DNA of 35,042 bases, from NCBI GenBank assembly GCA_028822935.1, contig JAPKCM010000045.1:1-35042 (forward strand), in the 5' to 3' direction. Below the pieces are notes generated by a model. It was not told the origin of the DNA. It made no database searches and saw nothing but the letters and a program-made list of their open reading frames with translations. Shown piece by piece: positions 1-35,042 of this stretch. This DNA is from Akkermansiaceae bacterium. Lineage in GTDB: Bacteria; Verrucomicrobiota; Verrucomicrobiia; Verrucomicrobiales; Akkermansiaceae. The translations under genes were made by a program, and so were the position numbers. How positions within the stretch are numbered: the stretch's first letter is position 1; the number at the start of each line of letters is the position of its first letter.

Positions 1-199
1 TAGAAGCATCTGTGGAAGCATCTGTGGAAGCATCTGTGGAAGCATCTGTGGAAGCGGAACGAGCGACGCTTTCAGTTGCCGTCTTCATGGCTGGCTTGGG
101 ATTTACTTCTTTGCTGGACTCTTGAGACAAGTATCCAACAGATGCAGGAGAAACAGCGGCACTAGTTCCTCCTCCGACTGACTGAAACGGATTATTCAT
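1..199 (-). CDS. N-terminal part of an unknown Ser/Thr/Ala-rich protein, cut by the window edge
   Basis: Reading the minus strand from the ATG at 199 gives 66 codons without a stop, running off the left edge. The protein starts MNNPFQSVGGG and is rich in Ser, Ala, Thr and Gly, with no membrane segment or signal peptide in the visible part. Its last visible third consists of four Ser-Thr-Asp-Ala units encoded by an exact 12-bp tandem repeat. It is divergent from argH, with 116 bp between the two starts. I see no strong Shine-Dalgarno sequence before the ATG. I do not recognise the family. The low-complexity start could be a flexible linker ahead of a folded domain outside the window. The reading frame is supported mainly by the repeat staying in frame and by the absence of stops. 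Confidence 0.6.
   Translation of the reverse strand, partial: MNNPFQSVGGGTSAAVSPASVGYLSQESSKEVNPKPAMKTATESVARSASTDASTDASTDASTDAS
3..50. repeat. Four exact tandem copies of a 12-bp unit
   Basis: The unit gaagcatctgtg occurs four times back to back (3-14, 15-26, 27-38, 39-50). On the minus strand each copy encodes Ser-Thr-Asp-Ala, so changes in copy number keep the reading frame. The array may continue past the left edge, although bases 1-2 (ta) already differ from the unit's expected tg. Confidence 0.9.
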
Positions 200-315
200 A
201 ACAGCGCTATGTTATCAAGGCAAGTTAACTAAACAAGCTCATCTTCGATAAATTTCGCCGGATGTGAATAAGCTCTACGCTTGAATACCTCGTCAGAACG
301 GGGGACACTCAACGC

Positions 316-1665
316 ATGTGGAAGGGCCGATTCTCTCAAGCAACTGCCGATCTTGTGCAACAATATGGCGAGTCTATCTCATATGACTGGCGTCTATTCC
401 CTCACGATATAGCGGGGTCAATTGCGCATGCTCGCGCCCAAATGAAATCTGGATTACTCACTGAGGATGAATTCTCTAAGATCGAATCTGGACTCAAGAA
501 AATCGAGGAGGAAATCGCTGCCGGAAAATTCGAATTCTCGATCGAACTGGAAGATATCCACATGAATATTGAATCTGCCCTGACCCAAAAGATAGGGGCC
601 GCAGGAGGCAAGCTACACACCGCGAGATCGCGAAATGACCAAGTCGCAACTGATACGCGCCTTTATTGCCGCAGTGCCATCGATTCTCTCTTAGAGCTAA
701 TTTCAGACCTTCAAGATGCTCTTCTAGGGCGTGCCGACGCCCATGCCGGAACAGTTTTGCCCGGCTACACTCACTTGCAACGCGGACAACCCGTCACCGT
801 TGGTCATCATTTGCTGGCCTACATCGAGATGCTTTCCCGAGACAAGGAGCGACTCATCGATGCCCGGAAGCGCGTCAATATTTCTCCCCTTGGATCAGGA
901 GCCTTAGCAGGCTCCACCATCAATCTCGACCGTGAGGCTATCGCGAAGGAACTCGGCTTCGATGGAGTCACCACGAATTCGATGGATGCCATATCCGATC
1001 GCGATTACATCGCCGAGATCCTCTTTGCCCTCGCTCTTTGCGGCGGCCACCTCTCACGTCTCTCCGAAGATTTGATTCTTTGGTGCAGCAGTGAGTTCGG
1101 CTTTGCCACTCTTTCAGATGCGCACACGACAGGCTCCTCGCTCATGCCGCAGAAAAAGAATCCCGATGTCTGCGAACTGACTCGAGGTAAAACAGGAAGA
1201 CTTTATGGAAATCTCATTTCCCTCCTGACTGCCATCAAAGGCCTTCCTCTGACCTACAACCGCGACTTGCAGGAAGATAAGGAACCTCTTTTTGATTCGA
1301 TCGATACCATCACGCTCGCGCTCAAAGTGAACACCGAAATGATCGCCGCGATGGAAATCAACGTAGAAACGTGTGAAACTGCTGCAAGTGATCCCCTACT
1401 CCTTGCCACCGACCTTGCCGACTGGCTTGTCAAAGAAGGCATCCCTTTCCGCTCCGCTCACGAATTGGTCGGAAAAGCAGTCGCCGCGTCAGTGATGCAA
1501 AAGATCCCACTCGACAAACTTGACCTCACCCAGGTGGACTCGGCTTTTACCGCCGATGCCTCGTCGGTGTTCTCACTCACAAAGGCTCTCGCGGCCCGCA
1601 CCAATCCAGGAGCGCCGTCAGTCGAAAACGTGAAAGCCCAGATCGCACGCTGGCGCAAGACTTAG
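316..1665 (+). CDS. argH: Argininosuccinate lyase
   Basis: Cleaves argininosuccinate to arginine and fumarate, the last step of arginine biosynthesis, in the cytoplasm. The 449-residue length is normal for bacterial ArgH. The protein begins MWKGRF, close to the usual MWGGRF start. It carries the TARSRNDQ substrate-binding segment (residues 102-109), YTHLQRGQP (151-159) with the conserved His, and the fumarase/aspartase superfamily signature GSSLMPQKKNP (273-283), whose Ser is the catalytic residue in the family. The ATG at 316 is preceded by a G-rich stretch (gggg about 10 bases upstream) that can act as a ribosome binding site. The gene stands alone here, divergent from the partial gene at the left edge and convergent with trkH. 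No other arginine gene lies in the window. Confidence 0.97.
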   Translation: MWKGRFSQATADLVQQYGESISYDWRLFPHDIAGSIAHARAQMKSGLLTEDEFSKIESGLKKIEEEIAAGKFEFSIELEDIHMNIESALTQKIGAAGGKLHTARSRNDQVATDTRLYCRSAIDSLLELISDLQDALLGRADAHAGTVLPGYTHLQRGQPVTVGHHLLAYIEMLSRDKERLIDARKRVNISPLGSGALAGSTINLDREAIAKELGFDGVTTNSMDAISDRDYIAEILFALALCGGHLSRLSEDLILWCSSEFGFATLSDAHTTGSSLMPQKKNPDVCELTRGKTGRLYGNLISLLTAIKGLPLTYNRDLQEDKEPLFDSIDTITLALKVNTEMIAAMEINVETCETAASDPLLLATDLADWLVKEGIPFRSAHELVGKAVAASVMQKIPLDKLDLTQVDSAFTADASSVFSLTKALAARTNPGAPSVENVKAQIARWRKT

Positions 1666-1698
1666 GCCCTTGGATTCAAAGCGGTAAAAAATGAAGTT

Positions 1699-3183
1699 CT
1701 AGTAGCGCTTCCAAAGGCTGCGACTAAAGAGAATCAGGACCGCGGTGTATTCAAGACGGCCCAAGATCATCAAACCGGAGCAGAGGAATTTACTCGGAGC
1801 CGATAGATCGAACCAAGCCTCGGTCGGCCCCATTTCACCAAAAGCCGGACCGGTGTTTCCAAGCAGACTGATGATTAAGGAGAGAGTTCCCAATGGGCTG
1901 TGCTGGTGCTCTAAAATTCGAAAGAGAATCGATCCGGTAATCCCGAAGAATCCAAAGAGAGAAATCACCAAAAGCAGCTGTGCTAAGGACGAAGCCTCTA
2001 CCGCCCGGCCATTCAACTTTACCGGAAGAATAGCGCGGGGCCGAAAGCTCTGCTTCAACCCCGTTCGGACGCAGCGAAACCACAGCACAATCCGACTCAC
2101 TTTTAAACCACCCGCGGTAGACCCTGAACAACCACCAATAATCATGAGCACCAGCATCACTCCGATCCCCATATCACCCCACAACTCGTAATCCGAAGAC
2201 GCATAACCCGTGCTCGTTGAAACCGAAACCACATTAAAAACAACGTTGATAGTACTCTCTTCAAAATACCCGATATGGGCGAGAATGCTCATGGTCACGC
2301 AAACAATGAAGAGCAAACCAAGATACCACCAAACCTCTTCGTAGCGCACACGAATCTCCTTGGTCTGCCTCTTAATCAGGGCCAAATAAATGGGGAAACT
2401 TAAGCCTCCGATGATCATGAAAAAAATCATCCAACTCTTCACCAAAGTCGTAAAGTGATCTCCCATGATGCTATCGCTCTGCGTTCCAAATCCACCGGTA
2501 GAGATCGTCGTGAGAATATGATTAACCGCTTGAAAAGGAGACAAGCCCATTAAGTAAAGCCCTATTCCCCCGACAACGGTCAAGGAAAAGTAAAGCACCC
2601 AGAGCTGGCGCATCGTTTGCCTAATACTCGAGAGGTCCGAATTCGAAAGAGACGACTCAGCCCCAATGAGAGTTTTACCGCTGACTCCCGATCCAGAAAG
2701 GACCACCACAAACATCGCAAGGATTCCCATTCCCCCAACCCATTGGGTCACGGAACGCCAAAGCAAAATTGTTTTGGGAAGACCTTCCAGTTCGTCAAAG
2801 ATGGTCGCTCCCGTCGTGGTCAGCCCGGAAACAGCTTCGAAAATCGCGGAAGAATAATCGAGCCCTAGATTACAAAAAACATAAGGCACCGCCGCAATGA
2901 GGCTACAGACTACCCAGCCGATTCCGACCAAGGCCATCGCCTCCCGACGACGCATCGTCGAACTGCCCGTTTTCTTCTTTGCTAGCCACGCTCCACCAAG
3001 GCGAAAGCCAACCCCAACTGCGAGAGTAATCGCGAGGGAAATGGCCCAATCAGTCAACACAAGGTCAGGATTATGATTGGCATCAATGGGTACGATTAAG
3101 CCAAGCAGAACGCACATAATCATAGCGGCTCCGAGAAGGAGAACCATGGTGCCCAGCGAACGGAATAAGATGGCAAAATTCAC
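1699..3183 (-). CDS. trkH: TrkH/KtrB-family potassium uptake membrane protein
   Basis: A 494-residue polytopic membrane protein of the TrkH/Trk/Ktr K+ transporter superfamily. The four pore-loop filter segments can be seen in order: GLTTTGAT, TTISTGGFG, SVSTSTGYAS and LLGNTGPAFG. GGCSGSTAGGLKVSRI, which follows the third, is typical of TrkH. The family imports K+ together with a cytoplasmic TrkA/KtrA nucleotide-binding subunit, but none is encoded in this window. The start is a GTG at 3183, 11 bases after the waaA stop, so it is probably the last gene of the same transcript. Length and signatures fit TrkH better than KtrB, though the exact subfamily is not certain. Confidence 0.93.
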   Translation of the reverse strand: MNFAILFRSLGTMVLLLGAAMIMCVLLGLIVPIDANHNPDLVLTDWAISLAITLAVGVGFRLGGAWLAKKKTGSSTMRRREAMALVGIGWVVCSLIAAVPYVFCNLGLDYSSAIFEAVSGLTTTGATIFDELEGLPKTILLWRSVTQWVGGMGILAMFVVVLSGSGVSGKTLIGAESSLSNSDLSSIRQTMRQLWVLYFSLTVVGGIGLYLMGLSPFQAVNHILTTISTGGFGTQSDSIMGDHFTTLVKSWMIFFMIIGGLSFPIYLALIKRQTKEIRVRYEEVWWYLGLLFIVCVTMSILAHIGYFEESTINVVFNVVSVSTSTGYASSDYELWGDMGIGVMLVLMIIGGCSGSTAGGLKVSRIVLWFRCVRTGLKQSFRPRAILPVKLNGRAVEASSLAQLLLVISLFGFFGITGSILFRILEHQHSPLGTLSLIISLLGNTGPAFGEMGPTEAWFDLSAPSKFLCSGLMILGRLEYTAVLILFSRSLWKRY

Positions 3184-3194
3184 GCAGGGAAACT

Positions 3195-4475
3195 CTAAGA
3201 AGAGACCAGCCCCTCCGCGACCTCAAAAAGTGCGATCGTGCGTAAAACGGCTCCCCGATGTTTTTCCGTCACGGTCCGCGCTGCCGCTGTTTGCGCCGAT
3301 GAATCTCCCAAACAGTCTTGAACAGCTGCAATCAACTGCTCTCGGGACGAGACGACTTGGAGTCCCCCCGCCTTGACCAATTCCGACACGAGGGGCTCAA
3401 AATTTGCCATGTGGGGCCCGGAGATCACCGCAATACCGGCCTGAATCGCTTCCCCGAGGTTTTGCCCTCCTTTAGCCAGAAAGCTTTTCCCGATCACGAT
3501 GACATCGGCATGAGCCGTCCAATCACGCAATTCTCCCGTCGAATCGATGAGGAACACCTCGTCTCCCATTGGTTCAGTAAAATGGGATCTCTTGATCACC
3601 TTCCGCCCAGTCAGTGCCTCAATTGCAAGAGCTGCTTGCTCCCGTCGCTCGGCGTGGCGAGGAACAATCACCGGCAAAACATTCTTTCCGCAGTTTAAAA
3701 ATGCTTCTGCCAACCACTCGTCCTCGCCTGTGAAGGTTGAAACAGCCATCACCACTGGTCGATCTGTCCCAAAGGCGGCGATCATACCCGCAAATTCGGG
3801 GCGCTTCCTGGGAGCCGTTGCACCTTCGGAATCGAACTTAAGATTCCCCGTCACCTGGGTGGCTTCCTTCTTGGCACCGATGGCCTGCCAGCGGCAGAGA
3901 TCTGCCTCTTCAGGCACGCCGATACGATCCAAACTTCCGACAATCGGCGCAACCAAAGAACGAAGCAAGCGAAGCCGCTTTTCAGAGCGTTGAGAAAGGC
4001 GGGCATTCACCACTCCGATCGGAATTCCCATGCGGGATGCTTGCAGGATTAGATTAGGCCAGAGCTCTGATTCGACCAAGACGATGGCTCGTGGCGAAAA
4101 TCGCCGATAGGTCCGTCTCATCAGCCAGGAAAAATCCAGTGGCGCGTAGATCACACGAACAAAATCAGGAGCCTTTTCACGCGCCACTGCCATCCCGGTC
4201 GCCGTGGTGGGAACGAGCGTAAAATGATCCCCCGTTTCAGCACGCCACGCCTCGATCAGTTTAAGAGCGAGAAGAACCTCCCCCACGCTGACCGCATGCA
4301 CGTAGACGCTTCCTTGTTTTTCAAATTCAGCCTCCCTGGAGTGAATGCCAAGCCGTTCAGCCAATCCCGATCCCCAACCGCCCCGACGGCTCATTTTAAA
4401 AAGCCAGGCGGGAGCCACCAAAAGGCAAACAACCGGCAGAACCAGCTGATAAAGAAAAAGTGCTATCCGAAACAT
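3195..4475 (-). CDS. waaA: 3-deoxy-D-manno-octulosonic acid (Kdo) transferase
   Basis: Transfers Kdo from CMP-Kdo to the lipid A precursor at the inner face of the cytoplasmic membrane, the step linking lipid A to the LPS core. The start chosen is the ATG at 4475 (MFRIALFLYQ), giving 426 residues and the N-terminal membrane anchor usual in the family. A longer open frame reaches 4616 but only by overlapping rsmD, so it was rejected. Family motifs seen are HAVSVGE (the Glu is the catalytic base region in KdtA), LVESELWPNL, VTGNLKFD and, near the C-terminus, GQNLGEAIQAG followed by SGPHMANF. It starts 10 bases after the rsmD stop and is followed 11 bases later by trkH. Its presence implies an LPS-bearing outer membrane. 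Confidence 0.95.
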   Translation of the reverse strand: MFRIALFLYQLVLPVVCLLVAPAWLFKMSRRGGWGSGLAERLGIHSREAEFEKQGSVYVHAVSVGEVLLALKLIEAWRAETGDHFTLVPTTATGMAVAREKAPDFVRVIYAPLDFSWLMRRTYRRFSPRAIVLVESELWPNLILQASRMGIPIGVVNARLSQRSEKRLRLLRSLVAPIVGSLDRIGVPEEADLCRWQAIGAKKEATQVTGNLKFDSEGATAPRKRPEFAGMIAAFGTDRPVVMAVSTFTGEDEWLAEAFLNCGKNVLPVIVPRHAERREQAALAIEALTGRKVIKRSHFTEPMGDEVFLIDSTGELRDWTAHADVIVIGKSFLAKGGQNLGEAIQAGIAVISGPHMANFEPLVSELVKAGGLQVVSSREQLIAAVQDCLGDSSAQTAAARTVTEKHRGAVLRTIALFEVAEGLVSS

Positions 4476-4485
4476 GGTTGTGAGT

Positions 4486-5031
4486 TTAGGAGGCCCGTTG
4501 ATAGATAATAATACGACTCCGCCCATAGTCGCGCTCACGCAGCAATTCCAGACCCACCGCGAGGGGAACCTCTCCGCGAGCCTCCCTTTCAACCGTAAGT
4601 AATCCCTCAGGCGCAAGCCACTTTTGCCACCCTTTCATCGATACCAATTCAGCCGCGATATCACCAAAGGCATTTGTATAAGGCGGGTCAGCAAAAATGA
4701 GATCATAGCCCCCTGCGCAATTCTTTAGGAAATCTGCCACTTCTCGATGATGAATCGTGCCAGCCGCTAGCTTCGACTTTTCCAGGTTCCCCTTGAGCGT
4801 CTTGGCCGCAGCGCGATCCTTTTCGACAAAGTCACAAGATGACGCCCCCCGGCTTAATGCCTCGAGACCCAGAGCACCTGAACCCGCGTATAAATCGAGA
4901 ACTCGAGCGCCTTCGAGACGTCCCATCAGGGTGCCAAAGACTGATTCCCGCACCCGATCTGTCGTGGGGCGAGAAACGTCGCGGGGCACATTGAGCGAAT
5001 GTCCTTTTGCCTTTCCTGCGATAATTCTCAT
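4486..5031 (-). CDS. rsmD: 16S rRNA (guanine(966)-N2)-methyltransferase
   Basis: A 181-residue class I SAM-dependent methyltransferase that modifies G966 of 16S rRNA in the small subunit. It opens with MRIIAGKAKGHSL and continues RPTTDRVRESVF, both typical of RsmD. SAM motif I is LDLYAGSGALGLEALSRG and the catalytic N-methyltransferase motif is FADPPY. The length is normal. Its ATG overlaps the stop of the upstream AsmA-like gene by four bases (ATGA, 5028-5031), which implies translational coupling. waaA follows 10 bases later. Other genomes often place rsmD beside coaD; here it sits in an envelope gene cluster instead. Confidence 0.95.
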   Translation of the reverse strand: MRIIAGKAKGHSLNVPRDVSRPTTDRVRESVFGTLMGRLEGARVLDLYAGSGALGLEALSRGASSCDFVEKDRAAAKTLKGNLEKSKLAAGTIHHREVADFLKNCAGGYDLIFADPPYTNAFGDIAAELVSMKGWQKWLAPEGLLTVEREARGEVPLAVGLELLRERDYGRSRIIIYQRAS

Positions 5032-6488
5032 GGAACCAAGATCGGGTTTGGTGCTCGTTCGGCATGACTAAATTTTCGTGCCACTTCCACGAAAGAGACT
5101 TCTTTTCCTCCTTCCCCAAGGTCCACTGTCAGACCCTGACTTCCCACTTCAAAACGAAGATCCCGATACCAGCGATCCACTGTCACCAAAGGGATTAGCC
5201 CCAGAGACCATGATGGATCCGTAGCTGTCACTCTCTTCTCGTAGGTCTCCGCCCGTTGCGGATTGGCAATCACCCGCAGCGTGGCAGCTCCCGTGCCTGT
5301 CGCAGTGAGGAAACCATTCCCCAAAAAAGCTTCCTCATCACCGATGAGGCGCACATCGCTCGCAAAAACGCCGGCTTCGGTGACGATCAGATTACTATGA
5401 CCTCGATCAAAGATTATTCTACTTCCATCCTTGGGATCCTCGATCACACAGGATACGAACTGGGACTGGCTACTCCCGCTCAGAAGAGAAGGATGTAAGA
5501 GAAATCCCTGCAATAAATTATCAGATGAAAAGCGGGCAATATTGACGGGAGGAGCGTTCTTTCGCAACGAGGTAAAGTCGATCTGTTGTTCGGGGACCTT
5601 CACCTGCACCCCAAATGGAAGGCCACTCGAAAAGCGAAGAACTGCACTAATATTGAATCGCAGCCCCAGAACATGCATCTCCGGCTCGTTCATCTGTAGG
5701 ACCCCTTCCTTCCAAACAATAGGGATGCTAAGCGATTCCTCTGAACCATCGTTCCCGATACGCAAGCCCACAAAATCCACCTGGCCTTTTCGCTCCTGGC
5801 CCCAGAGGGGAATTTCTCCCGAAAAATTTCCAAATCTCAACTCGAACTCAGGCATCGCTTCCGAATAAATCCGTGCCTTGACGTCCTTAAAGACCACAAG
5901 ACCCTCAAAGTCATCCACGGGCGCAATGGTTACTGATCCCTTATCATTCGGTTGTTGATCGATGGCAGGAGCCTCGAAGGAGGAATCATCACTTTTCGGA
6001 TCAGCAGGGTCTGAAGCCTTATTCGGGTGCGATCCATCGTCCACCACCTCCAGGTCATCGGGCACCGCTGACACGATCGCTTCCTTCCGTGATTTCATGA
6101 GTGATTTTAAGGATTCTAAGGAGATGTCCACCTCCACACCGCCCACCTCCACGCGATCGAATCGCTTCTCGCCTTTGACCAGCGAACGCCAAGATAGATC
6201 GATCTCGATGCGGTCGATCTTGAAGACTCGAAATGATGAGCCCTCATCATCAGAGGACGTTATTTCCAAATCATCCACCTGCCCTCCGGCCCAAGGCGAC
6301 CACGACAAGCCCGCTATCTCGCAAGTCAGATCAAATCGAGCCTCAATTTGCTTCTCCACCAAGCCCGTGCCCCAGGAAGTGGATAAAATGAGATTCCCAA
6401 TTCCCAGCAAGAGGAGTGGGAGACATACAATCCAGAACATCCAACGCCTGATTCGGCGGAGACGGCCCCAGTCTTCGGCATTGATCAC
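5028..6488 (-). CDS. Membrane-anchored AsmA-like protein of unknown function
   Basis: A 486-residue protein beginning at a GTG (6488), nine bases after the upstream stop. Residues 16-34 form one hydrophobic helix, followed by a long, probably periplasmic, beta-rich region. The segment after the helix (LSTSWGTGLVEKQIEARF, then LSWSPWAGGQVDDLEI) resembles the start of AsmA/DUF748-type bridge-like proteins: one membrane anchor followed by repeated amphipathic strands built on an ancestral layer between membranes. An acidic, Ser/Asp/Pro-rich insert lies around residues 135-190. Family knowledge suggests a role in lipid or envelope transport, and the neighbour waaA would fit, but this is inference. 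It overlaps rsmD by four bases. The AsmA-like assignment is moderate; the gene and its topology are secure. Confidence 0.75.
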   Translation of the reverse strand: MINAEDWGRLRRIRRWMFWIVCLPLLLLGIGNLILSTSWGTGLVEKQIEARFDLTCEIAGLSWSPWAGGQVDDLEITSSDDEGSSFRVFKIDRIEIDLSWRSLVKGEKRFDRVEVGGVEVDISLESLKSLMKSRKEAIVSAVPDDLEVVDDGSHPNKASDPADPKSDDSSFEAPAIDQQPNDKGSVTIAPVDDFEGLVVFKDVKARIYSEAMPEFELRFGNFSGEIPLWGQERKGQVDFVGLRIGNDGSEESLSIPIVWKEGVLQMNEPEMHVLGLRFNISAVLRFSSGLPFGVQVKVPEQQIDFTSLRKNAPPVNIARFSSDNLLQGFLLHPSLLSGSSQSQFVSCVIEDPKDGSRIIFDRGHSNLIVTEAGVFASDVRLIGDEEAFLGNGFLTATGTGAATLRVIANPQRAETYEKRVTATDPSWSLGLIPLVTVDRWYRDLRFEVGSQGLTVDLGEGGKEVSFVEVARKFSHAERAPNPILVP

Positions 6489-6497
6489 GAATGAACC

Positions 6498-7214
6498 CTA
6501 CTTTTTAAGTTCCTTTGCCGCAAATCGAATGAGGACACTCTGATCGTAGAGAGGTCGTCCGTCGACACTGATGTCCTGAAGTCGATAAACCAAAAGGCCG
6601 AATCTTTTATCCTCGGTGCGCCCGATCGCGAAATTCTCCTTCGTTTTCCCAAGAGTGGAGACTTCCTCAAACTTCCACTCATGTCCGGTCCAACCTCGTA
6701 AAATACTGGATGGATCCGCGCTGATGTCCTCAATCCGCTTCATCTCTCCATTGGGCGATTTAAAGATGTCGGTCGTTTCATCATAACGAAGAAGAGTAAT
6801 CTTTGTCCCGACTCCGCTCACCCGAATCATCCACTGATCCCCCAAAAGCTCAAGGCGGACTCCCACCGGCTGGATCACTCTAAATTCACGCTGATCCCAA
6901 AGCTCAAGATACTGATCATACTCTTCCTTGGTGAGTCCCAATTTTTCATCATAAGGAAGAGGAATTCCCGGCTTTGATTTAGCCGAATATTCAGCAAACC
7001 ACTCCGGATTCTTGCTCGATCCCTCTTTCACCTTCTCGATATATTTTTGAATTTCATCAGGAGGAACAACCGCAACTACTTCGCCCTTAACTCCTTCATT
7101 GGGTGTTAGATAGGCGGCAAGAACCTTGGGAGCCTCTTGAGAAGAAGCAATGAGGAGGGAGCCATTCCAGATAAAAAGACAGGCTATAAATGATATTGTG
7201 GTATGGGCTCTCAT
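6498..7214 (-). CDS. Secreted protein of unknown function
   Basis: The ATG at 7214 gives 238 residues; a TTG five codons further upstream is the only alternative. The N-terminus (MRAHTTISFIACLFIWNG, then SLLIASS) is a signal peptide with likely cleavage near residue 25. The mature part is hydrophilic and mixed alpha/beta, with a Lys/Glu-rich segment (about 50-85) and then beta-rich stretches containing many Trp, Tyr and Arg residues. No catalytic motif or known domain is recognised. It sits between the small hydrophobic peptide and the AsmA-like gene, nine bases from the latter, in an operon-like arrangement that suggests an envelope role. Confidence 0.75.
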   Translation of the reverse strand: MRAHTTISFIACLFIWNGSLLIASSQEAPKVLAAYLTPNEGVKGEVVAVVPPDEIQKYIEKVKEGSSKNPEWFAEYSAKSKPGIPLPYDEKLGLTKEEYDQYLELWDQREFRVIQPVGVRLELLGDQWMIRVSGVGTKITLLRYDETTDIFKSPNGEMKRIEDISADPSSILRGWTGHEWKFEEVSTLGKTKENFAIGRTEDKRFGLLVYRLQDISVDGRPLYDQSVLIRFAAKELKK

Positions 7215-7256
7215 AATTAATTGATTCAAGGTCTAAGCGGAGTCAACCGCTTGTTT

Positions 7257-7370
7257 TCATTCAGGTTCGGCAGTGTTCTTCCCAGCGTTTGGAGATGCAA
7301 TCACATAACTTCGTAGAAGTAAACCGGCTCCGGCGGCAACAATCCTCAAAATAAGAAGCAGATGAAGCAT
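7257..7370 (-). CDS. Possible 37-residue single-helix membrane peptide
   Basis: An ATG-initiated frame of 38 codons in the 192-base gap between two larger minus-strand genes. The product starts MLHLLLILRIVAAGAGLLL, an almost continuous hydrophobic helix, and ends with a short polar tail (SPNAGKNTAEPE). It lies 36 bases after the upstream gene's stop and 42 bases before the next start, in the same orientation, as expected of a member of the same transcript. The hydrophobic composition fits a small membrane protein, but at this length chance cannot be excluded. There is no clear ribosome binding site. Confidence 0.4.
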   Translation of the reverse strand: MLHLLLILRIVAAGAGLLLRSYVIASPNAGKNTAEPE

Positions 7371-7406
7371 CTTTATATCGACAATAAGACAACGTGGTTG
7401 CTGCGG

Positions 7407-8633
7407 CTATTCTTCACCTGGGTCTTTCGTGTAGGCCCAGCGATCGGAAATGACATCCTCTATCAACACCGAACGAGGTCCCTTCCCGCCTTCGGGAAAA
7501 CGAAGCCGTAAAATCAGAGGCTTCATGACCCTTGAAAAGTCAATCTCGCTTCCCATCAACTTACGAAAGGAGACAGCAAGATCGCTCTTAGCCGGGAGGT
7601 AGCCGAACAAGTACTCCTCGCTATTTCTCGCCGTAAGCTTAAAACAGAGCCACTTCGTTTCATCCTTAAACTCATAGGCGAAATAGTGATCCCTCGTGGC
7701 GTAGACGCGAAAGTCCATCGCGTTGGAAGGTCTCGAGTTCACGAGTTCATTGAATGCTATCGGCTGGTAGGCCACCTGCGATTCCCAGTCGATCTTAGGG
7801 CCCTCTACCGTCGTCTCCGACATCACTGCGGCCTCACTCCCATCAAAAAATTCGACTGTCATCGCAGTGAAGGGAAGTCGATCAAGCGACAAGACAAGGA
7901 ATTCTGAAACCGATTCATACTTCCGCGGAAGCAACTTATTCCGCAGATAGTAGTCTGCCATCAGAGGTTTCACCCTCTTGGGATGCCTGACAAACTGTAA
8001 TTTTTCTTCCCATGATTCAGCCTCAAAGTATGCCCGCAGCATCTCCTCCAACTCTTCATAGGTTGCTTTGGCGACCACCCGCTGACGCGCTTCCGCGACC
8101 TTCCCGATAGGTCCCTCACTCGGAGCCCATGCGTCTGAGTCCTCCGAGCTAGACTGGGAAGCAGTTTTTGGATTTTCTGCGACGATGAGCTGGTAGGCAC
8201 CCCAAACAAGAAGGATGGCCATCCCTCCAATAAGAAGAATGAACCAGCCCATGGGCACATTTGAGGTAGAAGCGGTAACAACTTCATCCTCCGCCAACCA
8301 ATCAAGGTCCATGGGGGGAAGGAGTTCTTCTCCCACCCGACCGTCGTTCAGCACCGTATTCAGAAATTCACGATCCTCTCGAGCCTTGATCCTCCTCGAA
8401 AAATCCCTTGGCTTTATCTCCTCTTCTTCCTCCAAGCGAACCACTTCTTTTTGGTGATTTTCCTCATCAAGCACACGAAGCACAGGTCCCTGCTCTCCAT
8501 CATCGGGCTCGATATCCGCAACGGGCTTCTTGAAAGCCAAATCACCTTCAACATCAACATCATCGGAATCCACAAACCCCATGAGTTCATCGAACTCCGG
8601 TAATTCTTCTATCTCATCTTGATCGTCTGCCAT
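7407..8633 (-). CDS. Single-pass membrane protein with acidic cytoplasmic N-terminus, function unknown
   Basis: A 408-residue protein starting at the ATG at 8633. Residues 1-120 are strongly acidic (runs such as EEEEE and many Asp), probably disordered and cytoplasmic. One hydrophobic helix (about 127-149, PMGWFILLIGGMAILLVWGA) follows, then a Ser-rich linker and a folded region of about 240 residues with regular Trp/Phe/Tyr-rich strands, presumably periplasmic. No family is recognised. It heads the minus-strand block that ends with trkH and is divergent from the glycosyltransferase at 8717. A weak sigma70-like promoter lies just upstream. I infer an envelope function from position only. Confidence 0.75.
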   Translation of the reverse strand: MADDQDEIEELPEFDELMGFVDSDDVDVEGDLAFKKPVADIEPDDGEQGPVLRVLDEENHQKEVVRLEEEEEIKPRDFSRRIKAREDREFLNTVLNDGRVGEELLPPMDLDWLAEDEVVTASTSNVPMGWFILLIGGMAILLVWGAYQLIVAENPKTASQSSSEDSDAWAPSEGPIGKVAEARQRVVAKATYEELEEMLRAYFEAESWEEKLQFVRHPKRVKPLMADYYLRNKLLPRKYESVSEFLVLSLDRLPFTAMTVEFFDGSEAAVMSETTVEGPKIDWESQVAYQPIAFNELVNSRPSNAMDFRVYATRDHYFAYEFKDETKWLCFKLTARNSEEYLFGYLPAKSDLAVSFRKLMGSEIDFSRVMKPLILRLRFPEGGKGPRSVLIEDVISDRWAYTKDPGEE

Positions 8634-8657
8634 TCTAACTGCCGTTTCAGTGTAGTA

Positions 8658-8686
8658 AATCTAACGACAAATGGGAATCGACGCAA
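8658..8686 (-). promoter_or_regulatory. Weak sigma70-like promoter candidate for the minus-strand envelope block
   Basis: On the minus strand, TTGCGT (8681-8686) is followed after exactly 17 bases by TAGATT (8658-8663). These match three and four of six bases of the sigma70 -35 and -10 consensus. The predicted start of transcription is about 15-20 bases before the ATG at 8633. The match is weak and could be chance. Confidence 0.22.
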
Positions 8687-8716
8687 CCCCAGATCCTCGC
8701 TACATATCCTGTTCAG

Positions 8717-9820
8717 GTGGCTAATCCGCGAATTCTTATCCTCACAGCCGGTTTTGGCGATGGTCACAACAGCGCCGCGAAGCATCTCGCAGAAGCGCTC
8801 GAGTCCGATGCCGATGCCTGTGTGGCCGACCCTTGTGACCTCGGGAGCCCCAGAATAAACCGCTTTGTAAGCCGCGCCTACCGGGAAATCACGACTTACA
8901 CCCCGCGCGTTTGGAAATGGATCTACGATTCAACCGACCGACAGGACTTCACCAAACCCCTCCCCTTTCTCAAGAAAACCGAGGATGCCCTTGGGAAACT
9001 CCTGAAGGAATTCCGACCGGATCTCGTGGTCTCGACCTACCCGTTCTACCCCTACTTACTTGACCGTCACTTCGAAACCCTTCCCAGGGTCCCCATCATC
9101 ACGGTCGTCACTGACTCGATGAAAGTGAATGCAGCCTGGACTCGATCCCCGTCCGATCACTTCCTTGTTACCGACCCCCATACCGCATCATCTCTTGAGG
9201 AAAATGGAGTTTCGGGTGAAAAAATTATCGTCACCGGCTTTCCCGTAAGCTCGCGCTTCGAAGCTCTCCCGCCCGTCAATCAAAGCACGTCGATCAACCC
9301 CTTCCGCGTTCTCTTTTTTCCGACAGCCCGCTCCCCTCACGTAAAGTCGATCATGCGGTCTGTTCTTGAGACTCCCGATTTACCCACCGAAATCACGGTC
9401 GTTCTGGGTAGAAATGTCCGCCGCCTCTACCGCCGCGCCCAGGAACTGAAGCAAGAATTCCACGATCGCGTGAAACTCAAAGGATGGACGAAGCGGGTCC
9501 CTGAGTTGCTCAGTAGCCACCACCTTGTCATTGGAAAAGCAGGTGGCGCGACGGTTCATGAATCAATCGCCGCCCAATGCCCCATGCTCGTGCACCACAT
9601 CGTGCCCGGACAAGAGGAAGGAAACATCGACCTCCTCGAAAAACTCGGAATCGGCTCACTTGCCACCGAAGCGAACGAAATAAAATCCGCCATCGCCTGC
9701 TTGCTTGCAGATGACGCCGCTCTGTGGCGCGCTCAGAAAGAACGCCTCGCGATTCACGCCCGACCAGCCGCCTCCCAGGACGCAGCCGAATTCATCCTCT
9801 CTCTATTACCTAAAAAATGA
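8717..9820 (+). CDS. MGDG-synthase-like GT28-family glycosyltransferase
   Basis: A 367-residue protein starting at GTG 8717. The N-terminal Rossmann half has ILTAGFGDGHNSAAKHLAEA, the acceptor-side signature of monogalactosyldiacylglycerol synthases and related diacylglycerol glycosyltransferases. The C-terminal half has the nucleotide-sugar binding segment GKAGGATVHESIAAQCPML followed by VPGQEEGN, typical of GT28 enzymes. The likely reaction is transfer of a sugar from a UDP-sugar to diacylglycerol or a similar lipid at the cytoplasmic membrane. Sugar and acceptor cannot be read from sequence, and processive glucosyltransferases such as UgtP share these motifs. Its stop overlaps the start of the HAD phosphatase gene by four bases, so the two are co-translated. 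Confidence 0.88.
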   Translation: MANPRILILTAGFGDGHNSAAKHLAEALESDADACVADPCDLGSPRINRFVSRAYREITTYTPRVWKWIYDSTDRQDFTKPLPFLKKTEDALGKLLKEFRPDLVVSTYPFYPYLLDRHFETLPRVPIITVVTDSMKVNAAWTRSPSDHFLVTDPHTASSLEENGVSGEKIIVTGFPVSSRFEALPPVNQSTSINPFRVLFFPTARSPHVKSIMRSVLETPDLPTEITVVLGRNVRRLYRRAQELKQEFHDRVKLKGWTKRVPELLSSHHLVIGKAGGATVHESIAAQCPMLVHHIVPGQEEGNIDLLEKLGIGSLATEANEIKSAIACLLADDAALWRAQKERLAIHARPAASQDAAEFILSLLPKK

Positions 9821-10410
9821 CCTTCCTCTTCGATATCGGTAATGTCCTTCTCAATCTACATTTTGAGAGATTTCACGATGCCGTCCTCCCGGCTCACCTC
9901 GATGATTTCCCCGAAGCGATGCTCTCTCTTAAGGATCCTTATGAGACTGGAGTCATCTCCGATGATGAATTCGTTTCCCGTTCCCTGAACTTCTTAAAAA
10001 GTGACCTCAGTGCCGAAAAGTTCTCCGCAGCTTGGCAGGATATTTTTTCTCCGAACAAGCCCATGTGGGAAGTCGCAGAAAAACTACATACGGAGGGCCA
10101 CCGCCTCATTCTCTTCTCAAACACCAATGCCCTGCATGCCGAGAAGTTCCTCGCCGACCACGCGATTTTCGCTCTCTTTCACCATCATCATTTTTCCCAA
10201 GATGTCGGTGCCATCAAACCGCATCCGGACTTCTACCAGGTTGCCATCGATGAATATGACCTGAGTCCCAAAGAGACGATCTACCTTGATGACCTTCCCG
10301 AGAACATCGCCACCGGCCGCGACTTTGGATTTCAGAGCTTTCAATACGACCTCAATGACCATGAGGCCTGCCTTGAGTGGCTTAAGGAGCATCTGGTTCC
10401 TGCGGTCTAA
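9817..10410 (+). CDS. HAD-superfamily phosphatase (YihX/glucose-1-phosphatase-like)
   Basis: A 197-residue haloacid dehalogenase-like hydrolase. Motif I is FDIGNVLLNL with the nucleophile Asp; the second Asp is replaced by Asn or Gly as in YihX-type proteins (DLGNV). Motif II is LFSNTN, motif III includes the Lys in GAIKPHPDFY, and motif IV is YLDDLPEN. The cap is the small helical type (about 15-80). YihX relatives hydrolyse small sugar phosphates, but the substrate is not shown here. The ATG overlaps the upstream glycosyltransferase stop (ATGA), which suggests the phosphatase may process a sugar phosphate or lipid phosphate connected with that enzyme. That link is inference. Confidence 0.88.
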   Translation: MTFLFDIGNVLLNLHFERFHDAVLPAHLDDFPEAMLSLKDPYETGVISDDEFVSRSLNFLKSDLSAEKFSAAWQDIFSPNKPMWEVAEKLHTEGHRLILFSNTNALHAEKFLADHAIFALFHHHHFSQDVGAIKPHPDFYQVAIDEYDLSPKETIYLDDLPENIATGRDFGFQSFQYDLNDHEACLEWLKEHLVPAV

Positions 10411-10480
10411 AGCTCTGGTCCCACGCCAATCAACAGACAGCCAAGCCAAGCCAGGCGCCAAAGGTCCTATCTAAGGTAGC

Positions 10481-10507
10481 TCAGGGTAAAGCGAAGCGAC
10501 GCCCTGG
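10481..10507. terminator. Weak hairpin between convergent genes
   Basis: tcagggt (10481-10487) can pair with gccctgg (10501-10507) around a 13-base loop, counting G-T pairs at both ends. It lies in the 181-base gap between the HAD gene and the U32 gene, which converge, so it could act on either strand. There is no T-run after it. Nothing else is recognisable in this gap. Confidence 0.22.
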
Positions 10508-10591
10508 GAATTATGATTGGCAGCATCATCGGCAAGACAATTAGCGCCTTCCTCCAAGTCGGCCATCCGCAGCAGTCGAGCAGAGTTCAAA

Positions 10592-12994
10592 CTACCGATG
10601 CACTTCTTCCCGGCGCTGCTCAAGCGTTCCCTTTGTCACACCCAAACGCTCGATCGCGCCGAGCTGGCTCGCGACATCCCTCGCACTTCTCTCTTTGGCA
10701 AAGAAGCGTCGATAGACGTTCACCAGCCGCTGCGCATCTCCCTCGTCTTCTTCAAGAAGCTCCAATCGAAAGCGCTTGAGGCCGAGTTTTTGAAATCCTT
10801 CGACACTTCCCACTCCGGTCTGAGCGCGCCCGTTAAAGAGAGTATTTCGACACCCCACGTCAGCCGTTAAGGTGTGGAGCTGGCCCACCCGATCCCGCAG
10901 CTGAACGTGATGCGTTTCGCAGGGCTTCCCGCAGTCCTTAATACTCGTTCCACTACTCAAGAAGGTGCAGAAAACACAGTGCTCCATATGAAACATCGGC
11001 ATGTGCTGGTGGACGGTCAATTCCAGCCAATCCGCGGGCGTCGCTTCCAACATCTCGCCCACTTGCCCTTCATGGAGGTCGTAGGAAATGGTGAGGTTTT
11101 CAAAGCCTCCGCTCTCCATCAGAAGTTTCGCAGTCAAGGGATTGGCCACGTTGAGGGAAAAGTCGCCAATCAACCTCAAATTCGAATCTTTAAAGAAGGA
11201 AATTGCTCCGAGATTCCGAATGAGAACACCATCAGGCTCGGCCCGTTCGATGATTTTAAAGTAACCCGCCTCGCTCGGTTTTTGAATCCGTGGAGTCGCG
11301 AGAAAAATCTCGGCATCCGTCTCGCGAACAAGACCGACCGCATCCTTGTAGAGCCTAAGATCTTCAAAGTCGCAGTAGAGAAATTTCGTCCCGGCAAAAA
11401 GAGCCCCTTTCACCTGATCCAAGCTGCGACACAGCACGCGAAGCTCTACTTCTGAGGAAGACTCTTTCGCTTTAGGAAGAAGTCCCTGCAAGACCGGCAG
11501 CCCATCACGAACCACCCGCTCTTCCGCAAGGGCCTCGACCAATCGCCGACGACAGCGATTCAGTTCACCCAGAGCAATGATAACCTCACCCTCTAACTCG
11601 TTCGTGACCTTCCCGAGAGAAAATCCCGTGCCTCCAAGCCGACTCAGCTGAGCCACCAGAACCTCTTCGCCAAGTGGCCGCTTCTCCGCTTTTTCTAAAA
11701 GAGTTTCACTCGCTACCTCCTTACCACGGCAGCGCAGAATCAATGGCGCTCCGGCCTTCCCTGTGACGGTAATATCGAGCGCGTCCCCCTTTTCGGTAAG
11801 CCGTCCCCCCTTCCAGGTCTTGCGGACGGCCGCATCAAGTGTCGGGTCACTCGTCTTCCAAAGACCCTGGCCCACTTTCACTCGAGTCCATTCGATCTTT
11901 ACCCGCCGATCAAAGTGCAAGCGATCGCCCTCGATCTTCCATACCATGCCCCCTTGCTCTTGATTGCGATCTTCCCCGGCATCGATCACGAAGCCATTGC
12001 CCGAATCAATCGGCACCGCAGGATCGGAGACTTCCACCCAGCCTTGTCCTGATGCGGTAATCTCGCCCACGTAAGCACCGCGCTTCTTTCCCCATTTCCC
12101 ATGAGTCAACAAAGGATGATTGGTCCCTCCCAACCAACCGGTCGAAAGCCCGCGGGAAAACATCATCTCTAAAATGTGACGATCCCGTGGAGTGATCTCA
12201 ACCGCATCAAGCGCCTTGCGATAGACCCGCGTCACCGCTGCGACATATTCCGGACTCTTGAGTCGGCCTTCGATTTTGAAACTCACCACTCCCGCTTCCA
12301 CGAGATCGGGGATCAAATCAACCGCAGCCAAATCCTGTGGGCTCAAAAGATAGCGAACTTCCCCCATCGGTTTCGTTTCACCATCAACAACCAATTCATA
12401 TGGCATGCGACACGCTTGGGCGCACTCGCCGCGATTTGCCGAACGCTGCCCGAGGCTCTCGGACGTGAGGCACTGACCTGAATAAGCAACGCAAAGAGCT
12501 CCGTGTACGAAGACTTCCAGCGGCACATCATTATTCTTGTTCACTCGGTCAATCTCCTGAACGGAAAGCTCACGCGCGAGCACCGCCCGATCCAGCCCAA
12601 CCAACTCATCGATGAAGGAAAGTCCCTCCGGCGAGGTGATCGTCATCTGCGTGGACGCGTGAATTTCGATTTCCGGCGCGATCTCTCTCACGAGCTTCGC
12701 CGCTCCCAGATCCTGGACAATGACGGCATCCACTCCGGCCCGTGCCATCATCTCGATCTGCGCGACCGCCCCTTCGAGTTCGCTTGGAAACACCAACGTA
12801 TTGAAAGCGACAAATCCCCTGACGCCGTGCCGATGAAGAAAATTTATCAACTCAGGAAGGTCGGCCTCCGTGAAATTATCAGCCCGCATGCGCGCATTGA
12901 AGCGCGGCATCCCGAAGAAGATGGCGTCGGCACCATTGGCAACTGCGGCACGAGCGCAGTCCCAGTTTCCGGCGGGGGCGAGGAGTTCTGTCAC
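10592..12994 (-). CDS. U32-family protein, long RlhA-like (prephenate-dependent tRNA/rRNA hydroxylase group)
   Basis: An 800-residue member of the U32 "peptidase" family. It starts at GTG 12994 with MTELLAPAGNWD, the standard family opening. A TIM-barrel-like half contains the Fe-S type cysteine set C168, C175, C191 and C195 within HGALCVAYSGQC and NRGECAQACRMPYEL, and the conserved SFKIEGRLKSPEYVA. A central beta-barrel (DUF3656-like) region follows, and the C-terminal part has a second Cys-rich segment (HMEHCVFC, DCGKPC, GCRNTLFNG). Studied relatives are RlhA (5-hydroxycytidine at 23S rRNA C2501) and TrhP (tRNA 5-hydroxyuridine), so RNA hydroxylation is more likely than proteolysis. The long form and subfamily leave the exact target open. 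It lies 65 bases downstream of the sulfatase gene. Confidence 0.88.
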   Translation of the reverse strand: MTELLAPAGNWDCARAAVANGADAIFFGMPRFNARMRADNFTEADLPELINFLHRHGVRGFVAFNTLVFPSELEGAVAQIEMMARAGVDAVIVQDLGAAKLVREIAPEIEIHASTQMTITSPEGLSFIDELVGLDRAVLARELSVQEIDRVNKNNDVPLEVFVHGALCVAYSGQCLTSESLGQRSANRGECAQACRMPYELVVDGETKPMGEVRYLLSPQDLAAVDLIPDLVEAGVVSFKIEGRLKSPEYVAAVTRVYRKALDAVEITPRDRHILEMMFSRGLSTGWLGGTNHPLLTHGKWGKKRGAYVGEITASGQGWVEVSDPAVPIDSGNGFVIDAGEDRNQEQGGMVWKIEGDRLHFDRRVKIEWTRVKVGQGLWKTSDPTLDAAVRKTWKGGRLTEKGDALDITVTGKAGAPLILRCRGKEVASETLLEKAEKRPLGEEVLVAQLSRLGGTGFSLGKVTNELEGEVIIALGELNRCRRRLVEALAEERVVRDGLPVLQGLLPKAKESSSEVELRVLCRSLDQVKGALFAGTKFLYCDFEDLRLYKDAVGLVRETDAEIFLATPRIQKPSEAGYFKIIERAEPDGVLIRNLGAISFFKDSNLRLIGDFSLNVANPLTAKLLMESGGFENLTISYDLHEGQVGEMLEATPADWLELTVHQHMPMFHMEHCVFCTFLSSGTSIKDCGKPCETHHVQLRDRVGQLHTLTADVGCRNTLFNGRAQTGVGSVEGFQKLGLKRFRLELLEEDEGDAQRLVNVYRRFFAKERSARDVASQLGAIERLGVTKGTLEQRREEVHR

Positions 12995-13059
12995 GCATGA
13001 AGTCTGTCCTTAGGAACCCTGGGAAGCAAGGTCAGCGAACTCAACACGTGCCTGAATCT

Positions 13060-14481
13060 CTACTTCGATCCTTTTTGAACAATAAGATCGGGATAGCTCC
13101 CAAGACTCAAATCATCACCCACTGTTTTCTGAAGAGCCTTCAGCTTCTTGAGAAGATTCCGGCCCTTTTCAAGATGCTTTCCTTGCTCGATGAGGTCATA
13201 TTTCTCTTGCGGATCAGCATTGAGATCAAAGAGTCGTGCTACCTGACCAATCGGGTAAACGATCAGCTTAAAACCGTCATCAGTGATCTGACGTTGGGAC
13301 AAGCGGTAACCGGTGTAGATGGCATCACGACCTTCAGAGCGCCCTTTCAGAATAGGGATGAAGCTTTGAAACTGCACGTGCTCAGGAACTTCTGCTCCAG
13401 CGGCTTCCAGCGAACTTGGAATCACGTCCTGCAAATAAATAGGAGCCGAAATCCTCTGACCGGCTTCGACTTCAGGGCCGGCAATCGCGAAAGGAACCCG
13501 GATACTGTGGTCATACATATTCTGCTTTCCAATCAACCCATGGTGACCCACCGAAAGTCCGTGGTCCGCCGTGAAAACAATGTAGGTGTTATCGCGCTGC
13601 CCATTCTCTTCGAGCTTCTGAAGAACTCGTCCAATCTGCGCATCGAGATGACTGATGATGGCATAGTATTCCCGACGGTGCGTCTTCACCGCTTGGTAAG
13701 TCCGGGGAAAAGGAGCGAGCGCTTCATCCCGGAGATTTTTTCCGGCCTGCATCGTATTACGATGAGGATAGAGCGGTTGGAAATTTTCCGGCACCTTCAT
13801 CTGATCGATAGGATACATGTCGAGATACTCCTGCGGCGCCTGACGGGGATCATGGGGCGCATTGAAAGCCAAGTAGACGAAGAAGGGCTTATCGATGGTC
13901 TTGGCGTGATCAAGATAACCAATCGCAGTGTCGGCCTCGACCTCGCTCCAGTGCTTGCCCCCTTGCCAAAAGCCGCCTTCATTCTTGTCGGTGGGATCCC
14001 AAGGATCCGGCTGGCCCACGAGTGGGCGATTGTAAGCGTTTTTTCGATCCCTTGGCATTCCTGGACGAACATCCCCGACGTGATCGAAGATCGTATCGGC
14101 CGGGATCCTCACATGCCACTTCCCCGTCATGTAAGTTTCGTAACCCGCTTTTGAGAGCATCTGTGGCCAGGTCTTCTGGGCCGGCACAAATTCCTTATTG
14201 AGAGTCTTCTCCTCGCGATGGGCATACCAGAGCTGACGACCGGTCATGAGCATCGTCCGGCTTGCCACGCAAATCGCGCCATTCCATCCGCCCGGATTGT
14301 AAGCATGGGTAAAGGTGGTCCCGCTTTCGAAAAGGCGATCCAGATTGGGCGTCTTGATCTCTTTATTGCCCAGAGTGCCGATGGCCTCATAAGTCATGTC
14401 ATCGGCGAAGATGAAGAGCAGATTCGGCTTATCCGCCGCTGAGAGATTCAGAGTTAGAAGAAGAGGAAGGAGAAACTTCAT
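13060..14481 (-). CDS. Secreted type I sulfatase
   Basis: The ATG at 14481 gives 473 residues with a signal peptide (MKFLLPLLLTLNLSA) cleaved near residue 16. A TTG three codons upstream is less likely. The alkaline phosphatase-fold metal site shows FADD (about 25-28) and FTADHG with a downstream His. The active-site cysteine is C71 in CVASRTMLMTGR, which fits the formylglycine-forming pattern C-x-(P/A)-x-R in its Ala form. GKWH also fits the family. The enzyme would hydrolyse sulfate esters in the periplasm or outside the cell, probably on a sulfated polysaccharide as in many marine PVC bacteria; the substrate is inferred. Cys-type sulfatases need FGE or anSME for maturation and neither is encoded here. 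hrpB lies 49 bases upstream in the same direction. Confidence 0.92.
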   Translation of the reverse strand: MKFLLPLLLTLNLSAADKPNLLFIFADDMTYEAIGTLGNKEIKTPNLDRLFESGTTFTHAYNPGGWNGAICVASRTMLMTGRQLWYAHREEKTLNKEFVPAQKTWPQMLSKAGYETYMTGKWHVRIPADTIFDHVGDVRPGMPRDRKNAYNRPLVGQPDPWDPTDKNEGGFWQGGKHWSEVEADTAIGYLDHAKTIDKPFFVYLAFNAPHDPRQAPQEYLDMYPIDQMKVPENFQPLYPHRNTMQAGKNLRDEALAPFPRTYQAVKTHRREYYAIISHLDAQIGRVLQKLEENGQRDNTYIVFTADHGLSVGHHGLIGKQNMYDHSIRVPFAIAGPEVEAGQRISAPIYLQDVIPSSLEAAGAEVPEHVQFQSFIPILKGRSEGRDAIYTGYRLSQRQITDDGFKLIVYPIGQVARLFDLNADPQEKYDLIEQGKHLEKGRNLLKKLKALQKTVGDDLSLGSYPDLIVQKGSK

Positions 14482-14530
14482 AGCGACCAAATGTGTCAGA
14501 CACCCCGAATTTGAAAATAAATAAAATGCA

Positions 14531-17071
14531 CTACCTCCAGTTCTGGCGGGGATATCTCCCGGCGAGGTCCTTTTTCATCTGCGCGTATCCCCTTTCCCAA
14601 AATCCCGGAAGATCGATCGTGGTCTGCCAAGGGCGCTGATTGGGAGCGAGAACCTTGACCACCAGGGGATGGCCGTTCGCGATCAAGGGAGTTTCTTGCA
14701 CGTCATAGAGACGCTGCACCTTTTCCTCAATCCAGGGCTCACTGCCATCGAGATAGTTCACCCGGGTGGAAATGCCGTTGCTCAGCTTGATCTTTTCGGG
14801 CGCATAGGCCTCAAGCGATTGCCCTTGGGGCGTCGAGAGCCACTGATGCAAAACGCGCCAAGGATCGCGATCCCGGACTTCTTTAAAGGTCGTCGCCCCC
14901 GCACAAATCTGAGCGATCGCCATCTCACGATCCTCTTCGCTAAATCCCGGCAATTCCAATTCAGGCATCGCTGCGCTTAAAAAACGAAGCCTCGCCAACC
15001 ACCAGTCCACCTTGTTGTCCCATTTCTTGAGACTCAAATCTCCCGCGATCACCCGCTGCGCGAGAATCTCTCCGGCTAGGTTCGGATCCACATCGCCCCC
15101 TTTTTTCTCCTCTAGAACGAGCCCTCGAAACTTCCGTTGTCGCACCGCCATCACGCGACGGGCCACCTCATCAAAAATGGCCCCGTTTTCTTCCACCACT
15201 TCTCCGGGAAATAGCTCTTCCAACCAGGCCTCATCGATTGCGACGCAGCGAGAAAGCCCCACCACCCGTTCGCGGCCCTCAACCTCCATGATTTCAGCAG
15301 CGAGGAAAACAGGGCTCTGCCGCACCGCACTCTTGGCATGCATCTTCCCACGCCGCTTACCAATGACGTGACACACCGCCGTCCCCGCATCTCTCCGAAC
15401 GGCAAGCCGGTCCCCAAAAGCCAAAAGCAGCGCTCGGGCACAGTCCTCACCCCGTTGACGAAAGTCCGGGTCCTTCACCCGAATTCCTCGCTTTTCCATG
15501 ATCTTGACGAATTGCAGGTAGCTCTTCCAGGTCTCACGCGCGCCCCTCGCCAGGACGCCAAGCCCCGTGCACCCTTGGGGAGAAAAATCGACTCGTTGAG
15601 CCTCCAGGAGCGCCAACCATTCACCGCCGAAGTCGTTTTTCCACCCCGGCTCTCCCTCTAAATAATCGATCCATTTCGCCCCCCGATCTCCCCGCATGAA
15701 GATCCCCTCGCCCGAAACACAAGCCGCCACGAAAAGAACCTCACCCGCGCATCCCAACTCCAGCCCCGCAAGAACGAGCCGGGCCAAACGTGGATGCATC
15801 GGAAATCGCGCCATCTCCTCGCCGGCCTTGGTGAGACTCCCGGAAGAGTCGACCGCCCCAAGTCGCTTAAGGAGCTCCTCTGCTTCTTGCTCACGTTCTG
15901 GCTCCGGAACATCAAGCCAGCGAAAGTCAGCAATCTTTCGGGTCCCAAGTCGCTTCAGAAAGAGCGCTGCTTCCGCAAGGTCACATCGGCGCACTTCCGG
16001 AGTCTCAAAGGGTACACGCGCCCGATGATCCGCTTCGCTCCAAAGCCGAATGCAGCTTCCCGGACCCGTCCGCCCCGCACGTCCAGCCCGCTGTTCAGCC
16101 GCCGCCTGGGAAATCTTCATGATCCGCAAGGAATCAAAGCCCCGGTTCGCATCGTAACTCGATTGCCTCGCGAGACCGGAATCGATCACCACTTTGACCC
16201 CCTCAATCGTCACCGAGGTTTCCGCGACATTGGTCGAAAGGATGATCCGCCGTGATTGATCCGCACTAATCGCCGCACGTTGCTTGTCAGGAGCGAGCGC
16301 CGAATAAAGCGTCGCAATCTCCCAGCCTCGCATCCACCCCGATTGACTCAGAATGCCTTCACAACGCCGGATCTCATACATTCCCGGCAAAAAGACGAGA
16401 ACACGGTCTCCTGGACCCAAATCATCGACCACCCCGCGCAACGAACGAGCAACACGATCCCAAACCTCACTCCGCTGCTCGGGCCGACGACGCTTCGACA
16501 CCAGCGCCTCTCCTTGGTGACTTACCTCTACCGGATAAAGCCGACCGCCCGCCTCAACGACATCACAGGGTTCGAGAAAACCCTTCAACCCTCCAATCTC
16601 GAGCGTCGCCGACATCACCACCACCCGCAGATCCGGGCGCAGCGATTCCTGGAGATCAAGAACCCGACCAAGCGCCAGATCCGATGCCAAACGCCGTTCA
16701 TGAAACTCATCGAAAATCACCGCCCCCACCCCCAATAACTCCGGATCATCCAAAAGCATGCGCTGAAGGACGCCATCGGTCATATAAATGATCTCGGTAT
16801 TTCGATTGAAACGGCTGTCAAAGCGCACCGCGTAGCCCACCCCTTCGCCACAGCGCGTCCCCTCGCATTTTGCGACATACTCCGCGAGCAAGCGCGCCGC
16901 CATTCTTCGGGGCTGCACCACTAAAACTCTCCCGTCCACCTCCCCCCGAACCATCGGCGGCACGGTCGTCGATTTCCCGGACCCCGTGGGGGCTTTCAGC
17001 AAAAGGCGACCTGACTTCGCCTTCACCGCAGCCCGAATCTCTTTTTCCACCTCGTGCACTGGCAATCTCAC
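14531..17071 (-). CDS. hrpB: ATP-dependent helicase HrpB (DEAH-like)
   Basis: An 846-residue superfamily 2 helicase, the usual HrpB length. Walker A is APTGSGKST (27-35), motif II is DEFH (121-124) in place of DEAH, motif III is SAT (154-156), and motif VI is QRAGRAGRTGPG (about 331-342). The C-terminal part carries the HrpB-specific region ending in RPWQTTIDLPGFW, then YAQMKKDLAGRYPRQNW, a closing sequence characteristic of HrpB. The in vivo function of HrpB is poorly known; RNA remodelling is assumed from the fold. It starts at GTG 17071 and is divergent from tatA across 116 bases. Confidence 0.95.
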   Translation of the reverse strand: MRLPVHEVEKEIRAAVKAKSGRLLLKAPTGSGKSTTVPPMVRGEVDGRVLVVQPRRMAARLLAEYVAKCEGTRCGEGVGYAVRFDSRFNRNTEIIYMTDGVLQRMLLDDPELLGVGAVIFDEFHERRLASDLALGRVLDLQESLRPDLRVVVMSATLEIGGLKGFLEPCDVVEAGGRLYPVEVSHQGEALVSKRRRPEQRSEVWDRVARSLRGVVDDLGPGDRVLVFLPGMYEIRRCEGILSQSGWMRGWEIATLYSALAPDKQRAAISADQSRRIILSTNVAETSVTIEGVKVVIDSGLARQSSYDANRGFDSLRIMKISQAAAEQRAGRAGRTGPGSCIRLWSEADHRARVPFETPEVRRCDLAEAALFLKRLGTRKIADFRWLDVPEPEREQEAEELLKRLGAVDSSGSLTKAGEEMARFPMHPRLARLVLAGLELGCAGEVLFVAACVSGEGIFMRGDRGAKWIDYLEGEPGWKNDFGGEWLALLEAQRVDFSPQGCTGLGVLARGARETWKSYLQFVKIMEKRGIRVKDPDFRQRGEDCARALLLAFGDRLAVRRDAGTAVCHVIGKRRGKMHAKSAVRQSPVFLAAEIMEVEGRERVVGLSRCVAIDEAWLEELFPGEVVEENGAIFDEVARRVMAVRQRKFRGLVLEEKKGGDVDPNLAGEILAQRVIAGDLSLKKWDNKVDWWLARLRFLSAAMPELELPGFSEEDREMAIAQICAGATTFKEVRDRDPWRVLHQWLSTPQGQSLEAYAPEKIKLSNGISTRVNYLDGSEPWIEEKVQRLYDVQETPLIANGHPLVVKVLAPNQRPWQTTIDLPGFWERGYAQMKKDLAGRYPRQNWR

Positions 17072-17187
17072 GTGAGGAGAAAAGCATCAGGATAAGATTG
17101 GAGCGAGGTGAGAATTTCTGAAATGTTGCCAGGAGATCTTCCGTTTCATCCCTTGCAAGCCCGGCTATTCCCCATTAACTTACAAAC

Positions 17188-17457
17188 ATGACCTTTCCTA
17201 TCGCCTTCCTCGGCTCACTCGGAACCCAAGAGATGGTTCTCATCTTCTTGATTCTTCTCCTTCTCTTCGGTGCCAAGAAACTCCCTCAACTCGCGCGCGG
17301 TGTGGGTAAGAGTGTCGGTGAATTCCGGAAAGCCCGTGAAGAATTCGAGGACGAAATCCGCAAGGGTTCTGAGGATCTCGACAAAGAGGAGGCCGCTAAA
17401 AAGGCCAACGACATCGACGTCAAAGACGCCAAAGGAAAAGAACCCCGCGACAGCTGA
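17188..17457 (+). CDS. tatA: Sec-independent protein translocase TatA
   Basis: An 89-residue protein with the TatA/E architecture: a short N-terminal transmembrane helix (about 14-27, EMVLIFLILLLLFGA), the conserved FGAKKLPQLARGVGKSVGEF amphipathic segment, then a charged, Lys/Glu-rich cytoplasmic tail. It forms the channel for folded proteins carrying twin-arginine signals. One probable Tat substrate, the oxidoreductase at 27460-28755, is in the window. tatB and tatC are not nearby. Its TGA shares a base with the ATG of the next gene (TGATG), so the two are translationally linked. Confidence 0.95.
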   Translation: MTFPIAFLGSLGTQEMVLIFLILLLLFGAKKLPQLARGVGKSVGEFRKAREEFEDEIRKGSEDLDKEEAAKKANDIDVKDAKGKEPRDS

Positions 17458-18491
17458 TGCTCTCTTCACTGAAATCGACTTTCAAAAGCGCTCCGTTGAT
17501 TCTCCTCGGGGCGTTTTTCTTGTGCACTTCGTGTAAAAAAATCGAGCCCACTTCCCTCGAAGTCTCCGAGTCCAAGGTTGAACCCAAGATCACGACAACC
17601 ACTACCAAAGAAAAAGCTCCCTCGAAGCCTCAGAAAGCGGTAGCAGACGAACCTGCTCCCGAAACCCCGGGCATTCGCTTTCTCAGCTACAACCTGAAGA
17701 ACTACCTCACCATGTCCCGCTATTTAAAAGGCGGAAAAAAAGAGGACCGCAGCAAGCCTGAAGAAGAAATCAACGCTCTTATCAAAATCATCGTTTCTGA
17801 AAAACCCGACATTTTAGGTGTCTGCGAAATCGGAACCATCGATGACCTTCGCAACCTCCAGTCTCGCCTCAAGAAGGCTGGGCTCGACCTCCCCCATCTC
17901 GAGCATGCCGGCGGAAAAGACCCAACTCGCCGACTCGGAATCCTTTCCGACCTTCCTATTATCGCTCGCAACTCGCAAGAGACTCTTCCATATACCCTTG
18001 ATGGAAATGAAATGTTCATGAGCCGAGGAATCCTTGATGCCACCATCGAACTCCCCAGAGGCCCCACTCACTTCATCGGCGTCCATCTGAAGTCGAAGCG
18101 TGAAGTTCCGGACGCCGACCAAGCTCTCATGCGTCTCAATGAAGCCCAACTCCTCAAAAAGCATTGCAATGCCATCATCGCCAAAAATGCCGATGCCCGC
18201 ATCATCGTTTACGGCGATATGAATGAGACCAAGGGAGAAGCTCCCATCAAATCCATCCGGGGACAAAGAAGCACAAAGAGCTACTTCGACGACGTCTGGG
18301 CCAAGGACTCCCGCGCTGAGTTCTGGACCCACTACTGGAAGTATCAGGATCAGTATGCCCGCTTCGACTACGTCTTCTTCTCACCGGCCATGAAGCCCGA
18401 GATGGATTTCAAAGGCTGCTACATCGTGGACCCCGTCGATTTCTACGACGCCTCGGACCACCGGGCCATCATGGTGAAGATCGTCCGCTAG
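17457..18491 (+). CDS. Endonuclease/exonuclease/phosphatase-family lipoprotein
   Basis: A 344-residue protein with an N-terminal hydrophobic stretch ending in FLCTSC, a plausible lipobox (Cys about 26), then a Thr/Lys/Pro-rich linker (about 30-70). The EEP catalytic fold follows with the canonical metal and catalytic residues: SYNLKNY (Asn), GVCEIG (Glu), GVHLKSKR (His), YGDMNE (Asp/Asn), RFDYVFFSP and DASDHRAIMV (terminal Asp-His). All catalytic positions appear intact, so it should be an active phosphoesterase or nuclease facing the periplasm. Substrates in this superfamily range from DNA to sphingomyelin and inositol phosphates and cannot be chosen here. The start overlaps the tatA stop by one base. 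Confidence 0.88.
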   Translation: MLSSLKSTFKSAPLILLGAFFLCTSCKKIEPTSLEVSESKVEPKITTTTTKEKAPSKPQKAVADEPAPETPGIRFLSYNLKNYLTMSRYLKGGKKEDRSKPEEEINALIKIIVSEKPDILGVCEIGTIDDLRNLQSRLKKAGLDLPHLEHAGGKDPTRRLGILSDLPIIARNSQETLPYTLDGNEMFMSRGILDATIELPRGPTHFIGVHLKSKREVPDADQALMRLNEAQLLKKHCNAIIAKNADARIIVYGDMNETKGEAPIKSIRGQRSTKSYFDDVWAKDSRAEFWTHYWKYQDQYARFDYVFFSPAMKPEMDFKGCYIVDPVDFYDASDHRAIMVKIVR

Positions 18492-18535
18492 AATGCTGTA
18501 ACCTTTTCATCGTCCCCGGCGTACTCCCGGTGATT

Positions 18536-19408
18536 ATGAAGACTCTTTTCCTGCTCTCCTGCCTCGCCGCGCCTCTCCTCCAAGGGGGCCAATTCGACTC
18601 GGCCCGCGTCCCCGAAAGCGCCGAATGGTATCTCCATTTCGACCTCGAAGAAATCCGCGAAAGCAAATTCGGCAAGGTCATCATCAGCGAAGTCACCAAA
18701 GAGCACGGCGAGGCAATCGCCAACATCGAGAGCATCTTCAATCTCAACCCCTTGGAGGATCTCCACGACGTCACTTTGTTTGGAAACGGAAAACCCGACC
18801 ATTCCGCCGTCCTCATCAAAGGAAAAATGAATCGTGGCCACCTTGAGAAAAACATTACTCAGGCCGATGACTACCGCGTCCGGGCCTATCGCGATGTCGT
18901 TGTTCACACTTGGATGGATGACAGCGGATCGAAGCGTCAATACGCAGCGTTCCATCTCGACGACCTTCTCGTCTTCAGTGACCGCATGGATCTCCTGAAA
19001 CTCACACTCGATACCTTGGCAAAAAAGAAGCCCTCGGTCACCCCCGACGAAAATATCTTCGCGGGAGAAATGGTCCACGCCTACGCCAACATCCAAAAAA
19101 TCGAACTCAATGACGACGATGGTTCACGCCTCCTTAGAAAGGTAGAGAAAGTCACCATCACGCTCCAAGAAGAGGGAGACAAACTCATGACCCAACTACT
19201 ACTCATCCCCAAGGAAGAGCGAAACACCCTACGTCTCATGAAGATCCTCGATGGCCTTATCGCCTTCGGCATGATGTCAGACAATGACCTCGATCAGCTT
19301 GATCTGAGAACCCAGCTTATAAACAATGAGGCAAAAAAAGTCACCATGCTTATAACCCTCCCCGTCGATCAAGCGCTCGACCTCCTGGGGAAGTTGGCCA
19401 ATAAATAG
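18536..19408 (+). CDS. Exported protein of unknown function upstream of the ECF sigma gene
   Basis: The ATG at 18536 gives 290 residues; a GTG two codons earlier is an alternative start. MKTLFLLSCLAAPLLQG is a signal peptide (with a Cys at residue 9, not a clear lipobox). The mature protein is soluble and mixed alpha/beta, starting with VPESAEWYLHFDLEEIRES and containing two similar-looking halves of beta strands and helices (roughly 20-140 and 150-290), which may be a duplicated fold. No catalytic residues are recognised. It is followed 42 bases later by the sigma factor gene in the same direction, so it may be part of that regulatory unit or its target. No known family is claimed. Confidence 0.75.
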   Translation: MKTLFLLSCLAAPLLQGGQFDSARVPESAEWYLHFDLEEIRESKFGKVIISEVTKEHGEAIANIESIFNLNPLEDLHDVTLFGNGKPDHSAVLIKGKMNRGHLEKNITQADDYRVRAYRDVVVHTWMDDSGSKRQYAAFHLDDLLVFSDRMDLLKLTLDTLAKKKPSVTPDENIFAGEMVHAYANIQKIELNDDDGSRLLRKVEKVTITLQEEGDKLMTQLLLIPKEERNTLRLMKILDGLIAFGMMSDNDLDQLDLRTQLINNEAKKVTMLITLPVDQALDLLGKLANK

Positions 19409-19450
19409 CTCCCCTCCTCGCCTCCCATCTGGGAAGCTCCTCAACAATCG

Positions 19451-20026
19451 ATGACTCAAGAATTAACAGATCGTGAACTCGTCCTCGCAGCTCGCGAGGG
19501 CGACTCATCGGCTTTTGGCGAACTCATCCATCGATATCACGAAACCATCTACGCCTTTCTCATGCAGCTCACCGGCCGACGCGAAGACGCCGAAGACCTC
19601 ACCCAGGACACCTTTCTCCACGCTCTTCAAAAACTCGGCACCTTCAAATTGGATCGTGAGTTCCGCCCTTGGCTCTTTACTATTTCCCGCCGGCTCACCA
19701 TCGCCCAATGGCGACGTCACAAACCCACTTATTTCCTCCTCGATTCGGACCATCCTGCCACGTGTCCTGACAAGCCCCACGACTCCATCGCGCTCTGGAA
19801 GATCGCCAAACAGTCCCTCAAGAATGACGAATACCTGGCGATCTGGCTCCACTATCAAGAAGATCTCCCCATCAAGGAAATCGCCCGCGTCCTTCGCAAA
19901 ACGGTGACACACAGCAAAGTAATTCTCCACCGCTCTCGCAAAAAGCTCCGTAAAAAACTCGAAGCCACCTCAGACAACTGGCTCACGGAACATTCACTTC
20001 AACTCTCAAACCAGCCAAACCCATGA
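19451..20026 (+). CDS. ECF-type RNA polymerase sigma factor (sigma70 family)
   Basis: A 191-residue extracytoplasmic-function sigma factor. Region 2 spans roughly residues 8-75, with AREGDSSAFGELIHRYHETI and the core-binding and -10 recognition segment EDAEDLTQDTFLHAL, followed by FRPWLFTISRR. Region 4 (about 115-175) has the helix-turn-helix LPIKEIARVLRKTVTHSKVI and then a basic HRSRKKLRKKL tail that contacts the -35 element. It directs transcription of a stress or envelope regulon; the target promoter is not known. The stop overlaps the next start (ATGA), the usual arrangement with an anti-sigma gene. No ECF-like promoter is obvious upstream of the gene. Confidence 0.93.
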   Translation: MTQELTDRELVLAAREGDSSAFGELIHRYHETIYAFLMQLTGRREDAEDLTQDTFLHALQKLGTFKLDREFRPWLFTISRRLTIAQWRRHKPTYFLLDSDHPATCPDKPHDSIALWKIAKQSLKNDEYLAIWLHYQEDLPIKEIARVLRKTVTHSKVILHRSRKKLRKKLEATSDNWLTEHSLQLSNQPNP

Positions 20027-20409
20027 ACAACGAGATCCTGGAACAACGCCTCCGCCAACCTCTTGAAAAAGCGACTCCACGTCCCGGCTTCGAGACCCGC
20101 CTTCAAGCGATGGCCCACCATGAACTCAAGCCGTCCCGGAGTGACCGCGTCCGCTCCCGCCTCTGGCTTACTCTTCCCGCCTTCGCCCTCCTCTTTTTCC
20201 TCGCCATCATCGCAGCTCCAGAAAAGGACCAAATCCCGCCAGTCGCCAAGGCCCCCGCTCCAACTGTAGAAGTGCAGCCCGCATTCACCCTCATCAAACC
20301 TTCGGCCCTCAAAGACGAAGCACGTGGAATCGAAAACGACGCCCGCCGCACGGCCGAATTCCTCTTCAAGGCCATGCCCTCCATCTCGTTCACCAAGAAG
20401 GAGCGCTAG
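20023..20409 (+). CDS. Small single-pass membrane protein, putative anti-sigma factor
   Basis: A 128-residue protein overlapping the ECF sigma gene by four bases. Residues 1-46 form a basic, helical, presumably cytoplasmic segment; about 47-66 (LWLTLPAFALLFFLAIIAA) is one transmembrane helix; the rest is a Pro/Ala-rich periplasmic tail ending in a short amphipathic helix. The position and topology are those of a membrane anti-sigma factor, but the N-terminal part is short and has no HxxxCxxC zinc motif, so it is not a standard ZAS-domain anti-sigma. Function is inferred from context. Confidence 0.6.
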   Translation: MNNEILEQRLRQPLEKATPRPGFETRLQAMAHHELKPSRSDRVRSRLWLTLPAFALLFFLAIIAAPEKDQIPPVAKAPAPTVEVQPAFTLIKPSALKDEARGIENDARRTAEFLFKAMPSISFTKKER

Positions 20410-20447
20410 CAACAAAGCTCCTCAAAAAGGAGTCATGAGGAGGCGCT
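20402..20447. terminator. Bulged hairpin between convergent genes
   Basis: The inner stem is a perfect 7-bp match, ctcctca (20418-20424) with tgaggag (20436-20442), around an 11-base loop. An outer arm agcgc (20402-20406) pairs with gcgct (20443-20447), leaving an unpaired bulge on the left. It sits in the 159-base gap where the small membrane-protein gene and the dehydrogenase gene converge. There is no T-run on either side, so any terminator activity would be Rho-assisted or weak. Confidence 0.3.
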
Positions 20448-20568
20448 GATACAGAGATACCCGAAATACCTCAATCACAATTCATTTCGAACCAGGATGA
20501 AAATTCAAACCAGGTTACGGGTTGGGCAAGTGCCGAGAAGGACTTTACGAAGCTACCCTGCGGAGCCG

Positions 20569-23271
20569 CTATTTTGCAGAATCGAAGTTCAACCAGGCGA
20601 AGAGGTCCGCCATGGCCTGAAGATCGAGGGCAGCTTCGAAGCCAACGGGCATGAGGGAGGTGCCCGTTTTTGTGAGAGAGCGGATCTCTGAACGGAGGAT
20701 GGGGTGGTCGATCCCGCCGGGGAGTCGGAAGGTGAGATTATTGGCGGTTTCGGAAGCAATGATCCCAATCAAAGATTCCCCTTTCTTCGTCGTGACGGTG
20801 TGGGCGGCGTAGCGGGCCTCGATCGCGGCGGCGGGATCGAGGATGGCACCGAGGAGCCAATCGGAAGGTTTTCCACGCACCAATTCGAGATCGGGACCGA
20901 GTTGCTTTCCCTCACCCTGATAGCGGTGACAAATGGCGCAATTGCTTTGGAAGTGGGCTTGGCCACGTTTGGAATCGCCCTTCGTTTTTGTAATGTCTGC
21001 ATACCGCGCGATGACTTTGGCGCGGTCGGCCGTGCTTGGTTTGCTAAGGAATTTCGGTGTCGGGATCTTCAGTTGTTCGGATTTGTTCAAGATGGCGAAT
21101 AAGTCGCTTTCGGGTCGGAGCGACGACATCACGGCGGCGCGGATCCAATCGTCTTTGGCGTCGCGGGTGACAATCCGAGACAAGATCGGGGTGTTTTTTT
21201 CTGAGGGCCATGCGCCGAGAGTGAAAGCGGCTTGGAGTCGGACGCGTGGGTCGCCGTCGTGTGCGAGGCCGGAAACCGCGGCGAAAAGTTCTTCGTGGCC
21301 GGCTTTCGCGAAAAGTTCGCTTTGCCGGAGGGCTTCGATGCGAATGCCGGGATGAGGATCTGCCAGCGAATTCAGCAACGAGGACGATTTTAGTTTTCCT
21401 AACATGCCCAAGGTGGCGAGCGCCTGGACGCGGACGACGGGGCGATGGCGGAGAGCTAAGAAGGATTCAAGTTGGGAGATTTGCTCTTCGGCGAGATCCC
21501 TTCCTAACAAGAGGCGTTGGGCGGTATCCCGCTGCCAGCCGCTCGAGCTATCGAGGGAGTCAATAAGCTCCCGGGTGGTCATTTTAGAGAGATCGGGAAC
21601 GGGGCGGCGGGGATTTCCGTTTTTTTTCTTTCGGCTGATGCGGTAGATGCGCCCTTTGTCCGAGCCAGCACGGATGTCGAGGCGGGCCTGGGTCTCGGGG
21701 GAAATCCATTCGGGATGTTCGATGACGAAGCGGTAAAAATCAGCGAAGTAGAGCGCACCATCGGGTCCGGTGCGGATGGTCGTGGGGCGGAACCAAGGGT
21801 CGGTGGAAGCGAGGAATTCGGTCTGCTCTTCGCCCACCGCCCGGTCGCTTTTGAAGCCTGAGCCATGGGGTTCCAACACTTCCCGGTGGATACAGTTGTG
21901 GACGGGTTCGGAGATGAAGACGCTGGTGGTGAAGTCCGCGCCGAAGAGGTCATCGCGGTAGGGCGACGGGCTGCAGGCGCTCGTGACGTGGTTGAGTGAC
22001 CAAGGTTGATTGGGGCGCTGGGCAGGGGCGCTGGCAGGGAAAACACGGGTGGAGTTTTCGGAGTTGGCGAGGACGCGCTTCGTGCTTTTGACGGCGAGCT
22101 TGGGATTGCGGCGAAGGTAGCGTTCGGGAAGACCGATATGCCAAAGCCAGGTAGGGTTGTTGTTGCCGAACCAGTTGCCAAAATCATCCCGGCGGCGGTT
22201 GAACTGGGATTGGGAGGAGACCGTTTCGATCTCACCGGTGTCCGGTCGAATGCGGACGTCGCGCCCAGAGATATCGACAACCGTCCCGGTTTTTTGGGAT
22301 TTGACGAGACCGCCGCTATCGCCATTGGCAACATGGATCCAGCCGTCCAATCCCCATTCGAAACCATTGACGCGATGCTGCTGGTTTCCGGGCGAAAATC
22401 CCGTGAATAGGACCTCCTTTTTGTCGGCGCGACCATCGCCATCGGTGTCTTCGGCGTAAAGAATATCGGGAGCGGTGGAGATGAGGACGCCGTTTCGCCA
22501 GGGCATGACACCGGTGGGAAAGGGGATGCCATCAAGGAAGACGGTGGCGGTTTCGTAGCGGCCGTCGGCATCATGATCCTCTAGTAATTTCACCACGCCG
22601 CCGGGCTTCTCTTGGCCATCGATGCCAGACGGATAGTCACGCATCTCGACGACCCAAAGTCGGCCATCGCCACCCCATTGGAAAGAGGCGGGATCGACGA
22701 TCTGAGGCTCGGCGGCAGCGAGTTCGATCTCAAAGCCCTCGGGTAGACGGAACGTCCCGAGCGCGTCGGTCGGTGACAGAGGTGGTGCCGTTTCAAAGGC
22801 AAGGAGGCTTGTGAGCGAGATGCGGGATTGCTCCTCGTTGGACGCGGTGACGAACAGACCATCCTCTTTGATCCGAAGATCTGCACCGCGCAGGGATGGC
22901 GGTTCACCTGCCGAGCCGGTTCTTTTACCGGAGCGGACGGGCTGCGACCATCCCTTCGTCCAACCAAGATCCGGTCTGACTTTGGTCGACCAGAGCGCGA
23001 TCTGAAATTGAGTTTCGTCCGAGAAAAGGAGGTCTTCGAAGCCGTCGCCATTGAGATCGAGAAAGTGGAGGGAGCCGGCATCGATGGCGGAAAAGGGGAT
23101 GCCCGCCGGGAGTTGAAAATCGGAGTCTTTCCAGGTTTTTGATTTCCTGTCGAAAGACTCGATGACAGCTTTACCCTCGCGTTGCACAAAGCGTTCTTCG
23201 GTGCCGTCGTGATCGAAGTCGCTCGCTGCAGCCGATACCGAGAACAGCGTAAAGATGAGTGCGGATCTCAC
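20569..23271 (-). CDS. PVC-type membrane-bound dehydrogenase with HEAT repeats and C-terminal cytochrome c
   Basis: A 900-residue exported protein starting at GTG 23271. A signal peptide (to about residue 17) leads into calcium-binding loops with D-x-D/N-x-D-G spacing (DFDHDGTEE, DLNGDGFED). Residues about 170-545 form the beta-propeller "membrane-bound dehydrogenase" domain typical of Planctomycetes and Verrucomicrobia (GRLWVVEMRDYP, DTDGDGRADKK, DGALYFADFYR). Residues about 560-740 are HEAT-like helical repeats. The C-terminal part is a class I cytochrome c with heme motif CAICH (778-782) and distal ligand candidate M874 in TSLMPVGFE. It should oxidise an unknown substrate outside the cytoplasmic membrane and pass electrons to heme. 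Its GTG overlaps the stop of the dimethylformamidase-like gene (GTGA), so the two are coupled. Confidence 0.88.
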   Translation of the reverse strand: MRSALIFTLFSVSAAASDFDHDGTEERFVQREGKAVIESFDRKSKTWKDSDFQLPAGIPFSAIDAGSLHFLDLNGDGFEDLLFSDETQFQIALWSTKVRPDLGWTKGWSQPVRSGKRTGSAGEPPSLRGADLRIKEDGLFVTASNEEQSRISLTSLLAFETAPPLSPTDALGTFRLPEGFEIELAAAEPQIVDPASFQWGGDGRLWVVEMRDYPSGIDGQEKPGGVVKLLEDHDADGRYETATVFLDGIPFPTGVMPWRNGVLISTAPDILYAEDTDGDGRADKKEVLFTGFSPGNQQHRVNGFEWGLDGWIHVANGDSGGLVKSQKTGTVVDISGRDVRIRPDTGEIETVSSQSQFNRRRDDFGNWFGNNNPTWLWHIGLPERYLRRNPKLAVKSTKRVLANSENSTRVFPASAPAQRPNQPWSLNHVTSACSPSPYRDDLFGADFTTSVFISEPVHNCIHREVLEPHGSGFKSDRAVGEEQTEFLASTDPWFRPTTIRTGPDGALYFADFYRFVIEHPEWISPETQARLDIRAGSDKGRIYRISRKKKNGNPRRPVPDLSKMTTRELIDSLDSSSGWQRDTAQRLLLGRDLAEEQISQLESFLALRHRPVVRVQALATLGMLGKLKSSSLLNSLADPHPGIRIEALRQSELFAKAGHEELFAAVSGLAHDGDPRVRLQAAFTLGAWPSEKNTPILSRIVTRDAKDDWIRAAVMSSLRPESDLFAILNKSEQLKIPTPKFLSKPSTADRAKVIARYADITKTKGDSKRGQAHFQSNCAICHRYQGEGKQLGPDLELVRGKPSDWLLGAILDPAAAIEARYAAHTVTTKKGESLIGIIASETANNLTFRLPGGIDHPILRSEIRSLTKTGTSLMPVGFEAALDLQAMADLFAWLNFDSAK

Positions 23272-24719
23272 TTTGGTTGGGAGAGTTTCTTAATGATGTT
23301 TTTGGTCATTCGTTCGACCACAGGATCTCCGCCTCTGAGGCCGTGCGCCCAATCGGTGGTCCCGGTGGTGACGACGGTGCCGCCGCGTTCGTAGGTGCCA
23401 AGGACGGCGTTGCCCTCGCGGCCGTTCTCCCATTTGTCATACCATTGGCAATCGTCTGGGTGCCAGCGTGCGGGGGCGGTCGCGAGGATTTGGAAGTTCT
23501 TAGGGGTTCCATCACGGTGGGTCGGGAAAGGGAGTTTGTCGCGCCATTCGATTTCGCAGCCGTCGCATTCGTAGCCGACGACGGTGTGCTTTCCTCCGAT
23601 GGCGTCGTTGGGTTTGATCCCAGTCCCCTCGAAGATCCAATGGTCGGCGCGGTGGGCCGTGAAGGCGCCGGACCCATCCATGTATTGGCCGTGGCTTTTG
23701 TGGTAACCGCCCCACAGGAAGCCGACTCCGGTGAGGGTGTTCTCGGGGCGCCCGATAAGAGAGTGGCTCCAGAGCGACGAGAGCAGTGCGTATTCTTTCC
23801 GGGCGCCGTAAACCGGATCCGAATGGTAGTTTTGTTTCCAACAGGTGAGGGCGCTGCCGTCGCCTTCACTGCGGACTTGCCAGCAGCAGGTGTTTCCGCT
23901 GAGGAAGGCCACGTTGCCACCTTCGCCGATGAAGGCTTCGAGGTTGTCGCGCATCGGAGCAGACCAATATTCGTCGTGGCCCACGCTAATGACGAGTTGG
24001 CGACTTTTGAGGACGTCGGGGTGGAATTCGAGATCACTGTTGGCGGCGTAAGCGAGCGGGATCCCGTTGTTCTCGGCCCAGGTCACGAACACCTGTTCCC
24101 ACTTACTGAAAAAGCTGGAGGGCGGGCGGTGGAAGGAGACGCGGTGTCCCTGGTTTTTGCCGAGGCCGTTGTAGGCGTAGAGGCTGAAGCCGCCCCAATT
24201 ATTGTAGGCGTTGTAGCTGTTGGTGGCGAGTTCGAGCAGGATGGGAGCGGGATCGAGCGTGTCCGGAGATTCCCGGAGGACGAAGTAGCACGAGCTTTTC
24301 GACTCACCCGCGCTGAGGGTGACGTGGTAGTAGCCGGAATTCCAATCGGCGGGAATGGGAACCTTGAGGGAGGCGGGCCATCCGCAGCCGTAGGAGGAGG
24401 CATTTTCAGGAGTTGGGTGTTTGGCACCGGGGATCGCATCCTTTTTGAGAACGGATTCGGATTTGGCGCCGAGGCGGGCAATTTCGAAAGAAAATGTCGA
24501 GGCGGCGGTGGAGACGTGCAGGGTTAATTCTTCACCGGGAGCATAACTGACCCTTCCGGTATAGCCTTCGACGGAATTCGCGCGGAGAGACGTGGGCAAG
24601 GTGATAACGGCGAGGAAGATAGGCAAATACTTCCTGGCGAACCCCTCTATAGTTCCTCGACTCCCTCGATGTATCTGAGGCCGGGTAAGACGGGGAGGAA
24701 GAGCGCAAATTTGGGACAT
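23268..24719 (-). CDS. Secreted N,N-dimethylformamidase beta-subunit-like protein
   Basis: The ATG at 24719 gives 483 residues; the frame is open from a TTG at 24755, and the true start is uncertain because a signal-like segment (KYLPIFLAVITLPTSLRAN) begins only about 30 residues in. The mature protein has an N-terminal beta domain (YGCGWPASLKVPIPADW, then SGYYHVTL) and the C-terminal DMFase large-subunit-like domain (NSYNAYNNWGG, LVISVGHDEYWSAPMRD, GNVAFLSGN, CCWQVR). DMFase hydrolyses dimethylformamide to dimethylamine and formate, but most members of this broad family have unknown substrates, often sugar-like. I cannot assign the metal ligands. It precedes and overlaps the PVC dehydrogenase gene. 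Confidence 0.78.
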   Translation of the reverse strand: MSQICALPPRLTRPQIHRGSRGTIEGFARKYLPIFLAVITLPTSLRANSVEGYTGRVSYAPGEELTLHVSTAASTFSFEIARLGAKSESVLKKDAIPGAKHPTPENASSYGCGWPASLKVPIPADWNSGYYHVTLSAGESKSSCYFVLRESPDTLDPAPILLELATNSYNAYNNWGGFSLYAYNGLGKNQGHRVSFHRPPSSFFSKWEQVFVTWAENNGIPLAYAANSDLEFHPDVLKSRQLVISVGHDEYWSAPMRDNLEAFIGEGGNVAFLSGNTCCWQVRSEGDGSALTCWKQNYHSDPVYGARKEYALLSSLWSHSLIGRPENTLTGVGFLWGGYHKSHGQYMDGSGAFTAHRADHWIFEGTGIKPNDAIGGKHTVVGYECDGCEIEWRDKLPFPTHRDGTPKNFQILATAPARWHPDDCQWYDKWENGREGNAVLGTYERGGTVVTTGTTDWAHGLRGGDPVVERMTKNIIKKLSQPK

Positions 24720-24783
24720 TGATCTGAGTGGATCGGAGATGATAGGCCTCTTCAAGATTAAAGTTAACCTGGGAGCATCAAGG

Positions 24784-24798
24784 TCCCTACGCTAGGGA
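24784..24798 (-). terminator. Short hairpin downstream of the esterase gene
   Basis: tcccta (24784-24789) and taggga (24793-24798) form a perfect 6-bp stem with a 3-base loop, about 90 bases beyond the esterase stop on the minus strand and before the dimethylformamidase-like gene. No T-run follows on the minus strand, so terminator function is uncertain. The surrounding gap (24720-24889) holds nothing else I recognise. Confidence 0.3.
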
Positions 24799-24889
24799 AT
24801 TTTGAACCACAACCGGAACGAAGTGGAGATAGCCAACGGCAAATGAACAAGATGCACCCAAGGGCATACAGACGCTGATTGAGAAGAAG

Positions 24890-26245
24890 TTACTCGCCCG
24901 TTCCGCCAGTCCAGTTCTTGGTTTGGAATGGAGAGGCCGGGAGCCCTTCGGTGTTGACGAGGTTTGGATTCGCTGAGCGGTGCCATCCGAAGCGAACTTG
25001 CTTGGGAGACTTGACGCCCTCTGCTGAGACTAGCACGGAGTTATCCGAGATGACGGCAGTTGCCGGGACGAAATTACCGTCTGCTCCGGCGACCTGGAAT
25101 TCACTAAGCGGCTTTTTGTCACTGGATTTCAGGCCTTTGGCTGTGTGGGCAAAATCGAGGCGGATTTTGCTGCCTTCGGCCTTCATCTCTTTGTAAAGCG
25201 GGCCTGAAACGATGACGTCCTTTTTGCCATAGTCTCTGGCGAGAGACCAACGAGCGAGGCGGGCGCCGACATCGTGTTTGTTACGGGGATGGATATCTCC
25301 GATGTTGTCGACGAGGTCTGTCGTTACCACCATGCCGGTGTTTGGAATTTTGAGGGTGGCGCACTGGGCTTCCCAGAGTGCGGGAAGTTCACCATCGGCG
25401 TATCGGGTGTTCCCCCACGGCGCGATTTGGACGAAGTAAAAGGGCATGTCCTTGTTCTCGAAAACTCTCCGCCAACCTTCGATGAGGTCTTTCATTTTTC
25501 CGGTGTAGGAAAGGCCATTCTTATTAATGACATTGGTTTCGCCCTGATACCAGATTGTGCCACGAACGCCGAACTGAGTGATCGGGGCAATCATGCCATT
25601 ATACATTTCTCCGGATGATTTTTCGCCGACGATCCAGGGCTCGATGGGAGAGCCTCCCCAAGAGCTGTTGATGAGACCGATGGGAATCTCGCTCTCTTCA
25701 TGAAGACGTCGCCCGAACTGGTAAAGAACAGCCGAAAAATTCGGAACGTTTGCGGAGTTACAGGTCTTCCAGGTGGCCTTCACATCGGTGGTTGGGGCGT
25801 TTGCTTTCACCTTGGGGATGTGGAATAAGCGAATCTTATCGTGGTTGGCCTTCGCGATGAATTCATTGGCTTGTGCCGATCCTTTAAGAGACCATTCCAT
25901 ATTGGATTGCCCGGAGCCGATCCAGACATCGCCAATCAGGATATCCTCAATGACGATTTCATTCGTACCAGAGATTTTTAGCTGATGGGGTTTTCCTCCG
26001 TCATCCTTCATGGCGGGGATTTCGACGGCCCATTGACCCTCGCCGTCGGCAGTCGTTTTGGAGGTCGATCCTCCGATAGAAACTACCACTTTTTCTCCGG
26101 GATCGGCAGAACCCCAGACCTTGAGGGGAGAGTCTCTCTGGAGAACCATGTGGTTATTGAAAACAGCGGGCATTTTAACTTCGCAACTTGCGAGTGTGGG
26201 GAAGGTCGCAGCAGCGATCAGGGTGAATTTTCTGGTGAGGTTCAT
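24890..26245 (-). CDS. Sialate O-acetylesterase-like SGNH carbohydrate esterase
   Basis: A 451-residue exported esterase. A signal peptide or lipoprotein-like start (MNLTRKFTLIAAATFPTLASC) precedes a beta-sandwich (about 22-105, MPAVFNNHMVLQRDSPLKVWG) and the SGNH hydrolase domain. Block I is GSGQSNMEWSL with the nucleophile Ser, GTIWYQGETN holds the Gly/Asn oxyanion region, and DIHPRNKHD gives the Asp-His of the triad. The family removes O-acetyl groups from sialic acid or from plant and algal polysaccharides; the latter is more likely in a Verrucomicrobiota context, but this is inference. It is transcribed toward the dimethylformamidase-like gene, about 170 bases away, so a shared transcript is possible. 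Confidence 0.92.
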   Translation of the reverse strand: MNLTRKFTLIAAATFPTLASCEVKMPAVFNNHMVLQRDSPLKVWGSADPGEKVVVSIGGSTSKTTADGEGQWAVEIPAMKDDGGKPHQLKISGTNEIVIEDILIGDVWIGSGQSNMEWSLKGSAQANEFIAKANHDKIRLFHIPKVKANAPTTDVKATWKTCNSANVPNFSAVLYQFGRRLHEESEIPIGLINSSWGGSPIEPWIVGEKSSGEMYNGMIAPITQFGVRGTIWYQGETNVINKNGLSYTGKMKDLIEGWRRVFENKDMPFYFVQIAPWGNTRYADGELPALWEAQCATLKIPNTGMVVTTDLVDNIGDIHPRNKHDVGARLARWSLARDYGKKDVIVSGPLYKEMKAEGSKIRLDFAHTAKGLKSSDKKPLSEFQVAGADGNFVPATAVISDNSVLVSAEGVKSPKQVRFGWHRSANPNLVNTEGLPASPFQTKNWTGGTGE

Positions 26246-26288
26246 TTGCTATTTGTTTTGGGTTTCAAATATCATGGCCAGTTCGCCC

Positions 26289-26411
26289 TCAGTAATAAAG
26301 GCGTTTGTTCCACACGGGGGACTCAATGAGCTTGATCAATCGGGTGCGAGCGCTGGCGGGTCTCTTAAAATCAGCCATCTCCTCAGACATTGACTTCAAG
26401 AATCTCATCAT
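26289..26411 (-). CDS. Possible 40-residue protein or gene remnant
   Basis: In the 275-base gap between the esterase and the phosphodiesterase, the minus strand reads MMRFLKSMSEEMADFKRP from the ATG at 26411 and ends VWNKRLYY before TGA. The frame stays open to just past 26450 (a TTG start there would give 53 residues). Its charged, helix-like composition with amphipathic spacing looks protein-like. No family is recognised and there is no convincing ribosome binding site. It could be the 3' end of a decayed gene. Confidence 0.3.
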   Translation of the reverse strand: MMRFLKSMSEEMADFKRPASARTRLIKLIESPVWNKRLYY

Positions 26412-26520
26412 GCCGTCCCGGTCATGGGGATCTTTTGTGATTTCCTGCAAGGGTTTGATAATTCTAGAGATTCAAGCGTTCTGAATTGACGCCAGCTGCT
26501 CTGCCACTGAGTTTCGATAG

Positions 26521-27363
26521 ATGAGATTCAAATTCCTGCTGAGTGCCTTTCTTGCTCCACTTGGCTGTTTGGCGCAGTCGCTTGCTGCAGGAGAGCACGC
26601 TCCGCTGGTGGTCGCCCACCGTGGTGCCTCGCATGCTGCCCCGGAAAACACCCTGGCGGCATTCAAGCTGGCATGGAAGGAGGGTGCCGATGCGATCGAG
26701 GGTGACTTTTTCCTAACGAAGGATCAAAAAATTGTCTGCACTCATGACCGGACCACCCAACGATTGAATAAGGAGAAGTTGAACCTCGACGTGGCGAAGT
26801 CGACCTTGGAAGAATTGCGTATCCTAGATGTCGGTTCGTGGAAAAATGAAAAATGGAAGGGCGAACGGATGCCCACCTTGGCAGAGGTGATGGCAACGGT
26901 TCCAGACGGGAAAAAAATCTACGTCGAGGTGAAATGTGGAGCCGAGATCATTCCATTTTTGAAGACCGCAATCGAGGAAAGCGAATTGGAGCCGGAGCAG
27001 ATCGTGATCATCAGTTTTCAGAAGGCGGTGATCCTGAATGCGAAGATTGCCATGCCGAAGCTAAAGGCCTACTGGTTATGCTCCTTCAAGCCGGAAAAAA
27101 ATACGGGCGAGATTAAGCCAACCGAAGCAGAGGTGATGAAATCTCTGAATTCGGTAAGAGCGGATGGTTTAAATTGCGCTGACCACAGCTCGCTCACGGC
27201 AGGATTTCTCAACCGCGTGCGGGCGGCAGGATACGAGACGCACTGCTGGACAGTGGACAATCCCAAGCGGGCGGAGGAGCTGGCCAAATTGGGCATGCAC
27301 TCGATCACGACAAATCGGCCAGCGTTGATTCAGGAAGGGCTGAGCACGACCGAGACTCCGTAG
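26521..27363 (+). CDS. Glycerophosphodiester phosphodiesterase (secreted GDPD)
   Basis: A 280-residue exported enzyme with a signal peptide (MRFKFLLSAFLAPLGCLAQS; the Cys could instead mark a lipoprotein). The GDPD TIM-barrel motifs are clear: VAHRGASHAAPENTLAAF near the N-terminus (catalytic His, then Glu), AIEGDFFLTKDQKIVCTHD (metal Glu and Asp, second His), and YVEVKCG (Glu). The C-terminus has the usual HCWTVDNPKRAEELAKLG and GITTNRP-like SITTNRPALI. It hydrolyses glycerophosphodiesters to glycerol 3-phosphate and an alcohol, here outside the cytoplasm. The UgpQ-type resemblance is to the fold only. It converges with the oxidoreductase gene downstream. Confidence 0.93.
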   Translation: MRFKFLLSAFLAPLGCLAQSLAAGEHAPLVVAHRGASHAAPENTLAAFKLAWKEGADAIEGDFFLTKDQKIVCTHDRTTQRLNKEKLNLDVAKSTLEELRILDVGSWKNEKWKGERMPTLAEVMATVPDGKKIYVEVKCGAEIIPFLKTAIEESELEPEQIVIISFQKAVILNAKIAMPKLKAYWLCSFKPEKNTGEIKPTEAEVMKSLNSVRADGLNCADHSSLTAGFLNRVRAAGYETHCWTVDNPKRAEELAKLGMHSITTNRPALIQEGLSTTETP

Positions 27364-27459
27364 TCAGAAGCCACCCCCTTCCTTCCAGCCAGACAATAGC
27401 TTCCAGGAGAACATCCAAAACCGCCCCAACACCAGCAGGCGTTGCACATCAGACTTTGA

Positions 27460-28755
27460 CTAAATCTTCCACTTGTCACGGTAGGAACGGCCAAGCCATT
27501 CAAGCGGATGTTTTGAGCCCTTCGTAAAAGTGTTCTTGATGGGATCCCACGTAATATCCGCGTGATGTTGGTAGGCCAGATTCATGAGATGGGCGACATT
27601 GATGGACCGGGACCCGATGATAGCGCTCGTAATAGGCTGCTTGCGTGACTTGATGCAGTCGAGAAAGTCTCTCACATGACCCGGTGAGCGATAGAGCTTC
27701 ACCTTGGAATCCTTCAAGTAAGCCTCTTCAGCTTTGTCGAGTTCGGCTCCCAGTTCCCCTCCTTTTTTGAGGTAAGAGGACACATCCTTACCATCCACTT
27801 TTAAAGCAAACCGCCCCCGCGTGACCTGGATCTCGCCGTCAGCTCCAACAAGATGAACCCCGATCCCCTGTCCGTGGGTGATGGTAATATCGTCGTAGAC
27901 AACCGCCGCCCCTTTTTCATCACCCTGCTCCGCGGGAGGCTTGGCCGCGGTCGGTCCTGACTCGTCCTTCCCAAGAGCCCACTGGACGATATCGAGATGA
28001 TGAGCGCCCCAATCCGTAATCATTCCTCCGCCATACTCGGTATACATCCGCCACATCGGGTAGTGTGAATGAAGACCCCGCGGGGCCAGAATTGAATTGT
28101 AAGCGCGCTCCGGAGCCGGCCCCAACCAGAGATCCCAATCAAGTCCCGGCTCCGCTTTCTCTTCCGGGAGATCGCACGGTTTTCCCGGACCTCCGAAGTT
28201 TACAAAGCCATGATCGATCTTTCCAATCACGCCATTGCGAGCCAGTTCGCAAGCCACCCGAAATTCACGAGACGATCGTTGTTGGGATCCCGTCTGCACA
28301 ATCCGACCGCTCTTCTGAACCGCCTCCATCAGAAGCACTGATTCACGAATGTTGTGGGTGAGAGGCTTCTCCGCATAGACATCCTTCCCATTCTCGATCG
28401 CCGAGAGAATTTGAATCGTATGCCAATGGTCCGGAGTCACCACAACCACCACATCAATGGCCGGATCAGTGGTGATTTTCCGGAAGTCAGTATGAGCCGC
28501 ACAATCGTTGGTCTTATAGTGGGCATCGACTTTCTTTTTGGCGTCTTCACGGCGATTGGTATCGACGTCACAAACCGCCACGATCTTCACCTCCGGTTGT
28601 CTGAGAAACTCTCGAATCAACCCCTGGGCACGCTTCCCCATTCCAATGAAGCCCACATTTACTTTTCCGTTTGCCTCTGCACCCCAGACATTTGAAGGCA
28701 AAACGAATGGGGCTCCAAAGAGCGCGGATTTTTTCAAGAGACTTCGACGATTCAT
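27460..28755 (-). CDS. Tat-exported Gfo/Idh/MocA-family oxidoreductase
   Basis: The ATG at 28755 gives 431 residues; a TTG four codons earlier is unlikely. The N-terminus MNRRSLLKKSALFGAPFVLP is a twin-arginine signal (RRSLLK) cleaved near residue 26. The NAD(P)-binding Rossmann domain has VNVGFIGMGKRAQGLIREFL, AVCDVDTNR and the EKPLTHN loop with the family Lys. The C-terminal alpha/beta domain includes GGMITDWGAHHLDIVQW. PVC genomes carry many such exported dehydrogenases, probably acting on sugars or inositols with a tightly bound cofactor. Substrate is unknown. tatA elsewhere in the window could serve its export. Confidence 0.93.
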   Translation of the reverse strand: MNRRSLLKKSALFGAPFVLPSNVWGAEANGKVNVGFIGMGKRAQGLIREFLRQPEVKIVAVCDVDTNRREDAKKKVDAHYKTNDCAAHTDFRKITTDPAIDVVVVVTPDHWHTIQILSAIENGKDVYAEKPLTHNIRESVLLMEAVQKSGRIVQTGSQQRSSREFRVACELARNGVIGKIDHGFVNFGGPGKPCDLPEEKAEPGLDWDLWLGPAPERAYNSILAPRGLHSHYPMWRMYTEYGGGMITDWGAHHLDIVQWALGKDESGPTAAKPPAEQGDEKGAAVVYDDITITHGQGIGVHLVGADGEIQVTRGRFALKVDGKDVSSYLKKGGELGAELDKAEEAYLKDSKVKLYRSPGHVRDFLDCIKSRKQPITSAIIGSRSINVAHLMNLAYQHHADITWDPIKNTFTKGSKHPLEWLGRSYRDKWKI

Positions 28756-28961
28756 AACGTAATACAAAGTACCCCATCACAAATCCCTCTCTTTCGATAT
28801 TTCCAAAGGAAAACTCTTATCCTGCTCGCCGCCATCGGCCTCAAGCCCTTCAAATGGTCGCAAGTGCTCCCCTTCTCCGGCATGATCCGCCGCTGGCTCG
28901 CGATGATCAAAAAATGAGGGTTCCATTAAGAGTCATAGTGCAGTAACATTAATGAGATCGG

Positions 28962-30356
28962 ATGAAAATAAACACCAGTCTTTTTCTCGTCGCGGCTGCT
29001 TTTTTTGCGGTCGGAATGGCGGTGGATCGCATCATCTTTTCACCCGGCGTGGAGAGTGTCCCGGCCAAGGACGGAGCGACTCGTCCGCGATCCGTCGATT
29101 CGTCAAGGAATCGCCCGATGGCCTCCCAGTCCGGCCGCAGCGACTCGGAGCAAGGGGCTGAGGAATCACGTGACGAGGGAAATGATGGCTCTCCAGGTTC
29201 GGTAAGGCAGACTCTGGAGTCACTGGAGCGGGGTGGTCGCATGGATGCTGGGATCGCGAAACGTCTTTTGGAGCTGGCTCCGGCTGGCCGGGAGCGGCGG
29301 CGCACCCTTGAACATCTCGCCCACCTCTGGGGAAGGCGTGATGGCGAGGCTGCCGCCGAGTGGGCCAACAGTTTGGAAGGAGTTGACCGTCGGCGAGCTT
29401 TGGATAGCGCCCTGCATGGTTGGTCGGAAGAAGACCCCGCAGCCGCCGCCCAATACGTCGGTCAACTGCCAATCTCCGAGCAAAACCTGCACCTCGTGCA
29501 CGCCATGGCTCACCGGTGGGCGGAACGCGATCTGAATGCGGCGATGGAGTGGGGGGCGGCGCAGACCGATCCGGCCAAACGCGAGCGGGCGATGGGCGGA
29601 GTAGTCAGTTCCTGGTCCGACTCTGATCCCGCCGCGGCAGCAAACTTTGCGTCATCGATCGAAAACAATTTTGAACGGAACCGGGTCCTGGAGGTGGCGG
29701 CCCGGCGCTGGGCCAACCAGGACACCGCTGCAGCGATGGAGTGGGCCCAAGAATTACCAAGTGCAGATCGTCAGCGCGCCACCGAATCGATCCTGCGTGA
29801 GGTGGCGGAATACGATCCGGGGCGAGCCGCCACGATGTACGAAGAACTTACCGCGGCCCTCCCACTGGAATCGCAGACAGCCCACGAATACCGGCGCATG
29901 GCCGAGAAAATTGCCTCGGTCTGGTCATCGACGAGGCCGCAGGAGGCCGCCAACTGGGCGATGGGACTACCGGAATCGGGGGAGGTGCGGCGCGCCGCAG
30001 TCGGAAACGTCGCCGAACATTGGCTGCGGATCGATAGCATGGCAGCCGGCGAGTGGATCCTAGATCTTCCCCAGGGCAACGTTCGAGACGCAGCGGCCGA
30101 GCGCGTGGTTCATTCCACCGTCCAGAGTGACCCCGCCACCGCCTTCGAATGGGCGAACAGTCTTAGCGACGAGGGGCACAGCACCGGTCTGATGCGGGAA
30201 GTCCTTCACCAGTGGAACTCCACCGACCCGGCCTCGGCGCGCGCCGCCCTCGACACCGCGAGTGTCTCGTCCGAGCAACGTCGCGAACTCGATGAAATGT
30301 TTGGGAGAGAGGCGGACCCGTCTCCCGCGGAACCGAACGGCCAGGAATCCGAGTAG
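28962..30356 (+). CDS. Exported alpha-solenoid protein of about ten W..DP.AA.WA..LP repeats
   Basis: A 464-residue protein starting at ATG 28962 (gag about 7 bases upstream). An N-terminal hydrophobic segment (residues 5-26) serves as signal or anchor, followed by a Ser/Arg/Glu-rich linker to about 75. From about 110 to 450 there are some ten repeats of 31-36 residues with the pattern R-x-x-A...W-x-x-x-D-P-x-x-A-A-x-W-A-x-x-L-P; examples are WSEEDPAAAAQYVGQLP and WANQDTAAAMEWAQELP. Each repeat would form two helices, giving a TPR-like superhelix. Repeat 6 is irregular and longer. Such proteins recur in Verrucomicrobia without known function; protein binding in the envelope is an inference. 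The region is visibly richer in G+C than the PQQ genes that follow. Confidence 0.85.
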   Translation: MKINTSLFLVAAAFFAVGMAVDRIIFSPGVESVPAKDGATRPRSVDSSRNRPMASQSGRSDSEQGAEESRDEGNDGSPGSVRQTLESLERGGRMDAGIAKRLLELAPAGRERRRTLEHLAHLWGRRDGEAAAEWANSLEGVDRRRALDSALHGWSEEDPAAAAQYVGQLPISEQNLHLVHAMAHRWAERDLNAAMEWGAAQTDPAKRERAMGGVVSSWSDSDPAAAANFASSIENNFERNRVLEVAARRWANQDTAAAMEWAQELPSADRQRATESILREVAEYDPGRAATMYEELTAALPLESQTAHEYRRMAEKIASVWSSTRPQEAANWAMGLPESGEVRRAAVGNVAEHWLRIDSMAAGEWILDLPQGNVRDAAAERVVHSTVQSDPATAFEWANSLSDEGHSTGLMREVLHQWNSTDPASARAALDTASVSSEQRRELDEMFGREADPSPAEPNGQESE

Positions 30357-30422
30357 GGGAAGAAACACTTTCTCCCTCTTCGCTCCCTTCAACGACGCCC
30401 TCAAGCGATCAACCCCAAAAGT

Positions 30423-30453
30423 AATTTCCTAGCAGGCAATTTCCTAGCAGGAA
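30423..30453. repeat. Tandem 15-bp repeat containing a dyad, possible operator
   Basis: The 14-base sequence aatttcctagcagg occurs at 30423-30436 and again at 30438-30451, so the period is 15 bp. Each copy centres on an inverted repeat: TTCCT-AGC-AGGAA is perfect in the second copy (30441-30453) and has one mismatch in the first (30426-30438). The pair ends about 100 bases before the PQQ-propeller start at 30554. Two tandem dyads 15 bp apart would place two dimeric sites about one and a half helical turns apart. Confidence 0.5.
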
Positions 30454-30474
30454 TCGAAGACCATTTTTTTCGAT
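30453..30474. promoter_or_regulatory. Inverted repeat around a T-run upstream of the PQQ-propeller pair
   Basis: atcgaa (30453-30458) and ttcgat (30469-30474) form a perfect 6-bp inverted repeat enclosing a short loop with seven T residues (30464-30470). It abuts the tandem dyads. It may be part of the same control region, or a hairpin ending transcription from the repeat-protein gene; the T-run falls within the loop, so it is not a standard terminator. Confidence 0.3.
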
Positions 30475-30553
30475 GGAAGAAGATCTTATTTTTGCTCGTT
30501 TCCAAATCAGTCGAACACGCCTAGTCTCGGCCAGTCATTTCCATAGTCGCTGC

Positions 30554-33280
30554 ATGAAACCTCTTTATATTGCCCTCTTTAGTATTTCTACTGCCTGCTC
30601 CGACATCATTGCCGAGTGGAATCCCAACAAATCCCAGATTGAGAATCAAACTCTCAAAGCCAGCGAAACACCCGAATTCGATACCAACGGCAACCTCATT
30701 TTTTCCAACAACCAGCACCTCATTCTACCCGAGGACTCTGCCAAGAAACTCCCCTTAAATAAGTTCGCCGTCGAAGCTCGCGTCCGTATCGACCAACCGC
30801 AACGATGGGGTGGAATTGTAAGCTACAGCCAAGACAATGGTCAATACGAGAGAGGCTGGATCCTCGGGTTCAACGGAGATCATTTCTCTTTCCGGCTTTC
30901 AACCGGAGGCCTCCTGCTCGAAGCCGCCGCCCCCCAATCATTCGAACCCGGCCACTGGGCACACCTCCTCGGGACATACGATGGCAAAAAAATTCAACTT
31001 TATGTCAACGGAGTCCTCGCTTCCTCCCGCCCAGCCTCCGGACCGATCGTCTTTCCGGACATCCCAACCCCATTCGTCATCGGAGCTTATAAGGACAAGG
31101 ACGAATTCTACCCCATCAATGGCCGGATCTCTTCGGTGCGCATCCTCGACTCCCTCCCCTCTCAAAAGGAACTCGCTGACATCGCCAAAAAATCCGCAGG
31201 TGTTTCCTTCTCCGTCCGCCCTGCGGTCCGATTCCTCTCTCCTGGCAAAGCCCTCCTCAATTGGGAAGCGAGCCACCCAGGCAAAGCCATCGTCGCCTAC
31301 GGCCCAACTCGTAAACTCGGTGCCGTCATCGAATCCACTTCGGAAAACCTCCGTCACGAACTCATTCTCGAGAATCTTCAGCCACACACCCGCTATTCCT
31401 ATCGCATCAGTTCTGAGACCGACGACGGACCCAGATTCAGCCCCATTTACGAATTCGACACCGGCATGAACTACATGCCCAAGAGTCTCGTTGCCGAAAA
31501 CAATCACCCGGCCGCCACCTCCTACCTTGCCGACCTCCCTGCTCAACCTGGCTTCGCCGTCGTTGTCGGCCTCTCGGACGGCTCCCTCACCAAAGCCCTC
31601 GCCGCACAGAGCCTCCTCAATATCACCGCCTTTGATGACGACCTCGAGCGCGTTAACGCACTTCGCAAAAAACTCTACACCGAAGGACTCCACGGAACAC
31701 GCATCACTCTCATTTATCTTCCTGACCTTAAGACAATTCCACTTACCTCCTGCGTTGGCAATCTCGTCTGCACCGAACGCACCACACTCCCATGCCCACC
31801 CTCCGAACTGGCACGTCTCACCCGGCCCAACGGCGGACGCACCGTACTCCCCGACGGCACCGTAACTTCACGTGACCCCATCCCCGGTTCGGGAGAATGG
31901 ACCCATCAATACGGCCCCCCTTCCAACACCGCATACACCGGTGAGCGACTTGGAGGCAGCCAGGCTTCCGGAGACCTCGAGCTTCAATGGATCGGCCGAC
32001 CCGGAGCCAACTTTGGAATCGACCGACAACCTCGAATGTCCGCCCCACTTGCCTCCAACGGCAGACTCTTCCACCAAGGGCTCAACCGAATCATGACACT
32101 CGATGCCTTCAATGGCCAAATTCTTTGGGGCATGGAAATCCCTGACCTCCGCCGCGTCAATATTCCTCACGACTGCGCCAACTGGTGCGCCGATGACAAC
32201 TATCTTTACGTTGCGATCAAAGACCTCCTTTGGGTGCTCGACGGCTCCACGGGAAAACGCATCACGACCTTAAAACTTACAGCCGATCATCGTGACAGTC
32301 ACGAATGGGGATACATCGCCCAGGAAGGAGAGGTCGTCATCGGCTCCTCCGTTCGTCTGGGTGCCGAATTCAAAAAATACTTCGGCGATGCTTGGTATGA
32401 CAAAGTCGGCCGCGACTCAGACACCGCCAACGTCCTCAGCGATAATATTTCTGGCTACTCTAAATCCGATTGGAAAGGTCGCTGGTCTTATGGTCGGGGA
32501 CTCATCATCAATCCCACTATTTCCCTTTCCGATGGAAAGCTTTGCTTTCTCGAATGCCGTAACCCGGATTTGAAAAATGACACCTCCGGACGCGAAGCCA
32601 CCAAAAATCTTTGGAAGGATATTTATACCGTCTGCCTCGATGCCAACACCGGAAAAATCATCTGGGAAAAACCCTTTCCAAAGACCCTCCTGAGGACGGA
32701 TGAAAAAGGCTTCATCCAGGTTTCCTATGGCGCCATGACCAGCCAAGGGTTTCTGGTCACTCTTTCCGAGGGCGACACCAACGAAGAAGGAAAGCCGACC
32801 GGAAAAGGAATCTTCAGCTATCACTACTTCGACCTCGCTGACGGAGGTTTAAACTTCCAATCCCAAACCAATTGGCGAGCCAATCACCACGGGGCCCACA
32901 TCTCTCATCCAGTTGTTTATGAAGACAAAGTCTACACCGACCCCACTGGAATCTCCCTCCCCGATGGCAAACCTCTGGATCACAAATTTGGTCCACGGGA
33001 GGGCTGTTCCGCTGTCGTAGGAACCAGCTACGGCCTCCTCTTGAGAGGAATCGATCGCTGTCTCACCTTCTGGTCCCATGACCAGAAGAAACCGACGCAC
33101 TGGCCTCGCCTCCGCCCATCATGTTGGCTCAGCTTTCTCCCTTCTCAAGGCCTGTTCCTCGTTCCGGAAGGCGGTGGCGGATGTTCCTGCGGTGGCTGGA
33201 TGGAAACCTCCCTCGCCTTCATTCCGAGAAACGATTCCGGCATCCCGGTCTCTAAGAAATCAGAAGAATCTAAAAAATAA
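30554..33280 (+). CDS. Secreted LamG / FN3-like / methyltransferase-like / PQQ beta-propeller protein
   Basis: The ATG at 30554 (MKPLYIALFSISTACSD) gives 908 residues with a signal peptide. An ATG at 30473 would add 27 non-signal residues and was rejected. Domains in order: LamG-like concanavalin fold (about 45-200, WGGIVSYSQ, HWAHLLGTYDGKKIQLYVNG); an FN3/purple-acid-phosphatase-N-like module (about 220-303, LENLQPHTRYSYRISSE); a degenerate class I methyltransferase-like region (about 325-425, FAVVVGLSDGSLTKALA and ITAFDDDLERVNALRKKL) without a normal SAM glycine motif; then PQQ-type propeller repeats (about 445-900, TLDAFNGQILWGMEIP, WVLDGSTGKRITTL, CLDANTGKIIWEKPF). It ends GCSCGGWMETSLAFIP, a pattern I recall from planctomycete relatives. 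PQQ binding is not shown. The partner propeller gene starts eight bases later. Confidence 0.8.
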   Translation: MKPLYIALFSISTACSDIIAEWNPNKSQIENQTLKASETPEFDTNGNLIFSNNQHLILPEDSAKKLPLNKFAVEARVRIDQPQRWGGIVSYSQDNGQYERGWILGFNGDHFSFRLSTGGLLLEAAAPQSFEPGHWAHLLGTYDGKKIQLYVNGVLASSRPASGPIVFPDIPTPFVIGAYKDKDEFYPINGRISSVRILDSLPSQKELADIAKKSAGVSFSVRPAVRFLSPGKALLNWEASHPGKAIVAYGPTRKLGAVIESTSENLRHELILENLQPHTRYSYRISSETDDGPRFSPIYEFDTGMNYMPKSLVAENNHPAATSYLADLPAQPGFAVVVGLSDGSLTKALAAQSLLNITAFDDDLERVNALRKKLYTEGLHGTRITLIYLPDLKTIPLTSCVGNLVCTERTTLPCPPSELARLTRPNGGRTVLPDGTVTSRDPIPGSGEWTHQYGPPSNTAYTGERLGGSQASGDLELQWIGRPGANFGIDRQPRMSAPLASNGRLFHQGLNRIMTLDAFNGQILWGMEIPDLRRVNIPHDCANWCADDNYLYVAIKDLLWVLDGSTGKRITTLKLTADHRDSHEWGYIAQEGEVVIGSSVRLGAEFKKYFGDAWYDKVGRDSDTANVLSDNISGYSKSDWKGRWSYGRGLIINPTISLSDGKLCFLECRNPDLKNDTSGREATKNLWKDIYTVCLDANTGKIIWEKPFPKTLLRTDEKGFIQVSYGAMTSQGFLVTLSEGDTNEEGKPTGKGIFSYHYFDLADGGLNFQSQTNWRANHHGAHISHPVVYEDKVYTDPTGISLPDGKPLDHKFGPREGCSAVVGTSYGLLLRGIDRCLTFWSHDQKKPTHWPRLRPSCWLSFLPSQGLFLVPEGGGGCSCGGWMETSLAFIPRNDSGIPVSKKSEESKK

Positions 33281-33288
33281 ATACCGTG

Positions 33289-34629
33289 ATGCACTCGACT
33301 CTTATTCTTCTCGTCCTTTGCGCCGTGGCCTCCGCCACCCCTTGGCCAACCTACCGGCATGACAATCGCCGAAGCGGAGTCTCTTCTGACACTCTCGCCC
33401 TCCCTCTCGCCGAAGCCTGGACCCACGATGGCGGCGCGCCCCAACAAGCATGGACCGGGCCCGCAAAGTGGGATGCCTACTCCTCAAACGAAGGCCTGCA
33501 ATCAATGCGTAACTTCGACCCCTGCCACTTCACCACGGCCAATCACGGACTCATCTATTTCGGCTCTTCTGCTGACAATGCCGTCCACTGTTTGGATGCC
33601 AAAACAGGAGAAGAAAAGTGGCTTCACTTCACCAATTCCTCCGTCCGCTTTCCGCCCACCCTCGAGGGAGATAAAGCCTGGTTTGGATCTGACGATGGCT
33701 TCGTCTACTGCGCCAACGCCCATACCGGGAAACCTCTTTGGAAAAAGCGTGCCGCTCCCAGCGACCGACTCATTCCCAGCAACGGAAAACTCATTTCCCC
33801 TTGGCCCGTCCGCACCGGCGTCACCGTCGAAAACGGGCGCGCGTGGTTCGCCGCATCTCTCGTCCCGTGGAAAACCTCCTACCTCTGGTGCATCGACTCG
33901 CACTCCTCCGAAGTAGCTTACGTAACCGAACATAAGGAGGTCACCTTGCAAGGTGCGATGTTGGCTGGAGGAGATCGCCTCTACATCCCTCAAGGACGTG
34001 CCGCGCCGATCGCACTCGACCAGGAAAACGGCAAGCTCACCGGCCAGATTGGACAAGCAGGGGGCGTCTTCTGCCTTCTCACCGAAGACAACCAGCTCAT
34101 TGCCGGGCCACCTTCTCAGAAAGAACGTGATGAACAAATCCGCATCGCTGATACCACATCAGGAAAGCGCCTCACTACCTTCAACAACACCAACCGTGTC
34201 GTTGTCACAAAAGGAAAAGCCTTTCTGCACTCCAACGACAAACTCCAATGCCTCGATCTCGTCCGTAAAGGAAAACTCGAAGCCACCATTGCCTCCGAGC
34301 AGGCAGCCCTTAAAAAGCTCGATCCAAAAATCGAAGCCCAGCTTCCCGAGATCGAGAAACTTAAAAAATCCATCAGCCAGTCACGTGCGGACCTCGATGG
34401 CTGCCTTCTTTGGCAAATCGATCACGCCACTCCCGTCGAACTCATCATCGCCGGAGATCAACTCATTGCAGGCCTGAACAACGAAGTGATTATTTTCGAA
34501 GCCTCCACTGGAAAGCAACTTTGGAAAGCTCCCGTCAAAGGGAAAGCCTACGGACTCACTCCCGCCGAAGGCCGCCTCATTGTCTCCACCGACCTCGGAC
34601 ACATCCACACTTTTGCCCCCAAGCCGTGA
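33289..34629 (+). CDS. Secreted PQQ-like beta-propeller protein with internal coiled coil
   Basis: The ATG at 33289 gives 446 residues; a GTG one codon earlier is the alternative. A signal peptide (MHSTLILLVLCAVASA) is followed by TPWPTYRHDNRRSGVSSD, the usual opening of this propeller family. Blades are visible as LIYFGSSADNAVHCLDAKTG, KAWFGSDDGFVYCANAHTG and EVIIFEASTGKQLWKAP. A Lys/Glu/Leu-rich coiled coil (about residues 320-365) interrupts the propeller before its last blade. No catalytic residue can be named. It starts eight bases after the larger propeller gene's stop, so the two are co-transcribed and probably form one unit. Confidence 0.82.
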   Translation: MHSTLILLVLCAVASATPWPTYRHDNRRSGVSSDTLALPLAEAWTHDGGAPQQAWTGPAKWDAYSSNEGLQSMRNFDPCHFTTANHGLIYFGSSADNAVHCLDAKTGEEKWLHFTNSSVRFPPTLEGDKAWFGSDDGFVYCANAHTGKPLWKKRAAPSDRLIPSNGKLISPWPVRTGVTVENGRAWFAASLVPWKTSYLWCIDSHSSEVAYVTEHKEVTLQGAMLAGGDRLYIPQGRAAPIALDQENGKLTGQIGQAGGVFCLLTEDNQLIAGPPSQKERDEQIRIADTTSGKRLTTFNNTNRVVVTKGKAFLHSNDKLQCLDLVRKGKLEATIASEQAALKKLDPKIEAQLPEIEKLKKSISQSRADLDGCLLWQIDHATPVELIIAGDQLIAGLNNEVIIFEASTGKQLWKAPVKGKAYGLTPAEGRLIVSTDLGHIHTFAPKP

Positions 34630-34773
34630 AACGACTCCTCACGAGGGGAGACGATTAGCAATTCCGCCCCCCATTGTGATCACCCGCTCCCAATTTTACA
34701 TGTCGGTATACGGCATCCTAATACCAAGTAGCAGAACAGAAGAGACAAATGCCAGAGTGATGGGGAGTTTTGG
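34630..34773. other. Intergenic stretch after the propeller pair
   Basis: It contains a short imperfect hairpin (ctcct, loop cacg, agggg) just after the propeller stop, but no T-run and no convincing promoter. No open frame here resembles the missing first half of the downstream membrane protein. Confidence 0.4.
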
Positions 34774-35042
34774 ATGCCGGTGACGACCGGGCTCTTGTTC
34801 TTACCAGTTCTTCTTGTGTCTTTGTTCATGCTCTATCACGTGCTGCCGCCCACCGAAGATGATATTGCAAGTCGGACGAAAAGAGCACCGATGGATAAGG
34901 CCGAGCGGCGAAAATTCATCCGTAGCTATTTTCCGGGAGTCCTTCTGCTCATGCTCGGGTATCTCTGCTTGATGACCTATCGTGATTTGCGGGATAGCTT
35001 CATGGACAAGATTTTGACCGATCTGAATTACACCGTGGATTC
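34774..35042 (+). CDS. DUF5690-like membrane protein, probably N-terminally truncated, cut by the window edge
   Basis: From the ATG at 34774 the frame is open to the right edge (89 codons plus two bases). It encodes a hydrophobic helix (about 5-24, TGLLFLPVLLVSLFMLYHVL), a loop PPTEDDIASRTKRAPMDKAE, a second helix (about 55-70, GVLLLMLGYLCLMTY) and YRDLRDSFMDKI. This resembles, from memory, the middle of DUF5690 membrane proteins, where a T/Y-RDFRDNF motif occurs. The in-frame residues before the ATG (GEFW) also seem to fit the family, but a stop lies at 34729 and the propeller gene ends at 34629. There is therefore no room for the roughly 180 residues expected upstream. It may be a 5'-truncated pseudogene or a short form. 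Confidence 0.55.
   Translation, partial: MPVTTGLLFLPVLLVSLFMLYHVLPPTEDDIASRTKRAPMDKAERRKFIRSYFPGVLLLMLGYLCLMTYRDLRDSFMDKILTDLNYTVD

Follow-up and report, generated by a model that had tools for sequence, protein, structure and literature searches.

Two adjacent genes as a two-gene branch of a predicted secreted twin-propeller family, with its halves in swapped order

The propeller pair and known systems

Several known protein families share one part or another with a pair of adjacent genes, P0001 and P0002, carried near the end of a 35,042-nucleotide contig (JAPKCM010000045.1, assembly GCA_028822935.1) of an Akkermansiaceae bacterium, the whole of which is referred to here as the window. BamB has the same propeller fold, but P0002 scores 55.6 bits against the NCBIfam equivalog TIGR03300, well below its cut-off of 285.2, P0001 has no NCBIfam match up to E 1 (and so none to TIGR03300 or TIGR03075), and BamB is not known to have a LamG, FN3 or methyltransferase-like part. 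Tetrathionate hydrolase and the PQQ-dependent alcohol dehydrogenases, likewise propellers, are among the top Foldseek rows, but at about 11-15% identity. The class I SAM methyltransferases have an alpha/beta region in common with P0001, in which the region is short, has a degraded motif I and lies within an apparently secreted protein. Closest of all are the single-chain twin-propeller proteins of PVC bacteria (e.g., G114 C98, L193, L199, L028 and L163), which combine an N-type propeller, a methyltransferase-like domain and a C-type propeller as the pair does, four of them with LamG and FN3 between the halves; these are single chains with the N-type propeller first and without the HxxHxxH motif described below, whereas P0001 and P0002 are two genes. 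The pair is thus described as a two-gene branch of the PVC twin-propeller family rather than as a single-chain member. An assignment to anti-phage defence was considered and rejected, as PADLOC returned 0 families for each of P0001 and P0002 and none for VFRY, the third gene discussed below. None of the literature titles found describes the pair, which may have been published elsewhere.

The features of the pair are as follows, where A3 denotes an alignment of P0001 with 43 relatives (44 rows).

30554..33280, forward strand: P0001, 908 aa; signal peptide (by eye), LamG, FN3, methyltransferase-like region, propeller
30704..31174, forward strand: LamG domain, P0001 residues 51-207 (PF13385, 2e-22)
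31244..31462, forward strand: FN3 or purple-acid-phosphatase-N-like domain, P0001 residues 231-303 (PF16656, 4.8e-6, below gathering)
31508..31864, forward strand: methyltransferase-like region, P0001 residues 319-437; short alpha/beta domain, alternating strands and helices in the model
31892..33232, forward strand: C-type propeller, P0001 residues 447-893; VIA-align to known propellers
32888..32908, forward strand: HxxHxxH of P0001 (H779, H782, H785), invariant in A3, two-gene form only
33182..33190, forward strand: CSC of P0001 (C877, C879), invariant in 44/44 A3 rows
33289..34629, forward strand: P0002, 446 aa; signal peptide (by eye) and a complete predicted propeller

Both frames run from an ATG (30554 and 33289) to a stop (33280 and 34629) and are 8 nt apart; a mechanical list of open reading frames begins them instead at ATG 30473 and GTG 33286. 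The frames and the segments singled out by an earlier, sequence-only reading of this DNA, namely WPTYRHDNRRSG, GSGEWTHQYG and CSCGGW-TSLAFIP, are all in place. P0001 is more than a chance open frame, because full-length matches at 74-85% identity occur in 14 other genomes of the genus (27 searched, its own included). Its FN3-like part, for which Pfam gives an fn3 match of 0.0051, corresponds to strands at residues 219-302 of the structure model, and PF16656 is also matched in 40 of the 44 A3 rows. PQQ_2 matches P0002 at 3.4e-18 and P0001 at 3.6e-5, the latter below gathering, and the C-type propeller aligns with BamB, Rv3035 and WD-repeat propellers at VIA-align Z 22-25. Each protein contains one complete propeller predicted with good confidence, that of P0002 with a helical hairpin at residues 324-372, and homology between the N-type and C-type propellers is weak by profile (hhalign 64%).

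The methyltransferase-like region has no Pfam methyltransferase match in P0001 itself. Methyltransf_25 is matched by 16 of the 44 A3 rows at E 0.01 or better, and the profile of all 44 sequences finds the SAM-dependent methyltransferase 3dlc at 5.1e-8 over profile positions 299-414. An intact class I motif I consists of an acidic residue and GxGxG; P0001 has VVVGLSDGSL. As to the earlier suggestion of a methyltransferase-like fold lacking a normal SAM site, the region is real in relatives and its motif I is degraded in P0001.

Order of the halves and their history

The sequence-only reading had taken the pair for a single chain split in two with its halves reversed, and then enlarged by LamG and FN3-like modules. 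Single-chain homologues covering both proteins do exist, with the P0002-type half first and the P0001-type half last. In the fused chain G114 C98, for example, P0002 residues 6-442 and then P0001 residues 58-891 align in sequence within one 1525-aa frame, so that it is fair to speak of two halves whose order is swapped. Other parts of that reading are not supported. LamG and FN3 already lie between the two propellers in four fused chains, G114 C98 among them, and hence were not gained by P0001 after a split. A recent, local split is rejected by the distribution. The best 80 loci, out of 171 relatives, belong by their record labels to Verrucomicrobiota, Planctomycetota and further phyla; 78 of them have two genes in the order of the window, 2 are fused and 0 are reversed. 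These counts favor the two-gene form, because the search for the 80 used patterns of this subfamily. In 76 of the 78 two-gene loci, the start of the P0002-type domain lies 51-475 nt beyond gene 1, with a median of 94 nt over all 78. When 230 genomes of the phylum were sampled evenly, the window's genome was the only one with the two-gene form, and each of the other 31 P0002-type matches fell in a frame of at least 734 aa; the form is sparse among genomes of the phylum. The swapped pair is an old unit that scattered bacteria of several phyla have retained.

As to how this unit arose, the trees are compatible with fission or with re-fusion. Quick trees were built for the C-half, the N-half and the two concatenated, and were rooted by us on the N-M-C rows (M denoting the methyltransferase-like domain). 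From the C set they include 32 two-gene rows; the M-C-N rows were excluded, as were seven rows that were long or partial (L024_169, L196_10781, L181_16794, L168_2, L163_3, L026_65 and L164_1060). In all three, the two-gene rows and the fused rows with LamG and FN3 form one side of a branch with support of 100. The most likely history would be one separation of an N-first chain, with tandem duplication, and the disappearance of the outer halves, producing the new order. Alternatively, the two-gene unit may be ancestral in this clade, the four LamG-FN3 chains having formed within a tandem array by fusion of a P0002-type gene to the P0001-type gene after it. The placement of the fused rows among early two-gene rows, beside three of them with support of 85 in the concatenated and 96 in the N tree, would mean such a re-fusion. 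An arrangement in Roseibacillus (L134) illustrates how: there, 62 nt separate the end of a P0002-type frame from the start of a P0001-type open frame that is followed by its own P0002-type gene, and one lost stop could yield the fused order. However, HxxHxxH is missing from all four fused chains, so fusion would also require loss of the motif, and a single two-gene clade is neither rejected by AU tests (p 0.62 for the C-half, 0.133 concatenated) nor established by the trees; we consider re-fusion rather unlikely. In a larger FastTree tree the four fused rows are not one group. It is also conceivable that nothing was swapped and that the unit descends from a chain already ordered methyltransferase, C propeller, N propeller. 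Single chains with the P0001-type half N-terminal do exist (L166, 1074 aa; L167, 1001 aa; L170, cut by a contig end), an arrangement that the sequence-only reading had itself named as refuting it, but they are distant: all three match the two half-profiles weakly (66-141 bits), and L167 and L170 are set apart from every other row by a very long branch (2.76) in the FastTree tree, making these two poor candidates for a direct source; L166 was too partial for that tree. Such an origin seems quite improbable.

Conserved residues and linked genes

The C-type propeller of P0001 contains four cysteines invariant in all 44 A3 rows (C818, C857, C877 and C879), and a CxC near its end recurs in 105/105 C rows by pattern and 44/44 at aligned columns. 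HxxHxxH is present in 82 of 83 rows labelled two-gene, many of them near-copies from one genus, and in 0 of 22 others; the sole exception, L164_1060, is mislabelled, in the larger FastTree tree as well, and really an N-M-C chain with an in-frame stop. Together, the four cysteines and the histidine triad suggest a metal or cofactor site. The P0001 model has internal segments of low confidence that comprise 31 residues, and 13 of these are invariant (p 8e-6 versus residues 333-895, with invariant positions transcribed by hand from the alignment result), a pattern expected of a ligand or partner site. In P0002, a loop at residues 55-78 is conserved.

The next gene after the pair in 39 of the best 80 loci (of 171 relatives) is VFRY, whose secreted product has a hydrophobic segment at its C-terminus and a Cys-rich motif of its own. 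This protein has no match in Pfam at E 0.01, in NCBIfam at E 0.001 or among PDB sequences at E 1. Among 260 genomes, VFRY and the P0002-type domain occur together in 37 of the 40 having either, by raw counts that ignore kinship; in the Roseibacillus loci L140-L147 and L188, VFRY is not beside the pair. Genes for ModABC-like, MoeB/ThiF-like and FtsX/LolD-like proteins are often found downstream. The FtsX/LolD-like permease carries a CNC motif of its own; in PADLOC, the ThiF-like protein has E1-E2 matches and the FtsX-like protein one weak match. In the window, the following features adjoin P0002.

34555..34640, forward strand: 86-nt stretch, near-repeat at C32:2688-2773, located at the start of the intact VFRY gene
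34626..34658, forward strand: VFRY gene stub; its GTG overlaps the P0002 stop, and five codons match before a stop is reached (compared with L121 and C32)
34988..35042, strand not assigned: last 55 nt of the window, identical to the opening 55 nt of C32, another contig of this genome

The truncated start and the presence of VFRY on C32 hinted that the pair had moved away from its usual neighbors. This is countered by the 55-nt identity of the contig ends, from which the two contigs probably adjoin, making an insertion between P0002 and VFRY in this genome more likely than relocation of the pair.

A putative envelope complex

We read P0001 and P0002 as a conserved envelope complex, the old two-subunit form of a secreted twin-propeller protein, with a probability of roughly 0.58. 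In favor of this stand the domains in common with the single chains, the constancy of the two-gene order, the prediction of a complete propeller in each protein, the invariant Cys and His residues and the linkage to VFRY. After export, the two proteins would come together in the cell envelope and function as a single complex, replacing the tandem chain in which related bacteria join the same parts (P0002-type propeller, with or without LamG and FN3, methyltransferase-like domain, P0001-type propeller). The Cys4/His3 cluster of the P0001 propeller may bind a metal or cofactor; the methyltransferase-like domain may be a remnant with a ligand-binding or structural role; LamG may, in proteins that have it, bind a surface glycan; and VFRY may act with the pair at the membrane.

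Fusion of two proteins in some genomes hints at their interaction where they are separate. A complete predicted propeller in each half makes assembly of P0001 with P0002 plausible but not required, and each could work apart, as two independent secreted proteins that share an operon without forming a complex. Against such independence stand the existence of fused relatives and the fact that 76 of 78 two-gene loci keep the genes closely spaced in a constant order, and we consider it rather unlikely. That the pair is a PQQ-dependent dehydrogenase, as the PQQ_2 and quinoprotein matches by fold and profile might imply, is very improbable, given that P0002 reaches 26.2 bits against a TIGR03075 quinoprotein cut-off of 480.05 and that P0001 lacks any NCBIfam match. 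A more elaborate and decidedly doubtful proposal is an envelope metalloprotein system, in which the two propellers would form one enzyme or receptor with a metal or metal-sulfur cofactor on Cys4/His3, VFRY would be its membrane-anchored partner, the ModABC-like importer, MoeB/ThiF-like activating enzyme and FtsX/LolD-like transporter would supply or insert the cofactor, and the His triad would have arisen with the split.

The pair offers a clear natural example of the same domains occurring, across phyla, either on a single chain or, in the opposite order, on two genes. It points to a linked gene set that recurs in PVC bacteria, comprising the propeller pair, VFRY, transporters and a MoeB/ThiF-like enzyme, with specific conserved Cys and His residues open to direct testing.

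The gene pair and its single-chain relatives

30554–33280, P0001 gene, 908 aa
33289–34629, P0002 gene, 446 aa

Eight nucleotides separate the two genes. P0001 matches Pfam LamG (2e-22), with purple-acid-phosphatase-N, fn3 and PQQ_2 all sub-threshold, and P0002 matches PQQ_2 (3.4e-18); signal peptides of both were called by eye. The predicted models are good (pLDDT 84.0 and pTM 0.81 for P0001; 87.1 and 0.87 for P0002), and each contains a complete predicted propeller, spanning P0001 447–893 and P0002 33–445 in most VIA-align rows, which match Rv3035, BamB, WD-repeat propellers and, for P0002, also eight-bladed designs. Elsewhere in the window (20569–23271), a DUF7133-HEAT-cytochrome c protein adjoins DMFA2_C and SASA esterase genes.

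The sequence-only reading took the pair for the swapped halves of one chain. Their relationship to single chains that carry the P0002-type propeller (N) first is genuine: a single 1525-aa frame in genome G114 (contig C98) covers P0002 6–442 and then P0001 58–891 at ~34% identity. Since LamG and FN3 already lie between its halves, these domains were not gained with a fission, as had been supposed. Profile scans recovered this order in L108 (genome G325), L193 and L199, LamG-N-M-C (M, methyltransferase-like region; C, C-type propeller) in four loci (L090, L091, L092, L115), and N-M-C in other loci; L166, L167 and L170 have distant M-C-N chains. The window's own genome encodes single chains, P0002-type part first, on contigs C124 and C32. 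At L164 (1–2592), one in-frame stop breaks an N-M-C gene.

Spread and origin of the two-gene form

Nor is the pair the product of a local fission. When named genomes were scanned with a C-half alignment, 304 pattern stretches and 171 relatives emerged. The best 80 of these 171 comprise 78 two-gene and 2 fused loci, nearly all from metagenome bins, and their record labels read Verrucomicrobiota, Planctomycetota, Lentisphaerota, Kiritimatiellota, Omnitrophota (L161) and Nitrospirota (L195). The corrected reading is of an old two-gene arrangement that occurs across several phyla. A same-strand P0002-type gene lies downstream in 78/78; in 76 its matched domain begins 51–475 nt from where gene 1 stops (outliers: L187, 1060 nt; L196, 3623 nt), and reversed order occurs in none of the best 80 of 171. 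At L196 (7864–15736), an N-M-C gene sits between the two. FN3 or LamG-FN3 is matched in 77/78 and the LamG part in 42/78 (5/78 are cut at the contig start); in Roseibacillus-type genomes (L097–L106), gene 1 carries a different sequence at ~residues 1–240, where LamG would be.

Across phylum genomes the two-gene form is sparse: P0001 is matched at 1e-30 in 5 of 240 evenly drawn genomes, and 230 genomes drawn likewise yielded 32 P0002-type matches, of which the window's own alone sits in a short frame (451 aa) and the others in frames of 734 aa or more. Full P0001 is present in 15 of the 27 genomes of the window's genus (own included), each time followed by a P0002-type gene, in two frames in G256. 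Two overlapping frames of the P0002 orthologue (L131 10536–12102 and L087 2701–4267; a named record and G256) reflect a frameshift or sequencing error.

Did the two-gene form arise once, and did some copies fuse again? In quick trees, two-gene and LamG-FN3 fused rows share one side of a branch against N-M-C rows (support 100). The four fused rows group together (98 for the C-half, 99 concatenated, 73 for the N-half) and are placed with three two-gene rows (85 concatenated, 96 N-half); in a larger FastTree the four formed no single group. A single two-gene clade is not rejected by AU test (p 0.62 and 0.133), and HxxHxxH, found in 82/83 rows labelled two-gene and 0/22 others, favours a single origin. 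At L134, a P0001-type gene has one P0002-type gene close upstream in addition to its own; such tandem copies could offer a route to altered order without transposition.

Neighbouring genes and the apparent break after P0002

VFRY, an uncharacterised secreted protein (CxVPVFRY in 36/40 clustered frames, CxxCxC in 31/40), is the next gene in 39/80 loci, several contigs stopping before that position could be read; it matches upstream of the pair in two more (L164 and, weakly, L165). Near the pair in 81 loci including the window, many closely related, lie FtsX-like (23; CNC in 22/23 frames), ABC ATPase (two kinds, 25), ModA-like (24), ModB-like (24) and ThiF-like (21) genes. ModA-like P0004 exceeds the TIGR01256 cut-off (102.8 vs 62.5 bits); no other neighbourhood protein reached an NCBIfam cut-off among the matches listed. 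VFRY, an FtsX-like permease, a ModC/ModB/ModA-like importer, a MoeB/ThiF-like enzyme and a LolD-like ATPase cluster at L121 12065–18875 and L203 (contig C32) 2759–9545. By raw counts that include related genomes, and P0002 matches that take in single chains, 37 of 260 family genomes hold both VFRY and a P0002-type domain, 220 neither, one VFRY alone (G332) and two P0002-type alone (G438, G443); in the window's genus, 16 hold both and 11 neither. Roseibacillus-type genomes lacking VFRY beside the pair mostly carry it elsewhere.

Downstream of P0002 in the window, just five VFRY codons remain (a truncated start, 34626–34658), and intact VFRY, FtsX-like, ModC-, ModB-, ModA-like, ThiF-like and ATPase genes stand on C32. 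The window's last 55 nt (34988–35042) equal the first 55 of C32 (L203 1–55) exactly, so the contig probably continues there. Together with the truncated start, a near-repeat of the 86-nt P0002/VFRY junction (34555–34640) at the C32 VFRY (L203 2688–2773) makes a ~3-kb insertion into the operon the simplest reading; within the putative insert, one gene encodes an 852-aa product carrying DAO, FAO_M and GCV_T domains. Alternatively, the apparent separation may be an assembly error. Past the C32 cluster, another VFRY copy stands immediately ahead of an N-M-C gene (L203 9832–13809), so the single-chain form too is accompanied by VFRY.

A candidate site and assembly

C818, C857, C877, C879, H779, H782 and H785 are invariant across 44 rows. 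In internal low-confidence segments of the P0001 model, 13/31 residues are invariant (p 8e-6), which fits a putative cofactor or partner site. By analogy with the fused relatives, P0001 and P0002 would likely assemble, as the sequence-only reading had proposed.
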